In this document: positions 1-51,746 of the stretch, one piece after another
Position numbering within the stretch: the stretch's first letter is position 1
Layout of the letters: each line of letters begins with the position of its first letter
Assembly: GCA_903889245.1 (NCBI GenBank)
Contig: CAISWQ010000107.1
Coordinates: forward strand, 1-51,746
Source: an uncultured Lentisphaerota bacterium
Lineage (GTDB): Bacteria > Verrucomicrobiota > Kiritimatiellia > CAIQIC01
DNA length: 51,746 bases
Reading direction: 5' to 3'
Position numbers and translations under genes: made by a program
The notes under the pieces: model-generated
The model's input: the letters and a program-made list of their open reading frames with translations, nothing else
Databases searched by the model: none
Told to the model about the DNA's origin: nothing

Positions 1-1
1 C

Positions 2-94
2 CCCGAACGCTTTGTCAAAGGACTGCCGGTGCCCAGGCGGGTGCCGGATCAGGTCTGGATCAATCCACCCCAGCCAAACACGACTAAATCATGA
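2..94 (+). CDS. IS transposase, C-terminal tail (cut by window edge)
   Basis: Frame 2 reads in from the left edge and ends at TGA 92-94. The last 30 residues include PERFVKGLPVP and VWINPP. This resembles the extreme C-terminus of IS3/IS481-type (rve integrase core) transposases, which often end PERFV-x-G-x-P...VWINPP. The catalytic DDE region lies outside the window, so the family is a recollection of the tail motif, not a domain hit. The bases after the stop (about 103-122, beginning TGTCTCA and containing TTGACA) could be the terminal repeat of the element, but the other end is not visible. It could be a remnant or an intact element. Confidence 0.45.
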   Translation, partial: PERFVKGLPVPRRVPDQVWINPPQPNTTKS

Positions 95-154
95 TGGAAA
101 ATGTGTCTCACTTTCATTGACAACCAGCGGCCTTGGAAAAAGCGGGGCGCGGTG

Positions 155-171
155 TTTCCAATGCTTGGAAA
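155..171. repeat. TTTCCAANNNTTGGAAA palindrome, single copy plus half copy
   Basis: A 17-bp palindrome centred at 163 belongs to the family repeated through the window. A right half-copy (CTTGGAAA at 132-139, notional centre 131) lies 32 bp away, the same period as the full arrays. It sits just before the endonuclease-fold gene. Confidence 0.8.
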
Positions 172-193
172 CGGGGGCGGTTCTGGTGTAAGC

Positions 194-940
194 ATGGCCG
201 TGCGCTTTCTCCTTTATAATATCCGCTACGGCACCGGCGTCGCGCGCGGCTTCCATTTCCCCGTGCCCTATCAGGGCTATCTGCGCCGCACGACGCGCCA
301 GCTCGACCACATCACGGATTTCATCAAGTCGCTGCGGCCGGATATCGTCGGGCTGGTCGAGGCCGATGCCGGGAGTTTCCGGATGCGGCGCGGCAACCAG
401 GTGGAGCTCATCGCCGAGGCACTGGGGCATTTTCACGCCTACCAATCCAAGTACGGGGTCGCCAGCCGCGCGGCGCGCCTGCCGCTGCTGCGCAAGCAGG
501 TCAATGCACTGCTGACGCGCGAGACGATCCACGCGGAGCGGTTCCATTATTTCCGCAGCGGCGTCAAGAAGCTGATCATCGAGCTGGAATTGCGCGGGCT
601 GACGGTGTTCCTCGTCCATCTTTCCATCCGCTATAAGACGCGCCACGAGCAGTTGCGCGCGCTCGCGCGGCTGGTGCGGCAGCGCAGTACGCCGTGCCTC
701 GTCGCGGGCGACTTCAACAGCTTCCGCGGCCCGGCGGAACTGGAGCCGCTGCTGACCCTCGCGGGGCTGAAGCTGCCGGAATCGAGCGACCTGATGACCT
801 ATCCAAGCTGGCGGCCGCGGCGGCAGCTTGATTTTATTTTGCACAGCCCGGAGGTGAAGGTGCACAGCTACTTTGCGCCCGCCGTGATGTTCTCCGATCA
901 TCTGCCGGTGGTCTGCGACTTCGAGGTGAAGCGGTCGTGA
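194..940 (+). CDS. Endonuclease/exonuclease/phosphatase-family protein
   Basis: The 248-aa product has the EEP fold order: an N-terminal strand with NIRYGTG, a metal-binding Glu in VGLVEADAG, DFNSFRG (Asp-x-Asn) and a C-terminal SDHLPV (Asp-His pair). The family hydrolyses phosphodiester or phosphomonoester bonds in nucleic acids, lipids or phosphoinositides with Mg2+; the substrate here is unknown. The ATG at 194 starts directly at the conserved strand. The upstream in-frame ATG at 101 would translate the putative IS end and the palindrome, so it is rejected. No clear ribosome site precedes 194. The stop overlaps the next start (GTGA), implying coupling to the FkbM gene. Confidence 0.8.
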   Translation: MAVRFLLYNIRYGTGVARGFHFPVPYQGYLRRTTRQLDHITDFIKSLRPDIVGLVEADAGSFRMRRGNQVELIAEALGHFHAYQSKYGVASRAARLPLLRKQVNALLTRETIHAERFHYFRSGVKKLIIELELRGLTVFLVHLSIRYKTRHEQLRALARLVRQRSTPCLVAGDFNSFRGPAELEPLLTLAGLKLPESSDLMTYPSWRPRRQLDFILHSPEVKVHSYFAPAVMFSDHLPVVCDFEVKRS

Positions 941-1836
941 GCGCGTTCGTCCACAAACTGCGGCGTTATGCCGGCGGCGTTCTGCGCGGTTTGCGCGGCT
1001 GGCGGCCCAGGCATCTGGCCGCCGGGCTCGGCGGCAGCGAATGGGTCGTCCGCCGTCTTGAGGCGTTCGGGTTCGATATGCTGCTCGATCTCCACGATCC
1101 CGCGGTTTCGCGTCCGCTGCTGCTCGCGGGCGATTACGAACCGCACGTCACCCGCGCCTTGCTCGGCTTGCTGCGCGAGGACACGCACTTCCTCGATATC
1201 GGCGCAAACCTCGGTTATTTCAGTTTGCTGGCGGCGGCGAAGTGTCCGCGCGGCCGCGTCTTGGCCGTCGAGCCCGATCCGCAGAACTTCCGCGCGTTCA
1301 GCGCGAGCATTGCGCTCAACGATTTCCGCGGGCGCATCATGGCCGTGCAGACCGCGGCGAGCGACGAGGACGGCGTCGCGACGCTCTCCGATCTCGGCAA
1401 CGCGGCGAACCGTGGCGCGCGCTTCACCGCCAAGACCCGCGCCGCGCTGGAGGCGCGCGTCCACGGTCCCGCGCCCAGTTTTTCCGAGGTGCGCATGGCG
1501 CGGCTCGACCGGTTGTTCAGCGGCGAGCGGATTGACGTGGTGAAGATTGACGTGGAAGGCCACGAGCCGCCGGCACTGCGCGGTGCGGAGGGTTTGCTGC
1601 GCGCACACCAGCCGACGATCCTACTGGAGTTCTCGCCGGGCAACATCATCAACATCGCCGGCGAGCCGCCGGAGCATCCTTTGCAGTTTCTGCGCGAGCT
1701 GGGCTATCGCTGGCAGGTGCTCGGCGCTGATGGTAGCCCCGGTGCGCCAGAGACCGAGCCGGCCGCGCTCATCCAGCGCCTGCAAACCAGTGGCGAACAT
1801 CACGCCGATTTGCTGCTCAAAGTCGCAGGCGTCTGA
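937..1836 (+). CDS. FkbM-family SAM-dependent methyltransferase
   Basis: This is a 299-aa protein starting at GTG 937 and overlapping the previous stop by 4 bp. It has a Rossmann SAM-binding motif I, FLDIGANLGYFSL, followed by an acidic motif (VEPDPQNFRAF) and the late FkbM motif DVVKIDVEGHEPPALRGAEG. FkbM enzymes methylate hydroxyl groups of sugars, lipids or polyketides. In genomes of this type they usually act on surface glycans, but the acceptor cannot be read here. A second, only distantly similar FkbM protein is encoded at 15954-16751. The two genes 194-1836 form a small operon. Confidence 0.88.
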   Translation: MSAFVHKLRRYAGGVLRGLRGWRPRHLAAGLGGSEWVVRRLEAFGFDMLLDLHDPAVSRPLLLAGDYEPHVTRALLGLLREDTHFLDIGANLGYFSLLAAAKCPRGRVLAVEPDPQNFRAFSASIALNDFRGRIMAVQTAASDEDGVATLSDLGNAANRGARFTAKTRAALEARVHGPAPSFSEVRMARLDRLFSGERIDVVKIDVEGHEPPALRGAEGLLRAHQPTILLEFSPGNIINIAGEPPEHPLQFLRELGYRWQVLGADGSPGAPETEPAALIQRLQTSGEHHADLLLKVAGV

Positions 1837-1935
1837 AACCCGCCGTTGGATTTGCGTTGCTGACTGACTGGGGACAACACACCGAACCTTTTGGTTCTCA
1901 CAGCAGAAAGAGGCGCGTGGCTGTTGCCCCTGTTG

Positions 1936-1986
1936 CTGTAGCGGCGCCCTGTGGGCGCCGACGGCGGCCATAGGCCGCCGCTACAG
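1936..1986. repeat. Composite double-hairpin element, copy 1
   Basis: A 51-bp element has inverted ends CTGTAGCGGCG and CGCCGCTACAG. It holds two hairpins: GGCGCCC-tgt-GGGCGCC and GGCGGCC-ata-GGCCGCC, joined by a short GAC link. It lies in the 262-bp convergent gap between the FkbM gene and the PPC-protein gene. There is no T-tract, so it is not a classical terminator. The stretch after it (about 1993-2043) is partly similar to 39820-39872. Confidence 0.8.
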
Positions 1987-2098
1987 AAGAGCCTGAAGTT
2001 CGACCTTCGAAATTCCGTGTTCGATATTCTGCGGTTCCCCGCCTGGAGCCAGCGCACGAAATCCGTGCGTGAAAAAGGACGCACGTGCCGCCGGGGAC

Positions 2099-4261
2099 TC
2101 ACCGCACGTAGCCGAGTTCCGCGATGCGGTCGCCGTAGAATTTGTCGGTGAGCAGGCCCCGGCGGTACAGGGCCTTGATGCCGCTGGCCAGACCATCCAC
2201 TTGTTTCTTGGTGAACTTGACGCCCTTGGATTCGGCGGCTTTCAGGACGGCTTCGGCCTTGGCCACCTGCTCCGGCGTCAGCGGCGGTGGTTCCCGCGCG
2301 GACTGGCTGCCCGGCGGGGTGGCTTTGGGATTATAGACGCAGACCTTCAGTTCCTGGGCAGGCACCAGATGCCGCCACAAGAAGGCCTGCATCCGGTCCT
2401 CCGCCGGCACGGCTTCGCGCACGATCATGTTCTCGCCAGCCTTGGCGGTGCCGACGAGGGAAAGGGTGACGGGACCATTCGTTGCCGCCGAGCCCGCTTT
2501 GATGCGAATCCGCCCCACGGCCTGTGTCGCCACCAGTGTGGCAGGCGTCGCGCTGAAACCCGCGGGCGGCTGGTTCAGTGAGAGTTTGATGTCGCCCGTG
2601 AAACCATCCCGGCGGATGACGTGGACGGTGAGCGAGGTCTCGCCCTTGATGGTCACATTGGCGGTTGAGGGCACCACGCGCAGGGCAAAATCGGGACGCG
2701 GCGCGCTGACGCGGAGCCGGTAGCCAAACTCGGTGCCGCCATGGCCCGCGGCGTCGGCGAGGTGGAGATAATAAAGGCCGTCGGCCGGCAGGCGGGCCAT
2801 CAGGTGCGAATCGGCATGGTGCGTGTTCAACATCGAGGCGAGGTCCTCGCAGTCGTCGTTGAATGCGATCAACTGGCCGTTGGCGTCGGTGAGTTTGAGC
2901 ACGGAATCCAGCGGCGAGTCGAGCCGCCGGGCCAGCACCTCCGCCACGACGGTTTCGTTGGACCGGCCCTTGAAGCGGAACACGTCCCAGTCGCCCGCCT
3001 TGTCAATGCGTCCGTTGATGATGAGCGGCAGCGTCACCTTCTGGGCGCGCGAAGGCGTGTTGTTGTTTTCCTTCTCCCGCACCTCCGGCAGCGTATCCAA
3101 CGCGAAGGGCATGGGATTCGATACGCTCTCCCCACGCTTGGCGGTCACGTGATGAATGCCAGCGCCGGCCTCCTTGCCGGGCAGCGCGAGCTCCGCGCCG
3201 GCGAGGTTCCAGCCCTGCATCTTGACGCTGGCCGGCTCGCCCACGCGCGCGCCCAGCGGGAAGAGGCTCGTCACAAACGGCTGCTCGCCGATGGTCATGC
3301 GATAGATAAAATCGTTGCGTCCGCGGTAGATCGCGTCCTGGATGGCGCACACATAGTCGCCATCGGCGGGCACGTCAAAGAGGATCACGGGATCGGGCAT
3401 GAAGCGGTAGTCATCGGCATAGGCCATTTCCTTCCCGTGCGCATCGTAGAGCACGATGATCGGCTGGAACCAGCCCGGCACGCCGTCGGCGATGTAGGGG
3501 ATCAGTTCCCGGGCCTGCGTGGTAATGACGAGGCGTTGCCCCTTGCGGGCGGCGAAGCGGTAGCTGTTGACCTCGCGCGAGGCGATCTGGCCGTTGACGG
3601 TGCAGGGCAACTCGACGCGCACCTCGGCCTCGCTGGCCGGCCGGTTGCGCAGCGCCTGCTGCTCCCGCCCCAAGACCTGCCGCGCGGCGGTGCGCATCGG
3701 CGGACGGGTATGCTCCGGCACCTGGCCGACGTGAAAGACCATGGGATTCGAGGCACCGCCCCGCCACGTGGCCACCCGCAACTCCCGTTCGCCCGGCGGC
3801 GCGTTGGAGGCGATCGTGACCTCGATCATGGCCACGCCCAGGAACGAGGCGCAGGCCGGAAAGCGCACGTCTTCGTAAAGCATCTTGGAAATCCGGGCGA
3901 TCATGTTCGTGGGATCGAGGTAGGGATCCACCGGCGGCGGTTCCTCCACCGGCTTGCCCTTCTTCTTCAGCGCGGCGGCCTTGGCCTGCGCCTTCCGCAA
4001 ATCGTCCAATTGCCGGCCGAGCAAACGGCTCGTGCTGTTGCCGAGCAGGAAATAGGATTCGACGATGCGAGCCGTCACGCCTGTGCCACTGACGAGCACG
4101 GAACTGACGCCGGAAAGATTCTGGCCAGAAACCTTGACGCTGAACGTGGCGCCCTGCTGGCCGCCGGCGGGATAGACGTAGGCCAGATAGGGCCGCGACT
4201 GCGCCCCCGCCGGAACTGCCAGCGCCAGCAACCCAAATACAAGCCAAGATACTTTGCGCAT
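2099..4261 (-). CDS. Secreted TIG/PPC-domain protein of planctomycete type
   Basis: The 720-aa product has a signal peptide (MRKVSW, a Leu/Ala-rich core, then AGAQS). It continues with an IPT/TIG-like segment (AYVYPAGGQQGATFSVKVSGQ) and several bacterial pre-peptidase (PPC) C-terminal-like beta modules with the recurring pattern KAGDWDVFRFKG...DSPLDSVLKLTD. It ends with a helical tail that resembles part of a cytochrome/EF-type spacer and has no recognised function. No catalytic domain is evident, so it is more likely a surface or carbohydrate-binding protein than a peptidase. ATG 4261 is chosen because AGGAG sits 8 bp upstream; the longer frame to 4348 lacks a site. A promoter precedes it at 4326-4353. 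Confidence 0.75.
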   Translation of the reverse strand: MRKVSWLVFGLLALAVPAGAQSRPYLAYVYPAGGQQGATFSVKVSGQNLSGVSSVLVSGTGVTARIVESYFLLGNSTSRLLGRQLDDLRKAQAKAAALKKKGKPVEEPPPVDPYLDPTNMIARISKMLYEDVRFPACASFLGVAMIEVTIASNAPPGERELRVATWRGGASNPMVFHVGQVPEHTRPPMRTAARQVLGREQQALRNRPASEAEVRVELPCTVNGQIASREVNSYRFAARKGQRLVITTQARELIPYIADGVPGWFQPIIVLYDAHGKEMAYADDYRFMPDPVILFDVPADGDYVCAIQDAIYRGRNDFIYRMTIGEQPFVTSLFPLGARVGEPASVKMQGWNLAGAELALPGKEAGAGIHHVTAKRGESVSNPMPFALDTLPEVREKENNNTPSRAQKVTLPLIINGRIDKAGDWDVFRFKGRSNETVVAEVLARRLDSPLDSVLKLTDANGQLIAFNDDCEDLASMLNTHHADSHLMARLPADGLYYLHLADAAGHGGTEFGYRLRVSAPRPDFALRVVPSTANVTIKGETSLTVHVIRRDGFTGDIKLSLNQPPAGFSATPATLVATQAVGRIRIKAGSAATNGPVTLSLVGTAKAGENMIVREAVPAEDRMQAFLWRHLVPAQELKVCVYNPKATPPGSQSAREPPPLTPEQVAKAEAVLKAAESKGVKFTKKQVDGLASGIKALYRRGLLTDKFYGDRIAELGYVR

Positions 4262-4325
4262 AATCTGCTCCTGATCTTTCCCGGCCACAGCGCACCCGAG
4301 ACTGCTGCCGGAAAATTGTGCGGGC

Positions 4326-4353
4326 ATTTTCTGTCGCCGTCCCGCCAAGTCAA
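4326..4353 (-). promoter_or_regulatory. Predicted promoter of the PPC-protein gene
   Basis: On the minus strand, TTGACT (4353-4348), a 16-bp spacer and GAAAAT (4331-4326) precede the gene by about 65 bp. The -10 match is only moderate. Confidence 0.4.
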
Positions 4354-4400
4354 GCCCTTGTTATCGGCAAGGCCCACTACTGATCGGTAAAGCACGTTGG

Positions 4401-4461
4401 CTGTAGCGGCGCGCTATGCGCGCCGCCATGTTGCGTCGGCGGCCATAGGCCGCCGCTACAG
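4401..4461. repeat. Composite double-hairpin element, copy 2
   Basis: A 61-bp element has the same 11-bp inverted ends as the copy at 1936 (CTGTAGCGGCG/CGCCGCTACAG). The first hairpin is different, GGCGCGC-tat-GCGCGCC; the second is the same GGCGGCC-ata-GGCCGCC. The link between them is longer. Together with the palindrome pair at 4513-4559 and two promoters, this accounts for the 357-bp gene-free stretch 4262-4618. Confidence 0.8.
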
Positions 4462-4512
4462 TGCAGAAAGAAACTGCAACAGGTGTTACGCCCTCATGAG
4501 CGGCTCCGCAGG

Positions 4513-4559
4513 TTCCAGGGCTTGGAAAGAGAAACCTGCTTTTTTCCAAGCCTTGGAAA
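4513..4559. repeat. Palindrome array, 2 copies
   Basis: Two copies of the TTTCCAAGSCTTGGAAA family are centred at 4520 and 4551, 31 bp apart. The second, perfect copy ends one base before the -35 box of purC. Confidence 0.85.
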
Positions 4560-4560
4560 A

Positions 4561-4589
4561 TTGACGCGCGGGGCGGGTTTGTGTAACGT
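4561..4589 (+). promoter_or_regulatory. Predicted purC promoter
   Basis: TTGACG (4561-4566), a 17-bp spacer and TAACGT (4584-4589) give a transcript start near 4596 and a leader of about 23 nt with an AGAAGGAG ribosome site. The -35 box abuts a palindrome copy. Confidence 0.6.
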
Positions 4590-4618
4590 CCGCGCACGTT
4601 TATTCAGAAGGAGCCAAC

Positions 4619-5515
4619 ATGAGTAACGAAGTGCTGCTGACGTGCGAACTGCCGGGCATCCGGAAGATCAAGAGCGGCAAGGTCCGCGAAATCTTCGACC
4701 TCGGCGAAACCCTCCTGCTGGTCGCCACCGACCGCATCTCCGCCTTCGACTGCATTTTGCCGACGGGCATCCCCGACAAGGGCCGCGTGCTCAATCAAAT
4801 CTCCGCCTTCTGGTTCGAGCAGACCAAGCACATTCTTCCCAACCACTGCCTCGCGGTGGCGTGGCAGGATTTCCCGGCCAACCTCAAGCCGTTCGAGAAA
4901 CAACTCCGCGGCCGCGCGATGATCGTCCGCAAGGCGCAGATTCTCCCGGTCGAGAGCATCGTCCGCGGCTACCTGATCGGCTCCGGCTGGAAGGATTACC
5001 AGAAGACGGGCAAGGTCTGCGGCATCCAACTGCGGCCCGGCTACCGGATGGCCGACAAGCTGGATCAGGCGCTCTTCACGCCCTCGACCAAGGCCGAGGC
5101 CGGGCACGATGAGAACATCGCGTTCGACGAGGTCGCCAAGCTGGTCGGCGGCGAGCGCGCCGCGCAGGTCCGCGACGCGAGCCTCGCGCTCTATACCTTC
5201 GCCGCCGACTATGCGCGCAAACGCGGCATCATCATCGCCGACACCAAGTTCGAGTTCGGCACCATCAGCGACCGGCTGACGCTGGCCGACGAGGCGCTGA
5301 CGCCGGACAGCTCGCGCTTCTGGCCCGCGGCGACCTACGCGCCCGGTTCCTCGCCCGCCTCGTTCGACAAGCAGTTCGTCCGCGACTACCTCGAAACGCT
5401 CACGTGGGACAAGACACCGCCCGCGCCGCCGCTGCCGGCGGAGGTCGCCGCGAAGTCGCGCGAGAAATATCTCGAAGCCTTCCGCCTCCTGACCGGGCGC
5501 GAGTTGGAAGTCTGA
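4619..5515 (+). CDS. purC: Phosphoribosylaminoimidazole-succinocarboxamide synthase
   Basis: This 298-aa protein is the size of the longer (yeast ADE1-like) SAICAR synthases rather than the short E. coli form. It ligates L-aspartate to CAIR with ATP in de novo purine synthesis. Visible motifs are GKVREIFDLG near the N-terminus (ATP site), the signature LPVESIVRGYLIGSGWKDY (residues ~113-131) and IADTKFEFG. AGAAGGAG lies 7 bp before ATG 4619. It is followed after 10 bp by the xer gene, with which it probably shares a transcript. Confidence 0.95.
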   Translation: MSNEVLLTCELPGIRKIKSGKVREIFDLGETLLLVATDRISAFDCILPTGIPDKGRVLNQISAFWFEQTKHILPNHCLAVAWQDFPANLKPFEKQLRGRAMIVRKAQILPVESIVRGYLIGSGWKDYQKTGKVCGIQLRPGYRMADKLDQALFTPSTKAEAGHDENIAFDEVAKLVGGERAAQVRDASLALYTFAADYARKRGIIIADTKFEFGTISDRLTLADEALTPDSSRFWPAATYAPGSSPASFDKQFVRDYLETLTWDKTPPAPPLPAEVAAKSREKYLEAFRLLTGRELEV

Positions 5516-5525
5516 CGCGGAGGCC

Positions 5526-6416
5526 ATGCAGGCGCTCGTCGAAAGATTTCTGGATTATGTGGCCGTCGAACGCGGCCTTTCGCCCAACACACGCGACGCC
5601 TACGCCTCCGACCTGCACTCGTTCACCGGCTGGCTGGCCGGGCGGAAAATCACCGCGCTCAACAACGTCAAGCGCGAGCACATCCTCGACTATCTGATGG
5701 ACCAGAAGGAGGGCGGGCTCAAGACCACCTCGCTCTCCCGCCGGCTGGTGGCCATCAAGGTTTTCTTCCGCTTCCTCGTGCAGGAAAATCTGCTGCCCAC
5801 CAACGTCACCGAGGCGATGGACTCGCCGCGGCTCTGGAAAATTTTGCCCGACACCTTGAGCTATAAGGAAGTCGAGCGGTTGCTCGCCGCGCCGCCCGCC
5901 GGCAGCAAGCTCTACCTGCGCGATCGCGCGCTGCTGGAAACTTTCTATGCCTCCGGCCTGCGCGTCTCCGAGGTCGCCGGCCTGCGCGTCGAGGACATCC
6001 ATTTCGATGCCGGCTATGTCCGCTGCATCGGCAAGGGCAACAAGGAACGCGTCGTGCCGATGGGCGAGAGCGCGCGCAGCGCCCTGCGCGCCTACCTCGA
6101 GGGCCTGCGCCCGCAGCTCGCCGAGCGCGACCCCCAGGTGACGGCGCTCTTCCTGACCAAGGCCAGCCGGGCGATCGGCCGCCAGCGGCTGTGGACGATG
6201 ATCAAGAACTATGCGCACGTCGCCGGCATCACCAAGAACATCTCGCCGCACACGATGCGCCACAGCTTCGCCAGCCATCTGCTGGCCAACGGCGCGCCGC
6301 TGCGCGTCATCCAGGAGATGCTCGGCCACGCCGACATCGCGACGACGCAAATCTATACCCACGTGGACCCCGCGCGGCTGAAATCCATTCACGAGAAGTT
6401 TCATCCGCGCGCCTAG
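5526..6416 (+). CDS. xerD: Tyrosine recombinase XerC/XerD
   Basis: A 296-aa recombinase with an N-terminal core-binding domain (~1-95) and a C-terminal catalytic domain. All catalytic residues can be placed: R146 (ASGLRVSEV), K170, H242 and R245 (HTMRHSFASH), H268 (LGHAD) and the nucleophile Y277 (IYTHVD). Length and motifs fit the housekeeping XerC/D that resolves chromosome dimers at dif, not a phage integrase. XerC and XerD cannot be told apart without the partner. A GGAGG-like site precedes ATG 5526. No dif-like site was recognised nearby. Confidence 0.92.
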   Translation: MQALVERFLDYVAVERGLSPNTRDAYASDLHSFTGWLAGRKITALNNVKREHILDYLMDQKEGGLKTTSLSRRLVAIKVFFRFLVQENLLPTNVTEAMDSPRLWKILPDTLSYKEVERLLAAPPAGSKLYLRDRALLETFYASGLRVSEVAGLRVEDIHFDAGYVRCIGKGNKERVVPMGESARSALRAYLEGLRPQLAERDPQVTALFLTKASRAIGRQRLWTMIKNYAHVAGITKNISPHTMRHSFASHLLANGAPLRVIQEMLGHADIATTQIYTHVDPARLKSIHEKFHPRA

Positions 6417-6471
6417 GATGGAAGGCAGAGATCAGGGTGCGAGCGACAGAGGGTAGAGAGAGGAAAGAGCG

Positions 6472-7179
6472 ATGAGACTAAGCAGCCTGCTGCAAAATCC
6501 GTATCGGGAGCTGGAGAAGGCGCTCGGCTATAAGTTCAGCCGCCGCGCGCGGCTGGAATTGGCGCTGACACATCCTTCGTTCCGTCACGAAGCCCTGGAT
6601 TTGAAGGAGGACAACCAGCGCCTGGAGTTTCTGGGCGACGCCGTGCTCGGCATGGTCGTGGCCGATTATCTCGTGGCCACGCACAAGCAGCACGCCGAGG
6701 GCGAGCTGACGCGGCTGCGCAGCCAGATCGCCAGTACGCAGCCGCTGGCGAAGATCGCGCGCGAGATCGGGCTGGGCGCCATGCTGCGCCTCGGCCGTGG
6801 CGAGAGCCAGAACGGCGGCTCGCAACGCGCGGGCAACCTCGCCGACGCGCTGGAGTCCGTCATCGGCGCGGCTTATCTCGATGGCGGCTTGAAGGCCGTG
6901 CAGAAGATTTTCAAGAAGCTCTTCGTGCCGCCGCTGGAGCAGATCGAGGGCGGCGACGGCGAGAACCCCAAGGGCGCGTTGCAGGAGCTTTGCCAGAAAT
7001 TTTGGAAGCTCAACCCCGACTACCGCGTTGTCTCCGCGGTCGGCCCGGCGCACGACCGGACCTACACGATCGAGGCCCTCGTCCGCGGCCAGATCTATGG
7101 CCACGGCACCGGACCGAGCAAACGCGCCGCCGAGTCCGCCGCCGCCACCGCCGCCCTCGCCCGCCTGCGGACGGAATAG
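6472..7179 (+). CDS. rnc: Ribonuclease III
   Basis: A 235-aa dsRNA endonuclease. The RNase III domain (~1-150) carries the signature DNQRLEFLGDAVLG with metal ligands E52 and D56, and the second acidic patch ADALESVIGAAYLDGG. The C-terminal dsRNA-binding domain (~155-233) reads NPKGALQELCQ...GPSKRAAESAAATAAL. The family processes rRNA precursors and structured mRNA; the hairpin-rich leaders in this genome are possible substrates (inference). GAGAGGAAAG lies upstream of ATG 6472. It is separated from xer by 55 bp and is likely in the same operon. Confidence 0.95.
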   Translation: MRLSSLLQNPYRELEKALGYKFSRRARLELALTHPSFRHEALDLKEDNQRLEFLGDAVLGMVVADYLVATHKQHAEGELTRLRSQIASTQPLAKIAREIGLGAMLRLGRGESQNGGSQRAGNLADALESVIGAAYLDGGLKAVQKIFKKLFVPPLEQIEGGDGENPKGALQELCQKFWKLNPDYRVVSAVGPAHDRTYTIEALVRGQIYGHGTGPSKRAAESAAATAALARLRTE

Positions 7180-7224
7180 CCGGGCAGAATTTCCGTGAGC
7201 GCGCCGCGAGGCTGTTGGGGGCGG

Positions 7225-7284
7225 GCCGCGTTCTTACGAACGCGGCTACAGGTGGTCTTCGTAACCGCACTCGTCAGAGTGCGG
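7225..7284. repeat. Two adjacent hairpins, second REP-like type
   Basis: GCCGCGTTC-ttac-GAACGCGGC (7225-7246, followed by TACAG) and CCGCACTC-gtca-GAGTGCGG (7265-7284) stand 18 bp apart. Read on the other strand, the first begins CTGTAGCC, recalling the ends of the composite elements at 1936 and 4401 with a different stem. They follow rnc by 45 bp; no T-tract is present. Confidence 0.65.
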
Positions 7285-7364
7285 CCAACCAAACGCGAAC
7301 GTAAACCGAAGATGTTAGCTGGAAGCGGCGACAGGCAATCAAAGTACGCTGCTTCACCTGCGCT

Positions 7365-7412
7365 TTTCCAAGGCTTGGAAAAGCCGGCGCGCAGATTTCC
7401 AAACCTTGGAAA
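7365..7412. repeat. Palindrome array, 2 copies
   Basis: Copies of the TTTCCAAGSCTTGGAAA family are centred at 7373 and 7404 (31 bp). A right half-copy recurs at 7510-7518. With the hairpins at 7225 and 7472 they fill most of the 366-bp gene-free stretch 7180-7545. Confidence 0.85.
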
Positions 7413-7471
7413 ACACGAACGGCGGCGCAACACGCCGTCCTCCATGAGTTGGCGAGGTTTGCCGGGCGCTG

Positions 7472-7502
7472 CTGTAGCGGCGACCAGCGGTCGCCGACGG
7501 CG
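7472..7502. repeat. Composite hairpin element, truncated copy 3
   Basis: CTGTAGC is followed by GGCGACC-agc-GGTCGCC and the GACGGCGG link found in copy 1. The second hairpin is then cut off and the sequence runs into a half palindrome (CCTTGGAAAA). Confidence 0.7.
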
Positions 7503-7511
7503 GACAAGTCC

Positions 7512-7539
7512 TTGGAAAAACGCACGGGCTGGCTATACT
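7512..7539 (+). promoter_or_regulatory. Predicted leaderless promoter
   Basis: TTGGAA (7512-7517, the right half of a palindrome copy), a 16-bp spacer and TATACT (7534-7539) end only 6 bp before GTG 7546. Transcription would start at or beside the start codon, and no ribosome site is present. Confidence 0.55.
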
Positions 7540-7545
7540 CGCGCC

Positions 7546-7857
7546 GTGATTGCGCTCGAAACCATTGCGGCGTTGGTGACGATCATCGGCGGGGTGATCG
7601 CGGTGCTGGTCTGGGCGTTCGGGCGGGTGAGCCTGCTCAAGCACCAGAACGAGGAACTGCGTGGACAGTTGGCGCAGTTGCAGTCGGCGCCGCGGCAGCC
7701 GGAGGGCTGCGACTATCTCGTGGACGCGGAGGGGCAGGCACTGTGTATCCACTGCTATAGCACGGGCCAGCATCGCTGGAAGTTGATCCCGGAAAACGGG
7801 CAGCAGCGGTGCCCGGTCTGTGGCAAGGTGACGGAGCGCGGTCAGCGGACGAAGTAG
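7546..7857 (+). CDS. Small membrane-anchored zinc-ribbon protein
   Basis: A 103-aa protein not recognised as a named family. It has one N-terminal membrane helix (IAALVTIIGGVIAVLVWAF), a short coiled coil (LLKHQNEELRGQLAQLQ), then a C-terminal cysteine-rich domain with CIHC and CPVC, which form a likely four-Cys zinc site. GTG 7546 is chosen because the upstream frame would translate repeat elements and because a TATACT box ends 6 bp before it. The 3' end overlaps the convergent GspC-like gene by 16 bp. The N-terminus is probably periplasmic or very short, with the zinc domain in the cytoplasm (inference). Confidence 0.6.
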   Translation: MIALETIAALVTIIGGVIAVLVWAFGRVSLLKHQNEELRGQLAQLQSAPRQPEGCDYLVDAEGQALCIHCYSTGQHRWKLIPENGQQRCPVCGKVTERGQRTK

Positions 7858-8789
7858 ATCAGCTTCTGCGCCTTGCCCTCGCGCTCGATATCGAAGACGA
7901 CCGCGCTCATCCGCTTCTGGAGAAATTCCCCGATCAAATACTCGGCGCGCTTCTGGCTGGTCATGTTGATGGAGTTGACCTTGCGGACGACGTCGCCCTC
8001 CTGCAAACCGGTGGCGGCGAGGAATTCCTTCTCGCCCTCGACGTGGAGCTTGTAGCCGTCAATGATCTTGTCGGGCGTGTAGCTGGGTTGGAAGGAGTCG
8101 AAGAGTTGGAGGACGCGTTCGGGGTCGCGGCGGAGTTCCTCGTAGTACTGCATCAGCGCTTCGCGCTGCAAGACCCAGCGATCCTGGGCGATGCGCTTGC
8201 CGAAGCGGCTGGTGGAAAGCGCGACCTCGTTGGTGCGCAGGCTGGGTGCGGGCGCGGCCGCCACCGCGGCGGGCGCATCCACAAAGCCCAGCTTCAGGAT
8301 TTCCTCGCGGCCGCCGATGTTCACGGTGACGTAGTCGGGAAAAATCTTCAGCAGCGTCAACCCCTCGGCGGATTCGCCCTCGCGCAGCAGCAGGTCGCTG
8401 TGTTTCTGAAGATCATCAAGGACGGCGCGGCGGCTGGTGGGTCCGCTGCCGGCCTCGCCCTCGAAGGTGGTGAAGACGCCGGCGAGGCGGAAGCGTTGCA
8501 GCGGGCCGGCGACGACCGTGACGCCGCCCTTGCCGCGCGCGCGCCGCAGCACCGACCAATCCTCGGCGGGCGATGCGACGGGCGCGGGCCACGCGACCGT
8601 GGGCGCGGTCACGGTGGCCGTGGCGGGCAGCGGATGCTTGGCGAAGTAGTCGCTGATGACCCTGACGGCGATGGATTTGCGGACCTGCGGCCACGCCCAG
8701 ATGAGCCACGCGGCGGCGCAGGCGAGCACACAGAGCCACGCCGCCGCCGTGGCGGCGCGCATCCAGCGCGTCTGGGCTTCTGGCGTCAT
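7842..8789 (-). CDS. GspC-like PDZ-domain membrane protein
   Basis: A 315-aa protein with a short cytoplasmic N-terminus, one membrane helix (~13-31), a periplasmic region with a GspC-type homology segment (FRLAGVFTTFE...LLREGESAEGLTLLKIFPDYVTV) and a C-terminal PDZ domain (GLQEGDVVRKVNSINM). GspC links the inner-membrane platform of type II secretion to the secretin. No other gsp gene is in the window, so it may serve a dispersed T2SS or pseudopilus; the prepilin-like protein at 14375 is a possible partner. AGGA lies upstream of ATG 8789. The start is 24 bp beyond the 3' end of rnpB on the same strand. Confidence 0.65.
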   Translation of the reverse strand: MTPEAQTRWMRAATAAAWLCVLACAAAWLIWAWPQVRKSIAVRVISDYFAKHPLPATATVTAPTVAWPAPVASPAEDWSVLRRARGKGGVTVVAGPLQRFRLAGVFTTFEGEAGSGPTSRRAVLDDLQKHSDLLLREGESAEGLTLLKIFPDYVTVNIGGREEILKLGFVDAPAAVAAAPAPSLRTNEVALSTSRFGKRIAQDRWVLQREALMQYYEELRRDPERVLQLFDSFQPSYTPDKIIDGYKLHVEGEKEFLAATGLQEGDVVRKVNSINMTSQKRAEYLIGEFLQKRMSAVVFDIEREGKAQKLIYFVR

Positions 8790-8812
8790 CGTGCTGCGTC
8801 CTGGCCGCGAAG

Positions 8813-9176
8813 GCCGTGGCGGCGGGCCGTAAGCCGGATTCTGTTTCTGACGGTCATTTATCTACGCGATCAACCCGAAGCTTACCCCGCTTGCGCGGGA
8901 ACGCGGCGGGCCGCCGCTCGCTTCCTATTTGATCTTGCTCCGGATGGGGCTTGCCCTGCCCGCGCCGTTGCCGGCGCGGCGGTGGTCTCTTACACCACCT
9001 TTTCACCCTTACCCCGCTTGCGCGGGGCGGTATGTTTTCTGTGGCGCTATCCGTACCCTTCGTTCTGGCAAAGGGCCTCCCGGGTTATCCCCGAGACATC
9101 CTGCCCTGCGGAGTCCGGACTTTCCTCCCTCCCCGGCTCGCGCCGGAGACAGCGACCATCCGCCCGCAACCACGGC
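8813..9176 (-). ncRNA. rnpB: RNase P RNA, bacterial class A
   Basis: On the minus strand the conserved core is complete and in order: GAGGAAAGTCCGGACTCC (5' side of P4), an ACAGAAAA segment, GGTAAGGGTGAAAAGGTG, GTAAGAGACCACCGC, the CAAATAGGAAG region and the 3' hallmark ACAGAATCCGGCTTAC. The ends are set by helix P1: GCCGTGG at the 5' end pairs with CCACGGC at the 3' end, giving 364 nt. The promoter at 9183-9211 places the start at 9176. The RNA contains two identical stem-loops (CCCGC-GCAA-GCGGG followed by GTAAG). The protein subunit rnpA is encoded at 33640-34041. Confidence 0.96.
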
Positions 9177-9182
9177 GCGGGC

Positions 9183-9211
9183 AGTATAGCCGCTCACGGG
9201 AGGGCGTACAA
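9183..9211 (-). promoter_or_regulatory. Predicted rnpB promoter
   Basis: TTGTAC (9211-9206), a 17-bp spacer and TATACT (9188-9183) lie seven bases before the P1-defined 5' end. The promoter overlaps the last codons of the upstream zinc-ribbon gene. Confidence 0.75.
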
Positions 9212-9898
9212 CATGCGCCCGCAATAATTGCAGGTCGTGATGGCGGTGCCGCGGCGCGCCTCGTGGACGACGGAGGGCGGGAGGGTCATGTGACAGCCGC
9301 CGCAGCAATTCTTTTCCACCGGCACCATGCCGAAGTTGCCGGTCTTCTGGAGAATGCGCTCGTAGCGGGAGAGCCACGCGGGCTCGATGCCGGCGGTCAA
9401 GGCGGTGCGCTCGGCGCGAAACTGATCGAGTTCCTGCTGGATGTTGCCGACGCGCTGCTCCAGCACCTGCAATTCGGCGGCGACCTGCTTTTCCTCGGCC
9501 TGGAAATCCTGCTGGTGCTCGGTCTGTTTCTTTTGCAACTCTTCCATCCGCTCCATCTCGACGATCTCCTTGTCCTCGAAGGCGCGGATCTGCTTCTGGA
9601 CGGTGGCGATCTCGTGTTCGAGCGCGCGGTACTCCTCGTTCTTCTTCGCCTGGAGTTGCTGGTCGCGGTACTTCTTGATCAGGTCCTTCTTGCCCTCGAT
9701 CTCGACCTCGATGTTCTTGAGCGTGGCGGTGAGCTTCTTGATCTCCTCCTGCGACGCCTTCAGCGATTCGCGGTGCGCCTGCAGGCGGGACTCGATCAAC
9801 TGCTTGCGGGCGGGCACGTCCTTCTGCTCCCGGAGCAACTGCAACATCTTCCGGTCGCGGTCCTGGAGCGTCAGCATTTTCTCGATGAGCGGTGACAC
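9194..9898 (-). CDS. C4-type zinc-ribbon coiled-coil protein (CT398/DUF164 type)
   Basis: The 234-aa product has a long antiparallel coiled coil (~10-175, Lys/Glu/Gln rich) followed by a C-terminal zinc ribbon with CCGGC and CNYC as the metal-binding pairs. This matches the CT398/zf-RING_7 family, whose role is poorly defined; chlamydial work links it to flagellar or secretion factors. GTG 9898 is chosen because AAAGGA lies 8 bp upstream and a good promoter (9936-9964) follows the expected spacing; the longer frame to 10162 runs antisense to the next gene. It lies directly upstream of rnpB on the same strand. Confidence 0.8.
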   Translation of the reverse strand: MSPLIEKMLTLQDRDRKMLQLLREQKDVPARKQLIESRLQAHRESLKASQEEIKKLTATLKNIEVEIEGKKDLIKKYRDQQLQAKKNEEYRALEHEIATVQKQIRAFEDKEIVEMERMEELQKKQTEHQQDFQAEEKQVAAELQVLEQRVGNIQQELDQFRAERTALTAGIEPAWLSRYERILQKTGNFGMVPVEKNCCGGCHMTLPPSVVHEARRGTAITTCNYCGRMLYALP

Positions 9899-9935
9899 GT
9901 GGCTAGTCCTTTCAAAAAACAAAAGAGCGCGGCGC

Positions 9936-9964
9936 ACTGTAGGCGTTGCCGCCCGACGCGTCAA
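9936..9964 (-). promoter_or_regulatory. Predicted promoter of the zinc-ribbon gene
   Basis: TTGACG (9964-9959), a 17-bp spacer and TACAGT (9941-9936) lie about 38 bp before GTG 9898. It stands back to back with the promoter at 9983-10011. Confidence 0.65.
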
Positions 9965-9982
9965 CACAGGAAACGAGGGAGG

Positions 9983-10011
9983 TTGAGGCGGCGGCGGAAA
10001 CCGGCTAGGAT
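9983..10011 (+). promoter_or_regulatory. Predicted leaderless promoter
   Basis: TTGAGG (9983-9988), a 17-bp spacer and TAGGAT (10006-10011) end 8 bp before GTG 10020. No Shine-Dalgarno sequence is present between them. Confidence 0.5.
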
Positions 10012-10019
10012 CGCCGCCC

Positions 10020-11024
10020 GTGAAAGGCATCGCCCATTTCAGCAGCGGCGTCGCGGCGGCCTCATTCTTCCCGTGGAGCGTGCAGGCCGCAGCCGAGGGC
10101 AACCCGCTGTACTTCATCATCGGCGGCGCCTTCGCCCTGCTGCCGGACACCGCCGACTTCAAGTTCTACCGCTTCTTCTACCGCCACCACGTCCAGGTCG
10201 AGATTGATCCGCGCCGGCCTGACCCGCAGGGCATGGCGGACAAGCTCGCCGGCGCCATCGGCCGCGCGCTCGCCGAAAACAAAACCATCCGCGTCAAGCT
10301 CAACTCCCTGCGCCTCGGCGCGGACAACTGGCGACAGTACAAGGTGAAGTTCGACGCCGCCGCGCGCGAGGTACGCGTGCATATCGGGCCAATCGTCTCC
10401 ACCGGACAGGTCCCCATCCCCGGCACCGAACTGGGCCTGCCCGACGGCCGCGCGCCGCTGCCCGGCCCCGTCCAGATGACCTACGACGACTTCAACCAGG
10501 TGGACATCTTCGACGGCCCGACCGTGAGCTTCGAGCCCGATGGCCAAGGCGGCGTCATCCAGCATTTCCTGCCGTGGCATCGCAACTGGTCGCACAGCCT
10601 CGTCATGGGCGCGCTCTTCGGCGCGGTCGGCGCGCTCATCTGGGACTGGCGCGTCGCGGTGGTCATCTTTGCCGGCAACGCGGCGCACGTCCTCGAGGAC
10701 CAGATGGGCCTGATGGGTTCCAATTTGTTTTTCCCGCTGACCCGCCGCCGCACCACCGGGATGAAGCTGATGCGCTCCGGCGACGCGCTGCCGAATTTCG
10801 CCGCCGTGTGGTTGAGCTGCCTCTTCATCTTCTGGAACGTCGCGCGCTACTCGCCGCCGAGCTACCTTACCGCCGGCCTGACGCTCTGGAAGATTCTGCT
10901 CTGCGGCGCGGTCTTCCCCGCCGCCGTCGTGCTGTTCCTCTTCTGGCTGCTCAAGCGCCTCGGCCAGGTTGAACCCAAGAGCACCGACGACATGGACGAG
11001 GACAGCGACGCCCTCTCCTCGTGA
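10020..11024 (+). CDS. DUF457/YdjM-like membrane protein
   Basis: A 334-aa protein. The start MKGIAHFSSGVAAA and the conserved LPDTADFK and HRNWSHSL...HVLEDQMG histidine/acidic motifs fit the YdjM/DUF457 family of membrane-bound predicted metal-dependent hydrolases. An inserted, mostly soluble region (~60-170) separates the first motif block from 3-4 C-terminal membrane helices (from ~190). The reaction is unknown. GTG 10020 is the first codon after a -35/-10 pair. The 3' side faces nrdJ across a palindrome array. Confidence 0.7.
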   Translation: MKGIAHFSSGVAAASFFPWSVQAAAEGNPLYFIIGGAFALLPDTADFKFYRFFYRHHVQVEIDPRRPDPQGMADKLAGAIGRALAENKTIRVKLNSLRLGADNWRQYKVKFDAAAREVRVHIGPIVSTGQVPIPGTELGLPDGRAPLPGPVQMTYDDFNQVDIFDGPTVSFEPDGQGGVIQHFLPWHRNWSHSLVMGALFGAVGALIWDWRVAVVIFAGNAAHVLEDQMGLMGSNLFFPLTRRRTTGMKLMRSGDALPNFAAVWLSCLFIFWNVARYSPPSYLTAGLTLWKILLCGAVFPAAVVLFLFWLLKRLGQVEPKSTDDMDEDSDALSS

Positions 11025-11092
11025 CTGGAACCGGTTTGTGTGTTGAAAACGCGGGAGCTGCCTACAAGAAATTCCGCCAAGCTACCCCGCTC

Positions 11093-11204
11093 TTTCCAAG
11101 GATTGGAAAGTGACAGCGGCCGTTCTTCCAAGCATTGGAAAATCTCGACGGGGTTTTTTCCGAGCCTTGGGAAAATGCGCCAAACTTTTTCCAAGCCTTG
11201 GAAA
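11093..11204. repeat. Palindrome array, 4 copies
   Basis: Four TTTCC...GGAAA palindromes are centred at 11101, 11133, 11165.5 and 11196, giving intervals of 32, 32.5 and 30.5 bp with unrelated spacers. The array lies between convergent genes, so it cannot be a promoter element here. It is followed by a low-complexity pyrimidine tract (11238-11284) built of CTCTGAC/TTCTGTC units that runs into the nrdJ stop. Confidence 0.85.
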
Positions 11205-11280
11205 TTTCCGCAGCAAGAACAACAAGCTCCGCGTTGCCTCTGTCCCCTGCCCTCTGACTTCTGTCCTCTGACCTCTGTCT

Positions 11281-14163
11281 TCAGGAGCAGCCCATCGAGT
11301 TGCCGCAGTTATAGCAGCGGTAGCAGGCGCCGTTGCGGACGGTGATCGCGCCGCAGTTGTCGCAGGCGGGCGCATCCTCCATGAAGTGCCGGAACTGCTC
11401 GTCGAGCACCTTCACGTCGAGGCCCATGCCGGGCAGCAGCGGGGTCTTGGTTTCGGCGGGCGTGTCGCCAACCTTGACCGGCGCGTGAACAGCGGCATCG
11501 CCATTGGTCGGTTCGGGCTGGAGCGACTTGGGCGCGGGGACCTTGAAGCCGCCGCCGAGGAAGGTCTGGCCGAGCCAGCGGAAGATGTAGTCGGGCAGCG
11601 ATTTTGCAATCGGGATGTCCGGGTTCTTCGTGAAGCCGCTGGGCTCGAAGCGCGAGTGCGCGAACTTCTCGACGAGCGTCTTGAGCGGCACGCCGTACTG
11701 GAGGCAGAGCGAGATCGCGGTGCCGTAGGAATCCATCAGGCCGCCGATCGTGCTGCCCTCCTTGGCCATCGTGATGAAGAGCTCGCCGGGCGCGCCATCA
11801 TCGTAGAGGCCGACGGTGAGGTAGCCCTCGTGGCCGGCGATGTCGAATTTGTGCGTGATCGAGGTGCGCGTGCTCGGCATGCGGCGGCGCAGCGCGCGCG
11901 GTGCAACGGGCGCTACCGGCTCGGCGGGCGTGGCGTCGGCCTGCTTGTCCTCGGTCTTGCCGGTGTTGAGCGGCTGGCTGCGCTTGCAGCCGTCGCGGTA
12001 GATGGCGAGCGCCTTGAGGCCGAGCTTCCAGCCCTGCAGATAGGTCTGCATGATCTCCTCGACTGTGGCCTCGTTGGGCATGTTGACGGTCTTGGAGATC
12101 GCGCCGGAGAGGAACGGCTGGACGGCGGCCATCATCTTGACGTGCGCGAGGTAGGCGATGTAGCGCTGGCCGTTGCGCGGCTTGAAGGCGCAGTCGAAGA
12201 CCGGCAGGTGCTCCAGCTTGAGGCCGGGCGCATTCTCGATCGTGTCGTTGGCGTCAATGTAGTCGAGGATCGCGTTGACCTGCTCATTGGCGTAACCGGC
12301 GCGGCGCAGCGCGGCGGGCACGGTCTTGTTGACGATCTTGAGCATGCCGCCGCCGGCGAGCAGTTTGTATTTCACCAGCGCGATGTCCGGTTCGACGCCG
12401 GTCGTGTCGCAATCCATCATGAAGCCGATGGTGCCGGTGGGCGCGAGCACGGTGACCTGCGCATTGCGATAGCCGTGGACCTTGCCCAGTTCCACGGCCT
12501 CCTCGGCGGCGCGGCGCGCGGCGTCGAGCAGATAGGAGGGGCAGCTCTGGTGGATGTTGCGCACGGCGTCGCGGTGCATCTCGACGACCTGCATCATCGG
12601 CTCACGGTTGACCTCGAAGCCGGGGAACGGGCCGAGCACGCCGGAGAGGCGCGCGCTCTGCGCAAACGCGCCGAAGTGCATCAGGCCCGTCAGCGCGCCG
12701 GCCAGACTGCGAGCCTCGTCGCTGTCATAGGGCAGGCCGAGCGCCATCAGCAGGCAGCCGAGGTTGGCGTAGCCAAGGCCGAGCGGCCGGAAGTTGTGGC
12801 TGTTCGCCGTGATCTTCGCGGTCGGGTAGCTGGCGTTATCCACGATGATTTCCTGCGCGGTGATGTAGATGGCGACCGCGGCGCGGAAGCGCTGTACGTC
12901 GAACGTGCCGTCCTCGCGCAGGAACTTCATCAGGTTCAGCGAGGCAAGATTGCAGGAGCTGTCATCGAGGAACATGTACTCGCTGCACGGGTTGCTGGAG
13001 TTGATCGGCGCGGTGTGCTTGCAGGTGTGCCAGCGCTGGATCGTATCCTCGAACTGCACGCCGGGATCGCCGCAGACCCACGTGCCCTCGGCCATCCAGC
13101 GGAGCAGGTCGCGCGCCTTGTACGACGGCCCGGCCTTCTTCGGGTCGGTGACCCAGTACGTCTGCCAGTCGCGATCCTCCTCGACGGCGCGCAGGAACTC
13201 ATCGCTCACGCGGACGGTCAGGTTTTCGTTCTGGAAGGCGACCGAGCCGTAGGCATCGCCGTTGAAGTTGCCGTTATAGCCCTGCTCGATCAGCGCCCAC
13301 GCCTTCTTCTCCTCGACCGTCTTGGCCTCGATGAATTCCTTGATGTCGGGGTGCCAGCACTTGAGCGTGTTCATCTTCGCGGCGCGGCGCGTCTTGCCGC
13401 CGGACTTCACGACGCTGGCGATCGCGTCATAGACCTTGAGGAACGAGAGCGGGCCGCTGGGTTTGCCGCCGCCGGAGAGTTTTTCCTTGCTGCTGCGCAG
13501 CGTCGAGAGATCGGAACCGGTGCCACTGCCAAACTTGAACAGCATCGCCTCGCTGCGCGCGAGGTCCATGATGCCTTCCATCGTGTCCTCGACCGCCTGG
13601 ATGAAGCAGGCCGAGCACTGCGGCTTCTCGTACTGGCTCGCCGCCTGCCGCACCGCGTTCGCCTTGCGGTCGAAGTAGAGCAGGCCCGCGCCGCGGTCCT
13701 TGCCGACGCCATACTGCTGATAGAGCCCGCAGTTGAACCAGACCGGCGAGTTGAAGGAGCCGTGCTGGTTCAGGCACAACCACGCCAGCTCGTTGTAGAA
13801 AATTTCCGCCGTCTCCGCATCGGCGAAGACGCCGTCGGCGAGACCCCAGTCGGCGATGGTCCGCGCCACGCGATGGATGAGCTGCCGCGCGGAGTACTCG
13901 CGTTGCGGCGTGCCGACCTCGCCATAGAAATACTTCGAGGCGACCACGTTGGTCGCGAGCATGGACCACGACTCCGGCACCTCGACGTTGTGCTGCTCGA
14001 AAATCGGCTTGCCGTTTTCGTCGGTGATGGAGGCCTTGCGCTTGTCCCACTTGACCTCGTCGAAGGGGCTGACGCCCGCCTTGCTGAAGAGGCGCTGGAA
14101 AACCAACCCCTGCCCCGCCTTCGTCTTGCCCGCCGCTTTTCTCACTGCTGCTTTGACCGCCAT
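11281..14163 (-). CDS. nrdJ: Vitamin B12-dependent ribonucleotide reductase (class II)
   Basis: A 960-aa class II enzyme that reduces ribonucleotides using adenosylcobalamin and needs neither oxygen nor an NrdB subunit. Motifs include FNSPVWFNCGLYQQYG (~137-152), GSGTGSDLSTLRSS, the active-site NPCSE (391-395) and a C-terminal cysteine-rich tail, CDNCGAI then CYRCYNCGNSMGC, typical of the long NrdJ/NrdZ form with a zinc ribbon. ATG 14163 follows GGAGG at 5 bp; four upstream residues are discarded. Control by NrdR is suggested by the operator at 14242-14257. No cobalamin riboswitch was seen in the leader. Confidence 0.96.
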   Translation of the reverse strand: MAVKAAVRKAAGKTKAGQGLVFQRLFSKAGVSPFDEVKWDKRKASITDENGKPIFEQHNVEVPESWSMLATNVVASKYFYGEVGTPQREYSARQLIHRVARTIADWGLADGVFADAETAEIFYNELAWLCLNQHGSFNSPVWFNCGLYQQYGVGKDRGAGLLYFDRKANAVRQAASQYEKPQCSACFIQAVEDTMEGIMDLARSEAMLFKFGSGTGSDLSTLRSSKEKLSGGGKPSGPLSFLKVYDAIASVVKSGGKTRRAAKMNTLKCWHPDIKEFIEAKTVEEKKAWALIEQGYNGNFNGDAYGSVAFQNENLTVRVSDEFLRAVEEDRDWQTYWVTDPKKAGPSYKARDLLRWMAEGTWVCGDPGVQFEDTIQRWHTCKHTAPINSSNPCSEYMFLDDSSCNLASLNLMKFLREDGTFDVQRFRAAVAIYITAQEIIVDNASYPTAKITANSHNFRPLGLGYANLGCLLMALGLPYDSDEARSLAGALTGLMHFGAFAQSARLSGVLGPFPGFEVNREPMMQVVEMHRDAVRNIHQSCPSYLLDAARRAAEEAVELGKVHGYRNAQVTVLAPTGTIGFMMDCDTTGVEPDIALVKYKLLAGGGMLKIVNKTVPAALRRAGYANEQVNAILDYIDANDTIENAPGLKLEHLPVFDCAFKPRNGQRYIAYLAHVKMMAAVQPFLSGAISKTVNMPNEATVEEIMQTYLQGWKLGLKALAIYRDGCKRSQPLNTGKTEDKQADATPAEPVAPVAPRALRRRMPSTRTSITHKFDIAGHEGYLTVGLYDDGAPGELFITMAKEGSTIGGLMDSYGTAISLCLQYGVPLKTLVEKFAHSRFEPSGFTKNPDIPIAKSLPDYIFRWLGQTFLGGGFKVPAPKSLQPEPTNGDAAVHAPVKVGDTPAETKTPLLPGMGLDVKVLDEQFRHFMEDAPACDNCGAITVRNGACYRCYNCGNSMGCS

Positions 14164-14235
14164 ACTTGCCTCCAAATCACTTTATTGCACCCTAACAGGC
14201 CCCAATTAATGGTTGTTTCAACACGACCGGGCGGG

Positions 14236-14263
14236 AAATTAACACCATATCTTGTGGTTGCAA
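14236..14263 (-). promoter_or_regulatory. nrdJ promoter with NrdR box as spacer
   Basis: On the minus strand, TTGCAA (14263-14258) and TAATTT (14241-14236) are separated by exactly 16 bp. Those 16 bp (14257-14242) read CCACAAGATATGGTGT, matching the NrdR-box consensus ACACWATATATWGTGT at 13 of 16 positions. Binding would block RNA polymerase. A second, perfect 16-bp palindrome (CCAAAAATATTTTTGG, 14272-14287) lies 30 bp upstream centre to centre, close to the usual tandem NrdR-box spacing, though its core differs. Confidence 0.75.
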
Positions 14264-14288
14264 GAGAAAAGCCAAAAATATTTTTGGT

Positions 14289-14324
14289 GGCCGATTTTCG
14301 GCCGTCACAGCCCATAAATGGGCT
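14289..14324. repeat. Two adjoining palindromes between nrdJ and the prepilin gene
   Basis: GGCCGA-ttt-TCGGCC (14289-14303) and AGCCCAT-aa-ATGGGCT (14309-14324) follow the palindrome at 14272-14287 almost without a gap. The last one touches the -35 box of the prepilin gene. They may be operators or transcript hairpins; neither has a T-tract. Confidence 0.55.
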
Positions 14325-14352
14325 TTGCATATCGGGTGCGTTACCGTAGATT
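14324..14352 (+). promoter_or_regulatory. Predicted promoter of the prepilin-like gene
   Basis: TTTGCA (14324-14329), a 17-bp spacer and TAGATT (14347-14352) lie 22 bp before ATG 14375, which has CGGAG as ribosome site. Confidence 0.5.
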
Positions 14353-14374
14353 CCTCCCGTTTTCGGAGCCGGCC

Positions 14375-15157
14375 ATGCACAAAAAAGCGTTCACGCTGAT
14401 CGAATTGCTGGTGGTCATCGGCATCATCGCCATCCTGCTAGGACTCTTGTTCCCCACTGTCAACGGCATGTTGGGCAAAGCCCGGCGGGTGCAGTGCATG
14501 AACAATCTCAAACAATGCCACGTGCTGATGATCAGCTACGCCCGCGACCACAACGGTAGTTTCCCTCTGGAGTGCGCGCCCAACGCACAGCACTTGGCCA
14601 CCCTCGTGGCGCGCGACCTCGAGGCCTACATGCGGCAGAATGGCTATCCCTCAAATATTTTTTATTGTCCGGCCAAGATGCGGACCTCGGCTTATAAAAA
14701 TGCGGGCGGCAATGGACCCTTCAGGCCCGAAAAAGACTGGCTCAAGGAAATCCGTGAGGCCGGCCGGACCACCATCGGCTATGTGTATATGGGGTTCCCC
14801 GATCTCAACGATCCCAAGTATGTGGGTTCTTCGGGCAGCATTCAAAACGGCCTGCACAAATTTTTTCCGGAGGTGGCCGGCTACGCGCCCCGCTATCGCT
14901 ATGAAATTCTGCCGCAGGGCATGTCCTTCATCGGTGCCAAACACCCCTTGATGGCCGATTCCTGCCAGGCGGAACCCGGTTCGGAACTCAAGGCGCCTGA
15001 TGTGCCGAACGAAAAGTGGTCCTCCTATGCCCACGATTCCATCCAGGCCAAGGCAGGCGGCCATGTACTGACCACCGATGGCAGCGTACGCTTCCGACTC
15101 TTCGCCGAGCAGACCTACAACTATAAGTATGACAGCAACGCCCGCCTGTATTGGTGA
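14375..15157 (+). CDS. Prepilin-type N-terminal cleavage/methylation protein (DUF1559-like)
   Basis: A 260-aa protein with a class III (type IV pilin-like) signal, MHKKAFTLIELLVVIG, followed by the membrane helix and a conserved ARRVQCMNNLKQCH stretch. The rest is a globular domain that ends in a HVLTTDGSVRFR-type motif. These proteins are greatly expanded in Planctomycetes, Verrucomicrobia and Lentisphaerae and are thought to be pseudopilin- or xago-like surface components processed by PilD; the exact role is unknown. ATG 14375 is fixed by the signal peptide; the longer frame from 14318 would mask it. Confidence 0.9.
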   Translation: MHKKAFTLIELLVVIGIIAILLGLLFPTVNGMLGKARRVQCMNNLKQCHVLMISYARDHNGSFPLECAPNAQHLATLVARDLEAYMRQNGYPSNIFYCPAKMRTSAYKNAGGNGPFRPEKDWLKEIREAGRTTIGYVYMGFPDLNDPKYVGSSGSIQNGLHKFFPEVAGYAPRYRYEILPQGMSFIGAKHPLMADSCQAEPGSELKAPDVPNEKWSSYAHDSIQAKAGGHVLTTDGSVRFRLFAEQTYNYKYDSNARLYW

Positions 15158-15177
15158 GCCGTCCCAACCTGCCTGCG

Positions 15178-15900
15178 TTAGAGCAGATGCTGGCCGCCAT
15201 CCACGAACAAAATCTGGCCGGTGAGGGCGTCATGGCGCAGCAGCGCCAACACGGCCTCGGCCACGGCCTGCGGCGTGATGAGTTTTTGCAGCGGGCTGGG
15301 CCCGGCCTGGTCGTGAAGATAATCCGCGCCGCGTCCCGGTGGCGGCAGCACGGCACCGGGTGCGACGCCGTTGACCGTGAACTGCGGCGCCAGTTCGCGC
15401 GCGGCCAGCAGCGTCAACTCCGCGAGGGCCTTCTTCGTCAGCACATAGGGCACGCAGGTTTCGTCGTGCCCCGCGATGCGCCGGTCGAGCAGGTTGATGA
15501 TCTTGCCGCCCGCGCTGCCGGCGGCGAAGGCGCGCATCAGCAACAGCGGCGCGAACAGGTTCGGCCAGAATTCCTCCAGCAGTTTCGCCTCGGTCGTCGC
15601 CAGCAGATGGTCCTTGTGAAAGACCGCAGCGTTGTTGATGAGGATGGCCAGCGGCCCCGCTACCGTCGTGGCGCGCGCGACTAGGTCGGCGCACGCGGCC
15701 CCGGAAGTGAGTTCGGCGGCGACCGCCCACGCCCGGACGCCACGCCGCTCCAGGTCCGCGCACAGCGCCTGCGCCTCGTCGCCGGAATGGCGGTAATGCA
15801 CCACCACATTGACGCCTTCCGCAGCGAGCGCCTCGCAGAGAGCGCGCCCGATGCGCACCGCGCCGCCGGTGACCAACGCCGTTTGTCCCTTGAGTTCCAT
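15178..15900 (-). CDS. SDR-family pteridine reductase (PTR1/FolM-like)
   Basis: A 240-aa short-chain dehydrogenase. The cofactor motif is TGGAVRIG (11-18), the TGxxxRxG form of NADPH-dependent pteridine reductases, followed by NNAAVF (89-94). The catalytic set is D139, Y152 and K156. Asp in place of the usual Ser, with spacings of 13 and 4, is the same layout as PTR1 (Asp-Tyr-Lys). A role in reducing dihydrofolate, dihydrobiopterin or dihydromonapterin is therefore more likely than a fatty-acid or sugar reaction. The ATG lies 7 bp after a TAGAAT box, so the mRNA may be leaderless. Confidence 0.85.
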   Translation of the reverse strand: MELKGQTALVTGGAVRIGRALCEALAAEGVNVVVHYRHSGDEAQALCADLERRGVRAWAVAAELTSGAACADLVARATTVAGPLAILINNAAVFHKDHLLATTEAKLLEEFWPNLFAPLLLMRAFAAGSAGGKIINLLDRRIAGHDETCVPYVLTKKALAELTLLAARELAPQFTVNGVAPGAVLPPPGRGADYLHDQAGPSPLQKLITPQAVAEAVLALLRHDALTGQILFVDGGQHLL

Positions 15901-15907
15901 GACCCGG

Positions 15908-15936
15908 ATTCTAACAAGACGGCCGCCGGACCTGAA
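15908..15936 (-). promoter_or_regulatory. Predicted leaderless promoter of the pteridine reductase gene
   Basis: TTCAGG (15936-15931), a 17-bp spacer and TAGAAT (15913-15908) end 7 bp before ATG 15900. No ribosome site lies in between. Confidence 0.55.
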
Positions 15937-15953
15937 TCACTTTCCCGGCGGGA

Positions 15954-16751
15954 TCAGAGACTGGCGCGGAGAGCGGGTGTCTCGGCAAGATTCTGTCGGA
16001 CAAGCTGGCGGTATCCGCAGGCGCGCAGGAGTTGCTCCACAGCCTCTGCCGTCGAGCGGCCATCCACCACATGGGTTTCGACGATGAGCGGCGGGTGGAA
16101 ACGCGTCAGGGTTTGCTGCGCGCCCTTAAGCGCCGCGACCTCGGCACCCTCAATATCCATCTTCACAAAATCCAGCCGCGTCAGGCCCAGGCGCGCGGCC
16201 TCGGCATCGAGCGTCGTCACCGGAATCTGCACCACGTGATATTTCCGCCGGTCGCCCGCGATGTAGTTCGTCTGGCAGAGCGAGGAGGTGTAGTTGCCGC
16301 CTGCAAAAAATTCCAGCACGCCCTCCCGATCGGAGAGCCCTTTGGGTACCAGTTGTACCTGCGACGGCGCGCCATTGACCTCCAGGTTGCGCCGGAAAAC
16401 TTCCAAGTTGGCCGCATCGGGCTCGTAGGCCAGCACCAGCCCGCCGGCGCCGACCTTGGCGGCCAGATAGAGGGTGGCCGCGCCGATGTTGCCGCCGATG
16501 TCCATCACGACCGCGCCCGGCGCGAGCGCCACGTCCACGAAGTCGGCGACCAGCGCCTCGGGGTCAAAATCCTTCACGCTGCGGACGACCACGCCATCGT
16601 TGGTACGGACCGTGAACAAGCCTCCTTCCACGGCGCACCCGGCGAGCGCGCGACCGTAGAGCCGCCGATAGGCCAAGGCGGCCGCGCGGCGGCGGAACGC
16701 GCCCTCGGGCAAGCGTTGATAAATCTTCCGGCCGAGCTCCTTCAGCGACAT
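15954..16751 (-). CDS. FkbM-family SAM-dependent methyltransferase
   Basis: A 265-aa protein. The N-terminal helical segment (MSLKELGRKIYQRL) is followed by the SAM motif VVMDIGGNIGAATLYLAA, the acidic YEPDAANLEVF and the FkbM motif DFVKMDIEGAEVAALKGA. It probably O-methylates a sugar or lipid of the cell surface; the acceptor is unknown. ATG 16751 follows GGGGAGG at about 7 bp; the open frame extends to 16898 only because it translates through the palindrome array. The DUF2723 gene lies upstream on the same strand, with the array between them. Confidence 0.85.
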   Translation of the reverse strand: MSLKELGRKIYQRLPEGAFRRRAAALAYRRLYGRALAGCAVEGGLFTVRTNDGVVVRSVKDFDPEALVADFVDVALAPGAVVMDIGGNIGAATLYLAAKVGAGGLVLAYEPDAANLEVFRRNLEVNGAPSQVQLVPKGLSDREGVLEFFAGGNYTSSLCQTNYIAGDRRKYHVVQIPVTTLDAEAARLGLTRLDFVKMDIEGAEVAALKGAQQTLTRFHPPLIVETHVVDGRSTAEAVEQLLRACGYRQLVRQNLAETPALRASL

Positions 16752-16795
16752 GGCGCGGCCTCCCCACACCAGCGAACGGCGCGGCCAGGTGCAGT

Positions 16796-16907
16796 TTTCC
16801 AGGGTTGGGAGAAAAGGACCGTGGTTGCTCCAAGGCTTGGAAAAGCGGAGGCCCAAATTTTCCAAGCCCTGGAAAAAGTGGCCGGCCGGTTTTCCCATCC
16901 CTGGAAC
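16796..16907. repeat. Palindrome array, 4 copies
   Basis: Four copies are centred at 16804, 16835, 16867 and 16899 (intervals 31, 32, 32 bp). The array occupies the gap between the DUF2723 gene and the FkbM gene, both on the minus strand, so it would be transcribed if they are co-transcribed. The outer copies are the most degenerate. Confidence 0.85.
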
Positions 16908-16917
16908 AACGTCAGGC

Positions 16918-19632
16918 TCATTTCGGCTTGATGATGGGGAAGGGCGGCGGCTGGGCCGGCGTCATCGCGTTCTGGATGGAGCGGAACTGGTCGAGCGCCT
17001 CACGGACCTGCTTGTTGAACGGATCGCGCTCGGCGAGTTTGCCCAGGGTTTCGACCGCCTTGCCGACCTGGTTGAGCCGCATGTACAGGTTGGCGAGGCG
17101 GAACGAGGCCTCGGGGCTCTCCGGGCAGATGGCAATCGCCTGCATATAGGCGGCCTCGGCGGCGTTGACGATGCCGCGGAATTCATAGACGCCGGCGATG
17201 GCGCAACGGAGCTTGGAGAACGCCTTCTGCGCATCGCTGTCGCGCTTGAACTCCGGCCGCTTGATAAACTCGCCGAGCAATTGATCCCAGTAGGCGAAGT
17301 CCTTGGTGATGAGGTCCTGCCACAGCTTGGCGTCCTGCTGCGGCGGCGGCAGTGGCTCCTTCTCGATCTTCATGATGATGCCGGACGGCCGCAGGTGGGG
17401 ATACATCCACGGGATGACGTAGCTCTCCTCCACGTAGAAGGCGTGCTTATCCTTGTTTTTGTCGAAGATCCACTTGGCGAGAATGCCGTTGATGGCCATG
17501 ACGCCCTGCACACCCTCGACGCTGACGCGGCCGTTCTCGACGCGCACATCGGCGCCGGGCTGGATACGGCCCATCTGGACATCCTCGACGAACTGGCGGA
17601 ACGCGTCGTTGGCCTCCGGCGGACTGGGGATGTGGATCGGTTCCTTGGGATAGGTGACATCGCGGCCCATGCGCTTCCAGGCGAACTTCATGATGGCCTG
17701 TTGCCACCACGTGAACTTGGCGATGGTCTCCGGCTTGTCGGGATTCGGCCGTGAGAAATCGTAGTGGTCGCGGATGTAATTCATGTAGGTGCCATCCGCG
17801 AGCGCGTTCTGCGTGATGATATAGACATCACGGCGGTCGAAGGTCCGGCATTTTTCGCCCAGCGCCTTCTCTGTCATATTGGTGCTGACGTAACGATCCT
17901 GCTCGCGCGCGAAGCTCTCGCAAAAAATCATGTAGGTGGGCACGAAACGGCCCGGATCAGTGCCGCCATAGAGGACGGCATCCTGCTCCATGTCGGGATA
18001 GCCGCCGCCAGGGTGGAACATGCGGAAGCCGAACTGGTAGCCGAAGTCATGGTTGCGCTGCTCGCAGCCTTCCCAGTTGGTGCGCAACGGCCACGTCCAC
18101 GCCACCAGCATGACGACGCAGCCCAAGCCGACCCAGACCGCGCGCTGCGGCACATTCTGCGTCCAGAGCCAGGCCAGCATCAGCGCCAACGCGTAGGCGA
18201 TCAGCATGGCACAGAAGCCGTGCGCGGGCGCGAAGAACTTGGTGGCAATGCCCCAGTTCTGCGCATCCACACCGGGGTTGATGATGAAGATCAGGCCGAG
18301 GCTGGTGGTGATAAAGGCGGTCCAGCCGTAGATGAGGACGCTGCGGCCGGAGGCGTTGAGCTTGTTCCAGAGCGAGAAGAAGAACGCGAGGGTCGCGAGC
18401 GCCAGCGGCGCCAGGACGTAGGTGAACTGCTCGCACAGGAAACGCAGGAACAGGAAGTTCTGCTTGAGAAAATCCAGGCCCAACGGATTGGAGATGGCGA
18501 GTTTCTGGTACTGCCCGCGCGTGATGTGGTGCAGGAACCCCTCGCGCGTGGTCGTAAAGCCCCAGTTCATCGGCGGATTGGTCGAGGCCGCGATGGGCAT
18601 ATAGAGATAGAAGGCGATGCCCAGCATAAAGACCAGCGTGGTAAGCACCACCCAACGGCGGCGCAGCCAGTCCTGCTGCCGGCCCCACACCAGCAACGTG
18701 ATGACCGCGGCCATGGCCACCAGCAACAGCGGCAACACCGGGATGAGCGGGCCGAACAAAATCGCCGCCTTCACCTTCTGGAACAGGAAACTCTCCTGCC
18801 CGGTATACAGCAGCCAGGCATTGATGAGAATGCTGACGGCCCAGCAAATCATGAAGGCCGTCAGCATCTCCCAGAAAGCCCAGAGGTTGGCCATGCGCCC
18901 GCGGCCGCGGGCGGTTTGCATCTGCCAGCCGATGATGAACGCCCCGACCAACAGGGGGACCAACATGACCGAGGTGGTCTGGTGATTGGCGATGCCGAGG
19001 CCAAAGATGAACACCGCCGTCAGGAGCAGCCCCCGGCGCTCCGGTTGCAGCATCCACTTGAAGAAAACGAAGGCGGTCAGCATGTACATGAACACGCTCA
19101 AAATGCGCATCTCCGGCACACAGGACCAGAGCCACACACCGCGGTTGAAGGCAAACATCAGGCCGGCGAACAGACCGGCACACAGGGCCAGCAGGCGCGC
19201 CACGATCGGTTGCAGAGGCTCGCGCCACGCAATGGCATGCAACAACACCAGCGTACTGCGCTTGGTCAGGATGGTCAGCAAGGCCACTACGGCCGCGCCG
19301 GTGAACGCCGAGAACGTGGTGATCTGCGACGCCGGATCGCCAATATGGACGAAGTGTCGCCAAATCCAGCCGAGCAAGGCCCAGAGCGGATAACCGGAAG
19401 GGTGCGGCACGCCAAAGCGGTAGGCGCCGGTGACCAGTTCGCCAGAGTCCTGTAACGTAACGCTGGGGCACATGTTGAACAGGAACACACCCAGCGAAAT
19501 CACAAAGGTGCCGAGGGCCGCCAGCCAGTCCTCCAGCACGTAGAAGACCATGGGCTTGGGGGGCATTTCGACCGCCTTGGTCGGCGCAGGTGCGGCCACA
19601 GCGGGCTTGACTTGGTTTTGCGGCTTCGTCAT
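16918..19632 (-). CDS. DUF2723-family polytopic membrane protein with TPR-like tail
   Basis: A 904-aa protein. After a Pro/Ala-rich cytoplasmic start, the DUF2723 signature appears (LFNMCPSVTLQDSGELVTGAYRFGVPHPSGYPL split across the first helix and loop), with about 11-13 membrane helices to ~residue 560. A soluble C-terminal half ends in TPR-like repeats (AEAAYMQAIAICPESPEASFRLANLYMRLN). The family is related in topology to GT-C glycosyltransferases (Asp in the first loop) and may transfer sugars from polyprenyl donors; this is inference. ATG 19632 lies 8 bp after a TATCTA box. Confidence 0.85.
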   Translation of the reverse strand: MTKPQNQVKPAVAAPAPTKAVEMPPKPMVFYVLEDWLAALGTFVISLGVFLFNMCPSVTLQDSGELVTGAYRFGVPHPSGYPLWALLGWIWRHFVHIGDPASQITTFSAFTGAAVVALLTILTKRSTLVLLHAIAWREPLQPIVARLLALCAGLFAGLMFAFNRGVWLWSCVPEMRILSVFMYMLTAFVFFKWMLQPERRGLLLTAVFIFGLGIANHQTTSVMLVPLLVGAFIIGWQMQTARGRGRMANLWAFWEMLTAFMICWAVSILINAWLLYTGQESFLFQKVKAAILFGPLIPVLPLLLVAMAAVITLLVWGRQQDWLRRRWVVLTTLVFMLGIAFYLYMPIAASTNPPMNWGFTTTREGFLHHITRGQYQKLAISNPLGLDFLKQNFLFLRFLCEQFTYVLAPLALATLAFFFSLWNKLNASGRSVLIYGWTAFITTSLGLIFIINPGVDAQNWGIATKFFAPAHGFCAMLIAYALALMLAWLWTQNVPQRAVWVGLGCVVMLVAWTWPLRTNWEGCEQRNHDFGYQFGFRMFHPGGGYPDMEQDAVLYGGTDPGRFVPTYMIFCESFAREQDRYVSTNMTEKALGEKCRTFDRRDVYIITQNALADGTYMNYIRDHYDFSRPNPDKPETIAKFTWWQQAIMKFAWKRMGRDVTYPKEPIHIPSPPEANDAFRQFVEDVQMGRIQPGADVRVENGRVSVEGVQGVMAINGILAKWIFDKNKDKHAFYVEESYVIPWMYPHLRPSGIIMKIEKEPLPPPQQDAKLWQDLITKDFAYWDQLLGEFIKRPEFKRDSDAQKAFSKLRCAIAGVYEFRGIVNAAEAAYMQAIAICPESPEASFRLANLYMRLNQVGKAVETLGKLAERDPFNKQVREALDQFRSIQNAMTPAQPPPFPIIKPK

Positions 19633-19640
19633 GGGCGGAT

Positions 19641-19669
19641 TAGATAGCATGAAGCCCCGTCCTGTTCAA
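19641..19669 (-). promoter_or_regulatory. Predicted leaderless promoter of the DUF2723 gene
   Basis: TTGAAC (19669-19664), a 17-bp spacer and TATCTA (19646-19641) end 8 bp before ATG 19632. The eight bases between are ATCCGCCC, with no Shine-Dalgarno sequence. Confidence 0.6.
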
Positions 19670-19755
19670 AAAGAATCCTTACCCGAAAGTTCCAGAAAAA
19701 CAGCCAGGGAGCAGCACAACAGCAGAGACGCGCTACTGGAAGAAGAAACGCGCGT

Positions 19756-19941
19756 TCAATCCACGACCAGCATACCGAGGCAGCCGAGGATCAAGCCACC
19801 CAAGGCGCCACCACCCACAAAAAGTATTCCGCGCAGGGAATCCGCACTGCCCATGATGTCACTTGGGGCGACCAGAACACCCACAAAAGCGCCTGCCGCC
19901 AGCCCCGTCGCCAGAATCAAGAACTTCACCAACCCTTTCAT
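19756..19941 (-). CDS. Small two-helix membrane protein
   Basis: A 61-aa hydrophobic protein (MKGLVKFLILATGLAAGAF, then a second Gly-rich helix FVGGGALGGLILGCLGML). Glycine-zipper spacing suggests helix packing. It is not recognised. ATG 19941 follows an AAGGGGGTG ribosome site, and a -35/-10 pair lies at 19986-20014, which supports it being a real gene. It stands between ffh and the DUF2723 gene, all on the minus strand. Confidence 0.55.
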   Translation of the reverse strand: MKGLVKFLILATGLAAGAFVGVLVAPSDIMGSADSLRGILFVGGGALGGLILGCLGMLVVD

Positions 19942-19985
19942 AACCACCCCCTTCCACCAACCATTTCCACCAGAGAAACGCGCTT

Positions 19986-20014
19986 TTTATAACCTGACAA
20001 GGGTTGGACAACAA
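19986..20014 (-). promoter_or_regulatory. Predicted promoter of the small membrane protein
   Basis: TTGTTG (20014-20009), a 17-bp spacer and TATAAA (19991-19986) lie 45 bp before ATG 19941. Confidence 0.6.
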
Positions 20015-20050
20015 TCTCCAAGCCGTCCTAACAGTCGCTAGGACTTTGAC

Positions 20051-21385
20051 CTAGAACCGCTTCAGTTTCATCATCTTCTTCTGCATCTTGCCCATCTTCT
20101 GCATCATCTGCTGCGACCGGCGAAAGTTGTTGAGCAATGTGTTGATGGCTGTCACATCGGTACCGCTGCCGCGCGCGATGCGCCGTTTGCGACTGGCGTC
20201 GAGGAGTTCGGGATGCCGCCGTTCCTTGGGCGTCATGGACCGGATGATAGACTCGGCCCTCTTCATTTCTTTTTCCGACTCGACCATCGCCTGCTCACGT
20301 ACGTCCGGCGGAATCTGGCCGACGCCCGGCAGCATCTCCAGCAGACTGCTCATCGAGCCCAGTTTCTTCATCTGCTGCATCTGCGCGAGAAAATCCTCCA
20401 GCGTCAGCGCCTTCTTGCGTAGCGTGGCCTCCGCCTGCGCCAGCATGTCCTCGTCCACCGCCTCCTGCGCCTTCTCCACAAGGCTGACGATGTCGCCCAT
20501 GCCGAGGATACGCGAGGCCAGCCGGTCGGGATGGAATGGTTCCAAATCCTCCAGCCGCTCGCCCACGCCGGTCATCAGAATCGGACATTTGGCCACATGC
20601 TGGACGCTCAAGGCCGCGCCGCCGCGCGCATCGCCATCGAGTTTCGTCAGGATCAGGCCGGTCAGCTCAATCTCGCGGTGGAACGTCTCCGCCACGGCGA
20701 GGGCCTCCTGACCAATAGCCGCATCGAGGACGAGCACGGCGTTACGCGGATCAAGGATCTCCTTCAACTCCTTGAGTTCTTGAACCAGTTCTGCGTCCAC
20801 CTGCAACCGGCCAGCCGAGTCGAAGAGCGCGACATCCCACGCGACACTTTCCGCCTCGCGCAGCGCGCGCCGCCCGAATGCATGCAGACCTTCACCGGGC
20901 TGCGGCCCGATGAAATCCACGCCGACCTGCCCCGCCAAAATCTTCAACTGCTCCACCGCCGCCGGCCGCTTCAGGTCGCACGCGACGAGTACGACGCGTC
21001 GCCCCTGCTTCTTCCACAGCCGCGCCAGCTTGGCCGCCGTCGTCGTCTTGCCCGCGCCGTTCAAGCCCAGCAGCAGCACCTTTGCTGGCCGCTTGCCGCC
21101 CAAATCGAACTCGCGCGCACCGCCACCGAGCAACTCCACCAGTTCATCGTGCACATGCTTGATGACCTGCTGCCCGGGCGTAACACTGTCGAGGACTTCC
21201 GTGCCGAGGCACTTCGCCTGCACACGGGCGACGAACTCGCGCGCCACCTGGAAATTGACATCAGCCTCCAAGAGCGCCATGCGCACCTCGCGCAACGCAT
21301 CCTGGACATTGCGCTCCGTCAGTTTTCCGTACCCGCGCAGGTTCTTGAAGACCTTTTGCAGCGAGGCTGAAAGTTTATCGAACAC
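20051..21385 (-). CDS. ffh: Signal recognition particle GTPase Ffh (SRP54)
   Basis: The 444-aa protein binds 4.5S RNA and signal sequences and delivers ribosomes to FtsY. The N domain (~1-85) is followed by the G domain with G1 GLNGAGKTTTAAKLA, ATCDLKRPAAVEQL-type G2 (here VACDLKRPAAVEQLK), DSAGR and TKLDGDARGG. The methionine-rich M domain at the C-terminus has repeated MQQMKKLG and QQMMQKMGKMQKKMMKLK. GTG 21385 is preferred because GGAG lies 6 bp upstream and the protein then starts at the conserved FDKLS; 12 extra upstream residues are dropped. No 4.5S RNA gene was seen nearby. Confidence 0.94.
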   Translation of the reverse strand: MFDKLSASLQKVFKNLRGYGKLTERNVQDALREVRMALLEADVNFQVAREFVARVQAKCLGTEVLDSVTPGQQVIKHVHDELVELLGGGAREFDLGGKRPAKVLLLGLNGAGKTTTAAKLARLWKKQGRRVVLVACDLKRPAAVEQLKILAGQVGVDFIGPQPGEGLHAFGRRALREAESVAWDVALFDSAGRLQVDAELVQELKELKEILDPRNAVLVLDAAIGQEALAVAETFHREIELTGLILTKLDGDARGGAALSVQHVAKCPILMTGVGERLEDLEPFHPDRLASRILGMGDIVSLVEKAQEAVDEDMLAQAEATLRKKALTLEDFLAQMQQMKKLGSMSSLLEMLPGVGQIPPDVREQAMVESEKEMKRAESIIRSMTPKERRHPELLDASRKRRIARGSGTDVTAINTLLNNFRRSQQMMQKMGKMQKKMMKLKRF

Positions 21386-21431
21386 GATGGGCTCCGTTTG
21401 ACGGGGGCGACCTTGACACATCCCGCCCTAT

Positions 21432-21448
21432 TTTCCAAGGCCGCGGAA
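21432..21448. repeat. Palindrome, single degenerate copy
   Basis: TTTCCAAGGCCGCGGAA, centred at 21440, lies 47 bp upstream of ffh. The right arm departs from the consensus. Confidence 0.6.
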
Positions 21449-21526
21449 GGTTCTGACGCACCTGTCACCAGCCGGACTTGAAGCGGCCCCGGCTCGTCTA
21501 CACGAACAGGCGACGGCCAAGTGCGT

Positions 21527-22519
21527 TCATTGTTGGCCTGTAGCGGCGGCTTGCTTCTGGAATTGTTGCAGGCCCTCCCAGGCGATCCGTTGCAGATCGG
21601 CGCGGTCCTTGTCGGAGAAAACCGTCAGGAGCGGTTGGCCGTCGGGATCGAGGGCCGGCTTGCCATCGCGCGTCGGGCGGTCGTCAATCTTGTTGAGCGA
21701 CAATCCTGCGGGGCTGCGGTTGAACAGCGCCGCGTAGAACGTGCAGGCCGTGAGGTAACCCATCGTCGGGTTCAGGTGGCCGTCCTTCACATAGCGCAGC
21801 GTGAGGTCGGGCCGCACGGTCTGGCAGCGCAGGGCCACCATGGACATCGGCACGACCGTCGCCCCAAGCCGCCGGGCGAGGGCGGCGATGACCTTGGCCT
21901 TCTCCAGCACCGGGGCCGGGTCGGGCGGGGCGTCGAGCGGCTTGCTGTTTTGTGTGGTCGGCGTGGTTTCGTAGAGGACCACTTTCCCGCCCTGCGCCTT
22001 GATCAGCTCGGCATACTTCGGCGCGTACTCGACGTAGAGCGATTTCTCGCCCGCGAGGTCGTCGCGATAGGATTGGAGGATGACGAGGTCCCACTTCTTC
22101 CGCATCTTCTCCAGGTTCTTGCTCAAGTCGCGGTGACGGCTCAAGGCGGAGGCGGAGTACTTGTCTTTGGGGTCCTTGGCGACCGCCTCCTCCAGCGTCT
22201 TTACGGTCGCCTGCTCTTCCGCGGCCGTCAGCGTGCCGAGCTTCACGAAGTTCGGCGTGCCCAGCCGCCAGTGATCCACCAGCCGCCGGCCGCCGTAGAT
22301 GACGGTCGTCACCTCGAACGCGAGCTGTGGGTCGCCGGCCTCGGCCATCGCCTTGACGACCTGCGCGAGATCGTGGCAAGCGGTGAAGCTGTTGCCGATG
22401 AACAGCACGTTGAGCTGCTTCGTTTTCACCGCCGGTGTTGCCGGCGCAGCGACGGCAGCGCCCGCAACAAGGACGAGGGCGGCCAGCGCGAGCATCGAGC
22501 GGATGATGGTTCTTTGCAT
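21527..22519 (-). CDS. Exported SGNH-hydrolase-like protein
   Basis: A 330-aa protein with a signal peptide (MQRTIIRSM, hydrophobic core, AAVAAPA). The first block, LNVLFIGNSFTACHD, supplies the nucleophile Ser in GNSFT. WDLVILQSYRDD is the central Gln/Asn block, and the catalytic Asp-His is in DGHLNP. This layout fits SGNH/GDSL-type esterases acting on polysaccharide acyl groups or lipids in the periplasm; the substrate is unknown. ATG 22519 follows AGGAG at 8 bp. It is the last gene before the formylglycine-enzyme-like gene on the same strand, 86 bp apart. Confidence 0.75.
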   Translation of the reverse strand: MQRTIIRSMLALAALVLVAGAAVAAPATPAVKTKQLNVLFIGNSFTACHDLAQVVKAMAEAGDPQLAFEVTTVIYGGRRLVDHWRLGTPNFVKLGTLTAAEEQATVKTLEEAVAKDPKDKYSASALSRHRDLSKNLEKMRKKWDLVILQSYRDDLAGEKSLYVEYAPKYAELIKAQGGKVVLYETTPTTQNSKPLDAPPDPAPVLEKAKVIAALARRLGATVVPMSMVALRCQTVRPDLTLRYVKDGHLNPTMGYLTACTFYAALFNRSPAGLSLNKIDDRPTRDGKPALDPDGQPLLTVFSDKDRADLQRIAWEGLQQFQKQAAATGQQ

Positions 22520-22605
22520 GCTGATTCTCCTGATGTAGCCGAACGCGGCGAATTTATAGAGGCGTCCCGAACCCGGCAACCAAATAACTGGAAAAACTGC
22601 CGGGA

Positions 22606-23691
22606 CTATGGCGCTGGCAGCATGGCCACGCGGAAGCCGACGGTGTTATAGGCGCCGGACGCGGCGCGGCCTTCGCCCATCGCCACGCTACAGCAACTGC
22701 GGCCGGTGGCGTACCACGAGCCGCCGCGGATTTCGTTGACGGTGCGGCCGCGCTCCGCGCCGTTCTGGGCGACGATGAGGGTGTCGCACCAATTCCAGAC
22801 GTTGCCGGCCATGTCGTAGCAACCGTAGGGGCTCTTGCCGTTTTCGTAGTTGCCGACCGGCGTTGTGTTACCACCCTGCGCATTGAGTGCCGCAAACAAA
22901 TCCGTGTAGATGAAACCGGTGTAGGTGGCGTGGCTCACCCAGCCTTGGACAGAGCCGCTCGGACTGATCGCGAGATAGGTCGGTTCGCCCGCAGCATTGT
23001 AACCGGCGATTTTGTCGAGCGTGGTCTTGGTGCCGCAGTATTTGGACTTGGGATGGTTATAGGCGACCGCGAGCTTGGGCTGCTTCTTGAGATAATCCAC
23101 GGCCGTCACGGCGTTGTAGTTGAACCTAGCGGTCAGCACGCCGTTGGCATAGCTGGTATCCTGCGCGTTGCCCCACGGATAGAGGAACGCCTGCGGGCCG
23201 CGCGCCGCCTTCTCCCACTGCTGCGCGGTCGGGATGACCACCTTCCAACCCGTTTGCTTGCTCACCCACGCGGCGTAGGCGCGCGCCTGTTCGAGCGAGA
23301 CATAGACCACCGGATGGTTCGACTTGCCCGCCGGATAATTTCCGCCGCTCCAACAGGAGGGCGGTCGTTGCGCCTTGTTCGCGTTGAGGAATTCCTTGTA
23401 CTCGGCATTCGTCACGGGGAATTTTCCGAGACAATAGCCCGCCAGTTCCACCGACGCCGCGCTCGCGCCGCTGCCAAAGGTGAATTTTCCGGTGGGGATA
23501 TAGACCATGCCCTCCGGCACCAGCATCGCGCGCGCACCATCCATCACGCGATAGGTTTTATTGGAAGCCGGATGTGGGAGGCCCACGCCGTTAGCGGCGG
23601 TGAGAAAAGCGTCTGGCGCAGCGAAGACTTGGACCGAAGTCCACCCAACAAGCGAAACTCCAAGGAGCAGACTATGTGTCAGTTTTTTCAT
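22606..23691 (-). CDS. Exported formylglycine-generating-enzyme-like (SUMF1/DUF323) protein
   Basis: A 361-aa protein with a signal peptide (MKKLTHSLLLGVSLVGW...FAAP) and one SUMF1/FGE-type domain: MVYIPTGKFTFGSG, LGKFPVTNAEYKEFLNA, PVVYVSLEQARAYAAWVSKQTG, AQQWEKAARG, YDMAGNVWNWCD, EIRGGSWYATG and a final GFRVAML. True FGE uses two Cys spaced as CxxxxC after RGGSW; here SCC is present but not that spacing, so sulfatase-activating activity is doubtful. C-type-lectin-like FGE folds also serve in ligand binding or as nonheme-metal oxidases. A promoter lies at 23720-23747. Confidence 0.82.
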   Translation of the reverse strand: MKKLTHSLLLGVSLVGWTSVQVFAAPDAFLTAANGVGLPHPASNKTYRVMDGARAMLVPEGMVYIPTGKFTFGSGASAASVELAGYCLGKFPVTNAEYKEFLNANKAQRPPSCWSGGNYPAGKSNHPVVYVSLEQARAYAAWVSKQTGWKVVIPTAQQWEKAARGPQAFLYPWGNAQDTSYANGVLTARFNYNAVTAVDYLKKQPKLAVAYNHPKSKYCGTKTTLDKIAGYNAAGEPTYLAISPSGSVQGWVSHATYTGFIYTDLFAALNAQGGNTTPVGNYENGKSPYGCYDMAGNVWNWCDTLIVAQNGAERGRTVNEIRGGSWYATGRSCCSVAMGEGRAASGAYNTVGFRVAMLPAP

Positions 23692-23719
23692 TTCATCTCA
23701 CAAGGGGAAGCATGAGTAC

Positions 23720-23747
23720 CTAATACCAGCCTTCGATGTTCTCTCAA
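23720..23747 (-). promoter_or_regulatory. Predicted promoter of the FGE-like gene
   Basis: TTGAGA (23747-23742), a 16-bp spacer and TATTAG (23725-23720) overlap the stop codon of the histidine kinase gene, so the FGE-like gene need not depend on the kinase transcript. Confidence 0.5.
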
Positions 23748-25180
23748 GCTTTTAGGCGGAGGGTCACTTGCAGGCCGCTGGGCTGGCGGTTGGTGGCGGT
23801 GACGGCGCCCTGGCAGGCCTCGACGCAGGTCTTGACGATGGCGAGGCCGAGGCCGACGCCGCCGGTTTCGCGGCTGCGCGAGGCTTCGAGGCGGTAGAAG
23901 GGATCGAAGATTTTTTGCAGCGCATCCTCCGGCACGCCGGGCCCGGAATCGCTGACGCTCACGGCCACCTCTTCCTCCACGGCTGCGGCGGCGATGAGGA
24001 TCGGGCCGGCGTCGCCGGCGTAGCGCAGGGCGTTGCGGACGAGATTCGCCAGCGCGCGCGCGAGCAGGTCCGGCTCGGCGAGCGCAAAGAGGTCGTCGGG
24101 GATCTCCACGCGCACCTTCTCGCCGCCGCCTTCGCGCGCGGCGACGCGGCGGGCGAGCTCGCCGAGCGGTACGCGCAGGAGCTGGATGGCCTTGTTGTGC
24201 AGGCTGGCCTTGGAGAACGAGAGCAGCTCGTTGACGAGGCTGGACATCTCCTGCACTTCCTCGCGCACGTCCTTGGTGTAGTCCTGGGACGCATCCCTGG
24301 CGTTCTGCTCCAGGATGCCGAGCGCCATCTGCATCCGCGCGAGCGGCGAGCATAGCTCGTGCGCCACGTCGCCGAGGAAGCGCTTCTGGCCGGTGACGAA
24401 GCCATCGAGCCGCGCGGCCATGCTGTTGATCTCGGCGCCGAGCCGGCCGAGCTCGTCGCGGCGGCGCTCATCCACGCGGACATCGAAATGCCCCTCGGCG
24501 ATCCGGCCGGTCGCGTCGGTGAGTTGCTTGATCGAGCGCGTGATGCCGCGGATCAGCGGCAGCCAGAAGAGCACCGAGAGCAGCACCGCGCCGAACCCGG
24601 CGAGCAGCCACGGCTTGACGTCAATGAAGAGGCCGCCGCCGCTCAACGTCGGGGAATAGAGGAGCAGCACCGGGTGCAGGGCCGGCCGGCTCTGATCGAG
24701 CGGCGGCAGGCGCAGGCCCACCCAGTAGCCGGCCGGCTCGCTGGTGTGGACCATGAATTTCGGGCGCGAGTGACGCGGTCCATCGGGTGGCGGTTCCAGC
24801 CGCGGCGGCGCATCCGGCGCGCCGCGGAAGCGGGGCGGCGGCGCGAAGCTCCCCAGCCGCGCGCGGACTTCCTCCGGCAGCGCCGGCCCCTGGCCGGCGA
24901 TGACGCCGCCATCGAGCCGGACCAGCATGACCTGCATGCCGTAGCTGGAGCCGAAGTATTGCAGCACGTCGTTGCGATCGCTCTCGGCGGCGGCGAGGAA
25001 CTCGTCATAGATGATGCTGGCGAGCGCCTCGATGCGTTCGCCGGCCGGCCCCGTCAGCAGCGCATCGAGGCCCACGTGGAACTGGACGCGGAAAAAAAGA
25101 TAAAAGCCCGCGCCCAGCAGCAGCAGGTTCAGGAAGAACCAGAGCAGGATTTTCGCGAAGAGCGGGAAGCGGAGGTTCAC
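23744..25180 (-). CDS. Sensor histidine kinase, CpxA/EnvZ type
   Basis: A 478-aa kinase: membrane helix ~10-32, a periplasmic sensor region of ~155 residues rich in Pro/Arg, a second helix ~190-212, HAMP, then DHp with the phospho-acceptor H274 in DVAHELCSPLARM (Cys where Arg is usual). The catalytic domain has NLVRNALRY (N box), DSGPGVPEDALQKIFDPFYR (G1/F) and GGVGLGLAIVK (G2). It overlaps the response regulator by 4 bp. The nearest functional analogy is CpxA, which senses envelope stress; this is based on layout and on the divergent periplasmic-protein gene. Confidence 0.88.
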   Translation of the reverse strand: MNLRFPLFAKILLWFFLNLLLLGAGFYLFFRVQFHVGLDALLTGPAGERIEALASIIYDEFLAAAESDRNDVLQYFGSSYGMQVMLVRLDGGVIAGQGPALPEEVRARLGSFAPPPRFRGAPDAPPRLEPPPDGPRHSRPKFMVHTSEPAGYWVGLRLPPLDQSRPALHPVLLLYSPTLSGGGLFIDVKPWLLAGFGAVLLSVLFWLPLIRGITRSIKQLTDATGRIAEGHFDVRVDERRRDELGRLGAEINSMAARLDGFVTGQKRFLGDVAHELCSPLARMQMALGILEQNARDASQDYTKDVREEVQEMSSLVNELLSFSKASLHNKAIQLLRVPLGELARRVAAREGGGEKVRVEIPDDLFALAEPDLLARALANLVRNALRYAGDAGPILIAAAAVEEEVAVSVSDSGPGVPEDALQKIFDPFYRLEASRSRETGGVGLGLAIVKTCVEACQGAVTATNRQPSGLQVTLRLKA

Positions 25181-25914
25181 GTCTCCTCCGCATCGGGATT
25201 GATGAGCAGGTAGCCGGCGGAGCGCAGGGTGCGGATGAAGCGCGGCTCCTTCGGATCGTCGCCGAGTTTTTTCCGCAGCGAGGAAATGTGGACATCAATC
25301 GAGCGGTCGAAGACCTCGTAACTGCGCTCGCGGATTTCCTCCAGCAACTGGTCGCGGCTCTTCACGCGGCCGGCGGCGCGCGCGAGGCTGGCGAGCAGAT
25401 CGAACTCGACCGGCGTCAGCGCGAGCGCCTCGTCATCGAGCACCGCGGTGCGCGTGCCGGGGTTGATGCGCAACTGGCCGACGACGATTTCCTCCGCGGC
25501 CTCCTGCTCCGGCCGCGTGACGCGCGTGGCGCGGCGCGTCACCGCGCGCAGCCGCGCGAGCAGTTCGCGCGGCGAAAAAGTCTTCGGCAGATAATCATCG
25601 GCGCCGATCTCCAGGCCGACGATGCGGTCGGCCTCGTCGCCGCGCGCGGTCAGCATCAGCACGGGCACGTCGCTCACGCGGCGAATCTGCTTGAGCACCT
25701 CGAAGCCATCGAGCCCCGGCAGCATCACATCGAGGATGATCGCGTGCCACGGCTGCGCGGCCACCTGCGCGACGCCGTCGGGGCCGGTGTGGACGGTGGT
25801 GATGGTGTAGCCCATCGGGCCGAGGTAATCGCGGATCAGGCGGCAGAGCTTGCGGTCGTCATCAATCACCAGCACGGCCGCGCCCGCCTCTGCTTTGGAG
25901 TCCGTCTTGCCCAT
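25177..25914 (-). CDS. OmpR/CpxR-family response regulator
   Basis: A 245-aa regulator with a receiver domain (acidic pocket DDD at 18-20, phospho-acceptor D62 in ILDVMLPGLDG, then MLTARGD and a Lys in LPKTFSPREL) and a C-terminal winged-helix DNA-binding domain (ALTPVEFDLLASLARAAGRV...DRSIDVHISSLRKKLG). ATG 25914 begins just before the receiver; the longer frame adds a basic Pro/Arg stretch. Direct repeats of TTTAC in the intergenic region 25965-26013 are candidate binding sites and would give autoregulation and control of the divergent exported-protein genes. Confidence 0.9.
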   Translation of the reverse strand: MGKTDSKAEAGAAVLVIDDDRKLCRLIRDYLGPMGYTITTVHTGPDGVAQVAAQPWHAIILDVMLPGLDGFEVLKQIRRVSDVPVLMLTARGDEADRIVGLEIGADDYLPKTFSPRELLARLRAVTRRATRVTRPEQEAAEEIVVGQLRINPGTRTAVLDDEALALTPVEFDLLASLARAAGRVKSRDQLLEEIRERSYEVFDRSIDVHISSLRKKLGDDPKEPRFIRTLRSAGYLLINPDAEET

Positions 25915-25964
25915 GGTGTCTCTGCGCGCGAGCCTAGCCGGCGGCCGGGGGGCGCGCCGCAACT

Positions 25965-26013
25965 TTTACACTTCCTTTACAAAATTCCGCTTGTCCCGAC
26001 ATACAGGCTTTAC
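25965..26013. promoter_or_regulatory. Phased TTTAC direct repeats (candidate response-regulator sites)
   Basis: TTTAC occurs at 25965, 25976 and 26009. The first two are 11 bp apart (on the other strand GTAAA-N6-GTAAA, close to the CpxR consensus GTAAA-N5-GTAAA) and the third lies 33 bp further. A longer pair, TTTACGCGCGTG/TCTACGCGCGTG, follows at 26009 and 26028. All lie between the response regulator and the divergent exported-protein gene. Confidence 0.5.
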
Positions 26014-26078
26014 GCGCGTGGCGGCACTCTACGCGCGTGAACGCGATGGCACAACAACGCAATGAAAGGGAAGAAACC

Positions 26079-26702
26079 ATGAAGAGGAGCATGCTCGTCG
26101 TTATCGGGTTGGCGCTGGCTTGCAGCAGTGGCCCGGTGTTCGCCGCACCCAAGGGTGGCCGGCCCGCGCCGCCGCCGCGTACGCGCCCCAATCAGGAGGC
26201 CGGCCCGGCTCGCCGCTCCATCAATCCGAATGAGCGCACCGATGCCCGCCAGAACCGGCAGACGCAGCGCATCGAGGAAGGCGTCAAGAAGGGCAACCTG
26301 ACACCCGCCGAAGTCGGCAAGCTGGAGACCCAGCAGAAATCCATCGAGACCATGCAGCAGTCCTTCGTGGCCGATGGCAAGATCACCCGCCCCGAAGCCC
26401 AGCAACTGCGCCAGCAACTCGACGAGGCCAGCCGCTGCATCTTCGCCGAGAAACATGACGCCGATGGTATCGCCAAGCCCGTCTATCGTCTGGGCGAAAA
26501 CGTGATCCTGAAGGACGAGATCGCGCAAAAGCTGGGTGACGAAAATCTGCCCCGGCAGGCTGCACGTGCGTTCCTCGGCGATTTCCACCGGATGATGGAA
26601 ATCAAGAAGCGGCTCGCGACCGGCACCTTGAGCGATGCGCAGCGCGCCCAGTTGCAGGTGGAATACAACAAACTGCTCAACACCTATTTCGTGACCAAAT
26701 AA
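26079..26702 (+). CDS. Exported LTxxE-repeat helical protein
   Basis: The 207-aa product has a signal peptide (MKRSMLVVIGLALACSSGPVFAA), a Pro-rich linker and an all-helical domain. The pattern RQNRQTQRIEEGVKKGNLTP, then VADGKITRPEAQQL, then ASRCIFAEKHD matches a widespread unnamed periplasmic family with two LTxxE-like units (RI-x2-G-x4-G-x-LT...DG-x-LT...SR-x-I-x3-KH). It also recalls CpxP/Spy by position: it is divergent from a CpxRA-like pair, as cpxP is in E. coli. Homology to CpxP is not shown. ATG 26079 follows GGGAAGAAACC. Confidence 0.7.
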   Translation: MKRSMLVVIGLALACSSGPVFAAPKGGRPAPPPRTRPNQEAGPARRSINPNERTDARQNRQTQRIEEGVKKGNLTPAEVGKLETQQKSIETMQQSFVADGKITRPEAQQLRQQLDEASRCIFAEKHDADGIAKPVYRLGENVILKDEIAQKLGDENLPRQAARAFLGDFHRMMEIKKRLATGTLSDAQRAQLQVEYNKLLNTYFVTK

Positions 26703-26720
26703 GGAAAGGAAGGAACAACC

Positions 26721-27260
26721 ATGAAGAAGTACATCGCAGTTATATTGACGCTCGGCTTGGCGGCACTGACCGCCGCCGCGCAGCAGGATGGCGGGCAGCC
26801 GCCGCCCCCACCGCCCGGTGGCGGACACGGCGGTCCCGGCGGAAAGATGGAACGGCCCAGCCCGGACAAGATCGCCGCCGTGATGATGGAGAAGGGCGAC
26901 AGCGACAAGGATGGCAAGCTCAACGCCAAGGAGCTCGCGGCGGTGTTGGCCGCCGGTCGCCAGCAGCGCGGCCCACGCGGTCCGCATTCGCCGACGAATG
27001 CGCCGCACCATGCCGAGGGCAAGGCCGGTGATCAGCCGCAGGGCGATAAGCACCCGGCGCCGCCCAGCCCCGACGTCATCGCGGGCAAAATGATCGAGCA
27101 GTTCGCGTCCGACAAGACCGCGCTGACGAAGGACGAATTACAGAAGGCCTTGGAAGCCCACCGCCCGATGCGCGGTGGCCCGCGTGGCGGCCCCGGTGGC
27201 CAGCGCGGTGGTCCGCAGGGTGGCGACCGTCGTGGCCCGCCGCCGCCAGACAATCAGTAA
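26721..27260 (+). CDS. Exported EF-hand protein, Gly/Pro rich
   Basis: A 179-aa protein with a signal peptide (MKKYIAVILTLGLAALTAAAQ), a short poly-Pro/Gly linker, then a canonical 12-residue EF-hand loop, DSDKDGKLNAKE, with Asp at 1, 3, 5, Asn at 9 and Glu at 12. A second EF-like helix pair (FASDKTALTKDELQKAL) has a degenerate loop. The tail is RGGPRGGPGGQ-rich. Calcium binding in the periplasm is likely. AAGGAAGGAAC precedes ATG 26721. The signal peptide is nearly identical to that of the next gene, indicating duplication. Confidence 0.75.
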   Translation: MKKYIAVILTLGLAALTAAAQQDGGQPPPPPPGGGHGGPGGKMERPSPDKIAAVMMEKGDSDKDGKLNAKELAAVLAAGRQQRGPRGPHSPTNAPHHAEGKAGDQPQGDKHPAPPSPDVIAGKMIEQFASDKTALTKDELQKALEAHRPMRGGPRGGPGGQRGGPQGGDRRGPPPPDNQ

Positions 27261-27277
27261 GGGAAAGGAACAGAACC

Positions 27278-28246
27278 ATGAAGACGCTCATCGCAGCAAC
27301 AGCACTGACGCTCGGACTGGCGGCCCTGACCGCCTCCGCGCAGCAGGGTGGCAACCGCCCGCCGCCCCCGCCACCGCCAGGTGGTCCGCAGATCGGTAAC
27401 AACGATCATCAAGGCCCGCCGCCACCGGCCATCCACCGCCGCCATCGTGGGACGAACGATAATGACCGCGCGCAGGGCGAGCGCCCGCCACGTCCACCGC
27501 GCCCGCCGCAAGGCGATCATGTGCAGGGTCCCGGTGGTCAGGGTGGCGATCACCAAGGTCCGCCGCCGCCGGCGATGCGTCGCCGTGGTGGCGATCAGGG
27601 CCCGGAAGGTCAAGGCCCGCGCCGTCGCGGTGGCGATGACCAGGAAGGCCCCGGCAAGCGTATGCAAGGCCCGCCGCCGCAGGGCGGTCAGCATCAAGGC
27701 CCGCCGCCGCCGAATATGCGTCGGCGTGGTGGCGAACAGCAGGGTCCCGGTGGCCAGCATCAGGGTCCGCCGCCGCAGGGCGGCCAGTTCCAAGGCCCGC
27801 CGCCACAAGGTGGACAGGGTGGCCCATTCCAAGGCCCGCCGCCGTTCATGCGTCGGCGCGGTGGCGAGCAGCAGGGTCCCGGTGGCCAGCATCAGGGTCC
27901 GCCACCGCAGGGTGGCCAGTTCCAGGGTCCGCCGCCGCAGGGCGGCCAGTTCCAAGGCCCGCCGCCGTTCATGCGCCGGCGTGGTGGCGAGCAGCAGGGT
28001 CCCGGTGGACAGGGCGGCCAATTTCAAGGCCCGCCGCCACAAGGTGGCCAGCATCAGGGCCCGCCGCCGCAGGGCGGCCAGTTCCAAGGCCCACCGCGGG
28101 GCGATCAGGGTGGGCAGTTCCAGAAGCCGCCGCCGTGGGTGACGCGGCGTGGTGGCGATAACCGCGAAGGTCAGGGTGACCGTCGCCGCGGCCCGCCGCC
28201 GCCGGAAAAGGATGGCGAGCAGCAGCCGCCGCCGCAGCAGCAGTAA
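27278..28246 (+). CDS. Exported Gly/Pro/Gln-rich repeat protein
   Basis: A 322-aa protein with a signal peptide (LTLGLAALTASAQQ), then almost wholly low complexity. The units are FQGPPPQGGQ/HQGPPPQGGQ, grouped in larger repeats that begin MRRRGGEQQGPGGQ at nucleotides 27716, 27848 and 27971 (132- and 123-bp periods). It is strongly basic and has no predicted fold, and recalls phase-separating or matrix proteins. The repeats make the DNA prone to slippage, so length may vary between strains. It is the third gene of a likely operon (spacings 18 and 17 bp) ending at the terminator 28264-28303. Confidence 0.75.
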   Translation: MKTLIAATALTLGLAALTASAQQGGNRPPPPPPPGGPQIGNNDHQGPPPPAIHRRHRGTNDNDRAQGERPPRPPRPPQGDHVQGPGGQGGDHQGPPPPAMRRRGGDQGPEGQGPRRRGGDDQEGPGKRMQGPPPQGGQHQGPPPPNMRRRGGEQQGPGGQHQGPPPQGGQFQGPPPQGGQGGPFQGPPPFMRRRGGEQQGPGGQHQGPPPQGGQFQGPPPQGGQFQGPPPFMRRRGGEQQGPGGQGGQFQGPPPQGGQHQGPPPQGGQFQGPPRGDQGGQFQKPPPWVTRRGGDNREGQGDRRRGPPPPEKDGEQQPPPQQQ

Positions 28247-28263
28247 CATCAACTCCCTCCACA

Positions 28264-28303
28264 ACGGGCCTGCCCGGTACATCCGCGCAGGCCCGTTTCT
28301 TTT
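28264..28303 (+). terminator. Rho-independent terminator
   Basis: A perfect 10-bp stem, ACGGGCCTGC/GCAGGCCCGT, with a 13-nt loop is followed by TTCTTTT. It lies 18 bp after the repeat-protein gene. Confidence 0.85.
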
Positions 28304-28318
28304 CCAAGGCTTGGGAAA
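28301..28318. repeat. Palindrome, single copy
   Basis: TTTCCAAGGCTTGGGAAA follows the terminator directly and shares its T-tract. It lies in the convergent gap before the HzsA-like gene. Confidence 0.75.
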
Positions 28319-28363
28319 AGAGGCACGCTACTTTTTCACAACCATGTTCAAGGTCTGGGCGAC

Positions 28364-31300
28364 TCACTCCTCGACGACGATGCGGAAGCCGACGTTGAAG
28401 ACGCCGCGCCACGGCGGATAGGCGAGCCGCGCTGACGAGCGCGCCTGCGCCGGGCGGTCGGACCAGGCGCCGCCGCGGACGACGCGCCGATCCTCCCCAC
28501 CCTCGTCGTTGCGGCCATCGCCCGCGCGCCACGGATACGGACAAAACTTCGTGCGCGTCCACTCGGCAGCATTGCCGTGCATGTCGGACAAACCCCACGC
28601 ATTCGGCCGGAACGAGGCAACCGGCGCGCTGACGTTGTGCCCGTCGTTGACGTTGGTGTAGGCCGGCCGCCACGGCGGCACCGCGCCGCTCGGCAGGCCC
28701 CAGCCGAAGGTGGCGACCTGCCAGAAACTCCGGTCGGCCAGGTTGGCGCACGGCGCGAAGTCCGTAGCGCAGTCGCCAAAGTTCAGCGGTGTGGTTGAGC
28801 CGGCGCGGCAGGCATATTCCCACTGCGCCTCGGTCGGCAGGCGCACGCGCCGGCCGGTCTGCTGCGCGAGCCACGCGCAAAACGCCTGCGCCGCGTGCCA
28901 CGAAACGCGGACGACCGGCTGGTTCGAGCCGTTGACCGGATAGCCGCGCTCGCGTTCGCTGAACTGGAGGAAGTCGCCACCCTCGATCCGGCTGTCGTGC
29001 GCGGGAGCGAAGCGCGCGAACTGCGCGTTGCTGATTTCCGTGCGCGCGATCCAGAAAGGCTTCGCGATCTTCTGGCGCTGGGCAGGCCGCTCGGCGGCGG
29101 CGCCGGCGTCATCACCCATCACGAACTCGCCGGCGGGCACCTGCACCAGGTCAAGTTGCACGCCGCCGCCGAGGTCGAATTGTTGCGCGGGCAGGTGCGC
29201 CGCGGCGGTGGCAGCCGGGGTGGGCGCGGTCGCGGCATAGCTGGCGGTGTAGGCGGAGGTCACGGCGGCGGACTCGACGGCGGCAGGCGGTTGACCAGCG
29301 AATGCGGCGGCGGGCGGCACGTTTTCGAAATCGTCGTCGCGCCCGGCGTAGGCGCGCAGCAGCGCGGCGCGACGTTCGCACTGGCGCGCCACGCGGTTGG
29401 CGCCGCAGATTTCCGTCCACGAGCCGCCGTACGGCGTGTTCAGGTCAATCCACGTGTGCAGGCGGTCCCACGCCTCGCGGTTCAACTGCACGCCATGGTG
29501 GCCGGCGGCGAGCAACTGCGCGAGCGCGGTGGTGTCGGCGTGAAACTCGCCGGGCAGCAGCAGGTGCATATCGCTCTCGATGCTCGGATTCCTGACGAAC
29601 CGCTTGAGCGCCAGGTAGGCGGTGGAGAAGAGCGTGGGATTGTCGTAGCTCGGCGACTTGCCGCCGGGATGGGCCATGACGCCGCCGCGGAAATCCGGCC
29701 GGCCCGCCTGCCCCTGATGACAATTCACGCAGTAGCGGTCGAGCACGGGCTGCACCTCGTTGGTGAACGAGAAGCCGCGCGCGCCGCCATACCACGGCGC
29801 GATCTCCGCCGGCGGCTGCGCGAGCGCGAGCGGCGTGCGCGGCGGCGGCGCAGTGTTCTGCCGCTCGTGGCAGCCGGCGCACGAGACGAGCTCGCCGGGC
29901 ATCGCGGTCATCCAGCTCCGCATCAGTTGCAGCGCGCGGCCGTCGGCGTCGAGCGGCTGGAGGGCCAGCGGCAGATTCGCCGGCACGCGGAAATTGGCGG
30001 AGCCATCGGCGGCGACCGGCACGGTGCCGAGGATGCGCTTCACGTCCCACGGGCCATCGAGGCCGACGCGGTCCACCTGCCCGCCCATGCCCTGGTAGGC
30101 GAATTGATAGGTGAACAGCCGCAGTTGCTTGACCGTGCCGCGCGGCACGCCCTGCAGGCCCGGCCCGGAATAAATGTCGGCGATGTGCACGAGCGCGTCC
30201 TGCGCACCAGTCTTCACCTTCGTGGGAATCACCGGCGGGCGCGGGCGCGGCTTGAGCGGCACCGGTTCGAGCAGCGCCTGCCTCGGCACTTCCTTGATGA
30301 GCGTCAGGTTGTCGAACACGTCGGCGAGGTAGATGCCCCACAGGCTGCGCGCGTCGGGCTGCGCGGCGACGAGGACGTACTTGTCGTTCAGCGGCCACGG
30401 GTGCAGGAACTTCGGCCACGAGTCGGCGACCAACCGGTCACGGATGAGCGGCTCCACTTTCTTTCCGCGTCCCGGCAGGCGCTGCACCGCGCCCTCGGCT
30501 TCGTGGCGGCCGCGCGCGGTGTCGAAGAGCACCAGCTCGCCCATGCGGTGCGTGTCGTGGTGGCCGCTGACGATGCCGAAGAATTTCGTCGGGCTGCCCG
30601 GCGCCGGGCGCGCGTAGAACAGCGAGTTGGGCCAGTAGGAATTGCTGCCATAAAACTCGCGCTGCTCGGTGCCATCGGGATTCATCGTGAACAAAAGGCG
30701 CGAGACGAAGTGCGGGAGATCGGCATATTCCCAGCGCAGGTAGAGCACGCGGCCATCGGGCAGGACGTTGGGACACCAGTTGTGATCCTGATCGAAGGTC
30801 AACCGGCGGATGGTCCCGCCCGCGTGTTCCCAGCGGAACAGGTTCACCACGTGCGCGCTGCCGCGGACGCACGGCACGCCCGTGAACGGCGCGCTGGAGG
30901 AGAAGAGGAGGTTGCTGTCCGGCAGATAACAGCCGCCGTAGTTGTCCACGTCCGCGTCGGGGATCAGCGGTACCTGGCGCGGCGCGCCGCCGGCCACCGG
31001 CAGTTCCCAGACCTGCCAGCGCTGGTTCGCGCCCGGCATCGAGAACAACACGCGCGACGCGTCAAAGTCGAGATCGAGGTCGCCGACGAACTCGCCCTGT
31101 CCCGGCCTGAACAGCGCTGTGAGTTCGCCACGCAACGTGAGCACGGCGATTTCGTTCTCGTAGCCGCGCGTGGCGAGCGAGCTATTGCCCTCCCAGTTGG
31201 TGGGCAGGCCGAGTTTCTTCGGGTTGCGCTGCACGACGAGCAACTTATCGAAGTCGAGCAGCGGATTTGCCAGCAACGCCGCGCGAACGCCGGCGACCAG

Positions 31301-31558
31301 CCGCTCCGCCTCCGCTGCCGCGCCGGCGTCGTTTTGCTTGAGCGCCGCGACCAGCGCCGCGCGCCGCTGCTGAAATTTCACGAGCGCAGAGCGGTGCGCC
31401 GTCGCGTCATATCGGTCAGGGAAAGTTACTGCCAGGTCCTCGATGGCGAGCGCCGCCGCCGCGAGGTTGACCGCCTCCACAGTGCGCAGCAGCTCGCGGC
31501 ACTCCACCGCGCCGCCGAGCAGCGGCCAGAGCAGGATGAGCAACCAGGCGCGTTTCAT
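28364..31558 (-). CDS. HzsA-like dihaem protein fused to an FGE-like domain
   Basis: A 1064-aa exported protein (signal MKRAWLLILLWPLLGG). After a helical segment, a WD40/PD40-like beta-propeller region (~150-400; SRVLFSMPGANQRWQVWELP, FDQDHNWCPNVLPDGRVLYL) resembles the middle domain of hydrazine synthase alpha subunits (HzsA-related family of PVC bacteria). Two c-type haem motifs follow, CAGCH (560-564) and CVNCH (610-614). A C-terminal SUMF1/FGE-like domain (~795-1064) ends in VVRGGAWSDRP...GFRIVVEE without the FGE active-site Cys pair. Hydrazine synthesis is not implied. The ATG lies 7 bp after a TATCGT box. Confidence 0.78.
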   Translation of the reverse strand: MKRAWLLILLWPLLGGAVECRELLRTVEAVNLAAAALAIEDLAVTFPDRYDATAHRSALVKFQQRRAALVAALKQNDAGAAAEAERLVAGVRAALLANPLLDFDKLLVVQRNPKKLGLPTNWEGNSSLATRGYENEIAVLTLRGELTALFRPGQGEFVGDLDLDFDASRVLFSMPGANQRWQVWELPVAGGAPRQVPLIPDADVDNYGGCYLPDSNLLFSSSAPFTGVPCVRGSAHVVNLFRWEHAGGTIRRLTFDQDHNWCPNVLPDGRVLYLRWEYADLPHFVSRLLFTMNPDGTEQREFYGSNSYWPNSLFYARPAPGSPTKFFGIVSGHHDTHRMGELVLFDTARGRHEAEGAVQRLPGRGKKVEPLIRDRLVADSWPKFLHPWPLNDKYVLVAAQPDARSLWGIYLADVFDNLTLIKEVPRQALLEPVPLKPRPRPPVIPTKVKTGAQDALVHIADIYSGPGLQGVPRGTVKQLRLFTYQFAYQGMGGQVDRVGLDGPWDVKRILGTVPVAADGSANFRVPANLPLALQPLDADGRALQLMRSWMTAMPGELVSCAGCHERQNTAPPPRTPLALAQPPAEIAPWYGGARGFSFTNEVQPVLDRYCVNCHQGQAGRPDFRGGVMAHPGGKSPSYDNPTLFSTAYLALKRFVRNPSIESDMHLLLPGEFHADTTALAQLLAAGHHGVQLNREAWDRLHTWIDLNTPYGGSWTEICGANRVARQCERRAALLRAYAGRDDDFENVPPAAAFAGQPPAAVESAAVTSAYTASYAATAPTPAATAAAHLPAQQFDLGGGVQLDLVQVPAGEFVMGDDAGAAAERPAQRQKIAKPFWIARTEISNAQFARFAPAHDSRIEGGDFLQFSERERGYPVNGSNQPVVRVSWHAAQAFCAWLAQQTGRRVRLPTEAQWEYACRAGSTTPLNFGDCATDFAPCANLADRSFWQVATFGWGLPSGAVPPWRPAYTNVNDGHNVSAPVASFRPNAWGLSDMHGNAAEWTRTKFCPYPWRAGDGRNDEGGEDRRVVRGGAWSDRPAQARSSARLAYPPWRGVFNVGFRIVVEE

Positions 31559-31565
31559 GGCACGC

Positions 31566-31594
31566 ACGATAGCAGGGCCTACGCCACCTGACCA
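31566..31594 (-). promoter_or_regulatory. Predicted leaderless promoter of the HzsA-like gene
   Basis: TGGTCA (31594-31589), a 17-bp spacer and TATCGT (31571-31566) end 7 bp before ATG 31558. The -35 match is modest (4 of 6). Confidence 0.4.
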
Positions 31595-31603
31595 CCTCAC
31601 CGT

Positions 31604-33397
31604 TTAAGCCTTGGCGAGCGCGGTGGGATGGCGGCGCTGCCAGTAGAGCTGGATGATCATCAGGACCTGGTTGGTGGTCCAGTAGAGCGAAAGGCCGGAG
31701 GCGAAGTTATAGAAGAAGAAGAGCATCATCACGGGCATGATCATCATGATCTTCTGCTGTTGCGCGTCGCCGGTGCTCGGCGTCAGCTTCTGTTGCCAGG
31801 CCATCGTCACCGCCATCAGGATGGGCAGGATGTTGACGGCGGACCAGCCGAGCAGCGGAATGGTGAACCCGAAGGGCAGCAGGTTTTCCGCCTCGCTCAA
31901 GTCCTTGATCCAGAGGAACGGCGCAAAGCGCAACTCGATGGCGCTGCGCAGGACGTAGAAGAGCGCGATGAAGACGGGAATCTGGATCAGCATCGGGAGG
32001 CAGCCGCCCAGTGGGTTGATCTTATGCTCCTTGTAGAGCTTCATCATTTCCTGCTGCTGCTTCTGCGGATTGTCTTTGAATTTCTCGCGGATGTCCTTCA
32101 TCAGCGGCTGGACAGCCTGCATCCGCTTCATGCTCTGCGTACTCTTGTGGGTCAGCGGCCAGAAGATGACGCGGATGAGGATGGTCAACAGCATGATCGC
32201 GAGGCCATAATTATAGGGCCAGACGCCGGCGATGGCGTTCATCGTCCAGAGCAACACCTTGCAAATCGGTCCGAGGATGTCGCCGAGTTCCATGACGGCG
32301 ATGACATTGCGCTTGAGCGGCGCGAGCGCGGAGTAGAGCTTGGGCCCCACGTAGAACTGCATGGTACGCGCGACGGGCTTCTCGCCCTCGATCTGCGCCT
32401 CGGGAAACATGCAGGTGGCGGCGACAGACTTGAGCGTGGTCAGCGACTCGGCCTTGGGCGCGCCGGGCTTTTCGTCCGGATTGAGCGTGCGGGTCGCCCA
32501 GAGGTGCGGGCTATCCGTTGCGTCGTTGGGCAGCAGGATCTGGGTGAAGTATTTGTTCTTCACGGCGAGCCAGTCCAGCCGGCCGATCTTCGGCCACGGA
32601 CTTTCGAGGTGCTCGGGGACGGCGAGGCTCTGGGCACTCTTGCGGGCCGCGAACAGATCGCCGTATTCGCCACCGAGATACTGCACCTTGTCGCCGCCGC
32701 CAGGCAGCGCGTCCACGCCGAGATTGACGTAGCCGCTCTGCGGCGTTTCGCCGGGGAGATCGTGCATCGCGCCCAGTTGCAACCCGTAGGCCGGCAGCTT
32801 CAGCGTTTCCGTGTTCGCGTTCTTCAGGCTGTCGGCGACCGTGAGCAGATAGCTCTCGCCGGCGGGCAGCGTGATCGTACGGTGGAAAATCAACCCCTTG
32901 CTGCTGCGATACTCCAAGTCCGCACCGCGGCCGTCGGCGGTGGGCTTGAGTTCAAAGTCGGCCTCGGAGGGAATGCCGGCGAGTTGAACAGGCGCCAACG
33001 CGCGCCGCTGGATAAAGTCGAGCTTCACGGGCCCGCTCTTCTTGTCCACACTTTCGCGATATTTCTTGATGACAACGCTGTTCAGCCCCGCGCCCTTGGA
33101 GGAGACGACCACTTCGAGGCAGTCGTTGGTGAGCAGCAGCGTTTGCTCCGGCTGCGGCGGGCGCGCCGGTTCACTCTCGACGGCTGGCGCGGCGTTGGTC
33201 GCGGCCGGTGCAGGCGGCGCGGTGATCGCGTCGGCCTTGGCCAGCGCGCTGACGGCGTTGGAGGTGCTGAAGGTATTGGTACTGGCGGCGGTGGGCGGCG
33301 GCGGCTGACTGCCGCCGGTCAGCTTCTGGCCGAACATCGTCCAGAGCACCAGCAGGACGCCCAAAATCACCACCATCATGATGTCTTGTTTTTTCAT
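31604..33397 (-). CDS. yidC: Membrane protein insertase YidC
   Basis: A 597-aa Gram-negative-type YidC. There is an N-terminal helix (MKKQDIMMVVILGVLLVLW), a Thr/Ala-rich linker, a large periplasmic beta domain (~110-360) and the conserved C-terminal Oxa1 core of five helices (WPYNYGLAIMLLTILIRVIFWPL, MKRMQAVQPLMKDIREKFKD with the cytoplasmic coiled coil, GGCLPMLIQIPVFIALFYVLR). It inserts and folds inner-membrane proteins with or without SecYEG. ATG 33397 has GGAG 9 bp upstream. It is the last gene of rpmH-rnpA-yidD-yidC. Confidence 0.95.
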   Translation of the reverse strand: MKKQDIMMVVILGVLLVLWTMFGQKLTGGSQPPPPTAASTNTFSTSNAVSALAKADAITAPPAPAATNAAPAVESEPARPPQPEQTLLLTNDCLEVVVSSKGAGLNSVVIKKYRESVDKKSGPVKLDFIQRRALAPVQLAGIPSEADFELKPTADGRGADLEYRSSKGLIFHRTITLPAGESYLLTVADSLKNANTETLKLPAYGLQLGAMHDLPGETPQSGYVNLGVDALPGGGDKVQYLGGEYGDLFAARKSAQSLAVPEHLESPWPKIGRLDWLAVKNKYFTQILLPNDATDSPHLWATRTLNPDEKPGAPKAESLTTLKSVAATCMFPEAQIEGEKPVARTMQFYVGPKLYSALAPLKRNVIAVMELGDILGPICKVLLWTMNAIAGVWPYNYGLAIMLLTILIRVIFWPLTHKSTQSMKRMQAVQPLMKDIREKFKDNPQKQQQEMMKLYKEHKINPLGGCLPMLIQIPVFIALFYVLRSAIELRFAPFLWIKDLSEAENLLPFGFTIPLLGWSAVNILPILMAVTMAWQQKLTPSTGDAQQQKIMMIMPVMMLFFFYNFASGLSLYWTTNQVLMIIQLYWQRRHPTALAKA

Positions 33398-33418
33398 CCC
33401 ATCGCTCTCCAAATTTTT

Positions 33419-33643
33419 TCAGCGGCGGCGCGGTGTGGGCACCAAGTCCACGCCGCCCGGATGCAGCGGATGGCATTTGGCCAGCCGCTTCGCGCCCAGC
33501 CACAGCCCGCGCAGCGTACCGTGCTGCCGCAACGCCTCCAAACAGTAGGCCGAGCACGAAGGGTAGAAGCGGCAGTGCTGCCCCAGCCACGGCGAAAGCG
33601 TAAGCTGGTAGAGCCGGATCAAGCCGATGAACAGCCACTTCAT
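33419..33643 (-). CDS. yidD: Membrane protein insertion efficiency factor YidD
   Basis: A 74-aa protein with the whole family signature: [21 protein letters not shown], then [14 protein letters not shown] and a final [11 protein letters not shown]. It is an amphipathic peripheral inner-membrane protein thought to help YidC-dependent insertion. ATG 33643 overlaps the rnpA stop by 4 bp. Confidence 0.93.
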
Positions 33644-34041
33644 GGGCCCGCCCCCGCCCCGCCAGCGGCCAGACCGGCGCGTTCGGCCAGTTTCAGAAAA
33701 TCCTGCACAACCTCGTTCCACGGCGCGGCCGGCAAACTGGCGCGTGCGATCAGCACCACATCCACCTCGCCACGCAAGCCGGCCCGCTGTCGCCGGAAAA
33801 CTTCGCGCATCCGCCGCCGCGCGCGGTTGCGCGCGACCGCATCGCCGACCTTGCGGCTGGTGACCACGCCGAGCCGGAGCGCCGCGCCCGGCCCGCTGCG
33901 CAACCAGAGCAACATATGGCGACCACGGTGGCAGCGATTCTGATCATAGGCCTCGGCAAAAAGAGCCGGCGCACGCAGACGACGCGCGGCCGGAAGCCCC
34001 TCGTCGGGCCGCTCACCGCGCGCTGCGCCGCCGGTCGGCAT
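33640..34041 (-). CDS. rnpA: Ribonuclease P protein component
   Basis: A 133-aa basic protein that binds RNase P RNA (rnpB at 8813-9176) and helps tRNA 5' maturation. The signature [27 protein letters not shown] carries the RNR motif. The N-terminal [18 protein letters not shown] corresponds to the usual LPKxxRLxxxxEFxxVY start, so ATG 34041 may be a few residues long. The C-terminus is a Gly/Ala-rich tail. The gene lies 11 bp after rpmH. Confidence 0.92.
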
Positions 34042-34052
34042 CGCCGTCCCGA

Positions 34053-34187
34053 TCAGAGCGCGAGGCGCTTGCGACCCTTGGCGCGACGGCGCGCGAGCAC
34101 CTTGCGCCCGTTCTTCGTGGACATGCGCTTGCGGAAGCCATGCACGCGCACGCGTTTGATCTTCGACGGCTGATAAGTTCTCTTCAT
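34053..34187 (-). CDS. rpmH: 50S ribosomal protein L34
   Basis: A 44-aa protein ([20 protein letters not shown], ending [12 protein letters not shown]), full length for L34. AGAGG lies upstream of ATG 34187. The usual neighbour dnaA is absent; the hydrogenase operon lies upstream on the same strand. Confidence 0.96.
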
Positions 34188-34218
34188 GTTACCTCTGTCC
34201 CGTTCGTTGCGGCGCGGC

Positions 34219-34247
34219 GTTGTAGCGGGTTTCCCGCCGTTTGGCCA
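34219..34247 (-). promoter_or_regulatory. Possible rpmH promoter
   Basis: TGGCCA (34247-34242), a 17-bp spacer and TACAAC (34224-34219) lie about 31 bp before rpmH. Part of the spacer (GGCGGGAAACCCGC) is itself a small palindrome resembling the CTGTAGC hairpin family, so this may be a repeat rather than a promoter. Confidence 0.3.
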
Positions 34248-34318
34248 GCCCAAAAACCGTCACGGTGACCTCGCCATGGTCGTTCCTGACCAACCTCCTC
34301 CGCGGGGCAACGGCCGGC

Positions 34319-36073
34319 CTATTTTCTATAAAGCGGTTTGGCCGTGTACTGGTTGTGCAGGTAGTGGTGCGCCTTGGCGCTCAAGGGCGAGCCGAGGAAG
34401 TCGGTGTAGATCGCCTGCACCTCCTCGTTCTCGTGCGAGCAGCGGTGTGCGCACTCGCGGTCGTCCTTATAGAGACCGGCGGCGCGTTTGCGGCGGACTT
34501 CGTCATCGGCGCCGTAGGGCTGGCCGCCACCGCCGACGCAACCGCCGCGGCACGCCATTACCTCGATGAAGTGGTAGGCGGGCTCGCCGTTGGCCTTCTT
34601 GGCGGCGCGGACGCGGTCGAGCACGGTCTCGATGTTGCACATCCAGTGGGCCACCGCGATGCGGATTTCCTGGCCGGCGATGTTGAGCATGGCCTCCTTG
34701 ACGCCATCGAGGCCGCGGACGGCCATGAAGTTGACGTCGTCGAGCTGCTTGTGCGTGAGCATGTGGTGCGCGGTACGGAGCGCCGCCTCCATCACACCGC
34801 CGGTCGCACCGAAGATCGTGCCCGCGCCGGAATAGGAGCCGAGGATCGAGTCGCTGGTCTCGTCGTCGGGCAGATTGGCAAAGTCAATGCCCGCCGCCTT
34901 GAACATCCGCGAGAGTTCGCGCGTGGTCAGCGAGACATCCACGTCCTGATGGCCACTGGCAAACATGTCCTTGCTGCGGCTGACTTCATATTTCTTCGCC
35001 GTGCAGGGCATGATGGAGACCATGTAGATGTTCTTCGGGTCAAGGCCCATCTTCTCGGCGTAATAGGTTTTGGCCATAACGCCGACCATCTCGTGCGGGC
35101 TCTTGGCGCTGGAGAAATGCGGCACCATATCGGGGGCGAATTTTTCCATGTAGTCCACCCACGCGGGGCAGCAGCTCGTGATCAGCGGCAGCTCGCCGTG
35201 GCCCTTGGCGAAGCGTTCGACGAACTCGGCGGCCTCCTCCATGATCGTGAGGTCGGCGCCGAAGTTGGTGTCGAAGATCGCCTTGAAACCCATCTGCCGC
35301 AGCGCCGCGTAGGTCTTACCGGTCAGCAGCGTGCCGGGCTCGAAGCCGAACGCCTCGCCAATCGCCACGCGGACGGCGGGCGCGATCTGCACCACACAGT
35401 GCAGGTCGGGGTTGAGCAGGGCCTTGAGCACGTCGCGCGTCTCGTCCTTCTCGTAGATCGCCCCGACCGGGCAGTGCGCGCTGCACTGGCCGCACTTGAT
35501 GCAAGGGCTCTCGCCGAGCTTCACATCGGCGGCGGGCGCGATGCGGGTCTTCTCGCCGCGGCCGAGGAACTCCAGCGCCCAGACGTTCTGCATCTGCTGG
35601 CAAACCTTCGCGCAGCGGCCACAAAGGACGCACTTCTCGGGGTTGAGCACGATCGAGCCGGTCGTCGTGTCCACCGGCAGGTCGCGCAGGCGGTGCTCGA
35701 ACGGCAGTTCGCGGATGCCGAAGTCGGCGGCCAGTTTCTGCAACTCGCAGTTCTGGTTGCGCGGGCACTGGAGGCAGTCGTTCGGATGCGTCGAGAGGAT
35801 CAGTTCGATCACCGTACGCCGGATCTGGACGATCTCCGGGTCGTGCGTGACGATCTTCATGCCCTCCTCCACCGGCGTGGAGCAGGCGCGCAGCATCTTG
35901 GCGGTGCCAGCGATCTTGACGACACAGATGCCGCAGGCGGCCCACGCGGGCAGGTCCGGGTGGTAGCAGAGCACCGGCACCTTGACATTGACCTTCTGCG
36001 CCGCCTTCAGGATGGTGGTGCCTTCCTTGACGGTGACGGGCTTTCCATTGATCTCAAGTTTGATGTTCTTCAT
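34319..36073 (-). CDS. hndD: [FeFe] hydrogenase catalytic subunit (HndD/HydA type)
   Basis: A 584-aa multi-cluster [FeFe] hydrogenase: N-terminal plant-type [2Fe-2S] domain (C36, C47, C50, C64), His-Cys [4Fe-4S] site (HPNDCLQCPRNQNC, 96-109), two [4Fe-4S] ferredoxin motifs (CVLCGRCAKVC 148-158; CIKCGQCSAHC 191-201) and the H-cluster motifs L1 TSCCPAW (299-305), L2 MPCTAKKYE (355-363) and L3 ACRGGCVGGGGQP. It exchanges electrons between the NuoF-like subunit and protons/H2. The small C-terminal domain is present. It is the last gene of the hnd operon, 12 bp after hndC. Confidence 0.95.
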   Translation of the reverse strand: MKNIKLEINGKPVTVKEGTTILKAAQKVNVKVPVLCYHPDLPAWAACGICVVKIAGTAKMLRACSTPVEEGMKIVTHDPEIVQIRRTVIELILSTHPNDCLQCPRNQNCELQKLAADFGIRELPFEHRLRDLPVDTTTGSIVLNPEKCVLCGRCAKVCQQMQNVWALEFLGRGEKTRIAPAADVKLGESPCIKCGQCSAHCPVGAIYEKDETRDVLKALLNPDLHCVVQIAPAVRVAIGEAFGFEPGTLLTGKTYAALRQMGFKAIFDTNFGADLTIMEEAAEFVERFAKGHGELPLITSCCPAWVDYMEKFAPDMVPHFSSAKSPHEMVGVMAKTYYAEKMGLDPKNIYMVSIMPCTAKKYEVSRSKDMFASGHQDVDVSLTTRELSRMFKAAGIDFANLPDDETSDSILGSYSGAGTIFGATGGVMEAALRTAHHMLTHKQLDDVNFMAVRGLDGVKEAMLNIAGQEIRIAVAHWMCNIETVLDRVRAAKKANGEPAYHFIEVMACRGGCVGGGGQPYGADDEVRRKRAAGLYKDDRECAHRCSHENEEVQAIYTDFLGSPLSAKAHHYLHNQYTAKPLYRK

Positions 36074-36085
36074 GGCCTCAAATCC

Positions 36086-37873
36086 TTATGTTCTTTCCAC
36101 CGCGCCGAACTTGCACGCCTGATAGCACTCGCCGCACTTGATGCACTTGGCGGCGTCAATCACGTGCACCGCGCGCCGGTCGCCGCTGATGCAATTGACC
36201 GGACAGCGGCGTGCACACAGCGTGCAGCCGATGCACTTATCCGGCAGGATGAAGAAGGTCAGCAGGTCGCGGCACTTGCCGGCCGGGCATTTCTTGTCGT
36301 TGATATGCGCGAGGTATTCGGCCTCGAAATACTTCAGCGTCGAGATCGCCGGGTTCGGCGCGGTCTGCCCCAGCCCGCACAGCGAGGCCTTGCGCATCGC
36401 GTGGCCGATGTCGCGGATCTGCTCGATATCGTGCAGCGTGCCCTGCCCCTTGCTGATCTTGTCCACGAGGTTGTAGAGCGTGCGCCCGCCGATGCGGCAC
36501 GGCGCGCACTTGCCGCAGCTCTCGTCCACGGTGAACTCCAGGTAGAACTTGGAGACGTCCACCATGCAGTCGTCCTCGTCCATCACGATCATGCCGCCGG
36601 AGCCCATGATCGAGCCGAGCTGGCCGAGGCTCTCGTAATCAATCGGCATGTCGAGGTAGTCCTTGGTAATCACGCCGCCGCTCGGCCCGCCGGTCTGCAC
36701 CGCCTTGAACGCCTTGCCGCCGAGAATACCGCCGCCGATTTCGTAGATGATCTCGCGCAGCGTGATGCCCATCGGCACCTCGATCAGCCCGCAGTTGTTC
36801 ACCTTGCCGGTGAGCGCGAACACCTTCGTGCCCTTCGAGGTCGCCGTACCGATCTTGCCGAACCAGTCGCCGCCCTTGAGCAGGATGACGGGGATCGCGG
36901 CCCAGGTCTCGACGTTGTTGATGACCGTCGGTTTCTGCCACAACCCCTTGACCGCCGGGTACGGCGGGCGCGGGCTCGGCATGCCGCGGTTGCCCTCGAT
37001 GGAGGTGATGAGCGCGGTCTCCTCGCCGCAGACGAACGCGCCCGCGCCGAGCCGCAGCTCGATGTCGAAGTCGAAGCCGCTGCCGAGGATGCCCTGGCCG
37101 AGCAGCCCCAGCTCGCGCGCCTGCGCAATCGCCATGTTCAGGCGGTTGATCGCCAGCGGATATTCCGCGCGGATATAGATGTAGCCCTGGCTCGCGCCGA
37201 CCGTGTAGCCGGCAATCGCCATCGCCTCGAGGATGGAATGCGGGTCGCCCTCGAGCGTGCTGCGGTCCATGTAGGCACCGGGATCGCCTTCGTCGGCGTT
37301 GCAGATGATGTATTTCTGGTCGCTCGCGACCTTCTTGGTGAACAGCCACTTCTGCCACGTCGGGTAGCCGCCGCCGCCGCGCCCGCGCAGGCCGGACTTC
37401 TTCAACTCCTCGATCACGTCGTCCGGCTTCATCTTGAACAGCGCCTTCTCCAGCGCCGCGTAACCCTCGCGTGCGAGGTAGTCCTCGATGCGCTCCGGGT
37501 CAATCACGCCACAGTTGCGCAGCACGATACGCAGTTGCTTCTGGTGCCCCGCCGGCACGTCCTTCGGGAAATATTTCGCTGTCGTCTGGGGATCAAACAG
37601 CAGCCGCGCCACCGGCCGGCCCTGCTTGAGGTGCTGCGTCACGATCGCCGCCGCGTCCCCGGCTTGCACGTCAACATAGAGCGTCTGGTCGGGCAGGATC
37701 TGCACCGCCGCGCACTCGCCGCAGAAGCCGAAGCTGCCGGTCTTGAGCACCTGCACCTCGTTCTCGACGCCCTGCTCGCGGACCTCCTTGAGCAGCGCAT
37801 CGTGGACCGCGAGCGCGCGCTTCGTGTTGCAACCCTCGCCCCCGCACACCAGCACATAATGTTTGAAAGCCAT
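36086..37873 (-). CDS. hndC: NADH-binding flavoprotein subunit of [FeFe] hydrogenase (HndC/HydB)
   Basis: A 595-aa NuoF-like subunit. The N-terminal thioredoxin-like [2Fe-2S] domain has Cys in VCGGEGC and FGFCGEC. It is followed by the FMN/NAD(P)H module (GLRGRGGGGYPTWQKW, NADEGDPGAYMDR), an SLBB domain, the [4Fe-4S] site ESCGKCAPCRIGG and a C-terminal two-cluster ferredoxin (CIGCTLCARRC; CIKCGECYQAC). In HndABCD/HydABC complexes this is the site of flavin-based electron bifurcation between NAD(P)H and ferredoxin; bifurcation here is inferred from family. ATG 37873 follows GGAGAACG. A palindrome array separates it from hndB. Confidence 0.95.
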   Translation of the reverse strand: MAFKHYVLVCGGEGCNTKRALAVHDALLKEVREQGVENEVQVLKTGSFGFCGECAAVQILPDQTLYVDVQAGDAAAIVTQHLKQGRPVARLLFDPQTTAKYFPKDVPAGHQKQLRIVLRNCGVIDPERIEDYLAREGYAALEKALFKMKPDDVIEELKKSGLRGRGGGGYPTWQKWLFTKKVASDQKYIICNADEGDPGAYMDRSTLEGDPHSILEAMAIAGYTVGASQGYIYIRAEYPLAINRLNMAIAQARELGLLGQGILGSGFDFDIELRLGAGAFVCGEETALITSIEGNRGMPSPRPPYPAVKGLWQKPTVINNVETWAAIPVILLKGGDWFGKIGTATSKGTKVFALTGKVNNCGLIEVPMGITLREIIYEIGGGILGGKAFKAVQTGGPSGGVITKDYLDMPIDYESLGQLGSIMGSGGMIVMDEDDCMVDVSKFYLEFTVDESCGKCAPCRIGGRTLYNLVDKISKGQGTLHDIEQIRDIGHAMRKASLCGLGQTAPNPAISTLKYFEAEYLAHINDKKCPAGKCRDLLTFFILPDKCIGCTLCARRCPVNCISGDRRAVHVIDAAKCIKCGECYQACKFGAVERT

Positions 37874-37900
37874 ATCGTTCTCCGTCACTCAAAGTTCATG

Positions 37901-38010
37901 TTCCCAGCCTTGGAAAACCTGCCGCCGTTTTTTCCAGGCCTTGGAAATTTTTCCGCGAAATTTTCCAATCCCTGGAAAAACCCACCGTTCCCTTTTCCAA
38001 TCTCTGGAAA
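37901..38010. repeat. Palindrome array, 4 copies, inside the hydrogenase operon
   Basis: Four copies are centred at 37908, 37939, 37970 and 38002 (intervals 31, 31, 32 bp) and fill the hndB-hndC gap. They are followed by a CTATCTG-type short tandem repeat (about 38016-38044) that supplies the hndB stop codon. If transcribed, each copy can form a 7-8 bp hairpin. Confidence 0.9.
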
Positions 38011-38025
38011 CATATTTGCTATCCG

Positions 38026-38433
38026 CTATCTGCTATCTGCTATTTTCTTCCCGAACGCGTCGTTCGCCGGGCGGTCAAAGATGTGGTCGTTGATCAGCAG
38101 CTTGCCGACGATGTGCTTGCGCACGATGCGGCGCGCGACCTCGGCATCCACCTTGCCGTAGATGATCGGCGGCATGTCCGGCACGCGCACCTCGACCGTC
38201 GGTTCCGAGTAGCACAGGCCCATGCAGCCGGTCTGCTCGAGGCGCACGTCGGTCAGGTTGTTCTTCTTCAGTTCATCGGCGAAGGCGTCCCACGCCTTGC
38301 GCGCGCCGGCGGCGATGCCGCAGGTGCCCATGCCGATGATGATCTGCGCCTGCCGGCCGGCCCAGCGCTGCTGCCAGTGGGCCTCGGCCCGGGCGCGTGC
38401 GTTTGCCAGTCCTTCGCGAGTGAGTTTGCTCAT
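38026..38433 (-). CDS. hndB: Thioredoxin-like [2Fe-2S] ferredoxin subunit (HndB type)
   Basis: A 135-aa protein with the thioredoxin-like ferredoxin fold: IIIGMGTCGIAAGA near residue 35 and TGCMGLC with a second Cys pair, giving the four [2Fe-2S] ligands. It corresponds to HndB of HndABCD complexes. The last residues (KKIADSR) and the stop are translated from the CTATCTG tandem repeat, so the C-terminus may vary between strains. It lies 13 bp after hndA. Confidence 0.88.
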   Translation of the reverse strand: MSKLTREGLANARARAEAHWQQRWAGRQAQIIIGMGTCGIAAGARKAWDAFADELKKNNLTDVRLEQTGCMGLCYSEPTVEVRVPDMPPIIYGKVDAEVARRIVRKHIVGKLLINDHIFDRPANDAFGKKIADSR

Positions 38434-38446
38434 CGTTCCCTTCCTT

Positions 38447-38944
38447 TCAGGCGACCGCCGCCACCTGCCGGCCCTGGTACTTGGCCAGCACGTCCGGCAG
38501 ATCGGCCTTCTTCAGGTTGCCATAGACCTCGCCATCAATCGTCAGCACCGGCGCGAGCCCGCAGCAGCCGAGGCAGCGCACCACCTCGACCGAGAACTCG
38601 CCATCGGGCGAGACGCGGTTGACGCCTGCGCCGATCAGCGCCTCGAGTTCGCGGATCAGGTCCTCGCCGCCCTTGAGGTAGCAGGCGGTGCCCATGCAGA
38701 CCGCGATCTGGTGCCGGCCCGGCTGCTTGAGCTTGAAGAGATGATAGAAGGTGATCACGCCGTAGATCTTGGCCAGCGGCACCTCCAGCAGTTCCGCCAC
38801 CTTGAACGCGACCTCGCGCGGCACGTAGCGGTATTCCTCCTGCACCTTGTGCAGGACCATGATCAGGTTGCCCGGCTTGTCCTTCCACTGCCGGATGAAC
38901 TCCAGCAGCGCCGGCGAAAGCTCCGTCTGCGTTTCCACTTGCAT
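38447..38944 (-). CDS. hndA: NuoE-like [2Fe-2S] subunit (HndA/HydC type)
   Basis: The 165-aa NuoE/24-kDa-type subunit has CMGTACYLKGG and CLGCCGLAPV as the [2Fe-2S] ligand motifs of the thioredoxin-like domain, preceded by the helical part (LIMVLHKVQEEYRYVP, FYHLFKLKQPGRH). It is the first gene of hndA-hndB-hndC-hndD, the same order as in Desulfovibrio. ATG 38944 is chosen because the open frame beyond it is antisense to rex. Its promoter and a Rex-like site lie at 38991-39044. Confidence 0.92.
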   Translation of the reverse strand: MQVETQTELSPALLEFIRQWKDKPGNLIMVLHKVQEEYRYVPREVAFKVAELLEVPLAKIYGVITFYHLFKLKQPGRHQIAVCMGTACYLKGGEDLIRELEALIGAGVNRVSPDGEFSVEVVRCLGCCGLAPVLTIDGEVYGNLKKADLPDVLAKYQGRQVAAVA

Positions 38945-38990
38945 CGTGTCTCTTGCCCTTTCCGCGCGCGGCCAGCGCGCAGCGGCGGCG

Positions 38991-39018
38991 AGGATACGCC
39001 CGCGCCTCCGCCTGACAA
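38991..39018 (-). promoter_or_regulatory. Predicted hnd operon promoter
   Basis: TTGTCA (39018-39013), a 16-bp spacer and TATCCT (38996-38991) lie 46 bp before hndA. The Rex-like site at 39027-39044 begins 9 bp upstream of the -35 box. Confidence 0.6.
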
Positions 39019-39026
39019 GCCTTTTG

Positions 39027-39044
39027 ATGGAAATAATTTCACAT
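39027..39044. promoter_or_regulatory. Candidate Rex operator 1
   Basis: On the minus strand ATGTGAA-atta-TTTCCAT matches the Rex consensus TTGTGAA-N4-TTCACAA at 10 of 14 fixed positions. It lies just upstream of the hnd promoter. Its centre is 63 bp (about six turns) from operator 2. Confidence 0.5.
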
Positions 39045-39047
39045 AGC

Positions 39048-39076
39048 TTGCAACAGAACTGCTTTATTGTTACATC
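39048..39076 (+). promoter_or_regulatory. Predicted rex promoter
   Basis: TTGCAA (39048-39053), a 17-bp spacer and TACATC (39071-39076) put the start near 39083, with operator 2 a few bases downstream. Confidence 0.6.
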
Positions 39077-39089
39077 TTCCGCCGAACTG

Positions 39090-39107
39090 ATGTTATTTCG
39101 TTCACAA
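39090..39107. promoter_or_regulatory. Candidate Rex operator 2
   Basis: ATGTTAT-ttcg-TTCACAA matches the Rex consensus at 11 of 14 fixed positions, with a perfect right half. It lies within the rex leader, suggesting autorepression. Confidence 0.6.
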
Positions 39108-39121
39108 TAACGAGGTGGACC

Positions 39122-39772
39122 ATGGCCATGAAGCACGACATCGCGCAGCGACTCTCGCAGTATCGGAGCGTGCTCTACAAGCTCAAGGCGCTCGGCTTCG
39201 TGCGCGTCTTCTCCGACAACCTCGGCGACGCGCTGGAGATCTCCCCCGCCCTCGTGCGCAAGGATTTCTCCACCTTCAGCCTCACCGGCAACAAGCGCGG
39301 CGGCTACCTCATCATGGACCTGCTCGACAAGCTGAACCGCCTGCTCGGCAAGGACAAGGTCCAGCGCATCATCATCGTCGGCTGCGGCAAGATCGGGCAG
39401 GCGCTGATGACCTACAGCGGCTTCACGCGCGAGGGCCTCCAGGTGGTCGCCGGCTTCGATTCCAACGCCAGCGTCATCAGCCCGCAGGCCTCCATCCCGA
39501 TCTACGACGTGAAGGAGCTCAAGGCCTACGTGAAGCGCGAGGGCATCCGCATCGCGATCATGGCGGTGCCGGATAACGCGGCGTCGCACACCTTCGACCT
39601 GTTGCGCGCCGCGGAGATCAAGGGCGTGCTGAACTTCGCGCCAGTCCCGCTCAAGGGCGTCGAGGGCTGCGTCGTCCGCAACATCAACATCGGATTGGAA
39701 CTGGAGAACCTGTTCTACCTCGTCCGCTTCTCCGGCAAGCTCCCGCCCCAGCCCGCCGGCCGCGCCGCCTGA
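39122..39772 (+). CDS. rex: Redox-sensing transcriptional repressor Rex
   Basis: A 216-aa Rex. The N-terminal winged helix (LSQYRSVLYKLKALGF, ISPALVRKDFSTF) is followed by a Rossmann domain with IIIVGCGKIGQAL, AGFDSNAS and the NAD(H)-binding VPDNAAS. It binds DNA when NADH/NAD+ is low and releases it when NADH is high. Its divergence from the NADH-linked hydrogenase operon and the two Rex-like sites between them make hndABCD the obvious target: H2 production would rise when NADH accumulates. GAGGTGG precedes ATG 39122. Confidence 0.94.
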   Translation: MAMKHDIAQRLSQYRSVLYKLKALGFVRVFSDNLGDALEISPALVRKDFSTFSLTGNKRGGYLIMDLLDKLNRLLGKDKVQRIIIVGCGKIGQALMTYSGFTREGLQVVAGFDSNASVISPQASIPIYDVKELKAYVKREGIRIAIMAVPDNAASHTFDLLRAAEIKGVLNFAPVPLKGVEGCVVRNINIGLELENLFYLVRFSGKLPPQPAGRAA

Positions 39773-39776
39773 TAGC

Positions 39777-39972
39777 ACTGGGAGCGGCGGCGGTTACCCC
39801 GGCACAGACTGCAGAAAGGCGAAGTTCCGCACTTCGAGATTGGACATTCGATATTTGCTGTTTTGTGGTTCGCTTTAACAGGTGAGGCTCAAGGTGTAGC
39901 AGCAGCACGTGAATTTTCCCTTGGGTGGCGGTCCCGGTTTTTCCACGGCGGTGAGACACCGCCGCTCCCAGT
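39777..39972. mobile_element. 196-bp MITE-like element with 14-bp inverted ends
   Basis: ACTGGGAGCGGCGG (39777-39790) and CCGCCGCTCCCAGT (39959-39972) are perfect inverted repeats bounding 196 bp with no gene. A hairpin, GGCGGTG-aga-CACCGCC, adjoins the right end. The interior (39820-39872) is partly similar to 1993-2043. No target duplication is evident, so mobility is inference. The rest of the 469-bp gap (39973-40206) holds only GC-rich sequence with no recognised feature before the arsR promoter. Confidence 0.5.
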
Positions 39973-40206
39973 CAGGCAACTGCCGCACTCAACCTCGTTT
40001 TTCTGGGAACAACGATGGAGCCGTGGCCCACCCGCAAAGGCGTTCATCACGCGCCGCCACAGCCAGAGCGCGCGGTCAACCTGCCAGCGGCAGGCAGCGC
40101 CGCAGGGGCGGCCTGCGCCGGCGGCCGCCGCCGCGCCCGGCGCCACCGTCGGCGACCTGCGGGGATGGCCTGACGCCACGCCCGCCGGATTTTTTCAACT
40201 GCGCGC

Positions 40207-40250
40207 TTGACATGGCCGCGTAAATTCATATCTTCACGGCCATGAAGATA
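40207..40250 (+). promoter_or_regulatory. arsR promoter and overlapping inverted-repeat operator
   Basis: TTGACA (40207-40212), a 16-bp spacer and TATCTT (40229-40234) end 7 bp before ATG 40242, so the mRNA is probably leaderless. A perfect inverted repeat, TATCTTCA (40229-40236)/TGAAGATA (40243-40250) with a 6-bp centre, covers the -10 box, transcript start and start codon. Confidence 0.7.
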
Positions 40251-40640
40251 CGCAACTACGAAATCTACGACATCAACGCCGGCCTCTGCCACACCCTGGC
40301 GCATCCCAAACGGCTGATGATGGTGGACATGCTGGGGCGGCGCGAACTAAACGTGGGCGAGATCGCCGCAGTGCTCGGCATGCGGCCGGCGGCGGTCAGC
40401 CAGCAGTTGCGCGTCCTGCGCGACCGGCAGCTCGTGGCCACCCGCAAGGAGGGCCAGACCATTTTCTACCGCCTGGCGATGCCGGAGCTCTCCAAGGCCT
40501 GCCACATCATCCACACGGTCCTGCTCGGCGAGATGCGCCGCCGCGGCCTGATCGCCAGCGACATCACCCCTGAAAATTTGATCGAAGACACGCCGCCGGC
40601 CGGTCCGGCGGCGCGGCGTTCGACCACCAAGTCCCGCTAG
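40242..40640 (+). CDS. ArsR-family regulator, candidate (per)sulfide sensor
   Basis: A 132-aa winged-helix repressor: LAHPKRLMMVDML (helix 2-3), VGEIAAVLGMRPAAVSQQLRVLRD (recognition helix) and EGQTIFYRL (wing). Only two Cys are present, C16 in the first helix and C87 in the C-terminal dimer helix. SqrR/BigR/YgaV-type ArsR proteins sense persulfide through two Cys that form a polysulfide bridge; the spacing here (71) is similar but the first Cys is not in the same helix, so sensing is inference. It heads the sulfur operon, and the inverted repeat at 40229-40250 is the likely autoregulatory operator. Confidence 0.85.
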   Translation: MKIRNYEIYDINAGLCHTLAHPKRLMMVDMLGRRELNVGEIAAVLGMRPAAVSQQLRVLRDRQLVATRKEGQTIFYRLAMPELSKACHIIHTVLLGEMRRRGLIASDITPENLIEDTPPAGPAARRSTTKSR

Positions 40641-40665
40641 GCGCGGGCAACACAGGAGCAGCAGC

Positions 40666-41904
40666 ATGAAGCAACAAAGGCAGTCGTGGATACTGGTCCT
40701 GGCCCTTGCGGCCACGGCCGGAACAGTATGGGCGACCAACGGCGACAACCTGATCGGGGTGGGCCCGGTGTCGCGCGCCATGGGTGGCACGGGTGTGGCG
40801 GCCCCGCAGGATGCCATCGGCGGCATGGTCAACAACCCCGCCACCTTGGGCGTCCTTCCGGCTGGCGCCAAGACCGAGGCGGACTTCGGCGGGACGCTGT
40901 TCATCCCGACCGTCCGCGCCAAGATCACCACGCCCGGCGGTGTGCTGGAAGGCAAGAGCCAGCAGCAGCCGTTCGTGATCCCCGCGGTCGGCATCGCCGC
41001 GCCCATCAACGACCGGCTCAATTTCGGCTTCGCCGCCTACGGCATCTCCGGCATGGGCGTGGATTACCGCAACATGCACTGGGACCTCGACGGCAATCCG
41101 GGCAACGGCTACGAGGGCGACATGTTCACGAAGCTCGAGGTGATGAAGTTCTCCCCCATCCTCGCCTACAAGCTCACTGATGACCTCGCCATCGGCCTGG
41201 CCCTGCAGGGCAACTACAACAACCTCGACCTCGGCGCGGGCAGTTCGCACGACTATTCCTACGGCGCGCAGGTCGGCCTGTCCTACAAGGTCGGCATCGC
41301 CCAGCTCGGCGCCAGCTACACAACCCCGCAGAAGTGCCGCTTCCAGCGCGTGTTCAACTTCGATGCCTTCATGGGCGACAACACCAGTGACACGCTCGAA
41401 CTCGAGGCCCCGGCCACCTACGCGGTCGGCATCGCACTCGTGCCCAATCAGACCTTCATGATCGAGGCCGATGTGAAGTATGTGGCGTGGTCGCAGGCCG
41501 CCGGCTACAGCGACTTCGACTGGCAGGACCAAGTCGTCGCCTCCATCGGCGCGCAGGTGAAGCCGCTGGACAAGCTGGCGCTCCGCGCGGGCGTCAACTT
41601 CGGCAAGAATCCGGTCAAGGAGCACGACGGTTGGAACCCGCAGGGCGTCACCACGGTCCAGGGCAAGCAACTGCCGACCTTCGGCTACGAGATGATGCGC
41701 AACATCGGCTTCCCCGCCATCGTGCAGACGCACGTCACGCTGGGCCTCGGTTACCAGATCAGCAAGGCCGTCTCGGTCAATCTGGAATACATGCACGCCT
41801 TCAAGCAGGACATCAGTTCGACCTCCATGGGCAATGCCATCACGCTGGAGTCCTCGCTGGAGGAGGATTCGCTCGGCTTCAGCCTGAACTGGCAGTTTGA
41901 ATAA
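40666..41904 (+). CDS. FadL/OmpP1/TodX-family outer-membrane channel
   Basis: A 412-aa protein with a signal peptide (WILVLALAATAGTVWA) followed by the N-terminal hatch motif NGDNLIGVGPVSRAMGGTGVA, with the family NPA motif in NNPATLG. The remainder is beta-strand rich (about 14 strands expected) and ends SLGFSLNWQFE with a terminal aromatic, as in Bam substrates. FadL-type channels carry hydrophobic molecules across the outer membrane. Given the neighbours, the cargo may be sulfur/polysulfide or a quinone-related lipid rather than fatty acid (inference). AGGAG lies upstream of ATG 40666. Confidence 0.85.
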   Translation: MKQQRQSWILVLALAATAGTVWATNGDNLIGVGPVSRAMGGTGVAAPQDAIGGMVNNPATLGVLPAGAKTEADFGGTLFIPTVRAKITTPGGVLEGKSQQQPFVIPAVGIAAPINDRLNFGFAAYGISGMGVDYRNMHWDLDGNPGNGYEGDMFTKLEVMKFSPILAYKLTDDLAIGLALQGNYNNLDLGAGSSHDYSYGAQVGLSYKVGIAQLGASYTTPQKCRFQRVFNFDAFMGDNTSDTLELEAPATYAVGIALVPNQTFMIEADVKYVAWSQAAGYSDFDWQDQVVASIGAQVKPLDKLALRAGVNFGKNPVKEHDGWNPQGVTTVQGKQLPTFGYEMMRNIGFPAIVQTHVTLGLGYQISKAVSVNLEYMHAFKQDISSTSMGNAITLESSLEEDSLGFSLNWQFE

Positions 41905-41941
41905 CCACCCCTAATCCGATCGCGATTCACGAGGAGCAAGC

Positions 41942-43174
41942 ATGAAACAGTTGGTCATTCTGGGCGCCGGCACCGCGGGCACGATGATGGCGCAACACCT
42001 GGCGCAGCACCTGGACCCGCAGGACTGGCGCCTCCTCCTCGTGGATCGCGACGATGAACACCATTATCAACCCGGCTACATTTTCACGCCCTTCGGCCTC
42101 TATGACCGCGCGGACATCATCAAGCCGCGCCGCCAGTTCGTGCCGCGCGGCGCGGAGCTGGTGCTGGGCGAGATCGAGGCCGTCGAACCGGCGCAGAACC
42201 GCGTCAGGCTGCAGGACGGCCGCACCCTGCCCTACGATTTCCTAGTCATCGCCAGCGGCTGCAGCATCGCGCCGCAGCAGACCGAGGGACTCGCCGGCGC
42301 CGGCTGGCGCAAAAACATCTTTGACTTCTACACGCTCGACGGCTCGCTCGCCCTGCGCGACGCCCTCGCCAAATTCCAGGGCGGCCGGCTCGTCATCAAC
42401 ATCACCGAGATGCCCATCAAGTGCCCGGTCGCGCCGCTGGAGTTCGCCTTCCTCGCCGACACCTTTTTCCTGCAGCGCGGCATCCGCCACAAGGTCGAGA
42501 TCATTTATGCCACGCCGCTGCCCGGCGCGTTCACCAAGCCGCGCGCCGCCAAGGAACTCGGCGACCTGCTGGCGCGGAAGAACATCAAGGTCGAGGCCGA
42601 GTTCGCCATCGGCCGCGTCGAGGGCGACAAGAACCAGATCGTCTCGTGGGACGAGCGCGCCATCCCCTTTGACCTGCTCGTCAGCATCCCCACGAACATG
42701 GGCGCGGCCTTCGTTGAACGCTCCGGCCTCGGCGACGAACTCAACTTCATCCCCACCGACAAGCACACGCTGCGCTCGAAGAAACACGAGAACATCTTCG
42801 TCCTCGGCGACGCCACCGACCTGCCGAGTTCCAAGGCCGGCTCCGTCGCGCACTTCCAAGCCGAGATTCTCACGGAGAACCTGCTCGCCGCCATCGCCGG
42901 CCGGCCGCTCGAGGCCACGTTCGATGGCCACGCGAACTGCTTCGTTGAGACCGGCGGCGGTAAGGCGCTGCTGATTGACTTCAACTACGACGTTGAGCCG
43001 CTGCCCGGCGTCTTCCCGCTACCCGGCCTCGGCCCCATGCACCTGCTGCGCGAGACGCGGCTGAACCACTGGGGCAAGCTGATGTTCAAATGGATCTACT
43101 GGAACATGCTGCTCAAGGCCCGGCCGCTACCCTTCATTCCGGTCCACATGAGCATGGCCGGCAAACAAGTTTAA
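41942..43174 (+). CDS. sqr: Sulfide:quinone oxidoreductase-like flavoprotein
   Basis: A 410-aa two-dinucleotide-binding flavoprotein. FAD motif VILGAGTAGTMMAQHL (5-20), HHYQPGYIFTPFG, a second Rossmann-like segment and the FAD-closing ENIFVLGDATDLPSSKAGSVAHFQAE (283-308). Three Cys occur in all: C107, C161 (MPIKCPVAPLE) and C333 (HANCFVETGGGKALLIDF). C161 and C333 align with the redox-active pair of SQR, which oxidises sulfide to polysulfide/persulfide and passes electrons to quinone. The C-terminal segment (WGKLMFKWIYWNMLLK) is amphipathic, as in membrane-associated SQR. GAGGAGCAAGC precedes ATG 41942. Confidence 0.9.
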   Translation: MKQLVILGAGTAGTMMAQHLAQHLDPQDWRLLLVDRDDEHHYQPGYIFTPFGLYDRADIIKPRRQFVPRGAELVLGEIEAVEPAQNRVRLQDGRTLPYDFLVIASGCSIAPQQTEGLAGAGWRKNIFDFYTLDGSLALRDALAKFQGGRLVINITEMPIKCPVAPLEFAFLADTFFLQRGIRHKVEIIYATPLPGAFTKPRAAKELGDLLARKNIKVEAEFAIGRVEGDKNQIVSWDERAIPFDLLVSIPTNMGAAFVERSGLGDELNFIPTDKHTLRSKKHENIFVLGDATDLPSSKAGSVAHFQAEILTENLLAAIAGRPLEATFDGHANCFVETGGGKALLIDFNYDVEPLPGVFPLPGLGPMHLLRETRLNHWGKLMFKWIYWNMLLKARPLPFIPVHMSMAGKQV

Positions 43175-43196
43175 CCACCAACCAACAGGAGATATC

Positions 43197-43514
43197 ATGC
43201 CCAACAAAACCATCGGCGCCTTCACCATCGAAGTGGATGACGAAGGCTTCATGCTCGATCACACCCAGTGGAACCGCGACATCGCCACCGCCATCGCGCA
43301 GCAGGAAGGGATCGCCACCTTGACCGACCGCCACCTGCTCGTGGTGGACTTCATGCGCAAGGAGTTCATCGAGAAAGGCACCGGCCCCAGCATCCGCCGC
43401 CTGACGAAGGAAAGCGGCGTCGAGACCAAGGAACTGTACGCGCTCTTCCCCGGCGGCCCCGCGAAGAAGGCCGCGAAGATCGCCGGCATCAAGAAGCCCG
43501 CCGGCTGCATCTGA
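43197..43514 (+). CDS. tusE: TusE/DsrC-family sulfur carrier, single Cys
   Basis: A 105-aa DsrC-fold protein. The C-terminal arm reads LFPGGPAKKAAKIAG and ends KKPAGCI, so the penultimate CysA (C104) is present. The second Cys of true DsrC, 11 residues earlier, is Ala (A93). It is therefore of TusE type: it can carry a persulfide but cannot form the DsrC trisulfide used with sulfite reductase. No dsrAB is in the window. It probably takes sulfane sulfur from the SQR product through DsrE2 (inference). AGGAGAT precedes the ATG. Confidence 0.9.
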   Translation: MPNKTIGAFTIEVDDEGFMLDHTQWNRDIATAIAQQEGIATLTDRHLLVVDFMRKEFIEKGTGPSIRRLTKESGVETKELYALFPGGPAKKAAKIAGIKKPAGCI

Positions 43515-43524
43515 AAGGACAACC

Positions 43525-44034
43525 ATGAGCAACGAACCCATCAAACGCGTTTCCATCATCGTTTCGCGCGGCTCGCTCGACGGCGTCTATCCCGGCCTCA
43601 TCATGGCCAACGGCGCACGTATGGAAGGCATCGAGGCGATGCTGTTCTTCACGTTCTTCGGCCTCGGCGCGCTGCATAAAAAATTGCAGAACGACCTCAA
43701 GGTCGCCACGGTCGGCAACGCCGCGATGAACATGGCGATGCCGCTCCTGGGTATGCCCATCACGATGCCCTTCCCCACCTGGATGGGCGGCATCCCCGGC
43801 GTCTCCGCGTTTGCGTCCTCGGTCATGAAGAAAAAAATGGAGAAGCTCGACATCCCGCCCGTCGGCGAATTCGTCACCATGATCCACGACGCCGGCGGCG
43901 AGATCTACGCCTGCAAGGCCGCGATGGACATGTTCGACCTGAAGAAGGACGACCTCGTCCCGGAAGTGGATTCAATCCTGACCGTCGGCGACTTCTACGC
44001 CAAGAGCGCCGGCGCGCAAATCATCTTCACCTGA
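43525..44034 (+). CDS. DsrE2-like sulfurtransferase (DsrE/DsrF family)
   Basis: A 169-aa DsrE-fold protein of the DsrE2 kind: VSIIVSRGSLDGVYPGLIMANGA, MLFFTFFGLGALHKK, a hydrophobic Met/Pro-rich middle (MPLLGMPITMPFPTWMGG), then GEIYACKAAMDMFDL with the single conserved Cys (C130) that would carry persulfide. DsrE2 typically partners TusA/rhodanese or TusE-like carriers in cytoplasmic sulfur relay. AAAGGAC precedes the ATG. It is the last gene of the arsR-fadL-sqr-tusE-dsrE2 operon (spacings 25, 37, 22 and 10 bp). Confidence 0.9.
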   Translation: MSNEPIKRVSIIVSRGSLDGVYPGLIMANGARMEGIEAMLFFTFFGLGALHKKLQNDLKVATVGNAAMNMAMPLLGMPITMPFPTWMGGIPGVSAFASSVMKKKMEKLDIPPVGEFVTMIHDAGGEIYACKAAMDMFDLKKDDLVPEVDSILTVGDFYAKSAGAQIIFT

Positions 44035-44050
44035 TCGCCTGCAGGGGCGC

Positions 44051-44114
44051 AGTCCTGTGGCACGGCTCGCCCTCCCGCCTGTAGAAATATAGTGGGAGGA
44101 CGAGCGTACTCGCG
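44051..44114. repeat. Imperfect hairpin after the sulfur operon
   Basis: GCTCGCCCTCCCGC (about 44067-44080) and GTGGGAGGACGAGC (about 44093-44106) can pair with one mismatch around a CTGTAGA-containing loop. It could reduce read-through between the convergent genes; no T-tract follows. Confidence 0.5.
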
Positions 44115-44120
44115 AGCCGC

Positions 44121-44197
44121 TTTCCAAGCCTTGGGAATTTCCGCGCTGCTTTTTCCAAGCCTCGGACCAAGCGCAGACAGCTTTTCCAAGGTCAGGA
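44121..44197. repeat. Palindrome array, 3 copies
   Basis: Copies are centred at 44129, 44160 and 44191 (intervals 31 and 31 bp), decaying from near perfect to degenerate toward the M20 gene stop. It lies between convergent genes. Confidence 0.8.
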
Positions 44198-44200
44198 CGC

Positions 44201-45373
44201 TCACCTCGCGGTGGCGAGGGCGAGGGTCAGACGGCAGCCGGTGGCAAACTCGGCGAGGTCCACATACTCGTCGTAGGCGTGCGGGTGGTGCGCGCCAACG
44301 CCCAGCGTGACCGTGGGAATCCCCGCCTCGTTCAGCGGATTGGCGTCGAGGCCGCCGTTGATGGCCACGCATTTGGTAGCCAGGCCCAACTCCCCGGCGA
44401 TTTGCCGCGTGAAGCGAACAATCGGCGCGCGGTCCTTGAGACGGAAAGGCTGGTAGTCGTTCTCGGAGAAAAATTCCACGCGCCCGTGTTCGCCATCGCA
44501 AGTGCGGACCCGCCGGGCAGCGCGTTCAAAGGCCAGCAGGTAGGCCTCGGTGATGCGCCGGGTGAACACCGGATCGTGACTGCGCGATTCGCCACGGACA
44601 ACGACGTGATGGGTCACCTGGTTGGTCGCCTCGCCGCCGTGGATGATGCCGGCGTTGGAGGTGCCGCTCTTGCTCCCCTTCTGAATCTTGCCAAACCAGC
44701 CGCGGTCGGCGACCTCGGCCAGCGCCCGGCTGGCGATGAGGATCGCCGACGCACCGCGCTCGGGATGCATCCCGGCGTGCGAGGAGATGCCGTGCAATTC
44801 CGCGCGCCAGCGCTGCGCGCCGATTGCGCCGGTGATGATTTCCTCCGGCCGGCCGGAGTCGAAGTTGAACGCCATTGCCGGGTCGCCCACGTCTGTGGGC
44901 TGGACGCTTTTCGCGCCATAGAGCCCGACCTCCTCGCCCACGGTGAACAGGAAGGTCAGCGGTGGATGCGGCAGCTTGTGCTTCAGGATCGCCTCGGCGA
45001 CGGCGACCAGCGCGGCGACGCCAGCGCGGTTATCGCCGCCGAGCGCGGTATGGCCGCGCGCCACGATCCGGCCGTCGCGGACCACCGGCACGGCGCCGCG
45101 GCAAAGCGGCACGGTGTCGAGGTGTGCGAGAAACATCCGGCACGGCGCGGCCAAGGTGCCGGGCAGTTGCACGACGAGGTTGCCCATGCCGAATTTCGGC
45201 GGCAGCGGTGGCTGCGCCGGCATCCGGCGCAGCCATGCCGGCTTGCAGCCGGCGGCGCGCAGAACTTTTTCGATGTGGTCGGCGACGGCCATTTCCTCGC
45301 CGCTCAAGCCGGGAATTTTCAACAGTGCGAGCAGCTGCTGCTGCGCCCGTTCGGTCGCAAAATGTGGGCTCAT
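44201..45373 (-). CDS. M20-family metallopeptidase
   Basis: A 390-aa cytoplasmic M20 peptidase/deacylase. Zinc ligands and catalytic motifs are visible: FLAHLDTVP (His, catalytic Asp), LGGDNRAGVAAL (bridging Asp), FTVGEEVGLYGAK (catalytic Glu-Glu) and a C-terminal His in GAHHPHAYDE. The lid/dimer domain includes ISSHAGMHPERGASA. It is most like tripeptidase T or M20/M25/M40 aminoacyl-histidine-type enzymes; the exact substrate is open. The start overlaps the lpxD stop by 4 bp (ATGA), so it is translated with the envelope genes. Confidence 0.88.
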   Translation of the reverse strand: MSPHFATERAQQQLLALLKIPGLSGEEMAVADHIEKVLRAAGCKPAWLRRMPAQPPLPPKFGMGNLVVQLPGTLAAPCRMFLAHLDTVPLCRGAVPVVRDGRIVARGHTALGGDNRAGVAALVAVAEAILKHKLPHPPLTFLFTVGEEVGLYGAKSVQPTDVGDPAMAFNFDSGRPEEIITGAIGAQRWRAELHGISSHAGMHPERGASAILIASRALAEVADRGWFGKIQKGSKSGTSNAGIIHGGEATNQVTHHVVVRGESRSHDPVFTRRITEAYLLAFERAARRVRTCDGEHGRVEFFSENDYQPFRLKDRAPIVRFTRQIAGELGLATKCVAINGGLDANPLNEAGIPTVTLGVGAHHPHAYDEYVDLAEFATGCRLTLALATAR

Positions 45374-46416
45374 GTCGGGGGTAGTTTGGCAGCGAGAGCT
45401 GCGAGGTTTTTTTCGAGCGCGACGAGGCGTTGTTTGTATTCGCCGAGATGGCTCATGTGCGCGACCATGCGGCCGAACTCCTCGCGCGGGACCGCCGGCG
45501 CGCCGAGCACGAACGCCTTGGGTGGAATATCCTTGCTGACGCCCGCCTGTGCGCCCACCACCGCGCCCGCGCCGATGACCAGATGGCCGGCAACGCCCAC
45601 CTGTCCGGCAAGAATCGCGTGATGTTCAACCTCGGTGCTGCCGGAGAGGCCCACCTGACCACACAACACGGCATGGTCGCCGATGACGCAGTTGTGCGCC
45701 ACCTGCACGAGGTTATCAATCTTCACCCCGTTGCCGAGGCGCGTCCGGCCGAACCGTGCGCGGTCAATCGCTACGTTCGCGCCGAGCTCGACATCGTCGC
45801 CGATGACGACGGTGCCGAGTTGCGGAATCTTGGTGCGCACACCCTGGGCATCCACCGTGTAGCCGAAGCCATCGCTGCCGATGACCGTGCCGTTGTGGAT
45901 GATGCAGCGCTGTCCGATCTGGACACGTTCGCGCACCGAGACCTGCGGATAGAGTTTGGTGTCGGCGCCAATCGAAACATGGTGACCGAGGTAACACTGC
46001 GCGACGAGCACGCAACGGTCGCCCAGGCTTACACCCGGCTCAATGACGCAGTGGGGGCCGATGACCACGTCGCGGCCGAGCTGGACATCGGCGGCGACCA
46101 CCGCCGTGGGGTGAACGCCCGCCGGCCACTTGGGCGCAGACGGGGCAAACCACTCGGCGGCGAGCGCGAAGGCCTTGTCGGGGTCGCTGACGCGGATGAG
46201 GGCCGCGGCGGAACAGGGCTTTGCCCAATCCTTGCCCACAATCAAGGCGCTGGCCCGTGTTACGGCGGCATCGGCCGCATAACGGGGATTGGCGATGAAC
46301 GAGAGTTCGCCGGGTACGGCCTCGCGCACACCGGCCAGCGCCCCCACCTGCGCGGCGCCATCCCCTTCGAAGGCGGCCCCCAACTTGGCGGCAATTTCGG
46401 CAACCGAGAGTCTCAC
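45370..46416 (-). CDS. lpxD: UDP-3-O-acylglucosamine N-acyltransferase
   Basis: The 348-aa enzyme adds the second hydroxyacyl chain, using acyl-ACP, in lipid A synthesis. The N-terminal uridine-binding domain (FIANPRYAADAAVTRASALIV) is followed by a left-handed beta helix of hexapeptide repeats (VHPTAVVAADVQLGRDVVIG onward), with the catalytic His in QVAHNCVIGDHAVLCGQVG and GSDGFGY in the loop. A C-terminal helix (ALEKNLAALAAKL) binds ACP. GTG 46416 follows GGAGG at 6 bp; the open frame upstream runs antisense-like through skp. It is direct evidence for an LPS outer membrane. Confidence 0.95.
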   Translation of the reverse strand: MRLSVAEIAAKLGAAFEGDGAAQVGALAGVREAVPGELSFIANPRYAADAAVTRASALIVGKDWAKPCSAAALIRVSDPDKAFALAAEWFAPSAPKWPAGVHPTAVVAADVQLGRDVVIGPHCVIEPGVSLGDRCVLVAQCYLGHHVSIGADTKLYPQVSVRERVQIGQRCIIHNGTVIGSDGFGYTVDAQGVRTKIPQLGTVVIGDDVELGANVAIDRARFGRTRLGNGVKIDNLVQVAHNCVIGDHAVLCGQVGLSGSTEVEHHAILAGQVGVAGHLVIGAGAVVGAQAGVSKDIPPKAFVLGAPAVPREEFGRMVAHMSHLGEYKQRLVALEKNLAALAAKLPPT

Positions 46417-46432
46417 GCTGCACCTCCGGTAA

Positions 46433-47098
46433 TTATTTCTTGTCGGCCGGCTTGGGCTCCAGGCCCGACGCGGCTGGACCGATGGCCTTGCCGGCCTCGT
46501 TGGTCCTGGCCCCGAGATCGGCTGGCCGGCCACGGTTGAGCACGTCAATGATTTCGCCCGTGATGTCCATGCGCGGCTCGGTATAGAGCACCGTCTCGAT
46601 GCCATTGAGCGTCTGTCCCGAGGTATCGAGCACGGCCGAGAACATCTGGTTGCGCGCGTAGGTCTGGATGGTGTCGCGGATCTCGTCCACGATGCGCTTG
46701 CGCATGCGGCGGCTCTGGTCCTCCATCTGCTTGCGGCGCGTGTCATCGAACCGGCGGATTTTCTGCTCGTAGTCGCGCACCTCGACCAGTTTTTCCTCGG
46801 CCGAGTTGCGGCGCTGGGTGCGGACTTCCTCGGTCAAGGCCGTGTTCTGCGCGTCATCGCGCAGCTTGTTGAAATCGGCCTGCAGCTTTTCAAAATCGGT
46901 CTGTAGTTTCTTGCGCTCGTCCATGACCTGCTGGGCCTGCTCCTTGAGCTGCGTGTCGGCCAGCTTGGTCTTGTAAAACTCATTGAAGATGCGGTCCATG
47001 TTGACGAACACGATCCGCGTATCGGCCGCCCGCGCGTCACCCAGGCCCAGACATCCCACCACGGCCGCCACACACCATCCTGCGATTTGTCGTTTCAT
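46433..47098 (-). CDS. skp: Periplasmic chaperone Skp/OmpH
   Basis: A 221-aa protein with a signal peptide (MKRQIAGWCVAAVVGCLGLGDARA), then a beta strand (IVFVNMDRIFNEF) and long coiled-coil tentacles (residues ~45-150, Lys/Glu/Gln/Arg rich), and a closing beta/helix core (DITGEIIDVLNR). It is longer than E. coli Skp (161 aa), with a Pro/Lys-rich tail. It ferries unfolded outer-membrane proteins to BamA. It lies 12 bp after bamA and 16 bp before lpxD. Confidence 0.88.
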   Translation of the reverse strand: MKRQIAGWCVAAVVGCLGLGDARAADTRIVFVNMDRIFNEFYKTKLADTQLKEQAQQVMDERKKLQTDFEKLQADFNKLRDDAQNTALTEEVRTQRRNSAEEKLVEVRDYEQKIRRFDDTRRKQMEDQSRRMRKRIVDEIRDTIQTYARNQMFSAVLDTSGQTLNGIETVLYTEPRMDITGEIIDVLNRGRPADLGARTNEAGKAIGPAASGLEPKPADKK

Positions 47099-47110
47099 GT
47101 TTGCTCCTGT

Positions 47111-49423
47111 TTAATACTGGTACCCGATCGAAAAGTTAAACCGGCCCGACGGACGGTCGTTGAACTCCTCGGCCTTGAGGGGCCAGGCGTAATCCAACTG
47201 GATGGGGAAGCCCGGGAAATCGAACCGGAGGCCCACGCCAAAGTCGGAGTTCAGCCCGTGTAACGAGATATGGTAGGGATCGCTCCAGACCATGCCGATG
47301 TCGAAAAAGGTCGCGATACGGATTTTCTCGATGACCGGAATGGCATATTCGGCCGAACCGAAAAGCAGGGACTGGCCGCCGAGCGGCTCGTAGTTCGGCG
47401 CGCCATCGGTCGGGCCCACTTCACGGTAGCGGAAACCACGCAGCGAATAGGGGCCACCGAGGAAGAGCCGGTCGAAGAGCGGCACGCGGTCGGCGCCGTT
47501 GTAGGTCTCCACAAACGCCATCTGCGCGCGCATGCTCAGGATATGGTCAAACCAGAGCGGGACGAACTGGGAGCTGCGCGCCTGGAATCCATAGATATCC
47601 GTGTCGCCGCCGAGCGGGCCGCCGGCGAGCTGGGCCGAGAGCGAGGTGCGGTTGCCACGCGTCGGGACGAACGGCCGGTCGCGGGCGTCATGGACCAGCT
47701 CGAGGGTGAACGCGCTCTTCAGCCGCGCACCGGCCTCCTGCTGGATCAACGCCGAGGCGTTGGTGCTCACATCGTAGATGTTGAAAGCGTCCAGGCTATA
47801 AATGTAGTTCAGGCGGTTCTGGCCGCCGATGATCAGCGGCAGCGGCTGGCTCAACGTCAACCGTCCGCCGGTGTCCTTCTGGTTATACTCGGTGCTGTAA
47901 TAGAAGCTGTCGTGCTGGTAGAGGTCCACGCCGAACATCAGGCGGCGGTCGAGGAAGAACGGCTCGATAAAGGAGAGTTCCACGTCCCGCCGCTGCGTGC
48001 CGCCCTGCAGGCGCAGCTTCAGCTTCTGGCCGCCGCCAGTCCACGGCGGGCCGAACAGGTTGAAGTTACCCTGCGAGAGCTCGGCATACCCGACGATGCT
48101 GTCAATACTCGAGAAGCCCGCGCCGACCATGAAATTGCCCGTACGGTCCTCCTCGACATCCACCGCCAGGTCAAATTCGTTCGTCTGCGCCGTCGCCAGG
48201 GGCGTGATGTCCACAAACTTGAAGTACCCCATGTTACGCAGAATGCTGGCGCTGTTGCGCACCCGCACCTCGTTGAACAACTCGCCCGGATGCACGCTCA
48301 ACTCGCGGCGGATGACCTTGTCCTTCGTGCGCGTGTTGCCACGGATGCGGATGTTGCGGATGTAGGAAAGCTGCCCCTCGCGGACGTTGAACACCACGGC
48401 GGCGGTGTGCTGCCCGGGGTCGGTATCCAGCCGCACATCCACGGCCGTGCGAATGTAACCGCGCGTACCGTAGAAGTCGCGGATCAGTTGGGCCTCCCGG
48501 TCCAGCTTGTCCATCGCCGCCAGATCGCCGGGGCGCACGCTCACCAGCTTCAGCACCTCCGCCTCGGTGAACTTGGTCATGCCGGCCACGCCCACCCCGC
48601 TGATGCGGTAGGGCGCGCCTTCCTTGATCTGCACCTCCAAACCCAGCCCACGTTTGCCCACCGGCCGCACGGTGATGTCGCTGACCTCGACGTCGAGATA
48701 GCCCTCGTCCAGGTAGGCGCGGCGCAACGCCTCGCGGTCGGTCGCCACCGCATCGGGATCAAAGGTGCCGTCGCCGGTGAGGAAGGTGAACAGCCACTCG
48801 CGTTGCTGCTTCATCGCCGCCCGCAATGTGCGGGCGTTGAGATGCTCGTTACCCAGAAAATTGATCTCCTTGACCGTCGCATAAGGCCCTTCCTTGACGG
48901 TGATCAGCACATCGGCCACGTCCTGGTCCGCCACCGGCGTGATGGTCCACGACAGCCGGGGTTCGGGATAATATTTCTTATTGTACTTGTCGTAGACCTT
49001 GACCGCGTGTGCGGCCAGGGTCGCATCATCGGCGATGTCGCCGGGACCCAGTTCCAGCAGTTCGCGCACCTTGCGGTTGCCCAGCGCCTCCGCGCCCTCG
49101 ACCTCCAGCTTGCGGAGGCGCGGCTTCGGCGTCACATAGAACACCAGGTTGTAGCCGCCCGGCGCCTGCTCGACGCGACTCTCGACGTAGCTGAAGCGCC
49201 CGCTCTTCTGGAGGTTCTTCACGTCGCGCGCGATGCCCGCGCGGCTCAACTCCTCGCCCACCTTCGTGCTGACGAAGGCCAGCACCGAGCCGGCTTCCAC
49301 CGTTCCGCCGCCATAACGTTCGACGCGCAACTCCCTGACCACGCCCTCGCCAGCGGCCGGCGCGGGCACCGCCAGCAGCAGGGCGGCGAGCGCGGGTTTC
49401 CAAAGGTTGGAAAGCGCGGACAC
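47111..49423 (-). CDS. bamA: Outer membrane protein assembly factor BamA
   Basis: A 770-aa Omp85 protein with a signal peptide (GTG start; LSNLWKPALAALLLAVPAPAAG), five POTRA domains (~25-420; for example LRKLEVEGAEALGNRKVREL and YATVKEINFLGNEHLNARTL) and a 16-strand barrel (~430-770) with the lid/loop-6 motif FLGGPYSLRGFRYREVGP and a terminal GRFNFSIGYQY. It inserts outer-membrane beta-barrels. The GTG at 49423 is chosen because a signal peptide begins there. The longer frame (to 49519) translates three palindrome copies. Codons 4-8 (SNLWK) themselves lie in a palindrome, and a GGAAAAAA stretch from the next copy is the only ribosome-site candidate. Confidence 0.92.
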   Translation of the reverse strand: MSALSNLWKPALAALLLAVPAPAAGEGVVRELRVERYGGGTVEAGSVLAFVSTKVGEELSRAGIARDVKNLQKSGRFSYVESRVEQAPGGYNLVFYVTPKPRLRKLEVEGAEALGNRKVRELLELGPGDIADDATLAAHAVKVYDKYNKKYYPEPRLSWTITPVADQDVADVLITVKEGPYATVKEINFLGNEHLNARTLRAAMKQQREWLFTFLTGDGTFDPDAVATDREALRRAYLDEGYLDVEVSDITVRPVGKRGLGLEVQIKEGAPYRISGVGVAGMTKFTEAEVLKLVSVRPGDLAAMDKLDREAQLIRDFYGTRGYIRTAVDVRLDTDPGQHTAAVVFNVREGQLSYIRNIRIRGNTRTKDKVIRRELSVHPGELFNEVRVRNSASILRNMGYFKFVDITPLATAQTNEFDLAVDVEEDRTGNFMVGAGFSSIDSIVGYAELSQGNFNLFGPPWTGGGQKLKLRLQGGTQRRDVELSFIEPFFLDRRLMFGVDLYQHDSFYYSTEYNQKDTGGRLTLSQPLPLIIGGQNRLNYIYSLDAFNIYDVSTNASALIQQEAGARLKSAFTLELVHDARDRPFVPTRGNRTSLSAQLAGGPLGGDTDIYGFQARSSQFVPLWFDHILSMRAQMAFVETYNGADRVPLFDRLFLGGPYSLRGFRYREVGPTDGAPNYEPLGGQSLLFGSAEYAIPVIEKIRIATFFDIGMVWSDPYHISLHGLNSDFGVGLRFDFPGFPIQLDYAWPLKAEEFNDRPSGRFNFSIGYQY

Positions 49424-49508
49424 GGTTTTTTCCAAGGCTTGGAAAAGTTCACCGCCGGTTTTTCCAAGGCTTGGAAAAATTCCGCGGCTTTTTTCCGGGG
49501 CTTGGAAA
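49397..49508. repeat. Palindrome array, 4 copies, overlapping the bamA start
   Basis: Copies are centred at 49405, 49437, 49469 and 49500 (intervals 32, 32, 31 bp). They fill the dnaB-bamA gap. The first copy is inside the bamA signal-peptide codons. Confidence 0.9.
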
Positions 49509-49515
49509 ACGCCGG

Positions 49516-50907
49516 TCACGGCGCGCCGCCCTCCGCGCCGCGCATCTCGACGCGGTCCGCAAAGCGGGTGTACTCCGCAAAGAAATTCAGTTTCACTTCG
49601 CCAGTCGGTCCATTCCGCTGTTTGGCGATATCCACTATGGCCAGGGTTGTGTCTGTAGCCTCTTCGTCTCCTGGATACTTGCAGGGACGACGCAATAGAC
49701 AGACGACGTCGGCATCTTGTTCAATCGCGCCGGAGTCGCGCAAGTCGGAGAGCTTGGGCACGCCGGAGGTTTTGTCGCGAGTTTCGGGGGCGCGGCTCAA
49801 CTGGCTCAAGCAGAGGACGGGCACCTGGAGTTCCTTGGCCATCACCTTGAGCTCGCTGGAGATCGCGGCGACTTCGTTCTGTCGCCCTTCACGGGCGGCC
49901 TCTTTGCAATGCAACAGTTGTAGATAGTCCACTACAATCAGCTCCACCAGATGCTTGCGTTTGATCTGCCTGGCGCGGGAGCGCAGTTCAGACACTTCGA
50001 GGCCAGCGGAGTCGTCTATGACGATCGGCGCCTTGATGAGCCGGTCGACCGCGGTGATGATCTGGCCATGCAGTTCTTTAGCCAGATAGCCGCGTCCAAG
50101 CAATTGTGAACTGACACTGGCGCGGCAGCAGATCATGCGGCGGACGAGCGCCTCGGCCGACATTTCGAGGCTGAAGACGGCGATGGGATGATGTTTCTCG
50201 CGATGCAGCGCGGCGTTCTCGGCGATGTTGAGCGCGAGCGCGGTCTTGCCCATCGAGGGTCGCGCCGCGAGGATGATGAGTTCGCCCGGTTGCAGGCCGC
50301 GCGTCATCCGATCCAGCTCGATGAACCCGGTCGGCAGGCCGGTCAGGTCCTTGTTGCTGGCGATGATTTCCTCGATGTGCTTGTGGCTGGCCTCGACCAG
50401 GTCCGCCCACTTGCGCTCCTCGCGCTGGGTGGCGTGGGCGATATCGTAGAACGCCTGCTCGGTGGTGTTGAGCAGGTTGTCCGCCGTGCCTTCGTGCGTG
50501 TAACACTCCTCGATGGTCTTCTGCGCCTGGCGGATCATCCGGCGCAGGAGGTCGTGCTCGCGCACAATCTTGATGTAGAACTCGGCGTGCGCGGCCGTCA
50601 CCGCGGAATCCACGAGGCGTTCGAGGAAGAGCGGCCCGCCGATTTTTTCGAGCAGGCCGTTGTTCTTGAGGTGGATGTTCGCGGTCAGCAGGTCCACGGG
50701 CTGGCCGGCGTCGGCCACCTTCGCGAACACCTCGAAGAGGGTTTGGTGGGCCGGGATATAGAACGAGTTCGCCCCGAGCTGATGGACCCGGCAGAGGTCG
50801 AGCACATGCTGGGCATCCAACAGGAGCGAACCCAACACCCCGCGCTCCGCCTCCTCGTCGTGCGGCGGGATGCGGTCGGTGCGCCCCGGCGTGCCCGTGG
50901 CAGCCAT
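49516..50907 (-). CDS. dnaB: Replicative DNA helicase DnaB
   Basis: A 463-aa hexameric 5'-3' helicase. The N-terminal primase-interacting domain (HDEEAERGVLGSLLLD, ~16-110) and linker are followed by the RecA-like core: Walker A ARPSMGKT (215-222), ELIVVDYLQLL (Walker B), LSQLSRAPETRDKTSGVPKLSDLRDSGAIEQDAD (split signature block ~365-400) and the Arg finger region. No intein is present. The order ssb-rpsR-rplI-dnaB is the classic one. It starts 6 bp after the rplI stop. Confidence 0.96.
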   Translation of the reverse strand: MAATGTPGRTDRIPPHDEEAERGVLGSLLLDAQHVLDLCRVHQLGANSFYIPAHQTLFEVFAKVADAGQPVDLLTANIHLKNNGLLEKIGGPLFLERLVDSAVTAAHAEFYIKIVREHDLLRRMIRQAQKTIEECYTHEGTADNLLNTTEQAFYDIAHATQREERKWADLVEASHKHIEEIIASNKDLTGLPTGFIELDRMTRGLQPGELIILAARPSMGKTALALNIAENAALHREKHHPIAVFSLEMSAEALVRRMICCRASVSSQLLGRGYLAKELHGQIITAVDRLIKAPIVIDDSAGLEVSELRSRARQIKRKHLVELIVVDYLQLLHCKEAAREGRQNEVAAISSELKVMAKELQVPVLCLSQLSRAPETRDKTSGVPKLSDLRDSGAIEQDADVVCLLRRPCKYPGDEEATDTTLAIVDIAKQRNGPTGEVKLNFFAEYTRFADRVEMRGAEGGAP

Positions 50908-50913
50908 TGCCGC

Positions 50914-51363
50914 TTACTCCTCGACGATCCAGACCTTGAGGGTCGCCGTGACTTCGGGATGCAGCTTGACGGGGATATCGAACTTGCCGGTCTTCTTGAT
51001 CGGCTCTTCGAGGTGGACCTGGTGGCGGTCCACTTTGTGCCCCTGCTTCTCGACGGCGGCGACGATGTCGAGCACCGTCACGGAGCCGAACAGCTTGCCT
51101 TCCTCGCCGGTCTTGACCGGGATGGTCACGGAAAGCTGTTCGAGCGCCTTGGCCACGTCGGCCAGGGTCGCGCGCTCGGCGGCAAGCCGCTCCTCGCGGG
51201 CGGCGCGCTTCTTTTCGAGTTGCCGCCGCGTACCCTCGGTCACAGGGGCCGCGAGTTTCTTCGGCATCAGAAAATTACGCAGGTAGCCATCGGCCACGCG
51301 CACAACGTCGCCCTCGATGCCCAGACCGGGCACGTCGGACAGCAATAAAACTTCCTTCGCCAT
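50914..51363 (-). CDS. rplI: 50S ribosomal protein L9
   Basis: A 149-aa protein, the usual length. The N-terminal rRNA-binding lobe reads VLLLSDVPGLGIEGDVVRVADGYLRNFLMPKKLA, the long connecting helix is EKKRAAREERLAAERA, and the C-terminal lobe ends LHPEVTATLKVWIVEE. AAGGAAGGTGACATC precedes ATG 51363. Confidence 0.96.
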   Translation of the reverse strand: MAKEVLLLSDVPGLGIEGDVVRVADGYLRNFLMPKKLAAPVTEGTRRQLEKKRAAREERLAAERATLADVAKALEQLSVTIPVKTGEEGKLFGSVTVLDIVAAVEKQGHKVDRHQVHLEEPIKKTGKFDIPVKLHPEVTATLKVWIVEE

Positions 51364-51384
51364 GATGTCACCTTCCTTTGTTGT

Positions 51385-51624
51385 TCAGGGCAGCAGGCCG
51401 ATGACACGGGCGCGCCGGATGGCGCGCTTGATCTGGCGTTGCTGCATCGCGTTCGCGCCGGTGATGCGGCGCGGCAGCATCCGGCCCTGCTCCGTGACGA
51501 ATTTCTTCAGAAACTCGGCATCTTTATAGTCCACGACCTGGTTGGCCGGCAGGCTCTTCGGCCGGCGGCGCGGCCCACGGTCACGCTCGCCAAAACCGCG
51601 GCCTTCTCCATCGAACTCTCTCAT
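51385..51624 (-). CDS. rpsR: 30S ribosomal protein S18
   Basis: A 79-aa protein with the core [23 protein letters not shown] and [24 protein letters not shown]. It is the form lacking zinc-ribbon cysteines. A Gly/Arg-rich N-terminal extension (residues 4-22) is typical of some phyla. It lies between ssb and rplI. Confidence 0.96.
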
Positions 51625-51655
51625 GATCTACCTCTCGCTCCGTTGTTGGTTCTGC

Positions 51656-51746
51656 TTAAAACGGCAAATCGTCGTCGTCCTTGACTTCGTCCACGCCGCC
51701 GGCCTGCGGGGCCGGGGGCGGGCGCGGGGCGGGCCGCGCGGGCGCG
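51656..51746 (-). CDS. ssb: Single-stranded DNA-binding protein, C-terminus only
   Basis: The frame enters from the right edge. The last residues read VDEVKDDDDLPF, the acidic tip by which SSB recruits partner proteins, preceded by a Pro/Ala/Arg-rich linker. The OB fold is outside the window. The position upstream of rpsR agrees with the usual rpsF-ssb-rpsR-rplI cluster. Confidence 0.85.
   Translation of the reverse strand, partial: APARPAPRPPPAPQAGGVDEVKDDDDLPF

Follow-up and report, generated by a model that had tools for sequence, protein, structure and literature searches.

Persulfide relays built from DsrE-family and DsrC/TusE-family carriers are known from the DsrEFH-DsrC system of Allochromatium and from the TusBCD-TusE system of Escherichia coli. 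In A. vinosum, the penultimate cysteine of DsrC is the persulfurated carrier, and a second DsrC cysteine occurs almost exclusively in organisms having DsrAB (PMC3397948). Type III sulfide:quinone oxidoreductases (SQR) include selenoprotein members that carry an HxxU motif (PMC13188914). Genes for sulfide and sulfur oxidation are controlled by the sulfane-sulfur repressors SqrR, BigR, SoxR and sHdrR, and the outer-membrane channels FadL and TodX share a fold with N-terminal plug helices and an NPA motif. Sulfur biology has long lacked an account of how insoluble sulfur gets across the outer membrane. Here we describe a stretch of 51,746 nucleotides from an uncultured Lentisphaerota bacterium (the window), in which relatives of these proteins stand in one operon.

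The operon runs on the plus strand (40242-44034) in the order arsR, fadL, sqr, tusE/dsrC-like and dsrE2-like, with intergenic spacing of 25, 37, 22 and 10 bp and a putative purine-rich ribosome-binding stretch ahead of every ATG (5 of 5 genes; unscored). It encodes an ArsR/SmtB repressor (40242..40640; HTH_5, 1.2e-10; NF033788, 82 bits), a FadL/TodX-type outer-membrane channel (40666..41904; PF03349, 5.4e-25), a type III SQR in its Cys form (41942..43174), a TusE/DsrC-like sulfur carrier (43197..43514; PF04358, 1.5e-32) and a DsrE2-like sulfurtransferase (43525..44034; PF13686, 1.2e-29). The first-pass annotation had proposed this tight, co-directional set; its coordinates proved exact and all five families were verified by Pfam and NCBIfam profile searches. 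Upstream lies rex, beside a minus-strand hydrogenase cluster, and downstream an M20 peptidase gene in the opposite orientation, so that genes with other functions flank the operon on both sides. The open-access papers searched on FadL with polysulfide or elemental sulfur, and on SQR with DsrE2 and TusE, contain no account of such an operon.

We consider it fairly probable that the locus is a repressor-controlled operon for the oxidation of sulfide to menaquinone and for persulfide relay, with a FadL step for an apolar partner. ArsR would sit on an inverted repeat over the promoter and start codon and would be released as sulfane sulfur or sulfide rises. SQR, with C161/C333 and FAD, would oxidise sulfide and pass the electrons to menaquinone, as the chemistry of its family predicts, and from there they would probably reach cytochrome bd. 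Persulfide would be handed over in the cytoplasm between C130 of DsrE2 and C104 of TusE, as their invariant single cysteines and their linkage suggest, and the sulfur would then be delivered to an acceptor or released, there being no DsrAB for further oxidation. FadL would let an apolar partner of the pathway through the outer membrane, be it a hydrophobic form of sulfur such as elemental sulfur or organic polysulfide or some other compound, a step to which recurrent linkage and co-occurrence point.

The SQR protein scored 638.8 bits over positions 1-406 against NF049943, the type III family, above the curated cut-off of 525 bits. Its C161 and C333 align with both catalytic cysteines of the human SQOR chain (match 1.7e-41), which we take to be Cys201 and Cys379 in the human numbering, and both are invariant in 82 of 82 aligned SQR sequences. 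At the position of HxxU the motif reads HANC. This is a cysteine (codon TGC) with no in-frame stop, and the selenocysteine (UGA) of the selenoprotein subtype is absent from the motif of the window's SQR; C333 is thus Cys where selenoprotein members of NF049943 have Sec. In score, in catalytic cysteines and in motif position the protein resembles known type III SQR, from which it differs by its place in an ArsR-FadL-SQR-TusE-DsrE2 operon. By sequence the flavoprotein is a type III SQR, and sulfide-dependent quinone reduction is predicted from its family.

Ahead of the operon we found a candidate sigma-70-like promoter (40207..40234, plus strand; TTGACA-16-TATCTT), assigned by a 10/12 consensus match only; such promoter matches in the region numbered two, against 0.4 expected. 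A perfect 8-6-8 inverted repeat, the candidate ArsR operator (40229..40250, plus strand; TATCTTCA-CGGCCA-TGAAGATA), overlaps this promoter and extends over its -10 hexamer and the start codon of arsR. A related arsR in genome G036 (L117 5903), ahead of an SQR operon, has a similar repeat in the same place (TACTTTCG-TAATCA-TGAAAGTA, one mismatch). The closest relatives of the window's ArsR stand at SQR or FadL loci of Kiritimatiellia-like genomes. As an ArsR-family repressor heading sulfide genes, the protein resembles SqrR, BigR, SoxR and sHdrR, but it is without their sensor cysteines: in an alignment with BigR, the sensor positions of BigR/SqrR/SoxR are occupied by Asp29 and Leu95, which we counted against our preferred explanation, and the score against NF040642 (BigR/SqrR) was 64.8 bits, below the cut-off of 155. 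It has an alternative pair, C16 and C87, the two cysteines already counted in the first-pass annotation. C16 is common to the ArsR proteins beside SQR in Chloroflexota, and C16 together with C87 to the Kiritimatiellia-like ones. This pair may act as a sulfane-sulfur sensor.

To place the locus among its relatives, we scanned 84,980 species genomes, which yielded at least 522 relatives of the window's SQR, and analysed the best 80 loci. Among the 65 of these with at least 2.2 kb of sequence beyond sqr, 64 have sqr, tusE and dsrE2 in one order and direction, far beyond chance. These loci represent about 14 phyla: Bacteroidota, Ignavibacteriota, Chlorobiota, Balneolota, Fidelibacterota, Calditrichota, Latescibacterota, Gemmatimonadota, Verrucomicrobiota, Kiritimatiellota, Planctomycetota, Chloroflexota, Actinomycetota and Bacillota. 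The core is therefore a widespread, little-described cassette of known protein kinds, and it points to a sulfide route independent of the Dsr pathway. The neighbourhood conservation that the first-pass annotation had put forward as a check thus holds for sqr-tusE-dsrE2; the channel gene lies beside the cassette in 9 of the 80 loci.

In 40 of the 80 best loci, sqr and tusE are separated by a DUF1641 gene (e.g. L032 9175-9936, L046 9208-9906), the product of which is probably part of the SQR pathway. The window has no such gene between the two, which we counted against our preferred explanation. The regulators upstream of the cassette vary, with two kinds of ArsR in 10 of the 80 best loci and also at L003. 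Directly upstream of sqr in 13 loci (Bacteroidota, Ignavibacteriota and related ones) is a gene for a MerR-type regulator with a Cys-rich tail (e.g. L037 7509-7964, L027 186-671), a candidate sulfide or persulfide sensor.

The window's FadL scored 88 bits against PF03349 (cut-off 29.7). An AlphaFold2 model of the protein reached a pTM of 0.80, and a fold search with this model gave FadL, TodX, TbuX and CymD as the top 24 PDB matches. The NPA motif (N57-A59) is conserved. The predicted fold is a FadL/TodX barrel with an N-terminal plug, and the protein differs from known FadL/TodX channels in belonging to a sulfide operon. Against BamG, a FadL-like BAM subunit (NF053685), it scored 45.7 bits, below the equivalog cut-off of 250 bits.

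A FadL-profile search of about 840 kb of cassette flanks, taken from the best 80 of the at least 522 loci, returned nine copies. None of these is more than 1.1 kb from the cassette (binomial p about 1e-6), and eight sit within 300 bp of it; no further copy was found farther out in these flanks. The channel gene directly follows dsrE2 in the same direction at L028, L037, L046, L055 and L087, follows it with a gap at L039, and is upstream and divergent at L083, L089 and L095. The window's own order, with FadL directly upstream of sqr and co-directional, recurs in G223, G306 and G232 (loci L132, L133 and L134), which belong to one other family of the window's phylum. Of 289 genomes examined in this phylum, the window's own among them, 3 have a close FadL orthologue (55-61% identity), and all three belong to the eight with an SQR over the NF049943 cut-off (hypergeometric p 1.4e-5). 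Among 96 close relatives, an orthologue was present in 3/3 genomes with the cassette and SQR and in 0/93 others. The link is recurrent and statistically firm; as to the putative role of FadL in moving hydrophobic sulfur, it is a supported association. The first-pass annotation had called FadL an unusual partner, which is correct by frequency alone: the linked loci are a minority, but the link recurs in at least five phyla and on either side of the cassette. Culturable genera such as Winogradskyella and Aequorivita include relatives with the FadL-linked operon. The absence of FadL from most cassettes was counted against our preferred explanation.

What FadL carries bears directly on how this linkage is read. 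H2S crosses membranes unaided. A channel would therefore be useful only for an apolar oxidised product or substrate, and this argument, as an argument only, is our main reason to favour sulfane sulfur. The recurrence of FadL beside the cassette likewise suggests the movement of a greasy sulfur compound. It is conceivable, if not likely, that the operon is a sulfide module whose FadL carries fatty acids, aromatics or quinone-like lipids and was recruited because it is useful in the same habitats. FadL members transport many apolar compounds, and TodX/TbuX are the nearest solved relatives of the window's FadL by sequence; moreover, SQR-linked copies outside the class are 22-47% identical to it and do not form one clade, and two FadL orthologues adjoin a VKOR-thioredoxin gene and not the cassette. 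However, linkage on both cassette sides in several phyla, the adjacent and co-directional placement of the gene in the window and in three further genomes of its phylum, and the exact co-occurrence of FadL orthologue and SQR within the phylum would all be hard to account for if no function were shared. We also tentatively raise the possibility, itself rather unlikely, that a set of FadL-family channels moves hydrophobic zero-valent sulfur (S8 or organic polysulfide) through the outer membrane as a regular and exchangeable component of type III SQR-TusE-DsrE2 operons, placed here under an ArsR with a new Cys pair. FadL repeatedly beside a sulfide oxidation cassette provides named genes for testing sulfur transport.

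On the SQR tree, the FadL label requires 10 changes, at least seven of them forced by well-supported branches, which indicates repeated gain or loss of the link. The window's SQR groups with Gemmatimonadota (support 88), away from three other Kiritimatiellia-like SQRs, and its FadL is closest to Kiritimatiellia-like FadL. As the affinities of SQR and FadL disagree, the idea that the entire unit was inherited vertically in the class is unsupported. A single clade of SQR-linked FadL proteins was rejected (0% of bootstrap trees). In G036, the FadL orthologue has its own arsR ahead of it, of the same type as the window's, and lies some 10 kb away from the SQR gene; in G063 the orthologue lies on a contig other than that of the cassette, which we counted against our preferred explanation. 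Given these separate arrangements, the window seems to bring together two units, arsR-fadL and sqr-tusE-dsrE2. A gene for a VKOR-thioredoxin fusion adjoins the FadL orthologue in both G036 (L117 3787-5436) and G063 (L118 7563-8984), in differing orientations.

The TusE tail reads ...KPAGCI, and C104 of its 105 residues is the only cysteine, as the one-Cys reading of the first-pass annotation had it. The protein scored 92.9 bits against TIGR03342 (TusE/DsrC/DsvC family; cut-off 53.5 bits) and retains the reactive penultimate cysteine; the second cysteine of DsrC (CysB, 11 residues before CysA) is replaced by Ala. Among the TusE relatives of the cassette, the penultimate cysteine is the sole tail cysteine in 78 of 78 and CysB is found in none. 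The DsrE2 protein scored 103.7 bits against PF13686 (cut-off 25), and its C130 is invariant in the 74 of 74 alignment rows ungapped at that position. Against NF047629, the DsrE2 equivalog, it reached 95.9 bits, below the cut-off of 210 bits, and we therefore call it DsrE2-like. A TusE with only the penultimate cysteine next to a DsrE2 with one invariant cysteine is, as judged from sequence, the build expected of a persulfide relay that operates without DsrAB. The predicted relay of the window has a DsrE2-type protein in place of DsrEFH or TusBCD, and unlike the Dsr/Tus relays it is coupled to SQR, without DsrAB and without CysB. The earlier proposal that SQR feeds a one-Cys TusE and a one-Cys DsrE2 is supported by the retention of the set in relatives and by a genome without DsrAB.

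The same proteins could instead serve biosynthesis, with TusE and DsrE2 passing sulfur from SQR to tRNA thiolation or other assimilation, like TusBCD-TusE-MnmA of E. coli. A one-Cys TusE is of the biosynthetic type (PMC3397948) and the genome is without DsrAB, but we regard this alternative as improbable: TusE scored 74.5 bits against the tRNA-thiolation equivalog NF008562, below its cut-off of 191 bits, TusB/C are absent from the operon, and the cassette occurs in 3 of 96 close relatives, a patchy distribution unlike that of a housekeeping tRNA pathway. A reducing direction, in which elemental sulfur would enter through FadL and travel as persulfide on DsrE2 and TusE until the flavoprotein reduced it to sulfide, is very improbable, for although a hydrogenase cluster lies next door and anaerobic life is possible, oxidation is the favoured direction by the redox potentials of sulfur/sulfide and menaquinone, the enzyme falls within the SQR family with both SQR cysteines present, and the genome has a quinol oxidase gene.

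The rest of the genome is consistent with the preferred route from sulfide to menaquinone. The assembly is 96.6% complete and absences rest on single-family searches, so these are not absolute. MenB of the classical menaquinone route is present (470 bits), with no match to the futalosine route in the genome, and cytochrome bd subunit I CydA gave a strong match (570 bits), with no COX1 found in the genome search. A quinone pool and a possible oxidase are thus available to SQR. A search for the DsrC family found one gene in the genome, the window's tusE, and no second DsrC. The only sulfite/nitrite reductase domains are two within one 624-residue ORF, as in assimilatory enzymes, which leaves no DsrA/DsrB pair. 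A search for SoxY had no match in the genome, nor in the control genomes.

Next to the operon is an NADH-dependent [FeFe] hydrogenase cluster of group A6 (34319-39778 including rex; hydrogenase genes on the minus strand). It comprises HydA (34319-36073), a NuoF-like HydB, a small 135-residue protein and a thioredoxin-like [2Fe-2S] HydC, and the redox repressor gene rex (39122-39772) adjoins the sulfur operon. The first-pass annotation had taken the organism for an anaerobe. The hydrogenase agrees with this, but the picture was incomplete: with CydA and MenB present, micro-oxic respiration is plausible, and the organism likely lives at low oxygen or uses another acceptor.

Larger gene sets surround the cassette in some of the other genomes. 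L082 (297-10087, on the same contig as G036:C189) is a long operon in the order arsR, a second DsrE2-type gene, an FlpD/MvhD-like gene, two HdrA/QmoA-like genes (by eye), an Fe-S HdrC-like gene and SQR-TusE-DsrE2; it is a heterodisulfide-reductase-like complex joined to the cassette, with HdrA/QmoA assigned by eye. A similar Hdr-like set at L081 is divergent from the cassette. In Bacteroidota, at L038 (10145-14972), L042 and L043, the cassette is followed by opposite-strand YeeE/YedE-like transporter genes (by eye). On that strand there are also genes for a metallo-beta-lactamase protein carrying rhodanese domains, for a TauE-like exporter and for a CRP-like regulator, and by eye these gene sets look like a sulfide detoxification island.
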